Below the pieces are notes generated by a model. That model did no database searches. It had not been told where the DNA came from and saw nothing but the letters and a program-made list of their open reading frames with translations. Source: Candidatus Kryptonium thompsonii (lineage in GTDB: Bacteria > Bacteroidota > Ignavibacteria > Kryptoniales > Kryptoniaceae). Taken from it: a stretch of DNA of 64,000 bases. The translations under genes and the position numbers were made by a program. The stretch covers positions 62,001 to 126,000 of the forward strand of contig LDXX01000005.1 in assembly GCA_001442925.1 (NCBI GenBank), written 5' to 3'. Positions 1-64,000 of this stretch are shown here, one piece after another. Numbering within the stretch: the stretch's first letter is position 1; every line of letters begins with the position of its first letter.

Positions 1-27
1 TGCGTCTACCATTTCCGCCACCCGGGC
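1..27 (-). tRNA. tRNA-Leu, 5' part only
   Basis: Read on the minus strand, the first 27 bases give the acceptor 5' strand GCCCGGG, the TG at positions 8-9 and a D-arm GCGG...GGTAGACGC. This is the usual start of bacterial tRNA-Leu (class II). The anticodon, variable arm and 3' end lie outside the window, so the isoacceptor cannot be named. Confidence 0.8.
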
Positions 28-76
28 ACCAAAATCTTTTAAAAATTAAAAAAATGCGACATCAAAACAAAATTTT

Positions 77-1096
77 TTACTTTCCTACCTTACGTTGTGA
101 CTTCCAAACCTCATAATTTTTCCTTATATCCTGTAAAACCTCAAGATCAATCATATCATCATCTCTTATTCTAACATCATAGTTTTCCCAGCCCATAAAA
201 TTTTGTAAAGATTTTTTCGTCTTTTCATCAAAAATGCCATTAACTGGTCCATCATAAAAACCGCGGTCTTTCATTATCTGCTGTAATTCCCTACATATTT
301 TGTCATCTATCTTTACAAGATTCTTCGGATCGCTTTTGAAAAAGTAAAGTTTGTGAAGTTGATAAAGTCTTTGAAGTTCCTCCAACGGCTTCGGGTGATC
401 ATAAATGCTGATGTCAATGTAATTATCCATTGTGCTATCATACCCAGCTCCTTTCTTAACAACTAAAAGTGCGGCTGATTGTTCCCCACGCTTATCCCCC
501 CCTGCTTTTCCACCCGCAACAAGTGCTGCAACGAGTCTATCAGCAAGGTTTCCCTTAGTTTCCTCGAATGTCTTCGCCATAGCTTCAACGGTCCTTTGAT
601 CAACAAGTATGTTCCCTTGTACAGCGTAATATTTCCCAACTATAATCTGTCCTTTACCGCCATATTTTTTCTCATTCCCATATCCGACAATTCCTCCAGC
701 CCAATCAAAACATTCTCTCCCAGTCCAACTTGCAGCATTACCTTTAAAATCTACAATTCCAACCTGTCTTATCTCCCTCTGTGGATCATTCTGCAAAAGA
801 ATTTGCAGTGCTTGTTCAGCTGTTGCACCATTCTCAAGAAGTGCAAGTCCAACAGGACCATATCCAACATTCGCAAAACTTTGCGTGGCAATTGCTCCAA
901 CATTTGCCTTTGCCCATGGAACGATTGGCCTAACATTTGGAAATTTCGATTGAACAGCCACACCAGCTTCGTTTGCCACTGGGTCAAACGCCACAATTGA
1001 AAATGTTGCGCTTATCTTCGGCTCAATAAATTCGGATGAAAAATTAACAAATAGCAGAACAAAAAGTGAGATCACAAAAATTAAAATTAACCTCAT
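77..1096 (-). CDS. DUF1028 family protein with C-terminal peptidoglycan-binding-like domain
   Basis: Likely an exported DUF1028 protein (an Ntn-hydrolase-like fold by family knowledge; no assigned reaction). An N-terminal hydrophobic segment is followed by the family's opening ATFSIVAFDPVANEAGVAVQ and the glycine-rich core GAIATQSFANVGYGPVGL. The last 70 or so residues (RELQQIMKDRGFYDGPVNG) resemble a peptidoglycan-binding or DUF1028 C-terminal helical domain. I chose the ATG at 1096, not the one at 1153, because AGGAGGTTGC lies just before it on the minus strand and the longer form would overlap the upstream carboxypeptidase. It is probably the last gene of the run that starts with the BMC genes. 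The substrate is unknown. Confidence 0.8.
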   Translation of the reverse strand: MRLILIFVISLFVLLFVNFSSEFIEPKISATFSIVAFDPVANEAGVAVQSKFPNVRPIVPWAKANVGAIATQSFANVGYGPVGLALLENGATAEQALQILLQNDPQREIRQVGIVDFKGNAASWTGRECFDWAGGIVGYGNEKKYGGKGQIIVGKYYAVQGNILVDQRTVEAMAKTFEETKGNLADRLVAALVAGGKAGGDKRGEQSAALLVVKKGAGYDSTMDNYIDISIYDHPKPLEELQRLYQLHKLYFFKSDPKNLVKIDDKICRELQQIMKDRGFYDGPVNGIFDEKTKKSLQNFMGWENYDVRIRDDDMIDLEVLQDIRKNYEVWKSQRKVGK

Positions 1097-1115
1097 TTTA
1101 GCAACCTCCTTTTGT

Positions 1116-2693
1116 TTAAAAAATTTTAAAAACTGGAAAGATCGCGGTGCCATTCTCGTTTATCTCACGAATCAAAAAATCATCAAAGAAATTCCAATTA
1201 ACGAAACCATCATCACTTTCAGGCTCAAGAAGATAAAAAATCAAATTTACCTTCGGCTGCCTAGTTGAAACATAATAATAACTACCCTCAATCTCAACAT
1301 CCCTAGTTTCATAATGCCCAAATAACCTCGCCTCATTATGACCTTGGAATTTTCGCTCCGAATGTTTTAAACTATCAACGACGAAAACTTCAGCAACTCC
1401 TCTGAAGCTATCTTTCACATGCTCAACTCTTATCCCATGTTCAATGAGCTTTTCTGCAATGTTTTTAAATTTACCGCTGAAGACATATGCGATTGGAACT
1501 TTCCTTTTCTCGGTTATTTTGAACTCGCCAAAATTTTTTATTTCAAAAATCTCAAGCTTATCGCTTACCTTTCTTTTTTTCTCGCCAGTCAACGTATCAA
1601 CATACTCAATCACTCTATAACCATAGATTTTTTCTAACTTGTCAAACTCCTTTATCTGAAATCTTATCCCAAGTGAATCAACGCCACCGGAAAGTGCAAG
1701 CTCATCCGCTTCCTTAATCAAGTTAAGCATTTCCTCCCGATTTGCTACCACAAATCTTAAAATTTCTTCAATAAATTTTTCAGTTGCATCGATCCTTGTC
1801 TTAAAATCTGCATAAACATACGCTTCACTCAAAATCGCAAAACGATTTATCAAACCAACATAATTTGTTCCAAACCTTGGCCTGTGATCAAAAGTTATCC
1901 AACCCTTTGATGGATCCAACGGATCAATGAAGTTTCCATAATAGTAAATTCGATATCCGTACTTTCTCCACATTTTATCAGTTACCTCGGCAAACAACTT
2001 ATCTTTTACAAAAGATGTGATCTTAGAATTTCCATTTGGATTTAAACCCGTTGCATAGGTCAAGACATATCCATGATACGAACCATCTGTAGTATGACAA
2101 TCGATTACGAGATGGGGATTCCACTTATTGATTACATCTTCAATGAGAGCTTTTATCTCCGGTGTTTCAAGTTTTGTGAAATCACGATTTAAATCGAGTC
2201 CTTGTGAATTTTCCCTTACCCCAACCCCAAACTCTGGGCCATTTTGGTGTGGTCTATTTTCTCTACTTATCTTTTCATTTCCATCTGCATTCAAAATCGG
2301 AACTGCAAGAACTACAATTTTATCGAGCATCTTTTTAAACTCATCGTTAATGTGAAATTTTCTTAACAAATGTAAAATCGCCTCCTTACCTTCAACCTCA
2401 CCGCCGTGTATGTTCCCAATTATCAAAACTACAAACTTCCCCCTAACGCTTTCATCTTCAGGTTTTGAAACTTTTGGTTTCGAAAGAATCACCAAGGGCA
2501 AATCCCTACCCTCATAACTTTTGCCAAACATACTCAAAGTTGCTATTGAACTTGACCTCGTGATTTGCTCAACAAAATTAATTACATCAGAATATGTCGA
2601 TGTCTGCTTGTAGTCGGTTATCTCAGGCCGTGACTTTGGAAATTTCTCGGGATTAAAAATCCAAAATAGAGATAAAATTAACAACACCAGCAT
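1116..2693 (-). CDS. M14 family zinc carboxypeptidase, exported
   Basis: A secreted metallo-carboxypeptidase of the M14 family that would cleave C-terminal residues from peptides or peptidoglycan fragments. After a short hydrophobic signal (residues 1-14), the zinc ligands are visible as H96 and E99 (NIHGGEVEGKE) and H200 (VIDCHTTDGS), with the NRDF substrate-binding region near residue 170. At 525 residues it is longer than a bare M14 domain. The C-terminal 200 residues look beta-rich and may be an accessory domain. Its start is 4 bases after the YbbR gene and there is no clear ribosome-binding site, so translation may be coupled. Family assignment is firm; substrate is not. Confidence 0.85.
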   Translation of the reverse strand: MLVLLILSLFWIFNPEKFPKSRPEITDYKQTSTYSDVINFVEQITRSSSIATLSMFGKSYEGRDLPLVILSKPKVSKPEDESVRGKFVVLIIGNIHGGEVEGKEAILHLLRKFHINDEFKKMLDKIVVLAVPILNADGNEKISRENRPHQNGPEFGVGVRENSQGLDLNRDFTKLETPEIKALIEDVINKWNPHLVIDCHTTDGSYHGYVLTYATGLNPNGNSKITSFVKDKLFAEVTDKMWRKYGYRIYYYGNFIDPLDPSKGWITFDHRPRFGTNYVGLINRFAILSEAYVYADFKTRIDATEKFIEEILRFVVANREEMLNLIKEADELALSGGVDSLGIRFQIKEFDKLEKIYGYRVIEYVDTLTGEKKRKVSDKLEIFEIKNFGEFKITEKRKVPIAYVFSGKFKNIAEKLIEHGIRVEHVKDSFRGVAEVFVVDSLKHSERKFQGHNEARLFGHYETRDVEIEGSYYYVSTRQPKVNLIFYLLEPESDDGFVNWNFFDDFLIREINENGTAIFPVFKIF

Positions 2694-2697
2694 ATTT

Positions 2698-3615
2698 TCA
2701 CTTTTGCCTTATTATATATTCGAGACCTTCTGGACTAACGCTTATAAGATTAAAATACTCAGGTAAAATTATCCTCGGTCTTACGAGTCCCGTTTTATCG
2801 TTAACAACATCTCGATAACTCACTAAAGCCTTTATCGTCGTATTTATATTCGCCTCCGCCGAAACAAGCTTCGACAAAGTCCCTCTGACAACAACCCTGA
2901 TATCAGGTGGGAAAAGTATAACTTCTTTATCTGGTGGAATTTCAGTCACTTCCACAGGGATAGTAAATTCACGCTCTGCAACTTGTTCAACTAAAAATTT
3001 TACCCGAACAGAATTGTGACTTAACTTGAGCAATCTCTCGTTTGGATTTAAAAGTTCAATATTCGTTTCAGTCTCTTGTCCTAATTTTTCAATCAAAAGT
3101 TTTTTAGTAGATATGCTTTCAATACTTGACACTATAGATTCAGCTCCTGAGATTGTAACGCTATCGGGGAAAACTCTTGGTGGATATGCAAAGTCACTAT
3201 TGTTATCTTTAATTTCATGTAAAAATACAACTGGCACCTTCTTCTCAACCTTGCGATCAAATTCAAGTTTCAAAGATTCTGGCTCAACCTGAATTAAGTA
3301 AACATCGCTTGGAAGTGAAATATGAACTCGGCGATCATTCAGCAAGTTAACTTGAAGTCTCCAGCCCACATTAGAAAGATCAATTGTTATATATGGTCGA
3401 GAAAAAAAATAAAAGGGCAGGATTTTCCACCCCTGCCCCTTTACTTTCAAATTCACAAATTCAGGATAATCAACTTTAATGGCTTTTTCAGACTGAAGAT
3501 TTTTTATTATTATCTTCGCTTTGAAATTTTCCTCGTATTCGCCGTTAAGATTCACAGCAAACCAAAGAAAAAAAGCAAACAAAGTTGCAACAATAAATGA
3601 AACATACCTCTTCAT
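2698..3615 (-). CDS. YbbR/CdaR-like domain protein
   Basis: A membrane-anchored protein with one N-terminal transmembrane helix (residues 5-24) followed by extracytoplasmic repeats of the YbbR type. In Firmicutes the equivalent CdaR modulates the diadenylate cyclase CdaA. No dacA-like gene lies next to this one, so a c-di-AMP role is only a family-level possibility. The recurring pattern of a conserved proline with V.L.G (FPDSVTISGAESIVSSI, FPPDIRVVVRG) supports at least two YbbR units. It lies 6 bases downstream of the second BMC gene on the same strand and is probably co-transcribed with it. Confidence 0.75.
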   Translation of the reverse strand: MKRYVSFIVATLFAFFLWFAVNLNGEYEENFKAKIIIKNLQSEKAIKVDYPEFVNLKVKGQGWKILPFYFFSRPYITIDLSNVGWRLQVNLLNDRRVHISLPSDVYLIQVEPESLKLEFDRKVEKKVPVVFLHEIKDNNSDFAYPPRVFPDSVTISGAESIVSSIESISTKKLLIEKLGQETETNIELLNPNERLLKLSHNSVRVKFLVEQVAEREFTIPVEVTEIPPDKEVILFPPDIRVVVRGTLSKLVSAEANINTTIKALVSYRDVVNDKTGLVRPRIILPEYFNLISVSPEGLEYIIRQK

Positions 3616-3621
3616 TTAAGC

Positions 3622-4116
3622 TCAACCAAACTTCGCTTTGATAATTTTTTCAATTAATTCTTCCTTGGTCGCCTTTGAGATTTCTCTTCCCGTAAGTCCA
3701 ACTTCTTTAATTTTTCTCGCCATTGAACGAAGTTTCATAACGCTCAAACTTTCAAGGTATGAACGAAGTTCATCTGGAGACTTTGCTTCATATAATTCAT
3801 CGGGATCAGCTTGCAATTTTCCAGGCACGATCTCAAATGGTTTTTCAGGATAAATTAACATCTCAAGATCATCAATTGGTCTCGGTATCACATGAACTGA
3901 GACAAGCTCCCCAACCCTTTGAGCAGCTGCAGCACCTGCGTCAACAGCTGCCTTAACAGCTGCCACTTCTCCAATTATCTTAATCGTCACATAGCCACCC
4001 CCAATATACTCTTTCCCAACAAGCTTAACATTTGCAGCTTTGCAAGCTGCATCGGCTGCCTCAATTGCAGCCACAAGCCCTCTTGTTTCTATCATTCCAA
4101 GGGCATACTCAATCAT
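3622..4116 (-). CDS. BMC-domain shell protein with C-terminal SAP/Rho-N-like extension
   Basis: Residues 1-82 form one BMC (Pfam BMC) domain of the hexameric EutM/PduA class. It has the pore loop IGGG at 38-41 and the strongly conserved stretch [19 protein letters not shown]. This half is nearly identical to the adjacent 97-residue BMC protein, which implies a tandem duplication. An acidic linker (about 83-117) joins it to a helical tail (about 119-162: [19 protein letters not shown] ... [14 protein letters not shown]) that has the spacing of SAP or Rho-N nucleic-acid-binding modules. EutK is a known precedent for a BMC protein with a C-terminal nucleic-acid-binding-like domain. The tail could tether the shell to DNA or RNA or act as a cargo dock; both are inference. 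No BMC-P vertex gene or cargo enzyme is in the window. Confidence 0.9.
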
Positions 4117-4146
4117 AATTTAAAACCCAAGTTAAGTTTTTTAAAT

Positions 4147-4440
4147 TTATTTTCCTTCGGGTCGCTTTGGGAGAATAAGCTCAACATCAGCATGGGGTCT
4201 TGGTATCACATGAACTGAGACAAGTTCACCAACTCTTTGAGCAGCTGCTGCACCCGCATCAACAGCTGCCTTAACAGCACCAACATCACCCCGTACCATA
4301 ACCGTTACATAACCACCACCTATAACCTCTTTTCCAATTAAAGTAACTTTAGCAGCTTTACACATAGCATCAGCTGCTTCGATTGCACCCACTAAACCCT
4401 TAGTTTCAATCATTCCAAGTGCATCAAGTGTTTCTGCCAT
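4147..4440 (-). CDS. BMC-H shell hexamer protein (EutM/PduA-like)
   Basis: A single-domain microcompartment shell protein of normal length (97 residues). It shows the family signature from the first strand ([18 protein letters not shown]) to [16 protein letters not shown], with the central pore IGGG at residues 40-43 as in EutM. It would assemble into flat hexamers forming the facets of a protein-shelled organelle. It is first of the BMC pair, 30 bases before the second gene, and sits behind its own sigma-70 promoter (4483-4511) with a leader of about 35 bases and no clear Shine-Dalgarno. What the organelle encloses cannot be told from this window. Confidence 0.95.
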
Positions 4441-4482
4441 TTTACAATTACCGTATTTTGTTTTTGTTTAAGCATCTGAAAA

Positions 4483-4511
4483 AATATAATCAGTTGTTTT
4501 AAAATTATCAA
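4483..4511 (-). promoter_or_regulatory. Sigma-70 promoter of the BMC genes
   Basis: On the minus strand TTGATA (4506-4511) and TATATT (4483-4488) are separated by exactly 17 bp. Transcription would start near 4476, about 35 bases before the BMC-H start codon. Seen by eye; not experimentally tested. Confidence 0.7.
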
Positions 4512-4581
4512 GTAAGATGTTGACCCATCCACATACCCCCTATTGGAAAGTTAAAATTATCACGATGGTTCAAAATTTTTA

Positions 4582-4818
4582 TCAATCTTCAAAACCTTTG
4601 GAAAATCTTTTTTCTTCAAACTCGCCACCAAACTCATATGGTATTGCGTATCCATACCAATCCAACTTGGACTTCTTTATAAGTGAAAGAACATGCTTTT
4701 TTATCCTTTTTCGCACTTCAATTATACCCTCAGCCTTCTCAAAAGCTGTTGGCAAAGGTTCACCAGGAAAGAGAAACTTCAACATTGCAACGATCATTTT
4801 TTCATCCTGTCCAAGCAT
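4582..4818 (-). CDS. Small hypothetical protein, start uncertain
   Basis: I do not recognise this 78-residue protein. Its composition (many K, E, F, hydrophobic heptads, KRIKKHVLSLIKKSKLDWYG) looks like a real helical protein and not a shadow of another gene. The ATG at 4818 has no ribosome-binding site. The frame stays open for 12 more codons (through KYEKKLKNVLA) to an ATT directly after a TAA, and these residues also look coding. Either a non-ATG start is used or this is a remnant whose 5' end has been lost. It sits between the purC promoter region and the BMC promoter, on the BMC strand. Confidence 0.5.
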   Translation of the reverse strand: MLGQDEKMIVAMLKFLFPGEPLPTAFEKAEGIIEVRKRIKKHVLSLIKKSKLDWYGYAIPYEFGGEFEEKRFSKGFED

Positions 4819-4918
4819 GGCAAGAACATTTTTCAGTTTTTTTCGTACTTAATTTACAAACAAACTCAAAACAAGGCAAATTTAAAAATCAAAAATGAAC
4901 ACTCAGCAATAGACAAAT

Positions 4919-4947
4919 TTGTTTTTTACTCTCAATTTTTTTATTAT
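4919..4947 (+). promoter_or_regulatory. Sigma-70 promoter of purC
   Basis: TTGTTT (4919-4924) and TATTAT (4942-4947) with a 17 bp spacer. Transcription would begin near 4954, which places an in-frame ATG at 4919 inside the promoter and favours the ATG at 4967 as start of purC. Confidence 0.55.
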
Positions 4948-4966
4948 TATTTTTGATAAAATTTTG

Positions 4967-5707
4967 ATGTCAAAAGCGAATATGTTAAAGAAGAGCAAAA
5001 TTCAGACTTTCACCCCTGAACTCGTTTTGGAAGGGAACAACAAAAAGTTTTATACTTCTGAAGAAGAGAATTGCTTGATAATGAAATTCAAAGATTCCAT
5101 TGTTTTAAGAAACGGAACTGTTTTCAAAATGAAAGGACACGGTGAACTGCGAAATAAAATCTCCACAATTTTATTTGAATACCTTCGAAATTTTAATCTA
5201 CTTACTCACTACATAAAGCCCATTGACGAAACATCTATGCTTGTCAGAAAACTTAACATGATCCCCATAAAGGTCGTTGTAAGAAATATAGCAGCTGGAA
5301 ACTTTTGCGATAGATTTGGGATTGAAAAGGGCACACTACTTGATCAGCCAGTCATTGAACTCTACTACAAAAATAACAGTGCACAATATCCTTTCGTAAA
5401 TGAATATCATATTTACGCTCTGCACATCTCAACGCCTGAAGAAATAGCAATGATAACACGAACCGCATCAAAGATAAATGCCATTTTGAGATCATTCTTT
5501 GAGCGAAGAAATTTAAAATTTGTCGATGCAAGATTTGAATTTGGAATACTTGGAGACGACATTGTGCTCGGAGATGAAATATCTCCGAGAACATGCAGGA
5601 TCTGGGACGGGGAAACAAATGAACCATTAGATTTTGAAAGAGTTCGCTTAAATATGGGCAATATTCGTGAAAGCTATATGGAAATTTTAAGGCGAATCTC
5701 AATTTAA
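4967..5707 (+). CDS. purC: Phosphoribosylaminoimidazole-succinocarboxamide synthase (SAICAR synthetase)
   Basis: PurC joins CAIR and aspartate with ATP in de novo purine synthesis. The family motifs are present in order: FKDSIVLRNGT, a GHGELRNKIS segment, VVRNIAAGNF (usually VVRN..AGS) and LGDEISPRTCRIWD. Length (246 residues from this start) fits the family. The ATG at 4967 fits the promoter at 4919-4947; the ATG at 4982 is also possible. It leads a plus-strand run with psd, pssA and purS, so a purine gene brackets a phospholipid pair. Confidence 0.93.
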   Translation: MSKANMLKKSKIQTFTPELVLEGNNKKFYTSEEENCLIMKFKDSIVLRNGTVFKMKGHGELRNKISTILFEYLRNFNLLTHYIKPIDETSMLVRKLNMIPIKVVVRNIAAGNFCDRFGIEKGTLLDQPVIELYYKNNSAQYPFVNEYHIYALHISTPEEIAMITRTASKINAILRSFFERRNLKFVDARFEFGILGDDIVLGDEISPRTCRIWDGETNEPLDFERVRLNMGNIRESYMEILRRISI

Positions 5708-5720
5708 TGGGGAACGAAAT

Positions 5721-6377
5721 TTGATAGCTAAATACGGAATTTCTACAGTTGCATGGATAATTGTATTCTCCATAGCTCTATTAATAATTTCACTTTTAAT
5801 TAAACCAGTTGCGCTTAAGGCATTAACATTTTTACTTGCCATACTTATCAGTGGATTTACGCTTTTCTTTTTTAGAGATCCAGAGAGAAAAACACCAAAC
5901 GGAGATGACCTTATAATTTCGCCAGCTGATGGAAAAGTATTCTTGATACGAGAGTTATTTGAAAACGAGTTCATCCTTGACGATGCAATTCAAATTAGCA
6001 TTTTCATGTCTCCACTAAATGTTCATGTCAATAGGATCCCTATAAGTGGAGAGGTAAAATTTTTAAAGTACATCCCTGGCAAATATATTGTTGCATTTGA
6101 AGAAAAATCTTCCGAAAATAATGAGAGAAAGATAATTGGAATAGAAACAGGCGACGGACTGAAAATTATGGTCAAACAGATTGCTGGATTTATAGCAAGG
6201 AGAATCGTATGCGAGGTTAAAAAAGGAGACAAGGTTAAAACTGGACAAAGATATGGTATGATTAAATTTGGCTCAAGGGTTGATGTTATTATGCCAAAGA
6301 ACAAGGTTGAAATTCTTGTTTCAATAGGACAGAAAGTAAAAGCAGGTGAAACTATAATAGCAAAAGTTAAGAGGTGA
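5721..6377 (+). CDS. psd: Phosphatidylserine decarboxylase, short type
   Basis: Makes phosphatidylethanolamine from phosphatidylserine at the inner membrane. It is the short (about 220 residue) form, with two N-terminal transmembrane segments (about residues 8-48), the FFRDPER and ISPADGKV motifs, the MSPLNVHVNRIP block and a C-terminal FGSR, where self-cleavage at G-S would generate the pyruvoyl cofactor. The start is a TTG at 5721, because the ATG at 5707 runs into a stop at once. It ends next to pssA, which makes its substrate. Confidence 0.9.
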   Translation: MIAKYGISTVAWIIVFSIALLIISLLIKPVALKALTFLLAILISGFTLFFFRDPERKTPNGDDLIISPADGKVFLIRELFENEFILDDAIQISIFMSPLNVHVNRIPISGEVKFLKYIPGKYIVAFEEKSSENNERKIIGIETGDGLKIMVKQIAGFIARRIVCEVKKGDKVKTGQRYGMIKFGSRVDVIMPKNKVEILVSIGQKVKAGETIIAKVKR

Positions 6378-6382
6378 TTTTA

Positions 6383-7153
6383 ATGAGAAAAAACAAGTTT
6401 ATATTTGTCCCGAGTTTATTCACAATTTTAAATATGTTTTCAGGTTTTCTTGCGATTTTAAATGCGATGAATGGGGCTTTTATTCAATCGGCGTGGTTTA
6501 TAATTATTGCTGCCATATTTGACTCACTTGACGGAACAATGGCGAGGTTAACAAAGTCAGCAACTGAATTTGGAGTTGAACTTGATTCACTTGCCGATGT
6601 GATATCGTTCGGCGTTGCCCCATCTGTCTTAGTTTATAAATTTTACTTTCATGAGCTTGGGGAAATTGGCTTATTTCTAAGTTCACTCCTTATGATATTT
6701 GGGGCACTCAGACTAGCAAGATTTAATGTTGAACTTGTCGGATTCGATAAAGAATTCTTTAAAGGTCTCCCAATCCCGTCTTCTGCTTCAACTGTTGCCT
6801 CTTACATAATTCTATTCTATGATGCCGAGACGGGAATGTCAAAGTTTGAAAAACTTACTTTGATCCCAATGGTGATAGCACTTTCCCTGCTTATGGTAAG
6901 TTCTATTAAATACGAAACGATTCCAAAATTCTCGCTCAAATCAATGAAATCATCCCCAATTAAATTCTTCTACTTTTACCTCGGCATAGTTCTTGGAATT
7001 CTAACACGAGGTAAAATTATATTCCCGTGGTTTGTAATATTTATCTTATCTGGCGCTATAAGATCATTAATTAACACCTTTAAACCAATCCTTGGCTTTG
7101 CTGGAACTACATCATCGGACGAGACTGAAGATTTTCAAGATTTTGATATTTAA
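6383..7153 (+). CDS. pssA: CDP-diacylglycerol--serine O-phosphatidyltransferase
   Basis: An integral membrane enzyme that transfers phosphatidyl from CDP-diacylglycerol to serine. The CDP-alcohol phosphotransferase motif DGxxAR(x8)GxxxDxxxD is complete (DGTMARLTKSATEFG then VELDSLAD), and several hydrophobic helices surround it. The ATG at 6383 is preferred over the GTG at 6374 because the GAGGTGA overlapping the end of psd serves as its ribosome-binding site. Together with psd it forms the two-step route to phosphatidylethanolamine. Confidence 0.93.
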   Translation: MRKNKFIFVPSLFTILNMFSGFLAILNAMNGAFIQSAWFIIIAAIFDSLDGTMARLTKSATEFGVELDSLADVISFGVAPSVLVYKFYFHELGEIGLFLSSLLMIFGALRLARFNVELVGFDKEFFKGLPIPSSASTVASYIILFYDAETGMSKFEKLTLIPMVIALSLLMVSSIKYETIPKFSLKSMKSSPIKFFYFYLGIVLGILTRGKIIFPWFVIFILSGAIRSLINTFKPILGFAGTTSSDETEDFQDFDI

Positions 7154-7167
7154 AGACTGATCGGAAG

Positions 7168-7425
7168 ATGATAAAAGCTAAGATAATAGTCAAACTAAAA
7201 AACACAATTTTAGATCCACAGGGAAAAACAATTCAACATGCTCTTGAAACGCTTGGATATAAAGAGATAGAAAGTTTACGGTCGGGAAAATTTTTCGAGA
7301 TAAATTTAAATATGGACAGCGAAGAAAAAGCTAAATCCATTGTTGACGAGATCTGTCGTAAAATTCTTTCAAACCCCGTGACTGAGGAATATCAATTTAC
7401 AGTTGAAAAAATCACGAAATTATAA
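7168..7425 (+). CDS. purS: Phosphoribosylformylglycinamidine synthase subunit PurS
   Basis: PurS is the small third subunit that bridges PurQ and the small-type PurL in FGAM synthase. At 85 residues it has the expected length and motifs (KAKIIVKLKNTILDPQGKTI, ALETLGYKEIESLRSGKFFEI). The matching small-type PurL is at 29385-31631; purQ is not in the window. The last 6 bases overlap the end of potB on the other strand, and this junction is one edge of the proposed inversion. Confidence 0.93.
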   Translation: MIKAKIIVKLKNTILDPQGKTIQHALETLGYKEIESLRSGKFFEINLNMDSEEKAKSIVDEICRKILSNPVTEEYQFTVEKITKL

Positions 7426-8295
7426 AACCTCAATTTTCCCGCCCCAAAATTTTCTATAAATGTAAAGCAAAACAAGCACAAACGAACTTAACACAAACGC
7501 TATCGCAGAGCCGAAGGGTTTATCCCTCGCAACTATAAACTGATTTTGGATCAAATTACCAACAAGAATACTTTTAGCCCCACCGAGCAAATCAGACACT
7601 ATAAATGACCCAAGCGTTGGGATAAAAACAATCGTAACACCAACGATTATCCCTGGCAAGGTAAGTGGTAAAATCACTCGTTTAAAAGTCCTAAACTCAT
7701 CAGCCCCAAGGTCTTTGGATGCCTCAATTAAACTGATGTCGATTTTTTCAAGTGATGCATAAATTGGCAGGATCATAAACGGCAATTCCCCATAAATGAG
7801 ACCAAGCAAGACTGAAAATTCATTGTAAAGTAAAGGCAGTGGTTTATTTATCAATCCAATTTTAAGCAAAAACAGATTTATTAAACCTTCATCCCGCAGA
7901 ATCAAAATCCAGGCATATGTTCTTATCAAAAAACTTGTCCACAAGGGAACAATGATTAAGAACAAATACAGAATTTTATTTTCAGGTTTAACTTTCAACG
8001 CAATAAAATATGCAACTGGATATCCAATAAATAAGCAAATAATTGTCGTTAAAATGGCTATGTAAATAGAGCGAAGATAAATTGGAATGTAAAGTGAATC
8101 AAAAACCCTGATGTAATTTTTCAACCAAGCAAATGAAAATATATATTCCTTTAAATTCTCAATTGGTTCAAATCCCCCATAGATCCCACGTTGCAAAAAG
8201 CTATAATAAAGCATTATTAAAAGAGGAAAGAGAAAGAAAACAATAAGAACCATCGCAGATGGAATAAGAAAAACCCAGTAAACTTTACCCCTCAT
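7420..8295 (-). CDS. potB: Spermidine/putrescine ABC transporter permease PotB
   Basis: Inner-membrane permease of the polyamine importer, with six predicted membrane spans and the ABC-permease EAA loop (EASKDLGADEFRTFKRVILP) that docks on PotA. Length 291 is normal. It overlaps potA by 4 bases. In most genomes potC follows directly, but here the gene ends against purS on the opposite strand, and potC-potD lie at the right end of the window on the plus strand. Confidence 0.9.
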   Translation of the reverse strand: MRGKVYWVFLIPSAMVLIVFFLFPLLIMLYYSFLQRGIYGGFEPIENLKEYIFSFAWLKNYIRVFDSLYIPIYLRSIYIAILTTIICLFIGYPVAYFIALKVKPENKILYLFLIIVPLWTSFLIRTYAWILILRDEGLINLFLLKIGLINKPLPLLYNEFSVLLGLIYGELPFMILPIYASLEKIDISLIEASKDLGADEFRTFKRVILPLTLPGIIVGVTIVFIPTLGSFIVSDLLGGAKSILVGNLIQNQFIVARDKPFGSAIAFVLSSFVLVLLYIYRKFWGGKIEVL

Positions 8296-9404
8296 ACTTC
8301 AAGAAAGACCATATTTCTTTTCTCCCAAACCACATAAACTTCTTCACCAGGGGAAAACTCATTCTTAAGCTTTACATCTCTGTTTTGTTCCTCGACAAAG
8401 ATCAAAAAGCCATTTGCCCTTAAAACCCAACTCGTTGAAGCCCCGCAATAAAGTTTTGACTCAATGACCGCAGGGATGGATACAAAGGCTTGGTTTTTAA
8501 CAGGAGCTTTTCTTATCAAGATTTTTTCAGGTCTGACGATAAATTTGAATTCACCGTTATTAAACCTCAGATTTTTATTGCTCAAAACTTTAAAGCGCAC
8601 AAGATTTGGAAGTTCAATTTCAACTATATGTTTGTCCAGCCTATGCAAAATTCCCGTAAATAAATTCCTTGCACCCATAAAGTTAGCTACAAACTCGGTC
8701 CTTGGTCTTTCGAATATCTCATAGCCAGTGCCAACTTGCTCAATCTCTCCCCTGTTAATAACAGCAATTCTATCTGAAATTGACAACGCTTCCTCTTGAT
8801 CATGCGTCACAAAAATAAATGTGATTTTAACCTCATGCTGAAGTTTCTTAAGTTCTATTTGCATCTCCTTTCTTAACTTCGGATCAAGAGCATTTAACGG
8901 TTCGTCGAGAAGCAAAACCTTTGGTTTAAGCACAAGAGCTCTTGCAAGCGCAACTCTTTGTTTTTGCCCGCCACTTAATTCTGAAGGTTTTCTATTTTCA
9001 AGTCCCGTTAACTGAACTAGCTCAAGCGCATCAAAAACCCTTTTTCTAATTTCAGCCTTTCCGAGATTCTGATATCTTAAACCGAAAGCGATGTTCTCAA
9101 AGACATTTAAATGTGGGAAAAGAGCATAATTTTGAAAAACCATATTAACGGGTCTTTTATAAGGCGGGATATCAGTATAATCAATCCCGTCAATTATAAC
9201 CCTCCCTGAGTTTGGACTTTCAAATCCAGCTATTATTCTGAGAAGCGTTGTTTTACCACATCCACTTGGGCCAAGCAGTGAGAAGAATTCCCCCTTGTTT
9301 ACAACAAGATTGATATTGTTAAGAACTTTAACATTATTAAAAGATTTACTTACGCCCTGAATCTCAACCAGGGCTTGAACCGAAGATGATGCCAACTCTC
9401 CCAT
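8292..9404 (-). CDS. potA: Spermidine/putrescine ABC transporter ATP-binding protein PotA
   Basis: The ATPase of the polyamine importer. It has Walker A GPSGCGKTT, Q-loop VFQNYALFPHL, signature LSGGQKQRVALARAL, Walker B VLLLDEP and switch His (FVTHDQEEA), then a C-terminal TOBE-type regulatory domain (about residues 250-370). A GGAGGG sits 12 bases before the ATG at 9404. Family members also move other substrates such as Fe(III) or sulfate, but the pairing with potB and the potD-like protein elsewhere in the window favours polyamines. Confidence 0.9.
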   Translation of the reverse strand: MGELASSSVQALVEIQGVSKSFNNVKVLNNINLVVNKGEFFSLLGPSGCGKTTLLRIIAGFESPNSGRVIIDGIDYTDIPPYKRPVNMVFQNYALFPHLNVFENIAFGLRYQNLGKAEIRKRVFDALELVQLTGLENRKPSELSGGQKQRVALARALVLKPKVLLLDEPLNALDPKLRKEMQIELKKLQHEVKITFIFVTHDQEEALSISDRIAVINRGEIEQVGTGYEIFERPRTEFVANFMGARNLFTGILHRLDKHIVEIELPNLVRFKVLSNKNLRFNNGEFKFIVRPEKILIRKAPVKNQAFVSIPAVIESKLYCGASTSWVLRANGFLIFVEEQNRDVKLKNEFSPGEEVYVVWEKRNMVFLEV

Positions 9405-9568
9405 CTCTTCTAAGTTCCCTCCAAATTTAATGGTTTTATCATGTTAACTTTCACAATTTCAAATATGTTTTCCTTTTGACAGCTCATGTTTCGTTTCTTC
9501 TTTTTTTAAATAAATATAAAATCTTTTTGAAAAAATCAAGTTTTGAAATATCTGAGCTCGAGTTATCC

Positions 9569-9597
9569 TTGAAAATAAAATCAAAATTCGCTACATT
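9569..9597 (+). promoter_or_regulatory. Sigma-70 promoter of the LemA gene
   Basis: TTGAAA (9569-9574) and TACATT (9592-9597), spacer 17 bp, 34 bases before the ATG at 9632. The rest of the gap between potA and this gene shows nothing else I can name. Confidence 0.55.
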
Positions 9598-9631
9598 TTT
9601 ACCAAGTAAAATAAAAATTGAGGTTTGAGGT

Positions 9632-10237
9632 ATGTCAAAAACTTTAATTGCAGTACTTGGCGTCATAGGCTTTATAATTATCGTAGCACTGTTAATTGTT
9701 GGATGGATAACCTCGACATATAATCAACTTGTTCGGCTTGATGAGATGGTCAATCAATCATGGGCACAGGTTGAAAATCAATATCAAAGAAGATATGATT
9801 TGATCCCAAATCTTGTTGAAACAGTCAAAGGCTATGCAAAGCATGAAAGAGAAGTCTTCACGCAGGTTACCGAGGCAAGAGCAAAGGTTGGGCAGATAAA
9901 TATAAGCCCAGAGGTTTTGAAAGACCCAGAAGCTTTTGCAAAATTTCAACAGGCACAAGATGCTCTCGGTTCAGCTCTCGCAAGATTACTTGCTGTCGCT
10001 GAAAATTACCCACAACTTAAAGCAAACGAAAATTTCCTTCAACTTCAAGCTCAATTAGAAGGAACTGAAAATAGAATATCCGTTGAACGAAGAAGATATA
10101 ACGAAGTTGTACAACAGTATAATACCTATATAAGAAGATTCCCTGTAAATATAATTGCAGGAATGTTTGGCTTCAGAGAAAGACCTTATTTCAAAGCGGC
10201 TGAACAAGCGCAGCAAGCACCTAAAGTTCAGTTTTAA
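9632..10237 (+). CDS. lemA: LemA family membrane protein
   Basis: A LemA protein: one N-terminal transmembrane helix (residues 5-27), then a long helical-bundle domain with the family signature YNQLVRLDEMVNQSWAQVEN and RRYDLIPNLVETVKGYAKHE. The C-terminal half carries RRRYNEVVQQYNTYIRRFP. Function is poorly defined; in several bacteria LemA proteins affect envelope stress or accompany TPM-domain proteins. No TPM gene is adjacent here. GAGGTTTGAGGT precedes the ATG. Confidence 0.92.
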   Translation: MSKTLIAVLGVIGFIIIVALLIVGWITSTYNQLVRLDEMVNQSWAQVENQYQRRYDLIPNLVETVKGYAKHEREVFTQVTEARAKVGQINISPEVLKDPEAFAKFQQAQDALGSALARLLAVAENYPQLKANENFLQLQAQLEGTENRISVERRRYNEVVQQYNTYIRRFPVNIIAGMFGFRERPYFKAAEQAQQAPKVQF

Positions 10238-10256
10238 AAATAAACCCAAAACACAT

Positions 10257-11312
10257 ATGAAAAATGCACCCATTAAAACATTTACTTTTCTCGCCTTTGT
10301 TGTGATTTCACTTTTGTTTTCTTCCTTCATCTCACAAGAAGAACCTCTGAAACATCCACTTGAAAAACATCTTAAAAACATTCGCCAGCTCACATTTGGC
10401 GGAGAAAATGCCGAAGCATATTTTTCCTTTAACGAAACAAAATTAATCTTCCAATCCACGCGTGATAGTTTTGAATGTGATCAAATTTTTATAATGAACA
10501 TCGATGGAAGCGACTTAAAACTTGTAAGCACAGGAAAGGGTAAAACAACATGTGCTTATTTTTTGCCAGGCGACACAGAGATTATTTATTCATCAACACA
10601 CCACATAAATGAAAAATGCCCTCCAAAACCTGATTATTCCAAAGGTTATGTATGGAAACTTGATGATTACGATATTTTCAAAGCAAAAGCTGATGGTTCA
10701 AATTTAAGGCAGTTAACAAATACCCCAGGCTATGATGCCGAGGCAACCGTCTCACCGAAGGGTGATAAAATTGTCTTCACTTCAATGAGGGATGGTGATC
10801 TTGAAATTTATACGATGGATCTTGATGGTAGAAATATCAAACGACTCACTTTTGAAAAAGGATATGATGGAGGAGCATTTTTTTCCTGGGATGGAAAGAA
10901 AATTTGCTATCGCGCATATCACCCGAAGGATTCAGCTGAGATCGCTGAGTATGAACAACTTCTTAAAGATAGATATATTAAACCTATGAAACTGCAAATT
11001 TTTGTAATGGATGCAGATGGAAAAAACAAACGACAAATAACAAATAATAACGCAGCAAATTTTGCTCCATTTTTTCATCCCGATGGACAACGAATCATTT
11101 TCTCATCAAATATGCATGATCCAAAAGGAAGGGACTTTGATCTTTACATGGTAAATATCGAAACAGGTGAGATCGAAAGAATAACTTATTTCCCTGACTT
11201 TGATGGTTTTCCAATGTTCACCAAGGATGGGAAAAAACTTGTCTGGTGCTCAAATAGAAATAACAAAAAACGGGGTGAAACAAATATATTCATCGCGGAC
11301 TGGGTTGACTGA
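10257..11312 (+). CDS. Exported TolB-like beta-propeller (PD40 repeat) protein
   Basis: A secreted or periplasmic protein built of WD40-like PD40 repeats, as in TolB. After a signal sequence (MKNAPIKTFTFLAFVVISLL), repeats such as DGSNLRQLTNTPGYDAEATV, SPKGDKIVFTSMRDGDLEIY and DLDGRNIKRLT recur about every 45 residues, enough for a six-bladed propeller in 351 residues. I start at 10257, not 10155, since the longer frame runs through the end of LemA. No tol-pal genes are nearby, so it should not be called TolB itself; it may bind peptides or envelope proteins. Confidence 0.8.
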   Translation: MKNAPIKTFTFLAFVVISLLFSSFISQEEPLKHPLEKHLKNIRQLTFGGENAEAYFSFNETKLIFQSTRDSFECDQIFIMNIDGSDLKLVSTGKGKTTCAYFLPGDTEIIYSSTHHINEKCPPKPDYSKGYVWKLDDYDIFKAKADGSNLRQLTNTPGYDAEATVSPKGDKIVFTSMRDGDLEIYTMDLDGRNIKRLTFEKGYDGGAFFSWDGKKICYRAYHPKDSAEIAEYEQLLKDRYIKPMKLQIFVMDADGKNKRQITNNNAANFAPFFHPDGQRIIFSSNMHDPKGRDFDLYMVNIETGEIERITYFPDFDGFPMFTKDGKKLVWCSNRNNKKRGETNIFIADWVD

Positions 11313-11706
11313 GCAAAAACTTAAAGAAATAGAAGAAATCTTTGAAGAAATTATCAGTGGAAGATTCAATATCTCAAAGGTTGAACTCGTGTATGATAGC
11401 ATTGATTTAACTGAAATTTTCATCAAGAAGCTTGAAAAATTGAATTTCATTCCTAAGAAAGTTAAAGATGTTGAAGTTGAGCTGGGATTTCGCGTCCCAG
11501 CTTTTTATTTAAAAAATCGCGAGGCGTTTTTTGGATGGGTTTTCTGGGAAATTTTCACGGAAACTAAAAAGCGTAAACTCTTTGGCTCAGTTCTGAAGAA
11601 TCAGCGCGGGGATTGGGAAATTCAAATAACTGAAAATGAAAACACCATTATCTACGTCAACGAATTAAACAAGATTGAGATCGACCTATCAACAATGGCT
11701 TGGTAA
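11305..11706 (+). CDS. Hypothetical protein
   Basis: I do not recognise this 133-residue protein. It most likely starts at the TTG at 11305 (TEQKLKEIEEIFEEI), overlapping the stop of the beta-propeller gene by 8 bases. The frame is open further upstream, but that part overlaps the propeller gene. It is predicted soluble, helical at the start and beta-rich after residue 85, with a well-formed aromatic stretch (FFGWVFWEIF). It ends 3 bases from the end of atpG on the other strand. Confidence 0.6.
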   Translation: MTEQKLKEIEEIFEEIISGRFNISKVELVYDSIDLTEIFIKKLEKLNFIPKKVKDVEVELGFRVPAFYLKNREAFFGWVFWEIFTETKKRKLFGSVLKNQRGDWEIQITENENTIIYVNELNKIEIDLSTMAW

Positions 11707-11709
11707 TCC

Positions 11710-12624
11710 TCACATCATCCCTGCTTTTCTCAACGCTTCAGCTCCACTTGCGATCTCAAGCATCTCCTTTGTTATCATAGCTTGGCGGGTCTTGTTAAAG
11801 AGAAGTTGCAAATCTTTAAGAAGCTCATTTGCATTTTCTGTAGCATTATCCATAGCCGTCATTCGTGCTGCCTGCTCCGCCGCATTTGACTCAAGCAAAA
11901 CCCTCAAGATATGAGTTTCAAGATACTTCGGAATCAAATCCTTCAAGATGCTTTTGGGATCAGGCTCGTAAATATACTCAACAATAGGAACTTTCACACC
12001 TTTGGACGGCTTTACAACTTCAAGTTTTGAAACTATAGGGAGAAATTGTTCTACCACTATTCTTTGCTGAACTATTGATTTAAACTCATTATAAATTATC
12101 TCAACCCTATCAAATTCTTCCATCAAAAAACCGTCAACAATCCTTTTCATTATTTCTTGGACCCAAGAATACTCAATGGTTTTTCTAAAGAGCCCTGTGA
12201 AACTTCCAACTATTTCAAAATCCTTTTTATGTCTGCTGAAATAATCAAATCCTTTCTTTCCAACGCAAATTAGTTTAACTTTTCCACCTTGGAGTTCGCT
12301 TTTCCTTTCTTCTATCAAAGCTAATGTTCTTCTTATTATATTCGTGTTGAATGAGCCGCAAAGTCCTCTATCAGCAGTTACGACAACAAGTGCAATGTTT
12401 CTTACTTCCCTTTGCTTTAAAAATGGATTATCAAAACCACCTTCAAAAGTTAATATAAAACGCTGAATTAACTCATCAATTTTTTTAGCATAAGGTCTTG
12501 CTGAAATAATTCTATCCTGTGCCCTTCTCAAACGAGCGGCTGCAACCATTTTCATCGCTTTGGTGATCTTCTGTATGCTTCGCACAGCGTTGATCCGTCG
12601 CTTGATATCCCTTAAAGCAGGCAT
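11710..12624 (-). CDS. atpG: ATP synthase F1 gamma subunit
   Basis: The central rotor shaft of F1. The N-terminal MPALRDIKRRINAVRSIQKITKAMKMVAA and the C-terminal MTAMDNATENANELL are diagnostic, and 304 residues is normal. It is the last gene of the atp run. The beta and epsilon genes that follow gamma in many bacteria are absent, as the next gene is on the other strand. A strong hairpin (12658-12684) separates it from atpA. Confidence 0.96.
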   Translation of the reverse strand: MPALRDIKRRINAVRSIQKITKAMKMVAAARLRRAQDRIISARPYAKKIDELIQRFILTFEGGFDNPFLKQREVRNIALVVVTADRGLCGSFNTNIIRRTLALIEERKSELQGGKVKLICVGKKGFDYFSRHKKDFEIVGSFTGLFRKTIEYSWVQEIMKRIVDGFLMEEFDRVEIIYNEFKSIVQQRIVVEQFLPIVSKLEVVKPSKGVKVPIVEYIYEPDPKSILKDLIPKYLETHILRVLLESNAAEQAARMTAMDNATENANELLKDLQLLFNKTRQAMITKEMLEIASGAEALRKAGMM

Positions 12625-12657
12625 TAATCTTTCAAAGTTTATTTTTTAATGACAAAC

Positions 12658-12684
12658 TTCACCCCCGCAATGAGCGGGGGTGAA
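12658..12684 (-). other. Strong intercistronic hairpin between atpA and atpG
   Basis: An 11-bp perfect inverted repeat (TTCACCCCCGC / GCGGGGGTGAA) with a 5-base loop, unusually GC-rich for this DNA. There is no T-run immediately after it in the minus direction (GTTTGTCATTAAAAAA), so it is not a classical terminator. An RNA-processing or attenuation site that sets gamma below alpha is possible. Confidence 0.6.
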
Positions 12685-12701
12685 ACATAACTTTACAAAA
12701 T

Positions 12702-14261
12702 TCACTTCAGCGTCGATTTAAACGACGAGACAAAGTCTTTCAAAATCGAATGAAGATTTTGAATCGTTTCATCATCAAGATCTTTCGTCTCAGCAATTTT
12801 ATCGAGAATATCCTTATGCCTTGCTCTCATAAAAGCTAAAAATTCACTCTCAAATCTTCTAATTGACTCAACTGGTAATTCATCAAGATACCCTTGTGTC
12901 CCTGCGAAAATCAAAACAACTTGTTCCTCAACGGGCATCGGCTGATACTGATCTTGCTTCAATAATTCAACAAGTCGTTGTCCCCTCCTCAATTGTGCTT
13001 GAGTTGCCTTGTCAAGATCAGATGCAAATTTAGCAAATGCTTCTAGTTCTCTATACTGCGCAAGCTCAAGGCGTAACTTCCCAGCAACTTTTTTCATCGC
13101 TTTTATCTGAGCATTTCCACCAACTCGTGAGACAGAAATACCAACATTGATAGCGGGTCTCACACCTGCATTGAAAAGCCCAGGCTCAAGGTAAATCTGC
13201 CCATCTGTAATTGAAATAACATTTGTCGGGATGTATGCAGAAACATCACCAGCTTGAGTTTCAATTATCGGAAGCGCGGTTAAACTTCCACCACCAAGTT
13301 CATCGCTTAATTTTGAAGCCCTTTCAAGAAGGCGCGAGTGCAAATAAAATATATCTCCAGGATACGCCTCCCTACCCGGTGGACGCCTTAAGAGAAGTGA
13401 GACCTGCCTATAAGCCCACGCGTGCTTACTTAAATCATCGTAAACGATAAGAGCATGCCTACCCGAATCACGGAAATATTCTCCCATTGTACATCCAGCA
13501 TAAGGAGCTATATACTGAAGTGGAGCCGGATCACTTGCAGAAGCAACTACAACAATTGTGTAATCCATCGCCCCTTCCTCTTCAAGCTTTGCAACAACCT
13601 GAGCAACTGTTGACATCTTTTGGCCGATAGCGACATAAATGCAATAAACTGGTTTTATTCCCAACTGTTTCGCTCTTTCAGTATGTGTAAACTTTTGATT
13701 TATTATCGTATCGATTGCGATCGCCGTCTTACCAGTTTGTCTATCCCCAATGATCAATTCTCTCTGCCCTCGGCCTATTGGAATCATCGCATCAATTGCT
13801 TTTATACCCGTTTGCAATGGCTCTTTCACAGGTTGACGATAAATAACGCCAAGTGCCTTCCTTTCAATTGGCATATACTTTTCAAATTCCACAGGTCCTT
13901 TATCATCAAGCGGTTGTCCAAGTGGATTTATCACCCTGCCAAGAAGTTTTTCACCAACCGGGACTGATAGAAGTCTACCTGTTCTGCGAACAATGTCACC
14001 CTCCTTGATAAGGGTATCCTCACCAAATAAAATGCAACCGACATTGTCCTCCTCAAGATTCATCGCAACTCCCATAACGCCATTTGGAAATTCAAGCAGC
14101 TCGCTCATCATAACCTTTGATAACCCATAAACACGCGCTATCCCATCCCCAACTTGAAGCACAGTCCCAACATCGTAAATATCAACCTCTTTCTCAAATC
14201 CAGTTAACTGTTTTCTTAATATAGCCGATATTTCATCAGGCCTAATTTCGACCGTTGCCAT
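12702..14261 (-). CDS. atpA: ATP synthase F1 alpha subunit
   Basis: The non-catalytic nucleotide-binding subunit of F1. It has the P-loop GDRQTGKTA at residues 172-179, the alpha-specific block [19 protein letters not shown] and the signature [13 protein letters not shown]. Length 519 is slightly above the usual 500-515 because of a short C-terminal tail ([10 protein letters not shown]). It lies between atpH and atpG in the standard order. Confidence 0.97.
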
Positions 14262-14284
14262 AACATTCTACCTTTGTTTTCTTT

Positions 14285-14833
14285 TTAACTCCCATAAATC
14301 AATTGTTCGCGCAAAAGTTGAATTCTTCTTTTTATGCTTGCGTCGTAAACAGTATCACCAATCTTTATTATAATCCCACCAAGTATCGATGGATCAACTT
14401 TATAAATCGCTTTAACTTTTTTCGCTCCAGTCAATTCAAGAATTTTTTTCTCAATTTTTTTCCTCTCGTTGCCATTAAGTTCCAGGGCGGTAATAACCTC
14501 TGCAGTCACCACCCCAACTTTCTCATCGTATAATTCCTGATACACTTTAACAATATCATGAAGTAAATCCTCGCGCTTCTTCTCAACCAGAAGAAGTATA
14601 AATTTCAAAACTATTGGATCAACACGACTATCAGCAAAAATTTCCTGGATTATTTCCCTTTTTTTGTCCTCTCTGATTATCGGACTTTTCAAGAAAAGTT
14701 GAAGATCACGCGAGCTTCTTATCATCGAATCAATCAACTGAACATCTTGCGTAATTCGATCAAGTTTCTTAAGTTCCTCAGCGATCTCAATTAACGCCTT
14801 AGCATATCTTTTCGCTATCCTTATATTAGCCAT
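14285..14833 (-). CDS. atpH: ATP synthase F1 delta subunit
   Basis: Peripheral-stalk subunit linking F1 alpha to b. N-terminal RIAKRYAKALIEIAEE and the C-terminal PSILGGIIIKIGDTVYDASI signature are both present; 182 residues is normal. It lies between atpF (8 bases upstream) and atpA (23 bases downstream). Confidence 0.95.
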   Translation of the reverse strand: MANIRIAKRYAKALIEIAEELKKLDRITQDVQLIDSMIRSSRDLQLFLKSPIIREDKKREIIQEIFADSRVDPIVLKFILLLVEKKREDLLHDIVKVYQELYDEKVGVVTAEVITALELNGNERKKIEKKILELTGAKKVKAIYKVDPSILGGIIIKIGDTVYDASIKRRIQLLREQLIYGS

Positions 14834-14841
14834 CTATCACC

Positions 14842-15336
14842 TCAAGCTCTTTTTTCAGAAGAAATTTCTTGAAGATATTTTTCAACAAGTTTCTTATGCT
14901 TCTGCTCATTTAAAGTTTCCCCAAGCAGTTTCGATGCAATCTGAATCGCAAGATCAACCACTTGAGTCCTCAACTGCAACATCGCTTGCTCTCTATGTCT
15001 CTCGATCTCCTCCCTTGCTCTCTCAATCATCATATCCGCTTCTTTCCTTGCCTTCTCCAATATCTCAGCACGTATTCTCTCAGCCGTTTCTCTACCCTCT
15101 CGAATTATTTTTTGCACTTCTTCCTCAGCGCGGGCAAGATTGCGTTTGTTCTCCCCCATCAATCTTTCTGCTTCCTCCTTTGCCCTTTGAGCATCCTCAA
15201 GAGCTTTCCTTATACTTTCCTCACGCCTTGTCAACGCTTCAATTATTGGTCCCCAAGCTACCTTTTTCAAAATTACAACGAGAATCAAAAATGTAATTAT
15301 TGTCCATATCGCAACGCCTGGATTTATCTCAAGCAT
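14842..15336 (-). CDS. atpF: ATP synthase F0 b subunit
   Basis: Peripheral stalk protein: one N-terminal membrane helix (about residues 8-26, IWTIITFLILVVILKKVAWG) followed by a long charged helix (EEAERLMGENKRNLARAEEE) that forms the stalk dimer. 164 residues. A single b gene is present, with no b' copy, so the stalk is probably a homodimer. Confidence 0.95.
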   Translation of the reverse strand: MLEINPGVAIWTIITFLILVVILKKVAWGPIIEALTRREESIRKALEDAQRAKEEAERLMGENKRNLARAEEEVQKIIREGRETAERIRAEILEKARKEADMMIERAREEIERHREQAMLQLRTQVVDLAIQIASKLLGETLNEQKHKKLVEKYLQEISSEKRA

Positions 15337-15350
15337 ACTTTAAAAAATTT

Positions 15351-15572
15351 TTATTTTAACGCGAGAATGATACATATAACCTCAGCAAAGAGCGTGACAC
15401 CTTCTATCAAAGCTGCTGAAATTATCATTGATGTTCTAACCTCACCAGCAACTTCAGGTTGACGACCGCTTGCCTCCATTGTTGCAGCTGCAAGTTTGCT
15501 TATTCCGTATGCAGCACCTATGACTGATAAAGCTGCTCCGAAACCACCTGCAATGTGTGCTAATTCGGGCAT
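15351..15572 (-). CDS. atpE: ATP synthase F0 c subunit
   Basis: The ring-forming proteolipid, 73 residues with two membrane helices and the polar loop RQPE (37-40). The ion-binding carboxylate is E57 (ALIEGVTLFA). The first-helix position that holds Gln in Na+-type rings is occupied by Ile, and the residue after the carboxylate is Gly, not Ser/Thr. Proton coupling is therefore more likely than sodium coupling (inference from known ligand patterns). Confidence 0.95.
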   Translation of the reverse strand: MPELAHIAGGFGAALSVIGAAYGISKLAAATMEASGRQPEVAGEVRTSMIISAALIEGVTLFAEVICIILALK

Positions 15573-15602
15573 TTTCTCCTCCTTTTGTTTTTTGTTTTTA
15601 TT

Positions 15603-16475
15603 TTAATGTTGATGTATTGAAAGACCCACAAATAGTGCTGTAAGCATTGTGAAAATATACGCTTGTATAAATGCAACTAATATCTCAAGAAAGTTTATGA
15701 AAATTGCAAAAGCAATTGAAATTGGAGCTACAAGAACACTTTTGAAAACGAAGATTAGACCAATCAAAGCCAAAATGACAATATGCCCTGCCGTCATATT
15801 TGCAAACAAACGAACGGTTAAAGCAAAAGCCTTAGCAAAAAGCCCAAGAAACTCAACTATGAACATAACTGGTGCAACAAACGCTGGAACACCATGTGGG
15901 ACAAGCCCTTTATAATATCCAATTAAACCATGTTTTCTTATCCCAGCAATCTGAATTAGAATAAAAGATAAAAATGCAAGTCCACCTGTAACTGCAAGAT
16001 TTCCAGTTGCGGTTGCCCCGTAAGGAATTAAACCAAAAAGGTTGCACAAAAGGATGAAAAAGAAAAGCGTCAAGAAATAATGAAGATATCTTAACCCCTC
16101 CTTACCAATTACAGATAAAATTATCTCATCACGAATGAAAACAACAAAAACCTCAACCAAATTCGCTAACCCATGTGGCACAACGCTTCTTCTATAGCTT
16201 CTGGCAACTAAAGACAAAACCACGATAAGGATTATCGAGACAAGCCACATAAAGAAAACATGCTTCGTAATCGAAAGATCTATTGTTATACCCCCAATAT
16301 GAATCGGTGGAAACTGTGGAAGAGTTATATGTCCAAATGGTTCAAGATCAATTGTTCTTGAATCAGATATATGATGAAGCATCCAATCTGAGCTCTCTCC
16401 ACCACCGTGAGAAGCTCCTGAATGCTTCAAAGTATCAGCTGCCACAGCTAAATTACTAATCCACACCTCCCTCAA
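15603..16475 (-). CDS. atpB: ATP synthase F0 a subunit
   Basis: Membrane stator subunit forming the proton half-channels. The essential arginine is in LTVRLFANMTAGH, followed by the conserved C-terminal helix LEILVAFIQAYIFTMLTALF. The N-terminal region (about 75 residues, with GASHGGGESSDWMLHHISDS) is extended and hydrophilic, a feature I associate with Bacteroidota/Chlorobi a subunits. The start overlaps the preceding small membrane protein by 4 bases. Confidence 0.95.
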   Translation of the reverse strand: MREVWISNLAVAADTLKHSGASHGGGESSDWMLHHISDSRTIDLEPFGHITLPQFPPIHIGGITIDLSITKHVFFMWLVSIILIVVLSLVARSYRRSVVPHGLANLVEVFVVFIRDEIILSVIGKEGLRYLHYFLTLFFFILLCNLFGLIPYGATATGNLAVTGGLAFLSFILIQIAGIRKHGLIGYYKGLVPHGVPAFVAPVMFIVEFLGLFAKAFALTVRLFANMTAGHIVILALIGLIFVFKSVLVAPISIAFAIFINFLEILVAFIQAYIFTMLTALFVGLSIHQH

Positions 16476-16864
16476 AACTCCCTTTTTGTTGTCAATTTAC
16501 CTAAAAATAAAACCTCAACCCCAAGGAAAACAAAGTAAAATAAAAGCAAAGATATAATAAGCCCATAAATTTCAAAATTTAAAACTTTCAGCAAGAGAAA
16601 AATCACTCCAGCGATCACAAATAATCTAATTCCCATGCTTCCTATCGTTAACTTCAAAAATTCTTTATTTGACTTCGCCATGCCTTGCTTCAGAATAAAA
16701 ATTCCAATAATTGAATTGATAACGCTTATCAAAGAACCAACGATAAACGACTTTATGAACTCAACACTTGCAAATTTAAAAAGTGGATATGAAATTAGCA
16801 ACCATACAACTACAACGGCAACCAAAGCATATATTAAAAATCTTTTGACATCAATTTTCATCAT
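16472..16864 (-). CDS. Small four-helix membrane protein, AtpI-like
   Basis: A 130-residue protein with four predicted membrane helices and almost no soluble part. It sits where atpI (ATP synthase protein I) is expected, between the AtpZ-like gene and atpB. AtpI-family proteins are implicated in c-ring assembly or Mg2+ handling. Sequence similarity to a named family is weak by eye, so the role rests mainly on position. It overlaps both neighbours by a few bases. Confidence 0.65.
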   Translation of the reverse strand: MMKIDVKRFLIYALVAVVVVWLLISYPLFKFASVEFIKSFIVGSLISVINSIIGIFILKQGMAKSNKEFLKLTIGSMGIRLFVIAGVIFLLLKVLNFEIYGLIISLLLFYFVFLGVEVLFLGKLTTKREF

Positions 16865-17117
16865 GCTTTTCCTTCCTTTTTAAAAGTTCAAGCACAGCCT
16901 TTATAAAGTTATACATACCCACAATTATACCGAGCGTCGCACCGACGATCATCCATAAAGGTGCTGTTCCATAATGGTCGTCAATCAATTTTCCTATAAA
17001 CCAAAATATTACAACAGTTATCGCAAGCTGTAAACCAAGTCCGCTATACGGAGCCATTTCCTTTACAGCACGACCTATACCACGAAACGCTCCTTCCTTT
17101 TTCTCTTCATTTGACAT
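16851..17117 (-). CDS. AtpZ/AtpI family putative F1F0-ATPase accessory protein
   Basis: 88 residues with two membrane helices (LGLQLAITVVIFWFIGKLID and PLWMIVGATLGIIVGMYNFI), matching the small AtpZ/AtpI family encoded at the head of atp operons and linked to assembly or ion supply. I use the ATG at 17117, since starting at 17147 would overlap the bactofilin end and add residues unlike the family. Confidence 0.8.
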   Translation of the reverse strand: MSNEEKKEGAFRGIGRAVKEMAPYSGLGLQLAITVVIFWFIGKLIDDHYGTAPLWMIVGATLGIIVGMYNFIKAVLELLKRKEKHDEN

Positions 17118-17118
17118 T

Positions 17119-17502
17119 TTAGGAAATTTTGTTAACTGTTGAAACACTCGTCGTCATCACACACTTGCCATCAAATATCGCTCCCTCATCGACTACAAGC
17201 TTTGATGCTTTAATGTCACCCTTTATAACTGCTTTGCTTTCAAATACGAGCTTTTCAGCGACAACAATTGTTCCATTCACCTTTCCACTTATGATGGCAC
17301 TTTTAGCCTCAATGTCTCCATGTACCTCCCCAGTTGCCCCGATTGTCAAATTACCATTAACATGGATATTACCGTTCACTTTCCCGTCGATTCGCATACT
17401 GCCTTGACTTACAATCTTACCCTCAATCACAGTTCCATTCGCAATGATGTTAATCTCAACATTTGAACTTTTTCCCTCCTTGTTCCCACCAATTAGAGCC
17501 AT
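17119..17502 (-). CDS. Bactofilin (polymer-forming cytoskeletal protein)
   Basis: A bactofilin: a repetitive right-handed beta-helix core (about residues 20-115) with runs such as VIEGKIVSQGSMRIDGKVNG and NLTIGATGEVHGDIEAKSA, in which G and hydrophobics repeat every 5-6 residues. Bactofilins self-assemble without nucleotide into filaments that localise cell-wall enzymes. The gene directly follows an M23 peptidase, a common and functionally linked pairing in cell-shape control. Confidence 0.92.
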   Translation of the reverse strand: MALIGGNKEGKSSNVEINIIANGTVIEGKIVSQGSMRIDGKVNGNIHVNGNLTIGATGEVHGDIEAKSAIISGKVNGTIVVAEKLVFESKAVIKGDIKASKLVVDEGAIFDGKCVMTTSVSTVNKIS

Positions 17503-17519
17503 CGAATTTTACCCAAGTT

Positions 17520-18341
17520 TTAATTTGGAATATAATATCTGGGATTTAAAGGCTTTCCGTTCCTCCACAGCTCAAAGTGTAAATGTGGTTCATGTCCTGT
17601 CTTACCCGTTTTTCCAACAAGGGCTATTGCTTCACCTTGTCGGACAAAAACATTTCTTGTCTTCAAATTCATCTGCGCATGTTTATATACGCTCATATAT
17701 CCACCACTGTGCAAAATCATGATTACATATCCATTTCTATAAGTCCAGTCAGAGAAAATAACATAACCGTCATCAATCGCCCTTATCACATCTCCTTCCC
17801 TTGCTGCAATATCAATTCCAAAATGTTGAATCTCTGGATTAAATCCACGAGTTAAAAACCCATTAAAAACTGGTGAAATAAACCTCGGCTTCACACCTTC
17901 AACATCGATTATTTGCAAAACATCGAAATCTTCATCCATTGTCATTTGGCTTCTCTGAGACATATTTTCAAGTTTGCTTATACTAACTGCAATACTATCG
18001 CTAACCTTCTCCCCAAGCGCTTGGCGTAAAAGATTATTGTAAAGTTTAACCTTCTCAAGTTCATAAGCAAAATTTTCAAGTCGTCGATATAACTCTTGCA
18101 TTTTCTTCGCCCTCTCTCTGCTTTCGGCAAATGTTTCAGGAAAAACGATATATTTAACAGGCGTATGTATAACTATCACAAGAGCAATAGCAGAAATCAA
18201 AAGGATAAAAAGCACAATGGAAACAATCAAAGCCTCTCTACTTAACTTTACACCTCTGGGCTTCTCATTTTTATCAGAAAAAAATAAAACAGTATAAAAA
18301 TGCTGCTTCTTACGCCTAAAACCTGACCTTGGAAATATCAT
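17520..18341 (-). CDS. M23 family peptidoglycan endopeptidase, membrane-anchored
   Basis: A LytM-type metallopeptidase with one N-terminal membrane helix (about residues 34-54), a coiled-coil region (RERAKKMQELYRRLENFAYE) and a C-terminal M23 domain. The zinc ligands are visible as H and D of HFGIDIAAREGD and the HLH of HEPHLHFELW. It probably cleaves peptidoglycan cross-links at a site marked by the bactofilin encoded next. It is the first gene behind the promoter at 18371-18399 and likely shares the transcript with the atp genes. Confidence 0.9.
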   Translation of the reverse strand: MIFPRSGFRRKKQHFYTVLFFSDKNEKPRGVKLSREALIVSIVLFILLISAIALVIVIHTPVKYIVFPETFAESRERAKKMQELYRRLENFAYELEKVKLYNNLLRQALGEKVSDSIAVSISKLENMSQRSQMTMDEDFDVLQIIDVEGVKPRFISPVFNGFLTRGFNPEIQHFGIDIAAREGDVIRAIDDGYVIFSDWTYRNGYVIMILHSGGYMSVYKHAQMNLKTRNVFVRQGEAIALVGKTGKTGHEPHLHFELWRNGKPLNPRYYIPN

Positions 18342-18370
18342 CAGGCAGAAAGTTTAATTTTCAGGTTTTA

Positions 18371-18399
18371 AATATAAAAAAATAAGCCCTAAAAAACAA
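18371..18399 (-). promoter_or_regulatory. Sigma-70 promoter of the M23-bactofilin-atp run
   Basis: On the minus strand TTGTTT (18394-18399) and TATATT (18371-18376) with a 17 bp spacer, about 30 bases before the start of the M23 gene. Confidence 0.6.
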
Positions 18400-18419
18400 A
18401 TTGCTAAAAATTTGCGGGA

Positions 18420-19124
18420 TTAGACTTTGCCTGGGAACTTTATCACCGCCCCGTTTATTCCCTTTGCTTCTTCAGAACATAAATAACCTATAAACCTTGC
18501 CAAATCATAAGGATCCACCCAGTTTGAGTAATCAACCCCAGGCATGCTTTTTTTATTCTCTTCAGTTGCAATTACGCTCGGCAAGATAACATTACATGTA
18601 ATATTGAAATCCTTAACCTCCTCCGCAATAACCTCGGTAAGTGCAATCAACCCCGCTTTTGAAACAATATAAGCGCCTTTTCCTGGTGAAGGTTTTAATG
18701 CAAGAGTGGAAGAAATATTAACAATCCGTCCATTTCTCTTCAGAATCATATCCCTTAAAGCCCACTTTGAACATAAGAAAGCACTTCGCAAATTCAAATC
18801 AATCATTTCATCAAATTCGCTCTCTTTAAGCTCAAAAATCATCTTCCCTTCAAAATATCCACCCACACAATTTATTAAGAAATCAACACCACCATGCCTT
18901 CTGACAAATTTAAAAATTTTTTCAACATCACCTTCCTTGAGCAAATTAGCTTTGACGCCGTACAGATTTTTATTTTTCAAAACATCTTTAAAAACTCCCT
19001 TAAACTTTTTTCCACTTCTATACACAGCATAAACTCTTGCACCATTATCAAGAAAATGTCTCACAACTACAGAGCCAAGCCCACCTGTTGAACCAGTTAC
19101 AACTACATTTTTATCGTTGAACAT
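18420..19124 (-). CDS. Short-chain dehydrogenase/reductase
   Basis: An NAD(P)-dependent SDR, 234 residues. It has the N-terminal nucleotide-binding motif TGSTGGLG (TGxxxGxG), the NISS segment with catalytic Ser and the YIVSK motif (YxxxK). The substrate is unknown; related proteins are often annotated as 3-oxoacyl-ACP reductases, but nothing here supports fatty-acid synthesis. It follows thrC with 19 bases between and is the last gene of a long minus-strand run. Confidence 0.88.
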   Translation of the reverse strand: MFNDKNVVVTGSTGGLGSVVVRHFLDNGARVYAVYRSGKKFKGVFKDVLKNKNLYGVKANLLKEGDVEKIFKFVRRHGGVDFLINCVGGYFEGKMIFELKESEFDEMIDLNLRSAFLCSKWALRDMILKRNGRIVNISSTLALKPSPGKGAYIVSKAGLIALTEVIAEEVKDFNITCNVILPSVIATEENKKSMPGVDYSNWVDPYDLARFIGYLCSEEAKGINGAVIKFPGKV

Positions 19125-19143
19125 GTTCTTTCCAGTTATGTTT

Positions 19144-20292
19144 TTAAAAATACTTTAATCCAGAAGCTGTATTAAAAATAACAACAATATCATCTCTTTT
19201 TATAATCCCATCAGAAACAAGTTTTTCAAGGGCCACCGCCGTCGCTGAGCCTTCTGGGCAAAGCATAATTCCCTCAACCTCAGCCATCTTTTTCATCGCC
19301 AAAATTATATCGCTATCTTCAACTTCAACCGCAGTGCCTCCACTTTTACGAATAATCTCAAGGATCAACCTTCCAGCAAATGGCTTTGGCACACGCAAAC
19401 CATAAGCAATTGTTTTCGCATTTTCCCAGAACTCAACCTGAGTCTTTCCTTCTTTATACGCCTTAACAATTGGTGCACAACCCGAAGATTGAACTGCAAC
19501 CATTTTCGGAAACTTTCTCTCGATCAAGCCAACCTCAATTAACTCATTAATAGCAAGCCAAATCCCAATGAGACCAGTTCCACCACCCGTTGGATAAATT
19601 ATCCAATCTGGTACAACCCATCCAAGCTGTTCAACAATTTCAAACCCCAGAGTTTTCTTCCCCTGCAAACGATAAGGTTCTTTCATCGTTGAAATATCGA
19701 AAAATTCATTCCGACTTTGAACTATCCTCACAGCATCCGAAATTAGACCATCAACGAGCTCAACCTCGGCACCGTAAAATTCACATTCTTTTAAAATCAA
19801 AGACGGCGTATCCTTAGGAGCGCTTACAAAACATTTAATCCCTGCTCTAGCACAATAAGCACTTAAAGCACTTCCAGCATTTCCAGCAGTTGGCAAAGCA
19901 ACCTTATCAATCCCAAGTTCAACCGCCTTTGAAACCGCACACGATAAACCACGAGCTTTAAATGAAAGCGTTGGATTAAACGATTCATCTTTTAAAAACA
20001 AATTCTTCAACCCGAGTATGCTCCCAAATTTTTCCAACCTTAAAAGCGGAGTCCATCCCTCACCCAAACTCACAACATTTTTTTCATCGATGACGGGTAA
20101 AAATTCAAAATATCGCCACATGCTTGAAACTCTGGTTTTAAAACTATCCCTGCTGACATGTCTTTTTATCCCATCGTAATCATAAACCGCTATCAATGGC
20201 TCGTTGCAATTCTGACAAAATCTTTGCACTTGGCGATGATCAAAAATTTCCCCGCAAACTGAACATCTCAGATAAATTATAAACGAGTTCAT
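19144..20292 (-). CDS. thrC: Threonine synthase (PLP-dependent)
   Basis: Converts O-phosphohomoserine to threonine. An N-terminal zinc ribbon (CSVCG near residue 10 and CQNC near 27) precedes the fold-type II PLP domain, with the lysine in SFKARG, the phosphate loop PTAGNAGSAL and the glycine loop TGGGTGLIG. This is the shorter, archaeal-type/zinc-ribbon ThrC. The first 53 bases overlap the upstream eIF-2B-like gene. The zinc ribbon starts so early that a later start is unlikely, so the overlap looks real. Confidence 0.85.
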   Translation of the reverse strand: MNSFIIYLRCSVCGEIFDHRQVQRFCQNCNEPLIAVYDYDGIKRHVSRDSFKTRVSSMWRYFEFLPVIDEKNVVSLGEGWTPLLRLEKFGSILGLKNLFLKDESFNPTLSFKARGLSCAVSKAVELGIDKVALPTAGNAGSALSAYCARAGIKCFVSAPKDTPSLILKECEFYGAEVELVDGLISDAVRIVQSRNEFFDISTMKEPYRLQGKKTLGFEIVEQLGWVVPDWIIYPTGGGTGLIGIWLAINELIEVGLIERKFPKMVAVQSSGCAPIVKAYKEGKTQVEFWENAKTIAYGLRVPKPFAGRLILEIIRKSGGTAVEVEDSDIILAMKKMAEVEGIMLCPEGSATAVALEKLVSDGIIKRDDIVVIFNTASGLKYF

Positions 20293-21166
20293 TTTTACTT
20301 TTGTTTTTGTTTATAAAAATTCCACCGTCAGTTATATAACCTGTAATGAGATCAGAGCCAACGACTTCAAAAATGACATCAATAGTTTTAAGATTTCCCC
20401 TTTTGCCAACTGTAAAAAATTCTTTAAAATTTTTAACAGGTTTCATACGCACAAATTTTGAAAAATCGCAAAGAACCAATGTCTCTTTCCCAGCAAGCCT
20501 TGCAATTTTAAAAATTGGCGAAGTCCCAGCCTTATTCAAAATATCCCCATTTTCAAATACCGCATCGCATCCAGATACAACGAGATCAACCGTCCCCAAA
20601 ACATGATCAAGACCGAAATCATTTACCAGAAAGACATTAAAACCTAAATCCGAAAGTTTTTTCGCCATTTTATCGCCTTCACACTTGGGACACGAACGAA
20701 AAACATACACACTGGAAACCTTGTTCTTGACATGCAAAATGGCGTTCAAAACCGTTCCACTATAACTCAATGTGGCAATTGAAACCTTATTTAATCCATT
20801 TGCCTCAAGCCACCTTGAAAAATTATCCGCCACTTTCTCGCTGGCTTTTTTAAATCGTTCTTCAACAATTTTAATAACTTTAAACATATCTTCCCTTTTT
20901 GCACTACCTACCCGTTGCGTGCTTTCCCTCGCCAAAGTTAGAATTATATCAACCAGATTCTGAAGTTGAAATAAAAGCGGGTGATGTTTTTTCAAATCCC
21001 TTTTCAAGGCTTTAAGAAAATATAAAAAATCATCTTTCCTTTCAGTTTCCCGTGCTTTCTCTTTCAACACGCTGAATAACTTCCCCGCAAGGATTGAAGC
21101 CCCTGAAGTTTTATCCTCGTAAATTTTCTTTAACTTAGCATAAATCGTTGCATTACGCATAATCAA
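20240..21166 (-). CDS. eIF-2B alpha/beta/delta-related protein
   Basis: A member of the IF-2B family that includes archaeal eIF-2B-like proteins, ribose-1,5-bisphosphate isomerase and MtnA. The N-terminal 125 residues are helical, and the C-terminal Rossmann-like half carries VDLVVSGCDAVFENGDILNKAGT, matching the family's GADxxxxNGxxxNKxGT block with D retained (DAVFENGDILNKAG). The reaction is unknown. It differs from the true MtnA at 28193-29254. It is sandwiched between a lipoprotein gene (4-base overlap) and thrC (53-base overlap). A sugar-phosphate isomerase role is possible, but there is no supporting neighbour. Confidence 0.8.
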   Translation of the reverse strand: MIMRNATIYAKLKKIYEDKTSGASILAGKLFSVLKEKARETERKDDFLYFLKALKRDLKKHHPLLFQLQNLVDIILTLARESTQRVGSAKREDMFKVIKIVEERFKKASEKVADNFSRWLEANGLNKVSIATLSYSGTVLNAILHVKNKVSSVYVFRSCPKCEGDKMAKKLSDLGFNVFLVNDFGLDHVLGTVDLVVSGCDAVFENGDILNKAGTSPIFKIARLAGKETLVLCDFSKFVRMKPVKNFKEFFTVGKRGNLKTIDVIFEVVGSDLITGYITDGGIFINKNKSKNELVYNLSEMFSLRGNF

Positions 21167-21966
21167 ATCTTCCCTTTCTCCCGAGCAAAGATGAAATAAG
21201 CCGAGATAAGCACGAAGAAAGAGATCAAAGTCGAAGCTATGAAACTTTCAGATGGACTTAAACCCTCACCTTTAACAACAATCTCAGAAGGGATTTGCAT
21301 TTGAGTTGTAACTTGCTTCCGCTTAGGATAATACGCTCCCGCTTCCTTGACATTTACAATCTGAAATTCAAAATAATAATCATAAATCTCATCCTCCGTT
21401 TCAACTGGAAGATAAAGTCCGAGCTTCTTCCCTACATTCCCGTAAATTTCTTGCACTTTTTTCTCATCGTTGAAATCAACATATGGATAGAAACCAGCGA
21501 TTTCATAATCTCCTGAATTTGCAAAAACACGATCAGATGGTGCCAGATGAAGTTCAACAAAGGCATTTGGAAAAACATCAATAACATTAGAAAAACTCAC
21601 AGGGAAGTAATTAAACTCGTTCAAATAATTAAAATTTAAAGCCTTCGATGCACGAGCATTGATTAAAATCTGCGCATCGTTTAATGGAATTGAGAGCTTT
21701 TCAGCTTTCTTATTTTTCAACCGCAGATGGATAAATGATTCATCGATGACAAACTCAACAAATATGTTCAAATCGGAGAAGTAAAGCCTGTCCCTTTCAA
21801 TTGGCTTGGTAAGTTTGTAAACATACTCATATTTTCTTCCAAAGGGAAAGCTCGAATTGTTTTTAAGAGTGGTTGCTGAGTTTGCACTTGAGTTTTCTTT
21901 CAACGTCTGCTTTGAGCCACCACAACCTATTAAAAAGATGATTAAAAAAAGAAAAAATCTTTTCAT
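21163..21966 (-). CDS. Lipoprotein of unknown function with C-terminal membrane helix
   Basis: Not recognised. It has a lipoprotein signal (FLIIFLIGCGG, lipidated Cys at about residue 15), a beta-rich periplasmic body of about 200 residues, and a predicted membrane helix at the C terminus (FIASTLISFFVLISAYFIFA) followed by basic residues. A lipid anchor at one end and a membrane span at the other is unusual and suggests inner-membrane retention. It overlaps the next gene by 4 bases, so expression is coupled. Confidence 0.7.
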   Translation of the reverse strand: MKRFFLFLIIFLIGCGGSKQTLKENSSANSATTLKNNSSFPFGRKYEYVYKLTKPIERDRLYFSDLNIFVEFVIDESFIHLRLKNKKAEKLSIPLNDAQILINARASKALNFNYLNEFNYFPVSFSNVIDVFPNAFVELHLAPSDRVFANSGDYEIAGFYPYVDFNDEKKVQEIYGNVGKKLGLYLPVETEDEIYDYYFEFQIVNVKEAGAYYPKRKQVTTQMQIPSEIVVKGEGLSPSESFIASTLISFFVLISAYFIFAREKGKI

Positions 21967-21983
21967 TTCGCTTACCTAATTTT

Positions 21984-23384
21984 TTAAAATCTATACCGCA
22001 ATGTCAAGATGAAATTCCGTATGATATTTTCTTCGTTCGTGATTAATCGGTAGTAATTATTATTAAGGACATAACTATACTGTGTATGGATTGTGCTCCA
22101 TTTGCCGTTTATGTAAGCGAAATCGATCAAAAGCGTCTTTTGTAAAAGAACGCTGAAACCAAAAGTTAACAATTTAACGGCTCTGCTTGAAACCCCCTTG
22201 TCTTCCAAATAAGGTGAAGGTCTATAACTATATCCCGTTCTAACTTTAACTTGCTTTAAAAATGGTAGCATAAATTCAACGCCAGCGCTTAAACTCACCG
22301 TTTCCGTAAACATTTCTTTTATATCCCTATTGAGACCAACTAAATCTGGATTATCTTTAAATTCCATCTGACGCCAATCAACATAAACAACATCACCAGC
22401 AACAAGAAGAACATCTTTAACATTAAACGATACCCCACCACCAAAATAAAACGGCGTAAGCACACCGTATTTCGAAACCCCAGAATAAGAATATGAATAC
22501 GAATCCCCGTTGTCAAACAAACTTTCACCAGATCTTGAATAATTTTCCCTCACACTTAAAGATGATGGCAACCTCGTCATCAACCCAAATCTGAAATAAT
22601 TACTTCTATACATTAAGCCAGCATTTGCCGAAAAACCACTTATCGTAGCATCAATTATATCTGAAACAGTCAATTGATTGAAATCCCACGGAAAGTCCCG
22701 ATAAAAATTTCTTGTATCACTTTCGACAAAACGTCTATCGTATTTGTAACTTCCTGTGACAATTGACAACGTAAGCCCCACGGACAAATTTTCAGCTATA
22801 TCAATTGCACCTGAAACAAACCAATTGTTCAATCCTCCACTTTCATAAAGTGTTAATTTTTGGTGGACATTATTTAAAATCTGTGTTTTGCCCGTTGAAT
22901 CCTCGAGCCCAAGCTTCCATGCAAGATCAAAGTCTGGGTCAGGGTCATAAAGTGATGGAACGATTGAACTTTGCGAATTAAAAAGCGAAATTGAAAGGGT
23001 ATTTGTAAAGTCAGAGACACGAACATAACCCCCAGCGAAAACCAAACTTCCACGAATAGTTGGAACAGGGAGAACGAGGGCTACGGTATTTAAACTTGTG
23101 GCGGTGTTTTCAAATGAATTTGAATAATCAAAAACCCTTGCTGAATTGGTAAGCGATAAATAATTTAAGCCACCTGCAAATTCGAATCTTCTTATCTGGG
23201 CAAGCCCTGCTGGATTCCAAAAAATTGCTGAGTAATCATCTGAAACACCAATATATGTGAAACCAAGTCCAATAGCTCTTGCGCCAACACCAGAGTTCAA
23301 TGTTGAATATCTAAGGGCATCATCAGGGAATTGTGCAAAAACAAAATTAAGCGATAAAAGTAAAACTAAAATTAACTTTTTCAT
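21984..23384 (-). CDS. OMPP1/PorV-like outer-membrane beta-barrel protein
   Basis: A 466-residue outer-membrane barrel. A signal peptide ending near FAQ is followed by the family's N-terminal block (GVGARAIGLGFTYIGVSDDY, then FWNPAGLA), typical of FadL/OMPP1 and UPF0164/PorV-like proteins of the Bacteroidota-Chlorobi group. Alternating strands run to a C-terminal aromatic-ending strand (FILTLRYRF). PorV is a shuttle in type IX secretion, while FadL relatives move hydrophobic molecules; which role applies here is open, and no other type IX gene is in the window. Confidence 0.82.
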   Translation of the reverse strand: MKKLILVLLLSLNFVFAQFPDDALRYSTLNSGVGARAIGLGFTYIGVSDDYSAIFWNPAGLAQIRRFEFAGGLNYLSLTNSARVFDYSNSFENTATSLNTVALVLPVPTIRGSLVFAGGYVRVSDFTNTLSISLFNSQSSIVPSLYDPDPDFDLAWKLGLEDSTGKTQILNNVHQKLTLYESGGLNNWFVSGAIDIAENLSVGLTLSIVTGSYKYDRRFVESDTRNFYRDFPWDFNQLTVSDIIDATISGFSANAGLMYRSNYFRFGLMTRLPSSLSVRENYSRSGESLFDNGDSYSYSYSGVSKYGVLTPFYFGGGVSFNVKDVLLVAGDVVYVDWRQMEFKDNPDLVGLNRDIKEMFTETVSLSAGVEFMLPFLKQVKVRTGYSYRPSPYLEDKGVSSRAVKLLTFGFSVLLQKTLLIDFAYINGKWSTIHTQYSYVLNNNYYRLITNEENIIRNFILTLRYRF

Positions 23385-23908
23385 CGCCTTCTCGACCCGA
23401 TGTTTCTTTTTTCACTGCTATCCTGCTTCGCCTCCTTGCCTTGATCCCTTGAGTTTTCATTCTTCCTTTCACCTAAATTTGATTTCCCATCCTTTTCCAT
23501 TGTCGATGAAGTGCTAGTTCCAGAATCCGATCCAGACTTCGGTGGTGTTCTCGTCGGTGGTGGAGGGTTAAATGAATTATTATCAGATGTTGCTCTATGT
23601 GATCCAAATTCTCTCGACCTTTCGGGGGAAGCTTCACTGCCAACTTGAACAGTGTCAACTGGACTTCCCGACCACCAAAGCCACCACGGGGTATTGTAAT
23701 AACTCCACGGAGATGAAACATGCGCTGGAACTAAATTATAAAAATAAATCATGGCCGAGGAAGAGTGGCACTCAACACAATTGCTTTTGTAAGAAATATG
23801 TGAAGTATAAATTTCACCAGACGAATCGGCAAAATTCACATTCGGATGTTTTATAACCGTGTAGCAACCAGATAACAAGATAAGAATAAAACCAAATATC
23901 TTTTTCAT
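23381..23908 (-). CDS. Lipoprotein with one CxxCH haem-binding motif and disordered tail
   Basis: Not a recognised family. It has a lipobox (LILLSGCYTV, Cys at about 15), then CVECH (residues 40-44), which fits a covalent haem c site. An aromatic patch (SPWSYYNTPWWLWWSGSP) follows, then about 90 residues of S/P/T/K/R/E-rich, probably disordered sequence. The lipobox context GCYT is shared with the next upstream gene, and both have an aromatic zone and a polar tail, so they look like a functional pair. It overlaps both neighbours by 4 bases. Whether the motif binds haem or a metal is unproven. Confidence 0.7.
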   Translation of the reverse strand: MKKIFGFILILLSGCYTVIKHPNVNFADSSGEIYTSHISYKSNCVECHSSSAMIYFYNLVPAHVSSPWSYYNTPWWLWWSGSPVDTVQVGSEASPERSREFGSHRATSDNNSFNPPPPTRTPPKSGSDSGTSTSSTMEKDGKSNLGERKNENSRDQGKEAKQDSSEKRNIGSRRR

Positions 23909-24897
23909 CTTCTATTCCCTAAATGTCTTCTATGTTCTTGGCTTTGATCTGATTGTATGAAATTACTATTTTGTCGAAGTTGGGGCTGAGGCGGTTGATT
24001 GCTTAAAGTATTTTCCCTTTGGAAATTACGTTGAGGCGGTTCAATCAATGTACTTCTTCCTGTGTTGTAATCCCTGTAAATTTGAATCGAATTTCTATTC
24101 GTCCCTGTCCTTCTTGGTTGATCTGTTCTCTGTGGCGGCGTTGAACCTTGTCTTGGTGTTTCCGAATTTCCATCACCTGATCTTGGGACAACCCTTGGTG
24201 TTGACGGCGTTCTAACAGAACCTGTCTCACGTGTTCTTTCATCCCCTCTACTTCTTTCAATTGATGGTGCTTCTCTTCCCGAGCCCGATCTCTTCTTAAA
24301 ACCTTCATCATTTGAGCTACCTTGCAAACTTCCGCTGGACTGCCCTGAAGGTGCATTTCTTGAAGGTGGAGTTAAACTTCCCGAAGTCGTGCCAGACCTT
24401 TCATCACGCGTTCCATTTCGCGTTGAGCCAAAATTTCTTGTTTTTAATATAACTGCTCCACCTGTACCGCCAGAGTAATATGGATAATTATTAACTACCA
24501 TAATTATCGGCGCCCTATACCACCATGGATAATAATACCATGTTGGAAGATACCAATATGAATACCAATAATATCTATCCCACCAATACCAATCCCACCA
24601 GTAGTAATCAAACCAATATGGATCATAATACCACCATTCACCCCAACCAATTGCAAAGCCGGGAGTGTAGTACCTAAAAAACAAAGAATATCTCGGGTAA
24701 GGTAGATAATAACGATAAATATATCTTGAGTAATACCACGCGTCGTAGTTATAATCATAGTTATAATTAGAGTAATCCCGGTATTCCTTTTCTGATTGGG
24801 ATGTTGAATAACCTTCATCTTCTTTTATAGTTCCTATCTGCGTATAGCAACCCCCAAATAAAATCCCAGCAAGCGCTATTAAAATTATTTTCTTCAT
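23905..24897 (-). CDS. Tyr/Trp-rich lipoprotein with low-complexity tail
   Basis: Not recognised. After a lipobox (GILFGGCYTQ) comes an extraordinary segment (about residues 40-145) in which Tyr and Trp make up roughly half of the residues (for example DYYWWDWYWWDRYYWYSYWY). It is followed by a short hydrophobic strand (APIIMVVNNY) and a 180-residue R/S/T/G/P/Q-rich tail. The ribosome-binding site GGAGG precedes the ATG. Aromatic density on this scale could support a surface coat, stacking or dityrosine-type cross-linking, or electron hopping next to the CxxCH partner; all are inference. The reading frame is intact, so this is not a shadow of another gene. Confidence 0.75.
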   Translation of the reverse strand: MKKIILIALAGILFGGCYTQIGTIKEDEGYSTSQSEKEYRDYSNYNYDYNYDAWYYSRYIYRYYLPYPRYSLFFRYYTPGFAIGWGEWWYYDPYWFDYYWWDWYWWDRYYWYSYWYLPTWYYYPWWYRAPIIMVVNNYPYYSGGTGGAVILKTRNFGSTRNGTRDERSGTTSGSLTPPSRNAPSGQSSGSLQGSSNDEGFKKRSGSGREAPSIERSRGDERTRETGSVRTPSTPRVVPRSGDGNSETPRQGSTPPQRTDQPRRTGTNRNSIQIYRDYNTGRSTLIEPPQRNFQRENTLSNQPPQPQLRQNSNFIQSDQSQEHRRHLGNRR

Positions 24898-24969
24898 TTT
24901 TCACACCTCCTGTAGTGGTGAATTTCTGTTTCAATAACTCTAACAAGCTTTGCGCTTAAAAAATTCTCC

Positions 24970-25728
24970 TCAAAAAGACTGGATATACTCAAGCTTCACA
25001 ACCCTTGAATTTCCTGGCTCCTTGTTTTGCAAGATATCTTTCCAATTAAACTCAATTGTGAATCCACTTCCGAGTGACCATCTTATTCCAGCGTTTAAAT
25101 ATCCTTTCCCGCTTCCAAGCGCTCTCGGAGAATTATCATTTATAGCGAAGTTATATTCAACGGAAAATGTTAAATCACTCCCTATTGTTTTATCAAAACC
25201 TATGTAATAATTCAATGACGCATCGCTATCATCTTTTTCAAGGGAATAGTTAACACCACCATGGATTGATGAATAACCAAGAAACTTAAACGACTTGCTT
25301 CCAACCACAAAAAACCCTGGTGATTTAAAATCATATCTTTTCAAACTATCGATGTATCCCTCTCTACCTTGAGAATCAAACCCAATTGCAATTGCAGGAA
25401 AATTTTTGACTTCATCAATTATTCTAATTTTCAAATTTACCCCTGGCAATTTATACCATTCAACATTTCCATTTCCAATTATTTTGGAACCACCGTATGA
25501 AATTCCAAAATTCAAACGATTAAAAGCGGAAGCAGTGAGTCGAAGCATAAGTCCCCCATTTGAAAAGAAATCAGCATCAAGCGAAACACTATTTGACTTT
25601 AAAAGCCCCGCCGTCGGCATATCAACAATAAACCTCTGTTGAAAAGTTGCCTTGCTCCCAGCCGAACCCTGAGACAATAAATAACTCGAAGGTAAAATTA
25701 AAAGAAACAAAATCAAAAATCTTCGCAT
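24970..25728 (-). CDS. Outer-membrane beta-barrel protein, YjbH-like
   Basis: An exported 252-residue protein with a signal peptide (ending near LLSQGSAG) and alternating amphipathic strands through to the end (GYLNAGIRWSLGSGFTIEFN). The pattern of Leu-Thr-Ala-Ser strand and ISYGG resembles YjbH/OM-barrel families linked to envelope polysaccharide export, though similarity is weak by eye. It is first behind the strong promoter at 25763-25791 with AAGGAG before the ATG, and heads the envelope operon. Confidence 0.65.
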   Translation of the reverse strand: MRRFLILFLLILPSSYLLSQGSAGSKATFQQRFIVDMPTAGLLKSNSVSLDADFFSNGGLMLRLTASAFNRLNFGISYGGSKIIGNGNVEWYKLPGVNLKIRIIDEVKNFPAIAIGFDSQGREGYIDSLKRYDFKSPGFFVVGSKSFKFLGYSSIHGGVNYSLEKDDSDASLNYYIGFDKTIGSDLTFSVEYNFAINDNSPRALGSGKGYLNAGIRWSLGSGFTIEFNWKDILQNKEPGNSRVVKLEYIQSF

Positions 25729-25762
25729 TTACACTCGCTCCTTGAATTTTAAATCTTACTTA

Positions 25763-25791
25763 AAAATAACAAAAATTTAACATCTTGTCAA
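25763..25791 (-). promoter_or_regulatory. Strong sigma-70 promoter of the envelope operon
   Basis: On the minus strand TTGACA (25786-25791) and TATTTT (25763-25768), spacer 17 bp, about 35 bases before the gene ending at 25728. A perfect -35 box makes this one of the strongest-looking promoters in the window. Confidence 0.75.
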
Positions 25792-25805
25792 TCATAAAAC
25801 AAAAA

Positions 25806-25827
25806 GGCGTGGCTAAAAAGCCACGCC
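25806..25827 (-). terminator. Rho-independent terminator of the HtrA gene
   Basis: Nine-base-pair stem GGCGTGGCT / AGCCACGCC with a 4-base loop, followed on the minus strand by TTTTTGTTTT. It lies 8 bases after the htrA stop and separates it from the envelope operon promoter. Confidence 0.85.
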
Positions 25828-25834
25828 CTCTATC

Positions 25835-27340
25835 TTATTGAATTTTTAAACCAACAAATCTATTACCAGCCGAACTTCTAAGTCTCAAAAGTATAACCTC
25901 CCCTGACTTACGGCTCTGGATTATCTTTTTCAAGTCATCCACATTACGAACCGGCTTTCTATCGGCTTCGATAATTATATCATTTTCTCTAATCCCCTTA
26001 TCGTAAGCTTCCGAAAATGGCTCAACCTTTGTGATGATAACACCGTTTTTGACTTTATACTTACTTCTCGCCTCCTCGTCAAGATTTGCCACCGTTAACC
26101 CAAGTTTTTCAAAACTGACAACCCCAGGTTCAATTTCTTTTGCCGGTGGTTCCACATCTTTAGCCTCAGCTACCTCTTCTTCCTCTTTCCTCGGCTTCAA
26201 TGTGGCTGTTAGTTCTATTGTCTTACCTTCGCGATAAATTTTCAACTTAACCTTATCCCCCGGTCTCTTCCGAGCGATGATCTCCTGAAGCTCACCAGGT
26301 CTGTTTACTTCTTTACCCTCGCATTCAAGTATGACATCACCGGCCTTAATCCCAGCTTCTTCAGCTGCACTACCCGATATAACATCCTGAACCAAAATTC
26401 CCCGTGGTTTATCAAGACCAAGTCCTTTTGCGGTTGACTCATCTAACTGGGAAATTTGCACACCAAGAACTCCACGCCTTACCTTTCCATATTTGATTAT
26501 ATCCTCCGCCACCTTTCTTGCAAGATTTATAGGAATAGCAAAACCATACCCTTGATAATACCCAGTCCTTGAAGCTATCGCCGTGTTTATGCCAACAACT
26601 TCACCATTCAAGTTAACAAGGGGACCACCGCTGTTGCCTGGGTTAATCGCTGCGTCGGTTTGTATAAAGTTTTCAACTCCATAAGAGTCCCTGATTATCC
26701 CTATATTGCGACTCAATGCGCTCACAATTCCAGCAGTGACAGTAAGATTTAAACCAAGTGGATTACCAATAGCAAGAACCCACTGGCCAACCTGCAATTC
26801 GTCGGAATTACCAAACCGAGCAACAGGTAAATCATTAGCCTCAATTTTTACCACTGCAAGATCAGTTAATTTATCCCTGCCAATGAGTTTGCCTCTAAAT
26901 TCTCTCCCATCCCAAAGCGTAACCGTTATGCTCCCCTTTTCTCCACCTTCAACGACATGATTATTCGTGAGGATATAACCATCCTTCGTTATAATAACTC
27001 CAGAACCCATCCCCTCTTGAGGTCTTGGTTCAGGAATTTTAAATTCAAAATCAGGCCCAAAGAAATGAAAGAAATCAAATGGACGCGCTCCACCTTCACT
27101 CTTTGAAACAACCTTAATCGAAACAACCGTCGGAACAACTTCCTTTGCTACTTGAACAAAAGCATTTTGAGTTGAAAGTATATCAAATCTTGTATTCGTT
27201 GGTTTGTCCTGTGAACCAATAATTGGAACATCAAGCGCCGAGGTTGGTTTCACTGCGTTAAATCCAGATGTAAGTATAACCCCAAATAATATACCTGCAA
27301 GTACAAGTGCAATCGCTCCAACTACCTGTTTCTTTGTCAT
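25835..27340 (-). CDS. htrA: HtrA/DegP-family periplasmic serine protease, Do type
   Basis: A membrane-anchored or exported protease for quality control of envelope proteins. N-terminal hydrophobic segment (8-27), trypsin-like domain with H128 (TNNHVV), D160 (LTDLAVVK) and S237 (GNSGGP), then two PDZ domains (about 275-380 and 405-495). An acidic spacer (EEEEVAEAKDVEPPAKEIEP) lies between them. GGAGG sits upstream of the ATG. It ends at a clear terminator and looks monocistronic. Confidence 0.94.
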   Translation of the reverse strand: MTKKQVVGAIALVLAGILFGVILTSGFNAVKPTSALDVPIIGSQDKPTNTRFDILSTQNAFVQVAKEVVPTVVSIKVVSKSEGGARPFDFFHFFGPDFEFKIPEPRPQEGMGSGVIITKDGYILTNNHVVEGGEKGSITVTLWDGREFRGKLIGRDKLTDLAVVKIEANDLPVARFGNSDELQVGQWVLAIGNPLGLNLTVTAGIVSALSRNIGIIRDSYGVENFIQTDAAINPGNSGGPLVNLNGEVVGINTAIASRTGYYQGYGFAIPINLARKVAEDIIKYGKVRRGVLGVQISQLDESTAKGLGLDKPRGILVQDVISGSAAEEAGIKAGDVILECEGKEVNRPGELQEIIARKRPGDKVKLKIYREGKTIELTATLKPRKEEEEVAEAKDVEPPAKEIEPGVVSFEKLGLTVANLDEEARSKYKVKNGVIITKVEPFSEAYDKGIRENDIIIEADRKPVRNVDDLKKIIQSRKSGEVILLRLRSSAGNRFVGLKIQ

Positions 27341-27430
27341 GGTTAGTCTGCCTCCAAAAGATTTTTTGTTTTTTATTGATTGTTTTTCAAAAACAAAATA
27401 ACAACCTTTCGCCTCATTTAGTTCTACCTT

Positions 27431-28192
27431 TTATAATTTATAATAAACCTCAACCGATTTCAAGTTAACCAATTCGCCAAAATGCTTAGACATATACTCC
27501 ATAAGTAAGTTGTGTATTTCATTATTTATATTACTTTGGATTTTCAAATTTGTTACATTTTCAATCTTCGCCTTTTCCAACCAAGCCAAACTCTTAAAAG
27601 TTGCAACAGAGTAATCGCTTGCTTTCATACTGGAACTACACTTAGAACACATAAAACCGCCCCTATCGCTCAGAAAAACTACCTTTTTTGATAAATTTTC
27701 ATCACTGAATTTTTCCCCGCAGGAGATACACGAAGTGAAATTAATTTTAAAACCACTTACATCCAGCAGATGGATGATGAAAAACCATAGAAAATTCACC
27801 TCATTTTTTTCAGCCTCATTTAGCTTTTCAAGTGTATTGACGAGCAGATTAAATATTCTTAGATTTTCTTCTTCGAATTTCATAAGCTTATAAACAAGCT
27901 CACATATTGAAAGGCCAAGTATCATTTTATTATAGTCGGAATAGAGACTCAAAAATGGTTTTATTAGATCTGCTTGTGAAAGAAACTGAACTTCTCTTGT
28001 TTCTTTTTTGTAAAGAACTGCAAGGATATACGACATCGGTTCAAGCGATGCACCAAATTTGCTTGTTGTAAGCATTGCCCCTTTTGCGACTGCGTTTATC
28101 TTTCCGAACTTTTTTGTATACAGAGTTACGATCTTGCTGGTTTCTCTATATTTCACAGCCTTTAACACAACCGCTTCCGTCTTGGTTAACAT
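27431..28192 (-). CDS. recO: DNA repair protein RecO
   Basis: RecO loads RecA on SSB-covered DNA with RecR in the RecF pathway. An N-terminal OB fold (KTEAVVLKAVKYRETSKIVTL, KINAVAKGA) is followed by a helical domain and a zinc finger with CISCG (about residue 160) and CSKC (about 185). 253 residues is typical. It abuts mtnA with no gap. Confidence 0.92.
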   Translation of the reverse strand: MLTKTEAVVLKAVKYRETSKIVTLYTKKFGKINAVAKGAMLTTSKFGASLEPMSYILAVLYKKETREVQFLSQADLIKPFLSLYSDYNKMILGLSICELVYKLMKFEEENLRIFNLLVNTLEKLNEAEKNEVNFLWFFIIHLLDVSGFKINFTSCISCGEKFSDENLSKKVVFLSDRGGFMCSKCSSSMKASDYSVATFKSLAWLEKAKIENVTNLKIQSNINNEIHNLLMEYMSKHFGELVNLKSVEVYYKL

Positions 28193-29254
28193 TTAATCGC
28201 GGGCATAAATTTTTCTTTTGATTTTTTGAAGGTTTTCCTCAAAAGGTGGATAAATTATACCCACTTCTGTTACGATCGCTGTTATTAAACTATTTGGGGT
28301 AACATCAAAAGCTGGAGAAAATGTCTTAACACCAGCTGGCGCTATCCTTTGCCCCATTATTTCAACTATCTCCTCCGAGCCCCTCTCTTCAATTGGAATT
28401 TCATCTCCCGTTTTTATATTAAAATCAATTGACGATGTTGGGCAAGCAACGTAAAACGGTATGTTATGATATCTTGCAATTATTGCGAGATTATAAGTCC
28501 CAATTTTATTTGCGGTATCACCATTTAACGCAACTCTATCCGCACCGACAATTACGCAATCAACCTTTCCAAGTTTCATAAGATAAGCTGCCATATTATC
28601 GGTTATTAAGATCGTTTCGATTCCCCTTTGCATCAATTCCCATGTCGTAAGGCGAGCACCTTGAAGAAGTGGTCTTGTCTCGTCAACATAAACTTTTATC
28701 TTTTTCCCTTGTTCAAAAGCCGTATAAATAATCCCAAGCGCAGTTCCATAATCGCCAGTTGCAAGCCAACCTGTGTTGCAATGGGTCAATATGTTTGCTT
28801 CATCAGGGATAAGCTTTGAACCATGTAAACCAATTTGCCTACACATTTGAATGTCCTCGTTTTGAATGGCAAGGGCTTCAGCAAGCAATTTCTTCTTTAA
28901 CTCAACTAATTCAAGATGTAAATTTTCATAAAAAACTTTTTTCATCCTCTCAATCGCCCAAAACAAATTCACGGCGGTTGGCCTCGTCTTTGCAAATACA
29001 TCGCAAACATTTTGGAAAGCAACTTTCAAATTCTCCTTGTCATCATCTTCGAAATTCTTCACACCAAGATAAATTCCAAATCCAGCAGCAATGCCAATAG
29101 CAGGAGCACCCCGAATCTTTAATTTTTTTATCGCATCAGCTACAATTTTATAATCATCGGTTTCGATCAAATCAAGCTCGTTCGGCAGTTTCGTTTGATC
29201 AATAAATCTAACTTTATCCCCAACCCAATCTATAGAGCGCAATCTTGAGCTCAT
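28193..29254 (-). CDS. mtnA: S-methyl-5-thioribose-1-phosphate isomerase
   Basis: Isomerises methylthioribose-1-phosphate to methylthioribulose-1-phosphate in methionine salvage, or acts on 5-deoxyribose-1-phosphate in related pathways. The catalytic Cys is in LTHCNTG and the Asp in GADRVALNGDTANKIGTY; the start SSRLRSIDWVGDKVRFIDQ is the standard N terminus. I use the ATG at 29254, not 29302, because family members begin here and the longer version would cover the tRNA promoter at 29261-29289. No other methionine-salvage gene is in the window. Polyamine metabolism elsewhere in the window would yield its upstream substrate if spermidine is made. Confidence 0.92.
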   Translation of the reverse strand: MSSRLRSIDWVGDKVRFIDQTKLPNELDLIETDDYKIVADAIKKLKIRGAPAIGIAAGFGIYLGVKNFEDDDKENLKVAFQNVCDVFAKTRPTAVNLFWAIERMKKVFYENLHLELVELKKKLLAEALAIQNEDIQMCRQIGLHGSKLIPDEANILTHCNTGWLATGDYGTALGIIYTAFEQGKKIKVYVDETRPLLQGARLTTWELMQRGIETILITDNMAAYLMKLGKVDCVIVGADRVALNGDTANKIGTYNLAIIARYHNIPFYVACPTSSIDFNIKTGDEIPIEERGSEEIVEIMGQRIAPAGVKTFSPAFDVTPNSLITAIVTEVGIIYPPFEENLQKIKRKIYARD

Positions 29255-29260
29255 TTTTTC

Positions 29261-29289
29261 TTGACTTTTTTGTTCCAATTTTTTAAATT
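29261..29289 (+). promoter_or_regulatory. Sigma-70 promoter of the CAU tRNA
   Basis: TTGACT (29261-29266), 17 bp, TAAATT (29284-29289), 14 bases before the tRNA. It occupies the short space between mtnA and the tRNA. Confidence 0.65.
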
Positions 29290-29303
29290 TATAACGAACC
29301 AAA

Positions 29304-29377
29304 GGGCCCTTAGCTCAGTTGGTCAGAGCAGCTGACTCATAATCAGCGGGTCGGAGGTTCGAGTCCTCCAGGGCCCA
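29304..29377 (+). tRNA. tRNA with CAU anticodon (Ile2 or elongator Met)
   Basis: A full cloverleaf of 74 bases: acceptor GGGCCCT/AGGGCCC, D-arm GCTC/GAGC, anticodon stem GCTGA/TCAGC with loop CTCATAA (anticodon CAT), T-arm GGAGG/CCTCC with TTCGAGT, discriminator A. CCA is not encoded. The acceptor and TTAGCTCAGTTGG start resemble lysidine-modified tRNA-Ile2 (as E. coli ileX) more than elongator Met, but the identity should be left open. Confidence 0.92.
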
Positions 29378-29384
29378 CAAAATT

Positions 29385-31631
29385 TTATATAACCTCCATA
29401 ATTCGCCTGATCGCATTATAATATAAATCAGCCACCTTCTCTATCTCAAGATCAATCCAATCGTTTATTTTTATCCTTTTTCCCTCACTTACAACACCAA
29501 TCACAGCGTAAGGAATTTCATTTTTAAAGCAAATCTCTTCAAACTTTTTTAAATTTCCTTCCTCAACAGTGACTATTATTCTCGATTGCCCCTCCCCAAA
29601 CAGCAGAAAATCCGGGCGAATATCATCTTTAAGTTCAACTTCGCATCCAAGAAGGTTTTCCTTATCAATCATACAGCATTCAGCAAGCGCAACCGCAATT
29701 CCACCATCGGATACATCATGAGCTGATTTTATCAATCCAAGCCGTATCCCATCAAGACAAGTTCTCTGAACGCGCTTTTCAAGATCGAGATCAATCCCTG
29801 GGGCATCGCCTAAAACTTTGTTATAAATTCGCGCGAGATATTCGCTTCCACCAATTTCATCGGTGTTTCTACCAAGAAGAACTATCAAATCACCTGGGGA
29901 TTTAAAATTCGCGGTCGTGATATATTTCAAATCATCAATTATTCCAAGCATTCCGATAACTGGCGTTGGATAAACTGCTCCATCTGGACTTTCATTGTAA
30001 AAACTAACATTTCCACCTGTTACAGGTGTATTAAAAAATCTGCAAGCATCTCCCATTCCGCGAACTGCTTCCTTAAATTGCCAGAAAATCTCAGGCTTGT
30101 ACGGATTTCCAAAATTCAAACAATTTGTAATCGCAACAGGCTCCGCCCCTGTGCAAACCACATTCCTTGCCGACTCAGCTACAGCTATCATTGCACCTCT
30201 GTAAGGATTAAGATAAACATATCTTGCATTACAATCAGTTTTAACTGAAATCGCTTTGTTCGTCCCCTTTATCCTTATAACAGCCGCATCCCCACCTGGT
30301 AAAACAACCGTATTCGTTCCCACCATTGTGTCATATTGTTGATAAACCCATTCTTTACTTGCGATATTTGGCGAAGAAATTAACTTTAAAAATGCTTCGT
30401 TTAAATCATCAGGCTTTGGAATTTCGTAAGGGTTAATTTTTCTAACTTCGGTTAAATATTCCGGTTCTTTAGCCTCCCTATAATAAACAGGTGCACCTCC
30501 TCCAACAACAAGCGAATCAGCAGGGATATCCACAACCAATTTCCCATCTTTTTTAATCTTTAGCATTCCATCATCCGTGACATAACCTATAACGACAGCA
30601 TTCAAATCCCATTTTTTGAAAATTTCAATTATTTTATCCTCGAATCCTTTTTTCACTACCATCAACATTCTCTCTTGCGACTCAGAAAGTAAAATTTCAT
30701 ATGCGCTCATCCCCTTTTCACGAACCGGGACAAGATCAAGGTCTATTGCCATTCCGCTTTTCCCACGAGCGCTCATCTCACTTGTAGAGCATGTTATTCC
30801 AGCTGCGCCCATATCTTGAATTCCCACTACATAACCTGTTTTTATCGCTTCAAGCGTCGCCTCAAGAAGAAGTTTTTCAGTAAATGGATCCCCAACTTGA
30901 ACTGAGGGTCTTTTTGATTCCGATTCCTCACTTATTTCTTCAGAAGCAAATGTTGCACCGTGAATTCCATCCCTCCCTGTGCTTGACCCAACTATTAAAA
31001 CAGGATTACCCTTGCCTTTTGCGACTGCGCGAACTATCTCATCATGCTTTACGATTCCGACTGCCATCGCATTCACAAGCGGATTTTGGGTATAACTTTT
31101 GTCAAAATAAACTTCTCCAGCAACCGTCGGGCATCCGAAGCTATTTCCATAATCAGCGATGCCTCTCACAACGCCGTTGAAAAGATATTTAACCCTTGGC
31201 TCGGTCAAATCCCCAAATCTTAAAGAATCAAGAATAGCAATCGGTCTTGCACCCATTGTGAAGATATCTCTCAGAATCCCTCCAACACCAGTTGCAGCAC
31301 CTTGGTATGGTTCAATTGCAGATGGATGATTATGTGATTCAATTTTAAAAGCCACTGCAAGCCCATCGCCTATGTCGACAAGTCCAGCGTTTTCTTCCCC
31401 AGCTGAGACGAGCAATCTACCACCGCTTCTTGGCAAAGTTTTTAACACCGCGATTGAGTTCTTATAACTACAATGCTCACTCCACATCACGCTAAACATC
31501 CCGAGCTCTTCAAATGTAGGTTCCCTTCCAATAAGTTCAATTATTCTATCATACTCTTCCGATGTCAAACCAAGTTCAATCGCGAGCTCACGCATTGACT
31601 TCACAGACTCAACCTGTGCTTTATAGCTCAT
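29385..31631 (-). CDS. purL: Phosphoribosylformylglycinamidine synthase subunit PurL
   Basis: The small-type (748-residue) PurL that works with PurS and PurQ to make FGAM from FGAR, glutamine and ATP. N-terminal [20 protein letters not shown], then [31 protein letters not shown] and two AIRS-like halves ([40 protein letters not shown]). PurS is encoded at 7168-7425. It follows a small zinc-ribbon protein by 2 bases, in a run starting at galT. Confidence 0.95.
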
Positions 31632-31633
31632 TG

Positions 31634-31954
31634 TTATTTTTGCAACATTTCTTTTACAATCGGAGCAAGCGCTGTGCCAATTTTCTCAAAGTAAAAGTAT
31701 GCTAAAACCAACAAAACAAAAACAAAAAATAAGAAAAAATAAACTTCCCATTTCGCAATCTTCCTTCGCCTTTCCGTTTTGCCGAAAAGTTTCTCAACCC
31801 ACCCTATATATCTAAACCCCCTCCAACCACAATCACTGCATCTATAAATTTTATAGGGCAAAAGAAATTTAACAGCTCTTTCATAAAAATTTCTCGACCT
31901 TGACCTATGCAATGTTCCTATTTTACCACAATGCGGACATACCTCAAGGCGCAT
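31634..31954 (-). CDS. Small zinc-ribbon membrane protein
   Basis: Unrecognised 106-residue protein. An N-terminal zinc ribbon (CPHCG near residue 6 and CSDCGWRG near 39) enclosing a basic segment is followed by one membrane helix (about 72-92, [19 protein letters not shown]). It is packed without spacing between galT and purL (1-2 bases each side), so it is translated with them, but neither neighbour suggests a role. The zinc ribbon faces the cytoplasm if the positive-inside rule holds. Confidence 0.75.
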
Positions 31955-32956
31955 TTAATTTTCACCTTTATTTATTTTTAAAAATTTTGCTGTTTCCTCC
32001 GGTAAAGCTGTCGTTATATAAATTCCCGAGCCAAGTTCAAAACCAGCCGGAATTGTAAGGCGAGGCAAGATTTGAATATACCAATGATAAAACTCCTCGT
32101 TTGCATCTTTGAATGGCGAAGAATGGATCACATAGTTATAATCTGGATTGTTAAGTTTTTCATATAGTTGTTTTAAAACCAAACGGACAACCTTTGCTGT
32201 TTTACATGCTTCATCATAACTTATATTCGCAAAGCAAGCATTGTGTTTTTTCGGCATAACCCAGGTCTCAAATGGCGAAATAGAAGCAAAAGGTTCAATC
32301 ACTATAAAATCTTCATCTTCATAAACAACCCTTTCACCGGAGTACGCTTCAATTTTAATCATATCACAAAAGACACAACTGCCATGGTCATCATAATATC
32401 TCGTCGCTTCCTCTAGCAAATGTCTAATATGCGTTGGAACAATCGGGCTAATTACAACTTGCGAATGTGGATGTTCAAGCGAGGTTCCGGCTCTTTTGCC
32501 ATTATTTCTGAAGATTATCACAACATTTAGATTTTCATAAGCCATAAAATCTTTGTAAAGTTTGAGATACACCTTGAAAATTTCACAAACCTCTTCAAAT
32601 TCCATCGTTGCAATTGTTAAGTTATGCTTCGGAGATTCAATTATGACATAATGAAATCCATAACCCGTGATCCTTCTGAAAAATTGATATTTCGTCTCCC
32701 TTTTTAAATCAACATTTGGGACAAGGGCTGGATATTTATTGGGTATAACCCTTATATTCCATTTTCCATCTTTTTCAAGGGTTAAAATTGGAGGTGGGGT
32801 CATATGTTCATTCCCAGGGCAAAAAGGGCAACTGGGATCGAACTCAGGAAGTTGTTTAGATTCTTCTTTAACGAGAAAATCGTGAGGTCTTTTTGCTCGT
32901 TCCGTTGCAACGATGACCCAATTTTTTGTTGCCCTATTTTGTCTAAACTCAGGCAT
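31955..32956 (-). CDS. galT: Galactose-1-phosphate uridylyltransferase
   Basis: Transfers UMP between UDP-glucose and galactose-1-phosphate in the Leloir pathway. HIT-superfamily features: the catalytic HPHSQ motif (SLEHPHSQVV), zinc ligands CPFC (about 43) and CVFC (about 195), N-terminal RQNRATKNWVIVATERAKRP and C-terminal WYIQILPRL. Enzymes of this subfamily can also act as ADP-glucose phosphorylases or as other nucleotidyltransferases. No galK or galE is adjacent, so the substrate is likely but not certain. Confidence 0.85.
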   Translation of the reverse strand: MPEFRQNRATKNWVIVATERAKRPHDFLVKEESKQLPEFDPSCPFCPGNEHMTPPPILTLEKDGKWNIRVIPNKYPALVPNVDLKRETKYQFFRRITGYGFHYVIIESPKHNLTIATMEFEEVCEIFKVYLKLYKDFMAYENLNVVIIFRNNGKRAGTSLEHPHSQVVISPIVPTHIRHLLEEATRYYDDHGSCVFCDMIKIEAYSGERVVYEDEDFIVIEPFASISPFETWVMPKKHNACFANISYDEACKTAKVVRLVLKQLYEKLNNPDYNYVIHSSPFKDANEEFYHWYIQILPRLTIPAGFELGSGIYITTALPEETAKFLKINKGEN

Positions 32957-32988
32957 TTAGCTTAAGTTTGATTTCGCTTTGTGTTCAA

Positions 32989-33017
32989 AATTTAAAAATA
33001 ATTCGCTTGTCTTCCAA
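32989..33017 (-). promoter_or_regulatory. Putative promoter of galT-purL run
   Basis: On the minus strand TTGGAA (33012-33017), 17 bp, TAAATT (32989-32994), 33 bases before galT. Weaker than the other promoters listed. Confidence 0.45.
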
Positions 33018-33035
33018 AAACTTTAATTTTCTAAC

Positions 33036-33134
33036 TTAAAAGATTTGTAAAAACACCATCATACCAACGGAAAAGAAAAGCAAAATCCCGTTCCATCCGT
33101 TTAAAACATTACGATTATTCCCAACCTGGAGCAT
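33036..33134 (-). CDS. Candidate 32-residue single-span membrane peptide
   Basis: In the otherwise empty 300-base gap upstream of galT, a minus-strand frame from ATG at 33134 to TAA encodes a polar N terminus (MLQVGNNRNVLNGWNG) and a hydrophobic segment of about 16 residues (ILLFFSVGMMVFLQIF). There is no Shine-Dalgarno, but TATAAA lies just upstream of the ATG. It could be a small membrane protein or chance. The rest of 33135-33261 holds nothing I recognise. Confidence 0.25.
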   Translation of the reverse strand: MLQVGNNRNVLNGWNGILLFFSVGMMVFLQIF

Positions 33135-33261
33135 ATTTTATAACCATATGCACACACAACTGCTAATGTTTATTTGATGAAATTGTAAATGGGTGAAATG
33201 ATTTTAAATGAATACTGGAAAATTTTTACCCTTAGACCTACGGGCGGGAATAAAAAATTAG

Positions 33262-33334
33262 CTCCGCGGGCAGGACTCGAACCTGCAACCCGCTGGTTAA
33301 CAGCCAGCTGCTCTGCCAATTGAGCTACCGCGGA
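33262..33334 (-). tRNA. tRNA-Asn (GTT)
   Basis: Cloverleaf of 73 bases on the minus strand: acceptor TCCGCGG/CCGCGGA, D-arm GCTC/GAGC, anticodon stem GCTGG/CCAGC with loop CTGTTAA (anticodon GTT), T-arm GCAGG/CCTGC with TTCGAGT, discriminator G. CCA is not encoded. A T-run follows closely. Confidence 0.95.
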
Positions 33335-33346
33335 AGGTTCGCTATA

Positions 33347-33375
33347 AATATAATATCAAAAATCGAAAAAATCAA
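33347..33375 (-). promoter_or_regulatory. Sigma-70 promoter of tRNA-Asn
   Basis: On the minus strand TTGATT (33370-33375), 17 bp, TATATT (33347-33352), 12 bases before the tRNA 5' end. Confidence 0.7.
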
Positions 33376-33428
33376 GAGTTAGCAAACATCCCACCCACCC
33401 CAGAAAAATATGACAAAAAGGTAAAGAT

Positions 33429-33457
33429 TTGATTTTAAGAAAGTCAAATTTTATATT
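33429..33457 (+). promoter_or_regulatory. Sigma-70 promoter of the agmatinase-lpt run
   Basis: TTGATT (33429-33434), 17 bp, TATATT (33452-33457). Transcription near 33464 leaves a short leader to the ATG at 33480 and excludes the in-frame upstream start at 33429. Confidence 0.7.
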
Positions 33458-33479
33458 TTCAAAAAAGCGAAGGAAAATC

Positions 33480-34394
33480 ATGAAAACATTGAAAAAGGAT
33501 AAAAACTTCCTATCTATCCCTGAAGAATTTTCAAATCTTGAAAGTTCAAAAATAGTAATTTTGCCTGTTCCATATGAACATACAACAAGCTATATAAAAG
33601 GCACGATTTTAGGTCCAGAAAAACTCCTTGAAGCATCTCACCAAGTTGAACTTTACGATGAGGAATTCAACCTTGAACTTTACCGAGAAGCTGGCATAGC
33701 GACACTTGAGCCGCTAAAGTTTACAAATTTAAAAGACGCAGATGCCGTTGAGGTGATATACAAAACCGTCCTTGAACTTTTAAACAAAGATAAATTCGTT
33801 GTTACAATCGGTGGCGAGCATACAGTAGCAATAGGCGCCATCAAAGCATATTCAGAAATTTATCCAAATTTAACAATTCTTCATTTCGATGCTCACTCTG
33901 ATCTCAGAGATGAATATGAAGGAAATAAATATAGCCACGCATCTGCTCTCGCCCGCGTTTATGAATTCAACAAAAACCTCGTTCAAGTTGGAATAAGGGC
34001 ACAAGATGCTGAAGAGGCAAAGTTCATAAAAGAAAACGGAATAAAAACATTTTACGCATGGGAGATAAAATCTGGCAAATATAACAGAAATGGAAAAACA
34101 TGGCAAGATGCGATCGTCTCTGAACTTGGAGAGCATGTTTATATAACATTTGATCTTGATTACTTTGATCCAAGCGTTATGCCAGCAGTTGGGACACCTG
34201 TTCCAAATGGTCTATATTGGGATGAAACCATTGAACTCCTTAAAAAAGTAAGCAAACAAAAGAATGTGGTTGGATTTGACATCGTCGAGCTCTGTCCATT
34301 GCCAGGGATTGAGTACCCAAACTTTACAGCTGCGTTTTTCACAAATAAACTTCTCAACATCATTTTCGCCAACAAAATTAATTCAAGCACTTGA
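33480..34394 (+). CDS. speB: Agmatinase / arginase-family ureohydrolase
   Basis: Likely hydrolyses agmatine to putrescine and urea. The manganese-site motifs are complete: GGEHTV, HFDAHSDLR, SHASALAR and TFDLDYFDPSVMP, with the agmatinase-type Asn-containing loop near the N terminus (VPYEHTTSYIKGT). 304 residues is typical. AAGGAAAATC precedes the ATG at 33480. With the PotABCD importer in the same window it points to active polyamine metabolism; an arginine decarboxylase is not seen here. Other ureohydrolases of the family act on guanidino acids, so the substrate is probable, not proven. Confidence 0.88.
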   Translation: MKTLKKDKNFLSIPEEFSNLESSKIVILPVPYEHTTSYIKGTILGPEKLLEASHQVELYDEEFNLELYREAGIATLEPLKFTNLKDADAVEVIYKTVLELLNKDKFVVTIGGEHTVAIGAIKAYSEIYPNLTILHFDAHSDLRDEYEGNKYSHASALARVYEFNKNLVQVGIRAQDAEEAKFIKENGIKTFYAWEIKSGKYNRNGKTWQDAIVSELGEHVYITFDLDYFDPSVMPAVGTPVPNGLYWDETIELLKKVSKQKNVVGFDIVELCPLPGIEYPNFTAAFFTNKLLNIIFANKINSST

Positions 34395-34867
34395 GCCAAA
34401 AAACTTACATAATAGATGGCTACAACCTAATTCACAAATCAACGAAATTGAGAGAAATCTTCCTTGAAAATCCACAACTTGCAAGAGAAACGCTCGTTTC
34501 AATCCTTTCCGATTTCTTTTCAACATTAAAAGATAAATGCATACTTGTATTTGATGGAAACCTTAACATACCTTCATCGTTATCAACCCCAAAAGTGAGA
34601 GTTATATTTTCAACGCCACCGAATAAAGCTGATGATGAAATTAAAAAAATTATAATGAGTAAAAACTTAAACGAAAGATCAAATTTCATCGTCGTTTCAT
34701 CTGATAACGAGATAATAAACTGTGCAAAAGCATGTGGCGCAAGCAGACTCTCATCAGAAGAATTTTTAAAAATCTTGAACTCACGGAGACAGAATTCAAA
34801 AATCAATGAGGAGAAACCTTTTGTTAAACTCACAGAAGAAGAAATCAAAAGAATGTTCGGAGAATGA
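34391..34867 (+). CDS. YacP-like NYN-domain RNase-type protein
   Basis: A PIN-like NYN domain protein related to YacP/Rae1, which in Bacillus cleaves mRNA at the ribosome. The start YIIDGYNLIHKS carries the first acidic residue, LVFDG the second and VVSSDNEII a third, all in a 158-residue protein. It begins at a TTG overlapping the stop of speB by 4 bases. The C terminus (FVKLTEEEIKRMFGE) matches the family's end. Confidence 0.8.
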   Translation: MSQKTYIIDGYNLIHKSTKLREIFLENPQLARETLVSILSDFFSTLKDKCILVFDGNLNIPSSLSTPKVRVIFSTPPNKADDEIKKIIMSKNLNERSNFIVVSSDNEIINCAKACGASRLSSEEFLKILNSRRQNSKINEEKPFVKLTEEEIKRMFGE

Positions 34868-36918
34868 ATATACTTGTCGTTGATGACAATACCGAAGCGA
34901 GAAAATTGCTGGCTGAGCTTCTCACTCAATCTGGATTTAATGTAATTGAAGCGGAAAATGGTAAATCCGCACTTGAAATTTTAAGCACAAGAAAGGACTT
35001 CGCACTTATAATATCTGATATCCTAATGCCAGTTATGGATGGCTTTAAATTTTGCCATGAGGTCAAATCAAACCCCGAATTAAGCTCAATTCCCTTTGTG
35101 TTTCTCACAGGAAGCTATATCTCCGATGAAGATAAAATTTTCGGAATTAAACTCGGTGCGGATGATTTCATAATAAAGCCGATCCAATTTGACGAGCTTC
35201 TAAAGAGAATAAACGATGTGATTTATAAAGGTAGAGCGAGAAAGGCACACGCTGAAATTAAGATCGATGAATTCACATACCTTGCCGAATATAATGCGAG
35301 ACTTGTCAACAAATTGGAAGATAAGCTACTTGAGCTCGGCGATGCATACGACAAAATCAAGAAGAAAAGCGAAGAACTTGAAACAATAAATTTAATTTTA
35401 TCCGCTTTAAACTCTTCAAGGGATATAAAACATCTTTTCAAGCAAATTTCAAAGCATATCGCCAAACTTTTTAATGCCGATGCCGTAAACTTTTACATCT
35501 ACAATCCCAACACCAACGTCCTTGATTTATCATTTTCTTTCTTGAAAACTGGGGATGAAAACATATTTGAAAAATATAAAACTCTTAAGTTTGGCGATGA
35601 CTTCGCAACAGAGATAATTAACCAGAAATTGATGATCTATCAAAACATTTCAAAAGAAAGCACGAAAGTAAGAAGTGAAATTCTTAAACATGATTTTAAA
35701 ATTTTTGTGGAAGTCGCTCTTCGCTCCCGAGAAAATTTCGTTGGTTCCATTGAGTTAGCCTACAAACAGGATGAGGCACCTTTTGATGAAAATAAAATTT
35801 CGTTACTTGACACATTATCCCAGCAGATTGCGATCGGGGTTGAAAATTTGCTCTTGATCTCAAAGTTGAAAGAATCCGAAGAAAAATACAGAACTTTTGT
35901 CCACCTGACACCAGCGGGGCTTGTAGTTTTGGATGAAAATCTTAACATTTTATTCGCAAGCGAGATAACAAACGAAATCTTTGAAACCGAAATTGAAGGG
36001 AAAAATTTAAGGGAGTTTATTGGTTCTCAAATCATCGATTTGGTAAGAGCTAATTCAAGTAAAACTTTTGAAGCCAAGTATAAAGACAAGGTGCTTTTAA
36101 TTTCAATGACCGCCAAATTGGACGATCTAAAGTTTGGGAAATACATTGCTGTGATAAATGATATAACTGAGTTTAGAAAACTTCAAGATGAAAAAAGAAA
36201 GATTGAATTAAAACTTTGGCAGGAATATCGACTTGCATCTATTGGGCGACTTGCTGGGGGAATTGCGCATAATCTTAGGAATCCCCTTACAGTGATAAAC
36301 CTTGGTTTACAAGCGTTAAAAAGGAAGGGCTTTGAGCAGGAAAACATAGAAAAATTGATAAAACAGGTTGAAAGGATAAACCAAATCGTTGAAAATTTAT
36401 CGATCAAAACGAGGGAAGAAGTTGAGAAAAACAAAAAGAGATTCGACCTAAATGAGCTAATAAGAAAAGAACTTGAAGTGCTTGAGTTTGACCCGTTTTA
36501 TAAACATAAAGTTGAAAAAAACATCCAACTTTGTGAGAAGCCGATAGTAATTGAGGCGGTTTATTCGCATTTTTCAAGTGCGGTGTCACATATTTTAAGA
36601 AATGCAATTGATGCGATGATAAACTCTGAGGAAAAAATCCTTACAGTTAAAACATGGGAAGATGCAGAAAAAATTTATATTGAGATAGCGGACACTGGAA
36701 TTGGCATACCAGATGAGATAAAAGACAAAATCTTTGAACCATTTTTTACGACGAAATCAAGTGAAAATTTCACAGAGTTGAAAGGCGTCGGGCTTGGGTT
36801 GACTATAACATATCACAACTTAAAAATTTACGGTGCTGAATTCGAAATTGATTCAAAAGTTGGAGAGGGAACGAGTTTCAAAGTCATAATTCCGAAGAAA
36901 AATGTCGGAGCTAAATAA
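34864..36918 (+). CDS. Hybrid sensor histidine kinase with N-terminal receiver (REC-GAF-PAS-HisKA-HATPase)
   Basis: A cytoplasmic two-component kinase without membrane spans. In order: receiver domain (1-120, phospho-acceptor D52 in ISDILMPVMDG), a coiled-coil linker, a GAF domain (about 185-335), a PAS domain (about 345-440), a DHp helix with the phosphorylated H469 (GGIAHNLRNPLTV) and an HATPase domain with N-box NAIDAM, DTGIGIP and GVGLGL. The input receiver suggests it is fed by another kinase. The ligand for GAF/PAS is unknown. It overlaps the nuclease gene by 4 bases and abuts the LptF-like gene, so it may tune envelope export. Confidence 0.9.
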   Translation: MNILVVDDNTEARKLLAELLTQSGFNVIEAENGKSALEILSTRKDFALIISDILMPVMDGFKFCHEVKSNPELSSIPFVFLTGSYISDEDKIFGIKLGADDFIIKPIQFDELLKRINDVIYKGRARKAHAEIKIDEFTYLAEYNARLVNKLEDKLLELGDAYDKIKKKSEELETINLILSALNSSRDIKHLFKQISKHIAKLFNADAVNFYIYNPNTNVLDLSFSFLKTGDENIFEKYKTLKFGDDFATEIINQKLMIYQNISKESTKVRSEILKHDFKIFVEVALRSRENFVGSIELAYKQDEAPFDENKISLLDTLSQQIAIGVENLLLISKLKESEEKYRTFVHLTPAGLVVLDENLNILFASEITNEIFETEIEGKNLREFIGSQIIDLVRANSSKTFEAKYKDKVLLISMTAKLDDLKFGKYIAVINDITEFRKLQDEKRKIELKLWQEYRLASIGRLAGGIAHNLRNPLTVINLGLQALKRKGFEQENIEKLIKQVERINQIVENLSIKTREEVEKNKKRFDLNELIRKELEVLEFDPFYKHKVEKNIQLCEKPIVIEAVYSHFSSAVSHILRNAIDAMINSEEKILTVKTWEDAEKIYIEIADTGIGIPDEIKDKIFEPFFTTKSSENFTELKGVGLGLTITYHNLKIYGAEFEIDSKVGEGTSFKVIIPKKNVGAK

Positions 36919-38343
36919 ATGATTTTGTACAGATACATACTTCGAGCGCATATTGGACCTTTTTTCTTTTCGTTTTTCGCTCTCATATTAATTTTCCTTC
37001 TTCAATTTTTGATGAAATATATCGATCAACTTATTGGGAAAGGGCTTGGATTTTGGGTCATCGCTGAGCTAATAGTCCTAAATCTTGCTTGGATCATTGT
37101 TCTTGCAGTCCCGATGTCAGTTTTAGTCGCCGTCCTGATGGCTTTCGGAGGGCTATCGGCGAATAATGAGGTCACTGTGATGAAATCAAGCGGGATAAGT
37201 TTGTACAAAATGATGTTTCCAGTGTTCATTGCATCTATTGTCATAGCACTCTTGCTCATCGTTTTCAATAATAAAGTTCTGCCAGATGCAAACCACAGGC
37301 TAAAAGTTTTAATGATAGATATCCATAGGAAAAAGCCAACCTTGACATTAAATCCTGGGATATTTTCAACTGATATACCAGGATACGCAATCATAGTCAG
37401 GAAAACTTATGAGCACACAAATGAATTTGAAGATGCAACTATATACAATAACTCTGATCCAGGAAAGCAAATCGTAATAACTGCAAAACGTGGAAAAATT
37501 TCATTTACGCCCGATTATAGAAAATTGATAATGGATCTCGAAAATGGAGAAATTCATGAGCAGGATATGGAGAATAAAAATCTTTACCGAGTTGTAAAGT
37601 ATGCGAAATATAGAGTTGTGATGGAGGTTGAAGGATTTGGTTTTGAAAGGTCATCTGACAATGCATTTCAAAGAGGCGACAGGGAGCTAAGCGCTGGGGA
37701 TATGCTTAGAATCGTCGATAGTTTAAAAAATATTCAGAAAAAGATCTACGAAAGTTTAAATTCCATAGCTTTAACTAACTTAAAAAATCCATTCTACGGT
37801 AGAACGATAATGTCGTCATCGTTTTATCAACCTGCTGTTCAAGACTCAGTAAGCGACTACGAAGCATTGATAACATCATCACAGAAATTGATAAGTTTGA
37901 ACGCCATTATAAAAAATCATTTAACACAAATTGAATATTACAATCGCTCGATTGACGCATACATGGTAGAGGTTCATAAAAAATACGCAATTCCCTTTGC
38001 TTGCGTGGTTTTTGTCCTTGTCGGAGCTCCGCTGGGGATGATGGCAAGAAGAGGAAACTTTGGGGTTGCTGCAAGTTTAAGTTTATTCTTCTTTCTTTTC
38101 TATTGGGCTTGCTTAATTGGCGGTGAAAAGCTTGCGGATAGAGATTTGCTCTCACCGTTCTTAAGTATGTGGATAGCAAATTTTGTGGTTGGAGCGCTTG
38201 GGGTTTACTTAACCATAAGAATGGGAAAGGAAGCAATGATAATTGACTGGTATCGCATAAAAGAAATTATGCCCAGAAGAGTTAAAACATGGCTTGGAAT
38301 CCCAGAGGAAGAAGAAATCTTAACCGATAGATATGCGAGATAA
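36919..38343 (+). CDS. LptF/LptG-family lipopolysaccharide export permease
   Basis: Inner-membrane component of the Lpt bridge. The family fold is clear: N-terminal RYILRAHIGPFFFSFFALIL, three membrane spans, a periplasmic beta-jellyroll-like middle (about 125-355), and three C-terminal spans starting with FVLVGAPLGMMARRGNFG. At 474 residues it is longer than usual (about 360-390) owing to a larger middle domain. Its downstream neighbour is a second family member, so the two probably form the LptF-LptG heterodimer. lptB and lptC are not in the window. Confidence 0.88.
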   Translation: MILYRYILRAHIGPFFFSFFALILIFLLQFLMKYIDQLIGKGLGFWVIAELIVLNLAWIIVLAVPMSVLVAVLMAFGGLSANNEVTVMKSSGISLYKMMFPVFIASIVIALLLIVFNNKVLPDANHRLKVLMIDIHRKKPTLTLNPGIFSTDIPGYAIIVRKTYEHTNEFEDATIYNNSDPGKQIVITAKRGKISFTPDYRKLIMDLENGEIHEQDMENKNLYRVVKYAKYRVVMEVEGFGFERSSDNAFQRGDRELSAGDMLRIVDSLKNIQKKIYESLNSIALTNLKNPFYGRTIMSSSFYQPAVQDSVSDYEALITSSQKLISLNAIIKNHLTQIEYYNRSIDAYMVEVHKKYAIPFACVVFVLVGAPLGMMARRGNFGVAASLSLFFFLFYWACLIGGEKLADRDLLSPFLSMWIANFVVGALGVYLTIRMGKEAMIIDWYRIKEIMPRRVKTWLGIPEEEEILTDRYAR

Positions 38344-39430
38344 AATTAAAATAATTGACGCTTACATCACGAAAGAATTTATCCAAATGGTAATCTTCGG
38401 TCTTGTGGCTTTTATCTTGATTTTTATCCTTGTTGATTTGATGGAAAACCTTGACGATTTCATAGATCAAAGAGTTTCGGCATCGATAATCTTAAAATAC
38501 TACTTTTACTTCGCTCCAGAGATCATAAAGCTAACTCTACCTGTTGCGGTTCTTCTTTCCTGTCTTTTTACAACTGGGAGGATGTCAAATCTAAATGAGT
38601 TAACTGCATTAAAAGTTTCTGGAATGAGTTTGTACAGATTTATGGTACCATTTCTTGTAATTTCCCTTATGTTAAGTCTTTTATCTGTCTATTTCAACGG
38701 TTGGGTCGTTCCAAAGACAAACAGGAAAAAGTTAAACCTTGAACGAGTTTACATGAGAAAACATCTCGAATCATGGGGGAAATATAACATTTATATTCAA
38801 GACACTTACACAAGGTTATTATCAATTGGATATTTCGATGATGAGCTCAACATAGCTCACAGAGTTGATATTCAGGACTTTGATTCAAGCGATGTGACGA
38901 AAGTTATCGCAAGGTACACAGCGCCATCAATGAAATGGGACAGCTCAAGTGGAAACTGGTTGTTAATTAATTGTATTTATCGTAAATTCAATCCAAATGG
39001 AGAATCCATTGAAAAAAGGGATACATTTAACATTGGGAAGTTAAACTTTAAACCAATTGATATAAAACGAAAGCAAATGAAACCTGACGAAATGAACCTT
39101 GATGAAATGAAAGGGTTTATTCAGGATCAGATACGAAGCGGGAATGATCCAGCAAGGTGGTTAACTGATTACCACTCGAAAATATCCTTTCCATTTTCGA
39201 ATTTAATAGTTGTTCTCTTTGGGGTTGCGCTTGCGTCACAAAAGAAAAGAGCTGGGCTGGCGATGGAGTTTGGTTTGAGCTTGCTTATTGCTTTTCTATA
39301 TTTTATCTTTATAAAAATTGGTGCTTCACTTGGGTATGCCAGGATTCTGCATCCGTTTATTTCTGCCTGGCTTGCAAATATTGTTTTTTTAGCTGTTGGA
39401 ATAATTACGATTTTAAAAGTGAGAAAATAA
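38333..39430 (+). CDS. LptF/LptG-family lipopolysaccharide export permease (second subunit)
   Basis: Second permease of the Lpt transporter, 365 residues, with N-terminal DAYITKEFIQMVIFGLVAFI, the MSNLNELTALKVSGMSLYR loop and C-terminal SFPFSNLIVVLFGVALA spans. Its ATG lies 8 bases before the stop codon of the first permease gene. Which of the pair is LptF and which LptG cannot be settled by eye. Presence of the pair supports a lipopolysaccharide or similar outer-membrane glycolipid. Confidence 0.88.
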   Translation: MRDKIKIIDAYITKEFIQMVIFGLVAFILIFILVDLMENLDDFIDQRVSASIILKYYFYFAPEIIKLTLPVAVLLSCLFTTGRMSNLNELTALKVSGMSLYRFMVPFLVISLMLSLLSVYFNGWVVPKTNRKKLNLERVYMRKHLESWGKYNIYIQDTYTRLLSIGYFDDELNIAHRVDIQDFDSSDVTKVIARYTAPSMKWDSSSGNWLLINCIYRKFNPNGESIEKRDTFNIGKLNFKPIDIKRKQMKPDEMNLDEMKGFIQDQIRSGNDPARWLTDYHSKISFPFSNLIVVLFGVALASQKKRAGLAMEFGLSLLIAFLYFIFIKIGASLGYARILHPFISAWLANIVFLAVGIITILKVRK

Positions 39431-39443
39431 AAAGGGTGCAAAA

Positions 39444-39827
39444 ATGGGGCAACAGCAATTGTTACTCCTTGCCCTTGGTGCGCTTATAGTAACAATTGCA
39501 ATTGCAGTTGCAATAAATATCTTTATCTCAAGGTCAGGGGCAATAGCTGAACAATATATAAATGATACAATTAATGATTGTCTTAGAATTGGGCAACAGG
39601 CACAAGCATGGGCGAGAAAGCCAGCAGAACTAGGTGGTGGAAGTTGGTCATTTCAAAGTTTTAGCCTTTCCCGTATTAACTTTCCCGAATCAACAAACTA
39701 TGCAAAATACCAGGTTGATATAAAAACTAGTGACAGTTTAATTGTAATTGGAAGAGTAATAACTGGTCAAACTGTCGAAGTTTCAGTTACATTTCATGAG
39801 ATAAGCAAGCCTAGAGTTACAAGATGA
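39444..39827 (+). CDS. Small protein with N-terminal membrane helix, pilin-like layout
   Basis: A 127-residue protein. The N terminus (MGQQQLLLLALGALIVTIAI) is a single membrane helix followed by a long helix and a small beta domain, the general layout of type IV pilin-like proteins. There is no leader peptide with a G/F cleavage site. I have a general memory of similar GQQQLLL starts in Ignavibacteria-type genomes, without a function. It directly follows the Lpt permeases and ends 1 base before the convergent amidohydrolase gene. Confidence 0.7.
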   Translation: MGQQQLLLLALGALIVTIAIAVAINIFISRSGAIAEQYINDTINDCLRIGQQAQAWARKPAELGGGSWSFQSFSLSRINFPESTNYAKYQVDIKTSDSLIVIGRVITGQTVEVSVTFHEISKPRVTR

Positions 39828-39828
39828 A

Positions 39829-41484
39829 TTAAAAGTCCTGGGATTGGTAAATTATCTTGCCACCAAGAACCGTCATTAAAACTTTGACATCTTTTATTCT
39901 TTCAGCGGGGATGTTAAATATATCATCCGATAAAACGACAAAATCAGCTAATTTCCCAGGGGTTATGCTTCCTTTTTCATTTTCTGCAAATTCAGCGTAT
40001 GCATTGTTTATCGTATAACATTCAACCGCCTCTTCAACAGAAATTTTTTGCTCAGGGAACCATCCTTCAGGATGCTTACCGTCAAGTGTTTGCCTTGCAA
40101 CAGCTGCGTAAATTCCAAGTATAGGGCTAAGCGGTGCAACATTCCAATCACTTCCGAAACATAATTTAACCCCATTATCGAGAAATGTTCTAAAGGCGTA
40201 GCTTGTTTTACATCTTTCTTTCCCTATCCTTTTTTCAGCCCATCTCCCATCGTCAATCGCATGATAGGGTTGCATAGAAGCAATGACATTTAAATTCTTA
40301 AACCTCACGAAGTCCTTCGGATGTATATGTTGAGCGTGCTCAATTCTAAATCTTCTATCCCATGTTGGATTTTGCTTAACAACCTTTTCAAAAATAGAAA
40401 GGACCAAACTATTTGCGCTATCACCAATTGCGTGAATTGAAAGCTGAAGTTTTGCCTTATCAGCTTCGATCGCCCACTTTTCAAGCCTGCCATCAATAAC
40501 AATGTCGGTTGCAAGTCCCTTGGTATTTGGGTTTTCATCATACGGGTCAAAGAAAAGTGCGGTCATTGAACCGAGCGAACCATCAGCATATGCTTTTAGA
40601 GATCCAATTCGTATAAACTCATTTCCAAATGGCACTTGTATCCCAAGTTTTGCAAGGTCTTCCCATTGCGAGATTGGAAGTCGAAGGAAAACCCTTATCG
40701 TCAGTTCACCTCTTTTGTAAAGTTCTTGATATGCCTTGAAATCTTCAACTGTCCCGATATCATGAACACCCGTAAGCCCAAGCTTTTTTGCCTCTTCAAG
40801 TGCAAGTTTAATTGCGGAGATTCGCTCTTCAAGGGATGGCTCGGGAATAACTTTATAAACAAGTGACATTGCTTCATCTTTTAAGATTCCCGTTGGCTCA
40901 CCGTTTTCGTCGCGAACTATTAACCCTCCAGGTGGATCAGGGGTTTCCCTCGTGATTCCAGCAAGTTTCAATGCCAAACTATTCGCAAGCCCCATATGTC
41001 CATCGTATCTGGTTACAAAAACAGGCACATTTTGAGTATATTTGTCTATCCATTCTTTCCTTGGTAATTCCCCACCCCATAATTCATGATCCCAATCCCC
41101 TCCAGTAATCCACCTGCCTGGGTTTTTCTCAGCATATTCTTTAATTTTAAGCGCAAATTCCTCAGGTGTTTTAGCGGTTCTCAAATCAACGCTCATAAGC
41201 TGAAAACCACCACTTACAAAGTGCGTATGATCATCAATAAACCCAGGCAACATAAGCTTTTTCTTTAGATCAACGACTTTGGTATTTTTTCCAGCATATT
41301 TTTTAATCTCCGAGTTTGAGCCAACCGCAATTATCTTATCCCCAAGGACAGCCACAGCTTGAGCGACTGGCTTTGCTTTGTCGACGGTCCAAATTTTCCC
41401 ATTGATGAAAATTAAATCTGCTTTTGGCATTTGTGCGATGAGAATTTGTTGAAAAAATAAGAAGGCAAATAGTTTAACAATCAT
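39829..41484 (-). CDS. Exported metal-dependent amidohydrolase (YtcJ-like)
   Basis: An amidohydrolase of the YtcJ/NfdA-type family, 551 residues, with a signal peptide (1-18). Key elements: FINGKIWTVD, the metal-binding GFIDDHTHF, a KDEAMSLV segment, SIHAIGDSAN and the late CFGSDWNVAP, which supplies the metal-site Asp. Relatives hydrolyse N-substituted formamides or unknown amides, so the substrate is open. It is the last gene of a minus-strand run with a MacB-type permease and pyrC. Confidence 0.85.
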   Translation of the reverse strand: MIVKLFAFLFFQQILIAQMPKADLIFINGKIWTVDKAKPVAQAVAVLGDKIIAVGSNSEIKKYAGKNTKVVDLKKKLMLPGFIDDHTHFVSGGFQLMSVDLRTAKTPEEFALKIKEYAEKNPGRWITGGDWDHELWGGELPRKEWIDKYTQNVPVFVTRYDGHMGLANSLALKLAGITRETPDPPGGLIVRDENGEPTGILKDEAMSLVYKVIPEPSLEERISAIKLALEEAKKLGLTGVHDIGTVEDFKAYQELYKRGELTIRVFLRLPISQWEDLAKLGIQVPFGNEFIRIGSLKAYADGSLGSMTALFFDPYDENPNTKGLATDIVIDGRLEKWAIEADKAKLQLSIHAIGDSANSLVLSIFEKVVKQNPTWDRRFRIEHAQHIHPKDFVRFKNLNVIASMQPYHAIDDGRWAEKRIGKERCKTSYAFRTFLDNGVKLCFGSDWNVAPLSPILGIYAAVARQTLDGKHPEGWFPEQKISVEEAVECYTINNAYAEFAENEKGSITPGKLADFVVLSDDIFNIPAERIKDVKVLMTVLGGKIIYQSQDF

Positions 41485-41508
41485 TTTTCATTTCAAGTGT
41501 TTTATTTT

Positions 41509-42729
41509 TTACTCATATCTCAAAGCTTCAACAGGATTTAAATTCGCTGCTTTTCTCGCGGGGTAAAATCCAAAGAAAATTCCAACGGCAGCTGAAAATG
41601 CAAAGGCAAGAACTATAGCTCCAACCGAGATGAAAACAGGCCAACCTGCAAACCCAGAAATTATCTTTGATAGCAAGATCCCGAAGATTATTCCAAAGAT
41701 CCCACCAGTAAGTGTCAAAACAACAGATTCAAGCAAAAACTGGAAAAGTATATCTCTTTTACGAGCACCAACTGAAATCCGAATTCCAATTTCACGAGTT
41801 CTCTCAGTTACAGAAACAAGCATTATATTCATCACCCCAATCCCTCCAACAATAAGAGAGACGGAAGCAATGCTTCCAAGCAAAATTGTCATGATTCTGG
41901 ATGTTTCCTGAGCCGTAGATGCGATTTCATCTTGAGTTCTAACCGTAAAATCATCCTCCTGCCAAGGTTGAATTTTATGCTTTTCTCTTAACACTTGAGT
42001 TATCTGCTGTTGAGCTACGGGAATTAAATTTGGACTTACCGCCGAAACAAGGATAGAACCGATAAAAAAGAATCTTGAAAGCCGTGTCATAACAGTCGTA
42101 TAAGGAGCAACAATTATATCGTCCTGATCTTGTCCCATCACATTTTGCCCCTTTGGCTCAAGCACGCCAACAACCTTTACAGGTACATCCCGAATTCTTA
42201 TAATCTTACCAATTGGATCTTCCTCACCGAAGAGCGCATTTTTCACTGTTTGACCTATGACACAAACTTTTGCCCCTGCTTTGACATCTTGCTCCGTGAA
42301 ATAACTTCCCGCTGAAAGTCCCCAAGCTCTTATTTGAAAGTAATCTGTGTTGACACCATAAATCCCAGTTCTCCAGTTATTATTGCCATAAATAATTTGT
42401 GCCCCTGTTCTAACAATTGGAGTTGCGTATGCGACAGCGTTACATTGATTCTTTATCGCCTCCACATCTTCAACTGTCAATCTACTTACCATACCAGCTT
42501 CCATTCTTACTCTACCAGTTTGAGTTGTTGCCCCTGGAAAAACGACGAGAACATTTGTCCCAAGCGATTCAATTTGCTTCTGAACTGAATATTGTGCTCC
42601 TTGACCAATTGCAACCATCGCTATGACTGCAGCGACTCCAATTATTATCCCAAGTATAGTCAAAAACGAGCGCATCGGGTTGCTTTTGATCGAGTGATAT
42701 GCCGAAAGAATTGTATCTTCAAGATTCAT
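41509..42729 (-). CDS. MacB-type ABC transporter permease (FtsX fold)
   Basis: A four-span permease with a large periplasmic MacB core domain (about 45-280) between the first and second spans: N-terminal SIKSNPMRSFLTILGIIIGV, C-terminal VSVTERTREIGIRISVGARK and PARKAANLNPVEALRYE. Such permeases use an ATPase of the LolD/MacB class to move lipoproteins, peptides or antibiotics across the periplasm. No ATPase or membrane-fusion gene is adjacent, so the partner must be encoded elsewhere. Confidence 0.9.
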   Translation of the reverse strand: MNLEDTILSAYHSIKSNPMRSFLTILGIIIGVAAVIAMVAIGQGAQYSVQKQIESLGTNVLVVFPGATTQTGRVRMEAGMVSRLTVEDVEAIKNQCNAVAYATPIVRTGAQIIYGNNNWRTGIYGVNTDYFQIRAWGLSAGSYFTEQDVKAGAKVCVIGQTVKNALFGEEDPIGKIIRIRDVPVKVVGVLEPKGQNVMGQDQDDIIVAPYTTVMTRLSRFFFIGSILVSAVSPNLIPVAQQQITQVLREKHKIQPWQEDDFTVRTQDEIASTAQETSRIMTILLGSIASVSLIVGGIGVMNIMLVSVTERTREIGIRISVGARKRDILFQFLLESVVLTLTGGIFGIIFGILLSKIISGFAGWPVFISVGAIVLAFAFSAAVGIFFGFYPARKAANLNPVEALRYE

Positions 42730-42781
42730 GGCTCTATATTTAGCTTTTTTTAATTTTAGATGAAATAAACTTCAAAAAGTT

Positions 42782-44086
42782 TCACAGACTTGACCAGTAA
42801 ATTTTCCCATTGTTTACAATACCAAGTGGTTTCCCTTTGAGTTTCCATCCAACAAATGGGGAATTTCTTGATTTTGATTTAAACTTGCCAGCATCGACAA
42901 TCCATTCAAAATTTGGATCTAACAAAGTTAAGTTTGCAGTTTCACCTTCAGCAATTTTTACTTGGGGCAAGCCAAGAATTTTTCTTGGATTAATTGCAAA
43001 TAGTTCTATCATACGATGTATTGAAATTATCCCTTTATTAACAAACTCACTAAGGATTAATCCAACCGCCGTTTCAAGCCCAATTATCCCAAATGGTGCA
43101 GAAGCAAAGTCAGATTCTTTTTCTTCAGGCGCATGCGGTGCGTGATCAGTTGCAATTACATCAATTGTTCCATCTTTCAGCCCGGAAACTAAAGCCTCAA
43201 TATCTTCCTCGCTTTTCAACGGTGGATTAACTTTGAAATTAGTATCATAATTTGACTTCCATATATCTTTATCCGTTAAAAGCAAATGGTGTGGTGTGAC
43301 TTCGGCGGTGATATTTAGATTGTCATCTTTAAACTTGCGCAACAATTCAACTGAACCTTTACTACTGATATGAGCAACATGATACCTAACATTTTTTATC
43401 TTGGGTTTTAAATACTGGATCAATTTTAAATCGCGATACAAAATTATCTCCTCACTTATACTTGGATAAGGTGCTAACCCAAGCAATGTCGACCAATATC
43501 CTTCGTTTGCCATTCCATTTTGACTCAAAGTTTTATCTTCACAGTGCTGAATTATCACTTTATCAAACATACTGATATACTCAAATGCTTTTCTCATAAC
43601 CCCCGAATCCTGCACAGGATTCCCATCATCCGAAAACCCAATCACACCAGCTTCAACAAGTTCAGCGATTGGTGCAAGCTCTCTCCCCTCCCTTTTTTTA
43701 GTTATCGCCCCGATGGGATAAACATCCACAATTCCACCGAGCGAATCGCTTGCTCTTTTCTTAACATATTCGACAACCCCTGGTTCATCAATCGCTGGTT
43801 CAGTGTTTGGCATACAGCACAAACCCGTGAAACCTCCATTTGCTCCAGCTTCAACACCAGATTCAATCGTCTCCTTATGCTCAAACCCCGGTTCCCTTAA
43901 ATGAACATGCATATCAATAAAACCCGGTGCAATTATCTTCCCGTTCAAATCATAAACCTCAAAATCTTCGCCACCGTCAACTTTTCCAACCTTTTCAATT
44001 TTCCCATTAACTATGACTAAATCAAGTATTTCATCGAGATTTTGCGCTGGATTAATTATGCGTGCATTCTTAAAAATTACCCGCAT
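42782..44086 (-). CDS. pyrC: Dihydroorotase
   Basis: Closes carbamoyl-aspartate to dihydroorotate in pyrimidine synthesis. Type I dihydroorotase features: DMHVHLREPGFEHKE with both metal His, EVTPHHLLLTD, and VDVIATDHAPHAPEEKE with the catalytic Asp. 434 residues. It follows pyrB by 23 bases. Inactive PyrC paralogs exist in some PyrB complexes, but all metal ligands are present here. Confidence 0.93.
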   Translation of the reverse strand: MRVIFKNARIINPAQNLDEILDLVIVNGKIEKVGKVDGGEDFEVYDLNGKIIAPGFIDMHVHLREPGFEHKETIESGVEAGANGGFTGLCCMPNTEPAIDEPGVVEYVKKRASDSLGGIVDVYPIGAITKKREGRELAPIAELVEAGVIGFSDDGNPVQDSGVMRKAFEYISMFDKVIIQHCEDKTLSQNGMANEGYWSTLLGLAPYPSISEEIILYRDLKLIQYLKPKIKNVRYHVAHISSKGSVELLRKFKDDNLNITAEVTPHHLLLTDKDIWKSNYDTNFKVNPPLKSEEDIEALVSGLKDGTIDVIATDHAPHAPEEKESDFASAPFGIIGLETAVGLILSEFVNKGIISIHRMIELFAINPRKILGLPQVKIAEGETANLTLLDPNFEWIVDAGKFKSKSRNSPFVGWKLKGKPLGIVNNGKIYWSSL

Positions 44087-44109
44087 TAAAAATTAAACCT
44101 TTTTATTTT

Positions 44110-45033
44110 TCAATTTGCCATTGTTCCCAGAAGATAAAGAATTGCCATTCTAACAGCGACGCCGTTTGTCACCTGCTCAAGTATAACGGAATGCTCACTA
44201 TCGGCAACATCTGATGATAGTTCAACTCCACGATTTATCGGACCTGGATGCATTATCAAAATTGGTTTACTTGCTTTTTCAAGCCGTCTACGCGTGATCC
44301 CAAAAAATTTATGATATTCCTGCAGAGATGGAATAAAGGCTGAGTTCTGTCTTTCAAGCTGTAACCTTAAAACATTTAAAACATCAACTTTTGGGATTAC
44401 CTCATCGATGTTGTGATAAACTTCAACCCCAAGATTTTCTATATCCTTCGGGATAAGCGTCTCGGGACCGCAAACGCTGACATTCGCACCAAGCGTTTTC
44501 AAACCAAATATATTTGACCTTGCAACCCTGCTATGCAAGATATCTCCAACTATACACACGTTTAAACCCTGAATGTATCCAAATTTCTCACGCATTGTGA
44601 AAATATCAAGCAACGCCTGTGTTGGATGTTCATGTGTTCCATCTCCAGCATTTATAACATTAGCATCAATTATCTTAGCAAGAAAATGTGGGGCACCAGG
44701 TGATGAATGCCTTATCACAACTAAGTCAATTTTCATCGCCTCAATGTTTTTAACAGTATCTTTAAATGTTTCACCCTTTGCCATACTACTTCCAGTTGTT
44801 GTAAAATTAACAACATCAGCTGACAATCTCCGCTCTGCAAGTTCAAAAGAGATTCGCGTTCTTGTTGAACTTTCAAAAAACAAATTAACTATCGTCTTCC
44901 CCTGCAATGTTGGGATCTTTTTGATGGGCCTTTCGAGAACTTCTTTAAATGAAACGGCTGTATTTAAAATTAATTCGATATCCTCCTTAGGCATATTTTC
45001 AAGCCCAAGAAGATGGCGACTTTTCAACCTCAT
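44110..45033 (-). CDS. pyrB: Aspartate carbamoyltransferase catalytic subunit
   Basis: Condenses carbamoyl phosphate with aspartate. Motifs: FFESSTRTRISFELA (STRT phosphate loop), GDGTHEHPTQALLD and HPGPINRGVE. 307 residues with no fused regulatory domain and no pyrI beside it. AAGGAGCG precedes the ATG. It lies 34 bases downstream of the hairpin that follows pyrR. Confidence 0.95.
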   Translation of the reverse strand: MRLKSRHLLGLENMPKEDIELILNTAVSFKEVLERPIKKIPTLQGKTIVNLFFESSTRTRISFELAERRLSADVVNFTTTGSSMAKGETFKDTVKNIEAMKIDLVVIRHSSPGAPHFLAKIIDANVINAGDGTHEHPTQALLDIFTMREKFGYIQGLNVCIVGDILHSRVARSNIFGLKTLGANVSVCGPETLIPKDIENLGVEVYHNIDEVIPKVDVLNVLRLQLERQNSAFIPSLQEYHKFFGITRRRLEKASKPILIMHPGPINRGVELSSDVADSEHSVILEQVTNGVAVRMAILYLLGTMAN

Positions 45034-45067
45034 TTTTTCATTTCGCTCCTTTTATTTATACAAAAAA

Positions 45068-45090
45068 GCCGAAACCAAATTGGTTTCGGC
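45068..45090 (-). terminator. Terminator or attenuator hairpin between pyrR and pyrB
   Basis: A 9-bp stem GCCGAAACC/GGTTTCGGC (extendable by two A-T pairs), followed on the minus strand by TTTTTTG. It lies one base after the pyrR stop and would end most transcripts before pyrB, so it may be the control point through which PyrR acts. I could not find the PyrR-binding consensus with confidence. Confidence 0.75.
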
Positions 45091-45091
45091 T

Positions 45092-45610
45092 TCAATCCTC
45101 TTCAACTAAAAGAACCAAATCTTCTCCATCCACTTCTTTTAATTTAACCTTCACTCTTTCATTTAAACTCGTTTTCACCCTCCTTCCAACGAAATCAGCC
45201 TGAATTGGGAGTTCCCTACCACCACGATCAACCAAAACAACAAGTTGAACTGTTTTCGGCCTTCCAAAATCCATCAATTCATCAAGAGCAGCTCTTACTG
45301 TCCTACCCGTAAAAAGAACATCATCAACAAGAATTATATCTTTATCGTCAATAGCAAAATCAATTTCAGTCGTCTTAACTTCAGGTTGCCGCAATTTCAG
45401 TCTCACATCATCTCGATAAAAAGTTATGTCAAGAATTCCAACAGGAATTTGATTGTTTTCAAGCCTTGAAGTTTTTTCAGCGATTCTTTTTGCGAGAAAT
45501 TCGCCCCTTGTTCTTATCCCAACGATTGCAAGATTTTTCGAACCTTTATTTCTCTCAACGATTTCATGAGCTAATCTGTTAAGAGTCCGTTCGATATCCT
45601 CCGCATCCAT
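45092..45610 (-). CDS. pyrR: Bifunctional pyr regulator PyrR / uracil phosphoribosyltransferase
   Basis: PyrR binds pyr mRNA in response to UMP and has weak uracil phosphoribosyltransferase activity. The PRPP loop is DIILVDDVLFTGRTVRAA; IVGIRTRGEFLAKRIAEK and VDRGGRELPIQADFVGR are family blocks. The ATG at 45610, behind AAGGAGAAAATA, gives 172 residues, the normal length; an upstream start at 45718 would add 36 atypical residues and cover the promoter. It is first in the pyrR-(hairpin)-pyrB-pyrC run. Confidence 0.93.
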   Translation of the reverse strand: MDAEDIERTLNRLAHEIVERNKGSKNLAIVGIRTRGEFLAKRIAEKTSRLENNQIPVGILDITFYRDDVRLKLRQPEVKTTEIDFAIDDKDIILVDDVLFTGRTVRAALDELMDFGRPKTVQLVVLVDRGGRELPIQADFVGRRVKTSLNERVKVKLKEVDGEDLVLLVEED

Positions 45611-45658
45611 TATTTTCTCCTTAACCTTCACCCTGCTCCAAGCATTAAAATTTTTGTA

Positions 45659-45687
45659 AAGATAAAAAGTTAAACCCAAAAAATCAA
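45659..45687 (-). promoter_or_regulatory. Sigma-70 promoter of pyrR
   Basis: On the minus strand TTGATT (45682-45687), 17 bp, TATCTT (45659-45664). It leaves a leader of about 40 bases, too short for an attenuator ahead of pyrR. Confidence 0.6.
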
Positions 45688-45711
45688 ATATCTGGACTTT
45701 GCCAACTTTTC

Positions 45712-45740
45712 TTGACAATTTTTTCCAAATGATGTATATT
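45712..45740 (+). promoter_or_regulatory. Sigma-70 promoter of prfA
   Basis: TTGACA (45712-45717), 17 bp, TATATT (45735-45740). It is close to the canonical promoter and 31 bases before the GTG at 45771. It is divergent from the pyrR promoter, the two -35 boxes being 24 bp apart. Confidence 0.75.
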
Positions 45741-45770
45741 TATTTGCGCTAAAATAAAATTTCAACTGAA

Positions 45771-46835
45771 GTGTTCGAGAAACTCGAAAAACTAAAAAAG
45801 CGATACGAAGAGCTAACAAATCTTTTGTCGCAACCTGAGATCGTATCAAATTTTGAAACATACAAAGCGCTTTCAAAGGAACACCACGAACTTTCCGAAA
45901 TCGTTGAACTTTACAATAAATATCTTGAAACGCTGAAAACTTTAAATGAGACCAAGACATTCCAAAGAGAAATAAATGATCCCGAGCTTAAAGAACTTGC
46001 ACAGGAAGAGATAAATTCACTTCAAGAAAATCTCAAAGAACTTGAAGAGCAACTAAAAGAAGCTCTAATTCCCAAAGACCCAAATGATGCTAAAAATGCA
46101 ATCGTTGAAATTAGAGCTGGAACTGGGGGTGAGGAAGCTGCACTTTTCGCTGCGGATCTTTTCAGAATGTATTCAAGATATGCCGAAAAGAAAGGATGGA
46201 AGGTTGAAGTTGTGGATTTCAATGAAACAGGTCTCGGCGGATTTAAAGAGATAATTTTCTATGTCACTGGAAATAATGTCTATGGAACATTAAAATACGA
46301 AAGCGGAGTTCATAGAGTTCAAAGAGTTCCAATTACCGAATCAAGCGGAAGGATACACACATCCGCAGCAAGTGTGGTCGTCTTGCCTGAAGTAGAAGAT
46401 ATTGAAATAGAAATAAATCCGGACGATTTGAAAATTGAGTTCTATCGTGCAGGGGGGCACGGTGGGCAGAATGTCAACAAAGTTGAAACCGCAGTTAGAA
46501 TTACGCACATACCAACTGGGATCGTTGTTCAATGTCAGGATGAGCGCTCCCAGTTCAAAAACAGGGAAAAAGCGATGAAAATTTTAAGGTCGAGATTGTA
46601 CGATAAAATGCTAATGGAAAAAGAAGCTGAACTTGTAGCGCACAGGAGAAGCTTGGTCAAGACAGGTGATAGAAGCGAAAAAATAAGAACTTATAACTTT
46701 CCTCAAAATCGTGTAACCGATCATAGAATCAACTTAACACTTTATAACCTTCAAGATATCCTCGATGGAGAGCTTGACCCACTGATTGAAGCGTTAAAAC
46801 TTGCAGATAGAAAAGAAAAACTTGAACAAGGTTAA
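45771..46835 (+). CDS. prfA: Peptide chain release factor 1
   Basis: Terminates translation at UAA and UAG. The GGQ catalytic loop ([13 protein letters not shown]) is intact, and the recognition region has PIT ([16 protein letters not shown]), the RF1-type PxT rather than the RF2 SPF motif. N-terminal coiled coil ([17 protein letters not shown]). The start is a GTG. 354 residues is normal. It ends 5 bases before the convergent YceI gene. Confidence 0.96.
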
Positions 46836-46840
46836 AAGGA

Positions 46841-47389
46841 TTACTTGGGCAAGTTGAATTTTGCATAAATATAAATTTTTAAAATATCATCAGTTGGGAT
46901 AAACAAAAGCGCTGGCCTTTTCACTTTAAATTCTGTTAAACTTATCTGAAACTCACCCTCAACTATCAATGAGTTCCCTTCTCTTTTCATTTTTCCTTTC
47001 ATAGCTATCTCCCTCGTTTGTCCATGAAATGTTAACAGTCCTACAACGGTTATATCATCGCTCTCCAATTGCACATTGGTGCTTTTGAAACTTACAGTTG
47101 GATATTTCAACGCCTCAATAACCTCCATTGCGTGAGAATCACGGTTCGAATTCCCACTATTAAACTTAGCAACCTCAGCAACTGCTTCGGCTCTCAGTAT
47201 CTTCCCCTGTCCAGCATCGAGTTCAATCAAAAACTTAACATCATTGTTTATCGCCCTTACGGAGTGAAGCGGATGCCTGAGAAAATATTGAGCGTAAGAT
47301 GCGCCCTTTCCAGCTTCTACTAAGACACTCTGAGAAAACATTGTTGAAAATAAAAACACCAATAAAACAAATACCGATAAAACTTTCAT
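46841..47389 (-). CDS. YceI family periplasmic lipid-binding protein
   Basis: An exported YceI-like lipocalin-fold protein with a signal peptide (ending near FSQS) and the family core FLIELDAGQGKILRAEA, AMEVIEALKYPTVSFKST and GLLTFHGQTREIAMKG. Relatives bind polyisoprenoids or quinone-like molecules. It follows the membrane protein at 47412-48023, and such YceI-membrane protein pairs are common, hinting at lipid or electron carrier handling. Confidence 0.9.
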   Translation of the reverse strand: MKVLSVFVLLVFLFSTMFSQSVLVEAGKGASYAQYFLRHPLHSVRAINNDVKFLIELDAGQGKILRAEAVAEVAKFNSGNSNRDSHAMEVIEALKYPTVSFKSTNVQLESDDITVVGLLTFHGQTREIAMKGKMKREGNSLIVEGEFQISLTEFKVKRPALLFIPTDDILKIYIYAKFNLPK

Positions 47390-47411
47390 TTTTACCTCTG
47401 CTGATTTGTTT

Positions 47412-48023
47412 TCACTTAAAAAACGTAACTACAATCATCGCTCCTGTTAAAGAAGCAAGTGTTATATAACCAGAAACTCTGTGAATCTGCCTTAGTCTAG
47501 CTGCCTTATCTGGGTCTAAGGTTTTCCTTGTGGATAAGCCTAAAATTGGTGTTGAAAGCATGCCTGCGAAATGAACCCAAGCAAGCGCTTTATGAATTGA
47601 AATTGAACTTGTCTCTTTTTCACGCCGAACAAGAGGTGGAGGAGAAAACAAAGAAAGCGAAGCTGTTAAATAATACGAAACAACTGTCGCTCTGACAAAA
47701 CCTCTATGCTTGTTAATAAGTTCATATTTGCCATTGAAAACCTGCTGCCCATAGTAAACAGTCATAGCCATTAAACCAACCGTGACAAACCCACCCAACT
47801 GATGAAGCGATAACATCGTTCTCCTTAACTTCAATTCTTTCTCCCTTGATTCCATCGTAAGAGGCGCAATCCCAATGATTCTAAATAATCCTTGCTTCCC
47901 CCACAGTGTTTTTTCGACCAAGCTTAACTTCTTAGGCAATAAATCAAACGAAGCGGTATCTGATTGAGGATGCAAAAATTGAACAAAGAAAAAAAGAAAT
48001 ATCAATATAAATCCCAACCGCAT
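47412..48023 (-). CDS. Exported/integral membrane protein with conserved-looking His, b-type cytochrome-like
   Basis: A 203-residue protein with a signal-like N terminus and four membrane segments. Histidines sit at the ends of the segments (LHQLGGF, KHRGFVRA, IHKALAWVHFAGM, HRVSGYITL), a layout like cytochrome b561-type four-helix proteins. Haem binding is therefore possible but unproven. It is just upstream of the YceI gene with 22 bases between. No exact family is recognised. Confidence 0.7.
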   Translation of the reverse strand: MRLGFILIFLFFFVQFLHPQSDTASFDLLPKKLSLVEKTLWGKQGLFRIIGIAPLTMESREKELKLRRTMLSLHQLGGFVTVGLMAMTVYYGQQVFNGKYELINKHRGFVRATVVSYYLTASLSLFSPPPLVRREKETSSISIHKALAWVHFAGMLSTPILGLSTRKTLDPDKAARLRQIHRVSGYITLASLTGAMIVVTFFK

Positions 48024-48091
48024 AGCACCTCCGTAATTTTTTGAAAACTAACTCAAAAGTTTTAACACCCCTTAAAGAGAAACTGTTCCAT

Positions 48092-49324
48092 CTACTCCCA
48101 CCTCAAAGCCTCAGATGGGTCAATGCTCGCTGCCCTTTTTGCTGGATAATAAGATGCGAATGAACAAAGAAAAATTGCAGCAAGCCAAACAGCAATAAAA
48201 TCTGTTAACTTCATTTCCACTGGAAGGGATGGAATTATATAAACTGTGGGATCAAGAGGAAAGATATGATATTTCTCCTGAATATAACAAACAATGAATC
48301 CAATCAAACTTCCAACGCTTGCCCCAGTTATGCCAATTATAATCCCCTCAAACATAAAAATTCTAACGATATCCGAGCTTTTTGCACCCATCGCCCTTAA
48401 AATTCCAATGTCTCTCGTTTTTTCAATAACCGACATAGTCAGGGAACCCAATATATTAAAAGTTGCGACAAAAATTATCAATGACAATATAACATACGCA
48501 ACCCATCTCTCAATCTGCATCACCGAATATAAATCCTTGTGAAGGTCATACCATGTTTTAACTTGAAATTCATTCCCAAGCCGTGATTGAATTATTTTCT
48601 TAACATCTTCAGATTTATCGATGTCATAGAGACGAATCTCAACGCCATTTATCTTCCCCCTCATGTCAAAAAGTTCCTGTGCAGATTTAAGCGATGTAAA
48701 AGCATAATATCCATCGTAATCTTTATTGTTTGATTCAAATATTCCAGAGACGACAAATTTTTTTACATTCGGTTGAACTAATCCAAACATAGATGAAAAA
48801 CTTGGACTAACGAGTGTCACAGTATCACCAAGAAGAGCATTTAATCTATCTGCTATCGTCAATCCCAGAATAATTTTAGGTAATTTATCCCCATCCGAAA
48901 GGTCAAAGTTTCCAAGAACTAACTTGCTTGGGAGCCCCGAAACAAGGTGTGCCTTTGTAGGATCTATGCCTTTAATATACAAAACTCGATTATTTCTATC
49001 TGAGATTAACATTGCTTTGCTTATAACAAAAGGAGCATATCCCCTAATTTGACTTATATCAGAGATTGCTCCTTCTATCTTTTTGAAATCCTCAGTGCTT
49101 AAATTTAACTTCTTTTCGATTCTTATATGCGGATCAAATTCTACGAGAATTTTCGTGACAAGTCCATTGAAACCATTGAAAACAGAAAGGACAATTATAA
49201 GTGCCGAAACACCAATAGTGACCCCGATAAACGATATTAAACTTATAATTGATACAAGAGTTATTTTTCTTTTCGAGCGAAGGTATCTCCAAGCGATGAA
49301 AGTTGTAAAGGGGAGCTTTAGCAT
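48092..49324 (-). CDS. LolC/LolE-family lipoprotein-releasing permease
   Basis: An FtsX-fold permease of the lipoprotein-release class: N-terminal FIAWRYLRSKRKITLVSIIS, first span FIGVTIGVSALIIVLSVFNG, periplasmic domain (about 45-265) and three C-terminal spans with TRDIGILRAMGAKSSDI and SIDPSEALRWE. It would extract lipoproteins from the inner membrane for LolA. The lolD ATPase is not adjacent. Single LolC/E (LolF-like) homodimeric systems exist in several phyla. Confidence 0.9.
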   Translation of the reverse strand: MLKLPFTTFIAWRYLRSKRKITLVSIISLISFIGVTIGVSALIIVLSVFNGFNGLVTKILVEFDPHIRIEKKLNLSTEDFKKIEGAISDISQIRGYAPFVISKAMLISDRNNRVLYIKGIDPTKAHLVSGLPSKLVLGNFDLSDGDKLPKIILGLTIADRLNALLGDTVTLVSPSFSSMFGLVQPNVKKFVVSGIFESNNKDYDGYYAFTSLKSAQELFDMRGKINGVEIRLYDIDKSEDVKKIIQSRLGNEFQVKTWYDLHKDLYSVMQIERWVAYVILSLIIFVATFNILGSLTMSVIEKTRDIGILRAMGAKSSDIVRIFMFEGIIIGITGASVGSLIGFIVCYIQEKYHIFPLDPTVYIIPSLPVEMKLTDFIAVWLAAIFLCSFASYYPAKRAASIDPSEALRWE

Positions 49325-49368
49325 ATCACAAACGCTTGCTTTAAAAAGACAAATCTACAACAAAACCA

Positions 49369-49392
49369 GGTAGCCACCCGAAAGTGGCTACC
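49369..49392 (-). terminator. Terminator after the subtilisin gene
   Basis: Nine-base-pair stem GGTAGCCAC/GTGGCTACC with a 6-base loop, followed by TGGTTTTG on the minus strand, 10 bases after the final stop codon of the broken protease gene. Confidence 0.75.
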
Positions 49393-49402
49393 TTGATTAA
49401 AT

Positions 49403-50653
49403 TTAATAGTTCCCAGCGTAAACTGACAATTTGGTTGTATTTTTTCTGTTTACACTCACCCATGCTTTCCCATCAGCAACTAAGCGATCGCGCACTTGTT
49501 GAGGGGTGGCGCTGGGATTTCCTGATAGATAAAGAGCAGCCGTCCCAGCGACATGAGGCGCAGCCATTGATGTTCCACTGAGAGTTGCAGTTGAACTACC
49601 GATATAAGTTGATAAAATCCTAACACCTGGAGCATTTATATCAAGCAATGAACCCCAGTTTGAAAATGTTGCAAACTTATTTGATTCATCATAAGCTCCA
49701 ACCGTGATTGCTTCTTTAACATGAGCAGGGCTGTAAAACTTCGCGTCTTATCCATCATTTCCAGCCGCAATCGCGTAAACAACCCCAGCATTAATTGAGT
49801 TTACAACTGCATAATCAAGCGAATTATACGAGGTCCCAGTTCTTGCACCAAGGCTCATGTTCGCAACCATCGGTAGATTTGGATTGTTAAGCTTTTGCTG
49901 GGTTACAAAATCAACACCAGCAATTACATTTGAAAACGTCCCCGAACCATCATCACCAAGAACCTTCACAGCAAAAAGCTCAACACCCGGTGCAACGCCA
50001 ACAACATAACTATTATCATCCTTAGCCCCAATTATTCCAGCGACGTGTGTACCATGACCATTCCCATCATCAGCTGTTCCCTTACCTGTAAAATCAACAC
50101 CACCAACAACATTTAAATCAGGATGATTTAATTGAATCCCAGTATCAATTACATAAACTCTAACCCCACTTACGCTTCCACTTCCATCTCCCGCCTTTGT
50201 TGAACTTATATCAGCATCAATTCTATCAATCCCCCACGGCAATGTTTGAGCAAAAGCATAGACAATTCCATCTTCCTCAATGTAATCTATCCTTGGATCG
50301 GCTCGCAAAGCAATAAGTTTATCCTCAGGGATTTCTGCAGCGAAACCTCTAATTGTATAGCGATAAACATGCTCAAGATTTAGACCATAAGTTGAAGCAA
50401 TTTCACCAGCAATTTTATTAACTGTTTGAGCGACACTTTTGAAATCACCTTTTGGCAAAACATTTTCCTTGAAGACAACGATATATTTCCCTGGGATCGT
50501 ATTTTCTGCTGATTTTATAACCGGTGCAAGCCCCTGTTGTTGTGTTTGACTGAACTGCTCTTGCTCAAAGGGTTGACTACATCCTGAAATCAACCCAATT
50601 AAAAATGAAATAACAAAGATTAAAGATATCGTGAGAATAACTCTCTTTTTCAT
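49403..50653 (-). pseudogene. Subtilisin-family (S8) lipoprotein protease interrupted by one in-frame TAA
   Basis: A secreted aqualysin/proteinase-K-type protease read as one frame of 417 codons. It has a lipoprotein signal (Cys25), an inhibitor I9 propeptide (about 52-135), catalytic D170 (YVIDTG), H200 (GNGHGTHVAG) and oxyanion N299 (AAGND). Codon 302 is TAA (49748-49750). The same frame then continues with family sequence (DAKFYSPAHVKEAITVGA) to the catalytic S362 (LSGTSMAAPHVAG) and a stop at 49403. No shift is needed. Family members usually carry Q, S or another residue here, and CAA to TAA is one transition. The product would lack the nucleophile unless read through. It could also be a recent mutation or a sequence error. 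Confidence 0.85.
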
Positions 50654-50698
50654 CTTATCTCTACCTCCAGTTTTTACCTTTGTTATCTAAAATTAAAA

Positions 50699-50719
50699 GC
50701 CCAGCCTTTAAGGCTGGGC
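50699..50719 (-). terminator. Terminator after the small barrel gene
   Basis: Stem GCCCAGCC/GGCTGGGC with a 5-base loop (TT and AA can also pair), followed on the minus strand by TTTTAATTTTA. It lies 26 bases after the stop at 50745 and separates that gene from the protease gene. Confidence 0.8.
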
Positions 50720-50744
50720 GAAAGGAAAAAACGTCAAACTACTT

Positions 50745-51251
50745 TTACTTCGTCGGCAAGGTATAAAGAACACCAACCCCAACATCCAAATAGTTTTTTG
50801 TCCCCACAACAGCTGAATACTTAAGGGTTCCAACAACCTTCACATTTGGCGCTGCGCTATAGGTGACAAATCCTCCAACTCCCCCAGTAATCTTTGTTGC
50901 GCTTTCTGGCTTGCTGACAAAAGCAACTCCCAAATCACCTAAAACCCCAAGCTCAACCTTGTCTTGAGTGTAAGCAGTGTAGCCCAAACCATACTTCACA
51001 GGGATGAATGTGTACTCTGCAGATTGATCCTCCTTCGGAAATGTCGTATAGCCAACTGAAAGTTGACCAGAAAATCCTTTCACCTTAAAAAAGCTTTCGG
51101 GAATATCATAACGATAATAAACGCTGCCTCCAAAACCAACCGTTGGCTTTGCAGTTCCATACCCAAGTGCTAATCCACCTCCAACCTCTCTCGATAAAGC
51201 GACACTACTTACTAATAAAGCTAAAGCCAAAAATAAAAAGAGCCCTCTCAT
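50745..51251 (-). CDS. Small outer-membrane beta-barrel protein
   Basis: A 168-residue exported protein with a clean signal peptide (FLALALLVSSVALS) and eight or so amphipathic strands (GGGLALGYGTAKPTVGFGGS, LDVGVGVLYTLP), as in OmpA/OmpW-like eight-stranded barrels. The specific family is not recognised. It stands alone between a perfect-spacing promoter and a terminator, suggesting a separately regulated, probably abundant protein. Confidence 0.7.
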   Translation of the reverse strand: MRGLFLFLALALLVSSVALSREVGGGLALGYGTAKPTVGFGGSVYYRYDIPESFFKVKGFSGQLSVGYTTFPKEDQSAEYTFIPVKYGLGYTAYTQDKVELGVLGDLGVAFVSKPESATKITGGVGGFVTYSAAPNVKVVGTLKYSAVVGTKNYLDVGVGVLYTLPTK

Positions 51252-51309
51252 ATTAACCTCCCTATTATTTTTAATTTTTGATTTTTGTTTATTTTTTTAC
51301 CACATCGTT

Positions 51310-51338
51310 ATTATACAAAATTTAAAAATAAAAGTCAA
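51310..51338 (-). promoter_or_regulatory. Strong sigma-70 promoter of the small barrel gene
   Basis: On the minus strand TTGACT (51333-51338), 17 bp, TATAAT (51310-51315). The -10 box is a perfect consensus. The leader is about 50 bases. Confidence 0.8.
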
Positions 51339-51700
51339 GAGGTGTAAATTTTTTTTAAGCATTTAATCAAAAGTTTAAATTTTCCCTATACAAAAAATAC
51401 ATAACCAGCGACCAAGTAACTCAATTCCGACCTCTAAAATTTCAATAAATTTAGTCTATCCCCTACGCTCTAATTAAATCCCATAAACATCACCCTGAAA
51501 CCTAATTTTAAAACTTTATAATCTTGCGATTCCCATTTTGATTTTAAAATAAAAAATTTGTATTATTAAGTGAATTCCACCAAAAAGGGTAATTCAAGAA
51601 TAGACAGAGAAAATGCGCAAGAAAAACATTGAAAGAATCACATCACCGGTATGTTTCAAAGGTTTGTATTTAAAAATAAATTCAATAGGTTTGATCCTTT
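51339..51700. other. Intergenic region between divergent genes
   Basis: About 360 AT-rich bases between the barrel promoter and the receiver-DHp gene. I see no clear promoter for the plus-strand gene, no inverted repeat and no RNA gene. A 33-codon plus-strand frame (51613-51714) overlaps the start of the next gene and is not convincing. Confidence 0.5.
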
Positions 51701-52420
51701 ATGGAAAAGGATAATGAAGTAATCAAAATCCTTTTGATTGAGGATGACCCAAATATCGCGGGTTTAATTAAGTATTATCTAAATTCATACAAAAAATATT
51801 CCTTCGCTGTCGACTGGGCTGAAACGGCGGAAAGGGGGATTGAAAAACTTTCCTTGGCAAATACTTATAATTTAATTTTGCTTGACTATTATCTCCCGGA
51901 AATGAATGGAATAGAGGTGCTTAAAATTATCAAATCGCGAAACATAGATACATTAGTGATAATGCTCTCAAGCGTAAAGGAAAAAGAAGTTATGAGCGAA
52001 GTTTTGAAACTTGGAGCCACTGATTACTATATGAAAGAAGATATCATTGGACCACTTTTACCCGTCATCGTAGCAAGCGCCATTGAAAAAGAAAATCTCA
52101 AAAAGCAAATTGAAAAAGATAAAGGCGAACAATCTCAAAAAATTGAAGCAATTCAAGAAATAGTTATTACTGTATCACATGAGATAAATAACCCACTTGC
52201 TGCAATAAAGCTTGCAACAAATATTTTGCTTAAAAAAGATCTCTCCCCCGATGTAAAAACATACATCAAAATAATCAAGGAAAGCACAGATAGAATTGAA
52301 CAAACTGTCTTAAAATTAAGGGAACTTAAAAGTGACCAAATCGTCCCATATGTAGGGAAGTTAAGAATGTTCGATTTATCAAATAAACCAGGTCACCAAC
52401 AAAGTGAAAGCAAAGAATGA
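51701..52420 (+). CDS. Receiver plus HisKA (DHp) protein lacking an ATPase domain
   Basis: Residues 1-125 form a receiver with phospho-acceptor D62 (LLDYYLPEMNG) and conserved K112. A helical linker leads to a HisKA dimerisation domain with H160 in ITVSHEINNPLAAIKLATNI. The protein ends at 239 with no HATPase_c domain; there is no frameshift to one, as the next gene starts at once in a different fold. It overlaps the NtrC-type gene by 4 bases. The layout suggests a phosphotransfer adaptor between an unknown kinase and that regulator (inference). Confidence 0.85.
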   Translation: MEKDNEVIKILLIEDDPNIAGLIKYYLNSYKKYSFAVDWAETAERGIEKLSLANTYNLILLDYYLPEMNGIEVLKIIKSRNIDTLVIMLSSVKEKEVMSEVLKLGATDYYMKEDIIGPLLPVIVASAIEKENLKKQIEKDKGEQSQKIEAIQEIVITVSHEINNPLAAIKLATNILLKKDLSPDVKTYIKIIKESTDRIEQTVLKLRELKSDQIVPYVGKLRMFDLSNKPGHQQSESKE

Positions 52421-53787
52421 GTGGAAAAAATGTTCAAGCAAAAATTTTAATTGTTGACGACGAAGAATACCTATGCGAGTTACTAAAAGATGAACTGCTC
52501 TCAACAAATCTCTTTGAAGTTGACATAGCAAATGATGGAGCGCAAGCGATAAATAAAATTCAGAGTAAAATTTACGATGTTGTCCTTCTTGATATAAAAA
52601 TGCCAAGGATTTCTGGAATTGAAGTTTTAAAGTTTATAAAAGAATATTCCCCGGATACAGAGGTGATAATGATAACAGCGCTTGGAGATATAAAACTTGC
52701 GGTTGAAACAATTAAACTCGGTGCATTCGATTTCATAACGAAACCATATAATTTTGATGAACTTCTCGTTTCAATTCAAAATGCGCTTGAAAAACGACAG
52801 CTTAAACTTCAAAACATATTAATGCAAAAGGAACTATCACATCTCACGCAAAGCGATGAAATAATTGGACAAAGCAAGGTATTTAAAGATGTACTTGACA
52901 TCGTTGCACGAGTGGCTGGAACTGACACAACAGTTTTAATTTACGGTGAAAGTGGAACTGGAAAAGAAGTTATAGCTCGCCTCATCCATAAAAACAGTTT
53001 GCGCAAGGATAAACCATTTGTCACAATAAATTGCGCCGCAATTCCAGATACACTTCTCGAATCAGAGCTATTTGGTTACGAAAAAGGAGCCTTCACAGAT
53101 GCTCACACATCAAAGCCAGGACTCGTAGAAATTGCAAACGGTGGGACCTTATTTCTTGATGAAATTGGTGATTTAAGTCAATATGTTCAACCAAAGTTAC
53201 TTAGATTTATTGAAACGGGTGAATTTAGAAGAGTTGGTGGGAACAACATCTTAAAAGTTGATGTGAGAATAATCTCAGCAACAAATAAAGATTTAAATGA
53301 AGAGGTTAAGAAAGGTAATTTCAGAGAGGACTTGCTCTATAGGCTAAATGTTGTGACGATTCGCCTTCCAGCTCTAAGAGAAAGAAAGGAAGACATTCCA
53401 TTGCTTGTTGAATATTTCCTCAACAAAAAGACGCGAGGAAGAAAAAAGATCAGCCCAGAGGCGATGCAAATTTTGATAAACTACGACTGGCCTGGGAATA
53501 TTCGAGAACTTGAAAATGTAGTTGAAAGAGCAGCGATACTTGCTAAAGACGACATAATAAAACCCGAAGACCTGGCGTTAAAACCTGAACTTAAAGAAGA
53601 TTACTATGCCAAACTTATGCGAAAACCTGTCAATACCCTTTCACTTGCTGAACTTGAAAAAATCCACATTGAAAATGTTTTAAAAGCAAACAACTGGAAT
53701 AAGTCAAAAACAGCTGAAATTCTTGGTATCAGTTTAAAAACCCTATATCTTAAATTAAAGCGCTATGGAATAAGTGAACCGTTTTAA
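52417..53787 (+). CDS. Sigma-54-dependent NtrC-type response regulator
   Basis: A transcription activator with receiver domain (D59 in LLDIKMP), AAA+ domain with Walker A GESGTGKE (177-184), the sigma-54-contacting GAFTDA loop (224-229) and a C-terminal Fis-type helix-turn-helix (NWNKSKTAEILGISLKTLYL). 456 residues is normal. Its target genes need sigma-54, which is not in this window. Phosphate probably comes via the adjacent receiver-DHp protein. I found no convincing -24/-12 promoter in the window. Confidence 0.93.
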   Translation: MSGKNVQAKILIVDDEEYLCELLKDELLSTNLFEVDIANDGAQAINKIQSKIYDVVLLDIKMPRISGIEVLKFIKEYSPDTEVIMITALGDIKLAVETIKLGAFDFITKPYNFDELLVSIQNALEKRQLKLQNILMQKELSHLTQSDEIIGQSKVFKDVLDIVARVAGTDTTVLIYGESGTGKEVIARLIHKNSLRKDKPFVTINCAAIPDTLLESELFGYEKGAFTDAHTSKPGLVEIANGGTLFLDEIGDLSQYVQPKLLRFIETGEFRRVGGNNILKVDVRIISATNKDLNEEVKKGNFREDLLYRLNVVTIRLPALRERKEDIPLLVEYFLNKKTRGRKKISPEAMQILINYDWPGNIRELENVVERAAILAKDDIIKPEDLALKPELKEDYYAKLMRKPVNTLSLAELEKIHIENVLKANNWNKSKTAEILGISLKTLYLKLKRYGISEPF

Positions 53788-53839
53788 TTTCTGGTTTTAA
53801 TCAATTTTTTAAAATAAAAAAACGGGGAGATGAAAATCT

Positions 53840-54802
53840 ATGGACATGGAAAGAGAAAATATTCAAACGCAAGAACAGGAAGAAACTAAACCGAGGTTGA
53901 TAGCAGGGCGTCAACCCGTTATCGAAGCGCTAAAATCCCAAAGCGTGATGATCGAAAAAATTTATCTTCTCCACGGTATAAGGGGAAGTCAAATTGACAA
54001 AATCAGAAATCTTGCGCGCAAAAAAGGCGTGCCATTTGTTGAATTAAACAAACAACGATTTCGCGAACTTGCAAGTGATATAGCAACACAGGGAGTTATC
54101 GCAGTTATAAGCGAGGCAAAATATATAAGCGTTGACGATATTTTAAATGTATCAAAAGAGAAAAATGAACTACCCTTCATTTTAATACTTGATGAAATAG
54201 TTGATCCTCAAAACTTTGGAGCGCTTGTCAGAACCGCCGAATGCGCGGGAGTTCATGGAATTATAACCACGAAACATCACACTGCGATCATAAATTCAAC
54301 TGTAGCACGTACATCCGCTGGAGCAGTCGCTCATGTCGGAATAGCGAAAGTTACAAATCTCGCACAAACTCTTGATGAATTAAAAGAGAAAGGAATATGG
54401 ATCGTTGGCGCGGATGCAAATGCCTCAAGGCTCTACTACGAGATTGATTACACAGTGCCAGTAGCAATTGTAATAGGAAATGAAGGGCGTGGCTTAAGAT
54501 TTTTGACCAAACAAAAATGTGATTTCCTTGTAAAAATTCCGATGTACGGAAAAGTCGAATCGCTGAATGCATCCGTTGCAGGGGCTTTGATAATGTATGA
54601 GGTCGTAAGAGCAAGAGAATTGAAAAAGAAAAAAATTGTAAATCCATATCTAACTGTAAACGAGCCACTTCTCATGTCATCCTCGACCTTTACTCAACCG
54701 TCGGAGCCATTGGCTCCTCAACCAGAAACGAATCAAGATGTTGAGCAAACTGAAGACAGGAAAGAAAAGTCGAAAAAGAAAACAACAAAATCAAAAAAGT
54801 GA
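53840..54802 (+). CDS. rlmB: 23S rRNA 2'-O-ribose methyltransferase RlmB / TrmH-family (SpoU)
   Basis: An AdoMet-dependent SPOUT methyltransferase that methylates a ribose in 23S rRNA (G2251 in E. coli for RlmB). Substrate-binding N-terminal domain (LIAGRQPVIEALKSQ) and knotted C-terminal domain with motifs EIVDPQNFGALVRTAECAG, IVIGNEGRGL and ESLNASVAGALIMYEV. A 65-residue charged, lysine-rich tail (ending KEKSKKKTTKSKK) is extra to the family and probably disordered. Assignment to RlmB over other SpoU enzymes rests on the N-terminal domain. Confidence 0.87.
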   Translation: MDMERENIQTQEQEETKPRLIAGRQPVIEALKSQSVMIEKIYLLHGIRGSQIDKIRNLARKKGVPFVELNKQRFRELASDIATQGVIAVISEAKYISVDDILNVSKEKNELPFILILDEIVDPQNFGALVRTAECAGVHGIITTKHHTAIINSTVARTSAGAVAHVGIAKVTNLAQTLDELKEKGIWIVGADANASRLYYEIDYTVPVAIVIGNEGRGLRFLTKQKCDFLVKIPMYGKVESLNASVAGALIMYEVVRARELKKKKIVNPYLTVNEPLLMSSSTFTQPSEPLAPQPETNQDVEQTEDRKEKSKKKTTKSKK

Positions 54803-55986
54803 ATCAAACAGCTCAAAATAAAATTTTTCACCTTGCTGAAAAATTTTTCGCCAGAATGGTCTCGATAAGAAGAAAAATCCATCAATATCCAGAACTTGCT
54901 TACGAAGAATATAAAACATCCGAACTTATAGCACGAACCCTTAAATCACTTGGTTTAAAAGTCCAAACTGGAATCGCTAAAACGGGTGTAATCGGCATTC
55001 TTGAAGGCTCAAAGAAAGGAAAAGTCGTTGCGCTACGCGCTGACATGGATGCCTTACCGATACAAGAGCAAACTGGTTTGCCCTTTTCTTCAAAAGTTCC
55101 TGGAAAAATGCATGCTTGTGGACACGATGCTCACACCGCGATGGTTCTTGGCGCAGCAATGATATTAAAACAACTTCAAAGTGAGCTAAACGGAACAGTT
55201 AAGTTTATTTTTCAGCCAAGCGAAGAAAAAAATCCCGGTGGCGCAAATCAGATGATAAAAGAAGGCGCACTTAACAATCCAAAGGTTGATTATATCTTCG
55301 GTCTTCATGTTCGTCCAGACGCTGATCCAGGAACAATTTTCGTCAAAGATGGACCGCTTATGGCATCCGCTGATGAGATTTACATTAAAATTAAAGGGAA
55401 AGGTGGGCATGGCGCCCGCCCCCATTTTACAATCGATCCTATAGTAATTTCAGCAGAAGTTGTTCTAGCCTTACAAAAAGTCGTAAGCAGATTTTTTGAC
55501 CCCATTGAACCGAGAGTTTTAACAATTGGCTCAATTCACGCAGGAACAGCAACCAATATAATCCCTGATGAAGTCACAATATCTGGGACACTGCGAACAA
55601 TGAATGAAGAATGGCGTAAAAAAGCATGGCAAATGATTGACCAAATCCTACGCGGAATAACATCAACTTATGGTGCTAGTTACGAATTAAAAATTAATCA
55701 AGGTTATCCAGTTTTAGTAAATGATCCAGAAACCACAAGGTTTGTAAAAGAAAAAGCAATTGAACTTTTTGGAAAAAATAAAGTATTTGAGGCAAAGCCA
55801 GTGATGGGAGCTGAGGATTTCGCTTATTACCTTCAAAAAGTTCCGGGATGCTTTATATGGCTTGGTGCTGGACATAAAAACTCAAAACACGATATACACA
55901 GTTCAAAGTTCACAATAAATGAAGAAGCAATGAAATACGGCGCCTCCCTTCTTGCTTATCTTACTATCTCCATTCTGTCAAAATAA
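54799..55986 (+). CDS. M20-family amidohydrolase/peptidase
   Basis: A zinc or manganese amidohydrolase of the hippurate hydrolase/IAA-amino acid hydrolase type, 395 residues. Metal-site segments: RADMDALPIQEQTG, MHACGHDAHTAM, FQPSEEKNPGGA and MGAEDFAYYL. The start is a GTG that overlaps the rlmB stop. It probably removes acyl groups from amino acids or degrades peptides; no neighbour narrows this. Confidence 0.9.
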   Translation: MNQTAQNKIFHLAEKFFARMVSIRRKIHQYPELAYEEYKTSELIARTLKSLGLKVQTGIAKTGVIGILEGSKKGKVVALRADMDALPIQEQTGLPFSSKVPGKMHACGHDAHTAMVLGAAMILKQLQSELNGTVKFIFQPSEEKNPGGANQMIKEGALNNPKVDYIFGLHVRPDADPGTIFVKDGPLMASADEIYIKIKGKGGHGARPHFTIDPIVISAEVVLALQKVVSRFFDPIEPRVLTIGSIHAGTATNIIPDEVTISGTLRTMNEEWRKKAWQMIDQILRGITSTYGASYELKINQGYPVLVNDPETTRFVKEKAIELFGKNKVFEAKPVMGAEDFAYYLQKVPGCFIWLGAGHKNSKHDIHSSKFTINEEAMKYGASLLAYLTISILSK

Positions 55987-56003
55987 AAAGCCAATTTTTA
56001 AAC

Positions 56004-57785
56004 TTGTATCCAGACCCGCAGACTAAGCTCGAAAAGTTCGCTGGTATACTTGACAAATTAATGCTCATCGTCGCTGGCTCAGTTATAGCAACACTTATAA
56101 TCGAATATGGCTTCTACATTAGTGACTCGGTTAAACGGGTTATACAGCAGTTTAATCTGATTGCGATTTTCTACTTCGTTTTTTTCAACCTTTCAAAACT
56201 AGTGATAAATCCTCAACCACTTAGTTACCTTCGCAAAAAATGGATTGAATTCATCTTAACATTTTTAATCATACTTCAAAGCATTGGATTTTTATTATAT
56301 TTCAGGGAACCATACACAATTGACATCAAAACACTCACAAGAATATATATCGCCTCTGCGCAAATCTATCTCACCCTTGACATCGGCTTAAAAGCAATAA
56401 GATATAGTCAAAGGTTAATTCAAAAATCGGTTCATCCCGCACGACTTCTCGTGATAAGCTTTATGCTTTTAATTTTTGGTGGAACCTTGCTGTTGCTTCT
56501 TCCGAAAGCAACATATAAAGGAATTTCAATAATTGATGCGCTTTTTACCGCAACAAGTGCCGTATGTGTGACGGGATTAACGGTTGTTGACACAGGAAAA
56601 TACTTTACAACATTTGGGCAATTAATCATAATGTTTTTAATTCAACTCGGTGGACTCGGTATAATGACATTTACAACATTCTTTATGCTCCTTTTAAGTG
56701 GTGGACTGGGAATAAAAGAAAGGCTTATGCTTGGTGAAATTTTTAGCGAAAGAAACTTATCAAAGATTTCATCAACCGTAACAAGAATTCTTTTTATAAC
56801 TTTCGCAATCGAAGCAATTGGGGCAATCGCTCTTTATAATTTTCTCCCAGATTCAATTTTTAAAAATGAAACCGAAAAAATTTTTTGCTCAATTTTTCAT
56901 TCAATTTCTGCTTTCTGCAACGCTGGGTTTTCAACTTTCTCAAATAATCTAATGGACATAAAAAATAACATACCTGCAATTCTTACAATAGCAACCCTTA
57001 TTATCCTTGGTGGGCTTGGATTCATTGTTTTAAGTGAATCGATCGAAAAACCGTTTTTAAAAATGTTGAGGAAAATCAAATTTTTGAGAAATAAAATCCC
57101 ACCACAAAGAGTTGTCTTTAGTCTTCATTCAAAGTTAGCAATTTCAACAACTGCCATTTTAATAATTTTCGGGTCGCTGTTCTTTTTTATCCTTGAGTTT
57201 AATAACTCTTTAAAAGCTGAACCCACGCTCGGAAAAGTTGCTCACGCTTTCTTTCAAGCTGTAACACCAAGGACCGCTGGATTTAATACAATTGATATCT
57301 CAAAAATTAGCATCACAACGACGCTGTTTATAATGTTGCTCATGTGGATAGGTGCATCACCTGGCTCAACTGGTGGTGGCATTAAAACGACTTCCTTTGC
57401 CTTAATTGTTCTGAAAATTCGGTCGATGATAAAAGGCGATGAGAGAGTTGAAATCTTCAATAAACAGATAAGCGAGGAGAGTGTATCAAGAGCGTTCGCT
57501 TCGGGATTGCTTTCTATTCTTTTGATATTAACAGCCACATTTATTCTCACAATAACTGAAAAAACGGCAAACTTAATTGATATATATTTTGAAACTGTAT
57601 CAGCATTTGGAACCGTTGGATTAAGCAGAGGGATAACACCTAATTTGACAATTTTTGGAAAGTTGATTATCATTACGATGATGTTTATTGGAAGAGTAGG
57701 ACCCCTTGTCTTTTCATTTGCGCTTTTTGGAAAAGCCGAGAAAAAACGCTATGAACTTCAAAAAGAAAATGTTTTGGTCACATAA
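56004..57785 (+). CDS. trkH: TrkH/KtrB-family potassium uptake channel subunit
   Basis: The membrane-spanning K+ translocating subunit. Four selectivity-filter repeats are visible: SAVCVTGL, AFCNAGFST, TPRTAGFNT and SAFGTVGLS. An extra N-terminal region of about 130 residues adds further membrane spans before the first repeat, so the protein (593) is longer than minimal KtrB. The start is a TTG at 56004. Its stop codon touches the start of the TrkA-like gene. Confidence 0.9.
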   Translation: MYPDPQTKLEKFAGILDKLMLIVAGSVIATLIIEYGFYISDSVKRVIQQFNLIAIFYFVFFNLSKLVINPQPLSYLRKKWIEFILTFLIILQSIGFLLYFREPYTIDIKTLTRIYIASAQIYLTLDIGLKAIRYSQRLIQKSVHPARLLVISFMLLIFGGTLLLLLPKATYKGISIIDALFTATSAVCVTGLTVVDTGKYFTTFGQLIIMFLIQLGGLGIMTFTTFFMLLLSGGLGIKERLMLGEIFSERNLSKISSTVTRILFITFAIEAIGAIALYNFLPDSIFKNETEKIFCSIFHSISAFCNAGFSTFSNNLMDIKNNIPAILTIATLIILGGLGFIVLSESIEKPFLKMLRKIKFLRNKIPPQRVVFSLHSKLAISTTAILIIFGSLFFFILEFNNSLKAEPTLGKVAHAFFQAVTPRTAGFNTIDISKISITTTLFIMLLMWIGASPGSTGGGIKTTSFALIVLKIRSMIKGDERVEIFNKQISEESVSRAFASGLLSILLILTATFILTITEKTANLIDIYFETVSAFGTVGLSRGITPNLTIFGKLIIITMMFIGRVGPLVFSFALFGKAEKKRYELQKENVLVT

Positions 57786-58447
57786 TGAAGAAATTTGCCG
57801 TAATTGGTCTTGGAACGTTCGGAAAAAGTCTTGCCATGGAACTTGCGGAATCAGACGCTGAAGTTCTTGCAATCGATATAAGCGAAGAAAGGATAAATGA
57901 AATCAGCCACCCCAATATCACAGCTGTAAAATTTGACAGCACCGACATAAAAGAACTTGAAAGATTTGGAATAAAAGATACAGATGCTGTTATCGTCACA
58001 ATTGGAGAAAATTTTGAAGCATTACTTTTAACCTGCGTATTGCTCAAAGAGCTTGGAGTCAAAAGAATAATTGCAAGAGCAAATGAAGAGATTCACAAAA
58101 AAATTTTGAAAAGCATAGGTATACGAGAAGAAGACATAATCACGCCTGAAGAAGAGGTTGCAAAACGACTTTCAAAATTGCTTTTAAGCGAAGGTTTTAT
58201 TGAATTTTTTGAGATCACAAAGGATTATGAAATAGCATGGATAAAAGCCCCTAAAAGTTTTTTAGGAAAAACAATTCGTGAACTTGAATTGAGGCAAAAT
58301 TACAATGTCCTACTTGTAACAGTTATAAGAAATGAAAAAACAATAGGCGTTCTTGATCCCGATACAACAATCGAACAAAACGATGAGTTGTTAATCTTTG
58401 GCAGAGATAAAGATATTAAAAAAATAATTCACCAAAGCAATGTATAA
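57785..58447 (+). CDS. trkA: TrkA/KtrA-family K+ channel regulatory (RCK) protein
   Basis: A cytoplasmic nucleotide-binding gating subunit. RCK_N domain with VIGLGTFGKSLAMELAESDA and acidic D at the end of strand 2 (VLAIDISEERI), and RCK_C domain (about 140-218). A single RCK pair of 220 residues is KtrA-like rather than the double TrkA of E. coli. It begins at the last base of trkH. Confidence 0.92.
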   Translation: MKKFAVIGLGTFGKSLAMELAESDAEVLAIDISEERINEISHPNITAVKFDSTDIKELERFGIKDTDAVIVTIGENFEALLLTCVLLKELGVKRIIARANEEIHKKILKSIGIREEDIITPEEEVAKRLSKLLLSEGFIEFFEITKDYEIAWIKAPKSFLGKTIRELELRQNYNVLLVTVIRNEKTIGVLDPDTTIEQNDELLIFGRDKDIKKIIHQSNV

Positions 58448-58811
58448 AATTTCAGCTCAGAAAAGATTTTCGGCTTCACATATAATCAAAGATTACCCAG
58501 GCGAATGCGGTCGCCTGCATGGTCACAATTGGAATGTTAAAGTTACAGTTAAAGCAAAAGAACTAAATGACTTTGGAATGGCTATAGACTTCAAAGAATT
58601 ATCCCAAATTTTGAATGAAGTAATTGAAAAACTTGATCACTATCACCTTAACGATATACCACCATTTAATGAAATTCAACCGACCGCTGAAAACCTTGCA
58701 AAATTTTTCTATGATGAGCTGAAATCAAAACTGGCTCAATATAAAAATGTTGAAATTGACTCAGTTGAAATATGGGAAACTGAAAAATACTCCGCAATTT
58801 ATCAAGAGTGA
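58440..58811 (+). CDS. queD: 6-carboxy-5,6,7,8-tetrahydropterin synthase
   Basis: Second step of preQ0 (7-deazaguanine) synthesis. Zinc ligands H (FSASHII) and HGH (LHGHNWNV), the catalytic Cys just before (GECGRLHGH), and MAIDFKEL, LDHYHLND and TAENLAKF are all present. 123 residues is normal. It overlaps the TrkA gene by 8 bases and precedes queE. Confidence 0.93.
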   Translation: MYKISAQKRFSASHIIKDYPGECGRLHGHNWNVKVTVKAKELNDFGMAIDFKELSQILNEVIEKLDHYHLNDIPPFNEIQPTAENLAKFFYDELKSKLAQYKNVEIDSVEIWETEKYSAIYQE

Positions 58812-58824
58812 ATAACTGTAAAAA

Positions 58825-59490
58825 ATGAAAGCAAACAAGCCCGAAAACATACTTACTGTAAACGAAATTTTCTTTAGCATCCAAGGCGAATCAAGCTGGA
58901 TGGGATTTCCCTGCGTCTTCGTCAGGTTAACATACTGCGATTTAAGGTGTGTATGGTGCGATACTGAATATGCTTTCTACGAGGGTGTTGATATGACAAT
59001 TGATGAAATTATTGAACAGGTGAGATCATACAACTGTAATCTTGTCGAGATAACAGGCGGAGAACCATTATTCCAAGAAAACACATTGAAACTAATTGAA
59101 AAACTATGTGATGAAAACTTCACTGTTTTGCTTGAAACTGGTGGACATAGAGATATAAGCAAAGTCGATCCAAGAGCTCACATAATTATGGACATAAAAT
59201 GCCCCGGAAGCAAAATGAGTCACAGAAACCGATGGGAAAACATAGAATATCTTTCAAAAAAAGATGAAGTGAAATTCGTTATAAAAGATAGAGCTGACTA
59301 CGAATGGGCTAAAGAAATAATTAAAAAATTTAATCTCACTGAAAGAGTGAAAACGGTTTTATTTTCACCCGTATTTGGAGAGATTGAACCAGTTACACTT
59401 GCTACATGGATACTTGAAGATAAACTTCCCGTCCGATTTCAGCTTCAAATGCATAAATACATTTGGTCACCCACCGCAAGGGGTGTTTAA
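58825..59490 (+). CDS. queE: 7-carboxy-7-deazaguanine synthase (radical SAM)
   Basis: Third step of preQ0 synthesis. N-terminal VNEIFFSIQGESSWMGFPCV and the radical-SAM cluster motif CDLRCVWC (CX3CX2C) are diagnostic; EITGGEP follows. 221 residues. With queD it supplies queuosine or another 7-deazaguanine; queC, queF and folE are not here. The last 4 bases overlap the end of feoB on the other strand. Confidence 0.94.
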   Translation: MKANKPENILTVNEIFFSIQGESSWMGFPCVFVRLTYCDLRCVWCDTEYAFYEGVDMTIDEIIEQVRSYNCNLVEITGGEPLFQENTLKLIEKLCDENFTVLLETGGHRDISKVDPRAHIIMDIKCPGSKMSHRNRWENIEYLSKKDEVKFVIKDRADYEWAKEIIKKFNLTERVKTVLFSPVFGEIEPVTLATWILEDKLPVRFQLQMHKYIWSPTARGV

Positions 59491-61499
59491 ATTAAAATCT
59501 GTGAAACTATCCCACCGACTGTGAACGCTATAACCCAACTTGAACCCCAGATTATCAACCCTTCTACTAAACCTCTCTCCTTCAACATAACCGTCAGCGA
59601 AGCTATACATGGTACAAATAATGTAATCGTCACAAGTCCTGCAACCGTTTGCATAGGTGTTAGATCGAGCGCATAAAATCCAGCTGCACCGAAATCCCTT
59701 CTCACGATTCCCATTATAAAAGCTCTTGATGCCTCAGCAGGTAATTGGAGCCAATTAACAGTTAGCGGTGAAAGAAGTTGAATCCATTTATCAAGCAAAC
59801 CTGTAACTTGCATAATTCCAATAGCAAAGGCGCCAATAAAAAACCACATTCCCGCCTCTTTTATAAAGAAGAGGGTTCGCATCTGTGTTTTTCTAATAAG
59901 ATTATTAATTCGTGGAATCCTCATCGGTGGCAAATCTATAAGAAGTGGAGTTGCCCCACCTGGTAAAATTTTGTTTAAAACAACACCAACAAAGACGAAA
60001 ACAGAGAACATTACAAAGATGTAAATTAATGTAGCTTGAAATCCAGCCCTCATAAGAAGCGTCGTTATGACCGCAAGTTGTGCCGAACATGGAATTGTTA
60101 TTTGCAAAATCGCTGTCATAATCCTTTTATCCCTGGTCGTAGGAAGAAGGCGTGTTGTTATAGTTGCCATCGTCACACAACCAAAACCAAGAATCGTTGG
60201 AATAATTGCTTTACCATTCAACCCAATATAATTCATCAATTTATCGACAAAAGTTGCAAGCCGTGGTAAATATCCACTATCCTCAAGTACCGCAAGCATA
60301 AGATAAAACCCCACAACAAGAGGTAAAAGCAAAAATAAAAGATATCTGACCGTCATCGTTAAAACCCCAAATTCACCAAAAAATATAACTAAAGCTGGAT
60401 TCTTAAAATTGAACTCATATTCAACATTTTTACCTCTAACAAAGTTTTGCATTTCATTTAAAAGCTCAGGTGAATTTTTCAAACCATGTTCAAAAGTAAA
60501 ACTTTTACTATCAACTACTTCATCACTTTCGTTTATGACATTAACACTTATCTCAACTGGGAAATAATTTGCGATAAGTTTCTTGACATTATACTCATAA
60601 ATCTGCACACCAATTTTATTCTCCGTGAAATCAACTAAATCCTGAGCTATCAATTTACCAATTATTAAGTACGCCAAATATAGAACAAAGGCGATAAAAA
60701 CAAGACCAAACACAGGGTGCATCGCAAGCCTGCCAATTAGCCCTGAAATCCTCCCAGCCGTAGTATCAACGCTTACAACCTCCGCAACGATTTGATTTGC
60801 CCTATTTCTTCGCTCGATATAAACCTTCTCACGTTCATCATATTTACAAAGTTCACCGTCAAACCTCGACCCAAATTTAGCAATGGTCTCCGTATCTCCC
60901 TCGACAATTAAGAGAGCTTCAATTTCACTTATGTTAAGTTTTCTCGAAATATCTAAAATCTTATCTGCAAGTTTTTTATCTCTATTTCCCTGACAAGCTT
61001 TTTCAATTGCATTAACAACCTCATCAAAGCCAACTTGTTTAACAGCAATCGTTGGGATTACCGGAACGCCAAGTAATTTTGAAAGTCGCTCAACATTTAT
61101 TCTAATTTTTTTCTGCTCTGCTTCATCCATCATATTCAATGCAACTACAACAGGCTTACCCGAATCTATGAGTTGAAGTGTAAGGAACAAATCTCTTTCA
61201 AGGTTTACGGCGTCAACAACATTTAAAATAACATCGGCATCCATAATTATGTTTTTTGCAATTCTTTCCTCATCGTTAAAGGAAGAAAGTCCGTATATCC
61301 CAGGAGTATCATATACAATGAAATTTTTATACCTGCCCTTTAAAATTTCAACCGTTGTCCCCGGATAATTTGAAACTTCAACATAAAGTCCGGTTAAGTA
61401 GTTGAAAAAAATTGATTTTCCAACATTAGGGTTTCCAACTAAAACGAGCTTTTTGAAACCCTTTTCTATTTTTATTTCTGTGGATTTATGTACATGCAT
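59487..61499 (-). CDS. feoB: Ferrous iron transporter FeoB, variant gate motif
   Basis: A GTP-dependent Fe2+ importer. N-terminal G domain (GNPNVGKS, DTPGIYG, NMMD), a helical spacer, and a membrane part with two Gate regions. In the first gate the usual GCNVPA segment reads GCVTMATITTR, while TIPCSAQLAV is retained in the second. A hydrophilic insertion of about 90 residues splits the early membrane region. I start at the ATG at 61499; a TTG at 61523 in frame would overlap feoA. Second gene after feoA in the fur-feoA-feoB run. Confidence 0.9.
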   Translation of the reverse strand: MHVHKSTEIKIEKGFKKLVLVGNPNVGKSIFFNYLTGLYVEVSNYPGTTVEILKGRYKNFIVYDTPGIYGLSSFNDEERIAKNIIMDADVILNVVDAVNLERDLFLTLQLIDSGKPVVVALNMMDEAEQKKIRINVERLSKLLGVPVIPTIAVKQVGFDEVVNAIEKACQGNRDKKLADKILDISRKLNISEIEALLIVEGDTETIAKFGSRFDGELCKYDEREKVYIERRNRANQIVAEVVSVDTTAGRISGLIGRLAMHPVFGLVFIAFVLYLAYLIIGKLIAQDLVDFTENKIGVQIYEYNVKKLIANYFPVEISVNVINESDEVVDSKSFTFEHGLKNSPELLNEMQNFVRGKNVEYEFNFKNPALVIFFGEFGVLTMTVRYLLFLLLPLVVGFYLMLAVLEDSGYLPRLATFVDKLMNYIGLNGKAIIPTILGFGCVTMATITTRLLPTTRDKRIMTAILQITIPCSAQLAVITTLLMRAGFQATLIYIFVMFSVFVFVGVVLNKILPGGATPLLIDLPPMRIPRINNLIRKTQMRTLFFIKEAGMWFFIGAFAIGIMQVTGLLDKWIQLLSPLTVNWLQLPAEASRAFIMGIVRRDFGAAGFYALDLTPMQTVAGLVTITLFVPCIASLTVMLKERGLVEGLIIWGSSWVIAFTVGGIVSQILI

Positions 61500-61506
61500 A
61501 AGGATA

Positions 61507-61743
61507 TCAGATTTTTTTGACAATAATTTTTTTCGCTATTTCACTTCCAACTGCTATTTCTTGGTGTTGCTTTGATATAACAACGGTGCCACCGGGCAAT
61601 TTATAAGCACATTTAATTTTTACTCCCTCAGTGACACCAAGACGAACAAAGTGTGCTTTCACACTATCATCAGGTAACTTATAAACTTCAAGTTCCATTC
61701 CAGGTTTTGCATCGCTTAATTTCATAACTTCATCTTTTTTCAT
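61507..61743 (-). CDS. feoA: FeoA family SH3-like protein
   Basis: A small cytoplasmic SH3-fold partner of FeoB (78 residues from the ATG at 61743, which overlaps the fur stop by 4 bases). Family pattern: PGMELEVYKLPDDSVKAHFV, RLGVTEGVKIKC, and the basic end VGSEIAKKIIVKKI. It probably tunes FeoB activity. Confidence 0.88.
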   Translation of the reverse strand: MKKDEVMKLSDAKPGMELEVYKLPDDSVKAHFVRLGVTEGVKIKCAYKLPGGTVVISKQHQEIAVGSEIAKKIIVKKI

Positions 61744-62192
61744 TTCTTTGCCCCTGCGCATTTTGCACAAAGTCCGTAAATTTGGTGCGTATGTCTTATC
61801 GGTTTAAACTTATATTTTTTGCATATCTCATCCTGAATTTTCTCAATCTCTTCGCTCCTAAATTCAATTATAGTTCCACAATTCACACATATCAAATGAT
61901 CATGATGTTCCCTTCCAAAAGCTCTTTCATAAACGAAAACATTGCCCACTTTATGCCTTGAAACCACCCCAAGATCAAACAAAAGTTCAAGCGTGTTATA
62001 AACTGTCGCCCTCGAGACCTTTTTCCCCTCATTTTTCATCTTAACAAACAAATCTTCCGCACCAAAATGCCCCTTCATCTCAAGGATTGAATTCAAAACC
62101 TCATATCTTTGCTCTGTTGCTCTAAGATTACTGCGTTTTAAATGTGTTGAAAAATCTCTACGAACTTTTTCAATTAATTTTTCGCTCGCCAT
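61740..62192 (-). CDS. fur: Fur-family metal-responsive repressor
   Basis: A Fur/PerR/Zur-type regulator, 150 residues. Winged helix with LRATEQRYEVLNSI and VSRATVYNTLELLFDLGVV; metal sites HDHLICVNCGTIIEF and a C-terminal CAKC. Position at the head of feoA-feoB favours iron (Fur), but PerR-type sensing cannot be excluded by eye. Probably autoregulated with feo; I saw no clear Fur box upstream. Confidence 0.88.
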   Translation of the reverse strand: MASEKLIEKVRRDFSTHLKRSNLRATEQRYEVLNSILEMKGHFGAEDLFVKMKNEGKKVSRATVYNTLELLFDLGVVSRHKVGNVFVYERAFGREHHDHLICVNCGTIIEFRSEEIEKIQDEICKKYKFKPIRHTHQIYGLCAKCAGAKK

Positions 62193-62297
62193 TTTTCACT
62201 CCATCTATTTTAAACTTAATCTAAATAAAAATTAAAAACTTTTGCAATAAAAAGCAAATAAATAAAAATGCCTACTGTCAAGACATATCCTGTATAT

Positions 62298-62326
62298 TTG
62301 AACTTCTCACCTCAAATTGATATTTT
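62298..62326 (+). promoter_or_regulatory. Sigma-70 promoter of cutA-potC-potD
   Basis: TTGAAC (62298-62303), 17 bp, TATTTT (62321-62326). Transcription near 62333 leaves about 23 bases to the ATG at 62356 and rules out the in-frame start at 62317. Confidence 0.6.
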
Positions 62327-62355
62327 TAATAAAAACAAAACTTCAAACTTGTGAA

Positions 62356-62691
62356 ATGACAGATTATGTGATCATCTTGGTCACAACTCCAAATGTAATT
62401 GAAGCGAGGAAAATCTCAAAAATACTTGTAGAGGAAAAACTTGCCGCTTGCTGCAACATAGTTGAAAAAGTTAACTCGATTTACTTCTGGCAAAATAATG
62501 TAGTGGATGACTTCGAATCTCTCATTATAATCAAAACAAGAAAAGACCTTTTCCCTGAACTTGAAGCTCGGGTTAAAGAATTGCATAAATACACTGTCCC
62601 TGAAATTATAGCAATTCCGATAATTGCTGGTTCTAATTCATATCTTGACTGGATCAACGACACTGTAAAGCAAGTTGAAAAGACAAAATGA
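62356..62691 (+). CDS. cutA: CutA1 divalent-ion tolerance protein
   Basis: A small trimeric ferredoxin-like protein, 111 residues: VIILVTTPNVIEARKISKIL, LVEEKLAACCNIV and SIYFWQNNVVDDFESLIIIK are the family blocks. Linked to copper tolerance in E. coli, though the general role is unsettled. The ATG at 62356 matches the family start. It overlaps potC by 4 bases, an unexpected partner. Confidence 0.93.
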   Translation: MTDYVIILVTTPNVIEARKISKILVEEKLAACCNIVEKVNSIYFWQNNVVDDFESLIIIKTRKDLFPELEARVKELHKYTVPEIIAIPIIAGSNSYLDWINDTVKQVEKTK

Positions 62692-63464
62692 GAAGGTCAT
62701 CAAGGGATTTGCTATTTAAAATTTACATCGCTGGGGTTTATGTTTTTCTTTACTTACCGATCCTTGTTCTAATTATCCTTTCCTTTAACAAATCGAGATG
62801 GACAACGATTTGGGAAGGATTTACACTACAATGGTATGTTAAACTTCTCAACAACAAAATTCTTTTAAACTCGTTAAAAAATAGCATCATTGTCGCTCTC
62901 GCATCAACATTTTTTTCAACTTTCTTCGGAACCATCGGTGCAATCGCCTTGAGGAAACTTGAATTCAAGTTAAAAGAAGCCTTCGAAATTTTAATTTATC
63001 TCCCTGTAATAATCCCTGAGATAGTCTTAGCTGGGGCATTGCTCAGCTTTTTCGGATTTGTCAAAATTACGCTTGGGTTTACAACTGTTATAATTGCACA
63101 TATCGTCTTCAGCATTTCATATGTCATCTTGATCGTGCTCGCAAGACTACAAAACATCGAAAAGGAGGTTGAGGAATCGGCACTTGACCTTGGAGCAAAT
63201 GAATTTGAAGTTTTTAGAAGGGTTACACTCCCGCTTCTTCTTCCAGCGATAATTTCATCGGCACTTATTGTCTTCACACTTTCAATCGATGATTATTTAA
63301 TCACATCTTTTGTGGCTGGCGTTTCCTCCACAACGCTACCACTTCAAATCTATTCAATGTTGAGAACAAATATAACCCCGGAGATAAATGCTATCTCCAC
63401 GATTATGCTTTTAACCACAACGATGGCGATAATTTTATCACAAAAGTTGCTGACATCGAAATGA
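62688..63464 (+). CDS. potC: Spermidine/putrescine ABC transporter permease PotC
   Basis: Second permease of the polyamine importer, 258 residues, six spans, with the EAA loop ESALDLGANEFEVFRRVTLP and the conserved FTLSIDDYLITSF segment of PotC. The ATG overlaps the cutA stop by 4 bases, and its own stop overlaps the potD start. Its partner potB is 55 kb away on the other strand. Confidence 0.92.
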   Translation: MRRSSRDLLFKIYIAGVYVFLYLPILVLIILSFNKSRWTTIWEGFTLQWYVKLLNNKILLNSLKNSIIVALASTFFSTFFGTIGAIALRKLEFKLKEAFEILIYLPVIIPEIVLAGALLSFFGFVKITLGFTTVIIAHIVFSISYVILIVLARLQNIEKEVEESALDLGANEFEVFRRVTLPLLLPAIISSALIVFTLSIDDYLITSFVAGVSSTTLPLQIYSMLRTNITPEINAISTIMLLTTTMAIILSQKLLTSK

Positions 63465-64000
63465 AGGTGAGATTCTTAACCATAGTTTTATTTTCAATTT
63501 TCACCTTGATTTTTAATTCATGCTCCAGAAGCAAAAACGAAGTCAATGTCTATGTATGGTCGGATTATTTATCGCAAGATGTGATTGAAGAATTCGAAAA
63601 GGAGACGGGAATTAAGGTTAATCTCGACACTTATGATTCCAATGAAGCACTGCTTGAAAAATTACAAACTGGAGTAAGTAAATATGATGTCGTCGTCCCC
63701 TCAGATTACATGGTTCAAATACTTATCAGACAAAATCTTCTTCACGAGATTGATAAAGCTAAAATTCCAAACCTTAAGCATATAAATCCTCGCTTTTTAA
63801 ATCTTCAGTATGATCCCGAGAATAAATTTTCTGTTCCATTTTTCTGGGGGACGACTGGTTTTGCCTACCGAAAAGATAAAGTTGGGAAATTACCTGAAAC
63901 TTGGTCAGTTTTGTTTGATGAAAAGTACAAAGGGAAAATTTTGATGCTTGACGATATGAGGGAATGTTTTGCAGTGGCTCTTAAACTTCTCGGACATTCA
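63461..64000 (+). CDS. potD: Polyamine-binding lipoprotein PotD, 5' part
   Basis: Periplasmic binding protein of the PotABCD system, cut by the window end after 180 codons. Lipoprotein signal (FTLIFNSCSR, Cys at about 21), then VNVYVWSDYLSQDVIEEFEK, YDVVVPSDYMV and VPFFWGTTGFAYRKD, all typical of PotD/PotF. The ATG overlaps the potC stop (ATGA). The lipid anchor, in place of a free periplasmic protein, keeps it near the membrane. Confidence 0.92.
   Translation, partial: MKVRFLTIVLFSIFTLIFNSCSRSKNEVNVYVWSDYLSQDVIEEFEKETGIKVNLDTYDSNEALLEKLQTGVSKYDVVVPSDYMVQILIRQNLLHEIDKAKIPNLKHINPRFLNLQYDPENKFSVPFFWGTTGFAYRKDKVGKLPETWSVLFDEKYKGKILMLDDMRECFAVALKLLGHS

Follow-up and report, generated by a model that had tools for sequence, protein, structure and literature searches.

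The window analysed here is a 64-kb stretch of DNA from Candidatus Kryptonium thompsonii, and the positions below are those of the whole stretch. It carries a unit of four genes on the minus strand, running from 25728 to 24970, 24897 to 23905, 23908 to 23381 and 23384 to 21984, of which the last three overlap by 4 nt. The unit is separated from a DegQ-like gene by an intrinsic-terminator-like hairpin following that gene (25802–25831, minus strand; 13 pairs with a T tail). A promoter-like TTGACA-17-TATTTT site with a TG, recognized by its match to the consensus, lies at 25763–25791 on the same strand, approximately 35 nt before the first ATG of the unit. This succession of hairpin, promoter-like site and closely spaced or overlapping genes bears out the operon proposed in the initial annotation. 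The same gene block is found without the adjoining DegQ-like gene in another genome (L036) of the Kryptonia, the group to which the host belongs, with its close relatives in Candidatus Kryptonia, Chrysopegis and Thermokryptus.

The first gene of the unit (24970–25728, minus strand) specifies a small predicted outer-membrane beta-barrel of 252 amino acids which occurs at 18 of the 24 compared loci, counting the window, and retains 36–52% identity outside Kryptonia. It has weak similarity to YjbH, scoring 17.7 bits against the YjbH/GfcD model PF06082 where the gathering score is 24; weak matches to the same model were obtained with 7 of 13 members of its group, the best at 1.5e-4. Downstream of the unit is a gene for a 267 amino acid lipoprotein (21163–21966, minus strand) which, among the loci compared, was found in Kryptonia only. 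Next comes an IF-2B/ribose-1,5-bisphosphate isomerase-like protein (20240–21166, minus strand), which is found after the unit at the Kryptonia loci of the comparison, and is itself overlapped by a threonine-synthase-like gene (19144–20292), named by eye from its sequence.

The second gene (23905–24897) is the subject of this report. The coordinates given in the initial annotation are correct and the coding strand is the minus strand, where an AGGAGG sequence is situated 8 nt upstream of the ATG, confirming the ribosome-binding site claimed for it. The 330 amino acid product, here called CYTQ, has the signal peptide, lipobox and cysteine of a bacterial lipoprotein (residues 1–17, with LFGGC at 13–17 in the sequence LFGG-C17-YTQ), followed by an acidic linker (residues 19–50), a segment dense in tyrosine and tryptophan (approximately residues 51–141; 24475–24747, minus strand) which is the most conserved part of the protein, and a basic, low-complexity tail of some 190 residues (142–330) rich in S, T, P, G, R, N and Q and terminating in HLGNRR. 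The richest window of 100 residues (42–141) contains 33 Tyr, 15 Trp and 4 Phe, i.e. 52 aromatic residues, while among the 81 mechanical ORFs of at least 100 amino acids in the 64-kb stretch the median maximum per 100 residues is 14 and the next highest value is 26. Both compositional claims made previously are thereby upheld: about half of 100 residues (48) are Tyr or Trp, and the long tail is rich in R, S, T and P (residues 136–330 comprise R28, S27, G22, T19, P17, N16 and Q15, with just five Tyr and no Trp).

Full-length homologues of CYTQ, 58–76% identical, were found in all six of the other same-genus genomes searched. Across six Kryptonia genomes residues 51–135 show a mean identity of 82% and a pN/pS of 0.13, and the tail an identity of 54% and a pN/pS of 0.53, these ratios being rough because many pairs are close to saturation at synonymous sites. 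The tail is thus drifting, and strong purifying selection acts on the aromatic segment, which is about as constrained as the two neighbouring barrels (0.15 and, for the FadL-type barrel described below, 0.17). Given the high identity together with the low ratio, the aromatic part is kept as a sequence and not merely as a composition.

More distant relatives, 30–44% identical to CYTQ, were recovered across the phylum by single-sequence search. They share a common layout of GCYTQ, acidic linker, Y/W-rich segment with YDPWW-like motifs and basic tail, the identity of the aromatic segment being approximately 30–40% outside Kryptonia. A lipobox-like site is present in 92 of 102 family members, with CYTQ or a close variant of it in most; at more distant loci these residues are altered (CST, CAT, CGT and others). 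Two distant members from the Bacteroidota (L142 and L154) appear not to be lipidated, and the lipid anchor is therefore not indispensable. No match to Pfam or NCBIfam was obtained with CYTQ at an E value of 0.1, nor with nine diverse homologues at 0.01, so that the opinion that it belongs to no named family stands for the ten members scanned. A search of the PDB with the single CYTQ sequence gave chance-level matches only (E 0.11), and our literature searches found no description of such a lipoprotein family. AlphaFold2 with four-sequence alignments gave no usable fold, the pLDDT being 31.5 for CYTQ and 26.9 for the partner barrel; since equal alignment depth failed on the barrel also, the result is uninformative with respect to CYTQ. 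We conclude that CYTQ represents a new, unnamed, phylum-wide lipoprotein family of unusual composition.

The last gene of the unit (21984–23384, minus strand) specifies a 466 amino acid outer-membrane barrel, the constant partner of CYTQ, with a PorV-like N-terminal motif and an NPA hatch. It scores 47.9 bits against Pfam Toluene_X (gathering score 29.7) and the hatch residues N57-P58-A59 are invariant, which together place it in the FadL/TodX superfamily. With a single sequence, a search of the PDB yielded nothing above chance level (E 0.16); with a profile of the barrel, the structures of TbuX and TodX were retrieved at approximately 1e-12 to 1e-13. Among the most conserved parts of the barrel are its N-terminal tail and NPA hatch, and the first 55 residues match the PorV/PorQ family of type IX secretion (1.5e-12), scoring 48 bits where the cut-off is 90. 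PorV and PorQ differ further in having another partner and another context. The possibility that the barrel is the BamG orthologue was considered and rejected: it scores 69 bits against the BamG model (NCBIfam NF053685; cut-off 250), while another gene of the same genome scores 265. That gene is found on a different contig of the host genome, side by side with one for a BamH-like lipoprotein (L130:3224-5571); the latter (L130:3224-4348) directly precedes bamG, carries the sequence CSKEPND and contains a DNRLRE domain (61 bits). The barrel is thus a relative of BamG yet distinct from it.

The association of CYTQ with this barrel, which is absent from the initial annotation, is the main clue. 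Comparison of the window with 23 further loci (one of them, L045, judged by coordinates) placed the barrel gene just downstream of the lipoprotein gene, with or without a CYTV gene (see below) in between, in all 22 loci having room on the contig, the window counted. Approached from the other side, a profile search detected the barrel, mostly in a single copy per genome, in 243 of the 395 genomes sampled from the phylum, and an aromatic-dense, basic-tailed gene was directly upstream in 78 of 80 genomes (39 of 40 diverse, 15 of 16 further and 24 of 24 more distant ones). Of the two exceptions, L076 has a flank that is cut short, and L120 is the sole barrel locus with a full flank but without an aromatic lipoprotein upstream. 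The composition class of CYTQ comprised 54 of the 589 called genes of at least 150 amino acids in 63 neighbourhoods, at most one per locus. A profile of the lipoprotein matched in 10 of 10 barrel-carrying genomes and in none of 20 barrel-less ones, which, being drawn from few families, do not represent 20 independent losses.

Between CYTQ and the barrel, the window has a gene for a second lipoprotein (23381–23908, minus strand; 175 amino acids), here called CYTV. It repeats the plan of CYTQ on a smaller scale, with a CYT lipobox, PWW, REFGSHR (LRNNDGGR-like in other members), PP(S/T)R and a basic end; in the window these are accompanied by HP and CVECH, the proline-rich motif is PPPPTR and the C-terminus is GSRRR. 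By eye, one of its motifs co-varies with that of the CYTQ from the same genome (LRDNDGGR/LRNNDGGR in L032, LRDQDGGR/LRDLDGGR in L033), but in profile comparisons the scores stayed within the range of shuffled controls, block shuffles of CYTV itself reaching up to 38 bits, and a common origin of the two proteins cannot be claimed. HP near the cysteine and CxxCH are both present in 13 of 20 CYTV members and both missing in five, two being discordant. The pattern points to a haem or metal site that not every lineage requires. In the window, where CVECH and HP are both present and might form a single-haem site, the match of CYTV to Pfam Haem_bd has an E value of only 0.099. Many CYTQ loci are without a CYTV gene. 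At another barrel-adjacent locus (L099, approximately 9 kb), CYTV and the barrel are separated by one more small lipoprotein, the third, which has 109 amino acids and the tail motif RDNDGGR...RRR.

In the Bacteroidota, lipoproteins destined for the cell surface carry an export signal of at least two acidic residues among the six that follow the cysteine (PMC12578637, PMC5080379), located at approximately +3 to +6 when the cysteine is +1 (PMC5080379). None of the 92 lipobox-bearing CYTQ members has two acidic residues at +2 to +7 (79 have none and 13 have one), acidic residues being common only from +9 onwards, while the host's own BamH-like lipoprotein does carry the signal in its CSKEPND. The family is predicted from this absence to face the periplasm, which is probably correct, though the signal was defined in Bacteroidia and the rule may differ in Kryptonia; the suggestion of a surface protein is accordingly not upheld. 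The tail has a positive net charge in all 102 family members (median +20.5) and the C-terminus is basic.

Taken as a whole, these observations are best explained if CYTQ serves one outer-membrane barrel of the FadL superfamily as its dedicated lipoprotein partner, an explanation to which we would assign a probability of roughly 0.6; most likely it is an obligate partner facing the periplasm. A physical partnership is inferred here from gene order and co-occurrence, and the linkage could instead represent co-regulation only. CYTQ would dock on the barrel through its N-terminus and aromatic segment. The latter may pack onto barrel and membrane interface alike, close to the FadL-type lateral opening, where it would stage or gate hydrophobic cargo, the cargo being a guess. 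The long cationic tail, probably disordered, would extend into the periplasm and hold an anionic partner, for which LPS, phospholipid or peptidoglycan are guesses. CYTV, having tail motifs like those of CYTQ, might be an optional further subunit. Tentatively, and with rather low expectation that every part is correct, one may picture an undescribed phylum-wide outer-membrane machine, in which a FadL-type barrel and a periplasmic aromatic "wick" carry hydrophobic molecules towards the lateral opening or away from it, with the cationic tail as a holder and a haem lipoprotein added in some lineages.

Several known systems resemble the pair in part. Channels such as FadL, TodX and TbuX are related to the barrel through Toluene_X, the TodX and TbuX structures and the conserved hatch; no dedicated lipoprotein partner is known for them. 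The SusC barrel is TonB-dependent, and SusD forms a folded lid exposed at the cell surface. They are likewise a barrel and lipoprotein pair from this phylum (PMC12578637), but neither protein resembles the barrel or CYTQ. In the tyrosine-rich extracellular loop 3 of Bacteroidota BamA, a Tyr/Gly/Asn-rich region, the role of which is unknown, likewise lies beside a FadL-type barrel (PMC12578637); this, however, is a 38-residue loop of BamA and not a lipoprotein. BamG-BamH and BamG2-BamH2 set the precedent for FadL-type barrels paired with lipoproteins (PMC12578637, PMC12611786), BamG2 and BamH2 being encoded in one putative operon in B. thetaiotaomicron (PMC12578637). The likeness lies in the combination of a FadL-family barrel with a lipoprotein; the difference is that CYTQ is aromatic-dense, has a cationic tail and, in the searches above, neither a family match nor the export signal of BamH, and that the barrel is not a BamG orthologue. 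The CYTQ-barrel pair is of a kind already known in the phylum, and it is the lipoprotein family itself which is new.

Certain of the observations may be read differently. CYTQ might be a biogenesis factor or plug, assisting the folding of the barrel or blocking its lumen, in the manner of LptE with LptD, with no part in transport. The one-to-one linkage, the position of the lipoprotein gene just ahead of that for the barrel, and the conservation of the aromatic segment and of the barrel's N-terminal tail and hatch are all compatible with this reading; we consider it unlikely since the aromatic segment varies between classes more widely than a lumen plug should, and the 200-residue cationic tail is left unexplained. 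Less probable again is an additional BAM-like module, in which the barrel would be a BamG paralogue and CYTQ a BamH-like cap assisting the assembly of outer-membrane proteins. The BamG model does match 16 of 18 barrels (best 6e-22), and the gene order resembles that of the host's true BamG and its BamH-like neighbour; against this are the low score of the window's barrel beside that of the true BamG, the missing export signal and family match of CYTQ, and the more distant barrel orthologues, five of six having no NCBIfam match at 1e-8 and the sixth a weak one to PorV/PorQ.

The idea of an adhesive, cross-linking or electron-carrying aromatic protein at the cell surface, with its CxxCH-containing neighbour CYTV as redox partner, is quite improbable. 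It draws on the extreme Tyr/Trp content and on the adjacent CVECH with its co-occurring HP, but it does not predict the nearly universal tie to a FadL-type barrel, no member has the export signal, and electron transfer finds no support in CYTQ itself; the CxxCH of CYTV is missing in several lineages that keep CYTQ, and many loci lack CYTV altogether. A spurious or non-functional reading frame, which low-complexity sequence and overlapping open frames might bring to mind, is ruled out for practical purposes by codon-level purifying selection and by homologues of the same composition in same-genus genomes and across the phylum.

A pair of genes lying side by side throughout a phylum, usually in single copy and tightly co-occurring, normally represents one machine. 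In the Bacteroidota, lipoprotein-barrel pairs serve feeding (SusCD) and the building of the outer membrane (BamGH), and the CYTQ-barrel pair would add another. Its lipoprotein has so far escaped notice because a protein of such composition is beyond the reach of ordinary homology searches. Two anonymous genes are thus turned into a testable question, namely what cargo the barrel handles and why its partner should be made of tyrosine and tryptophan.
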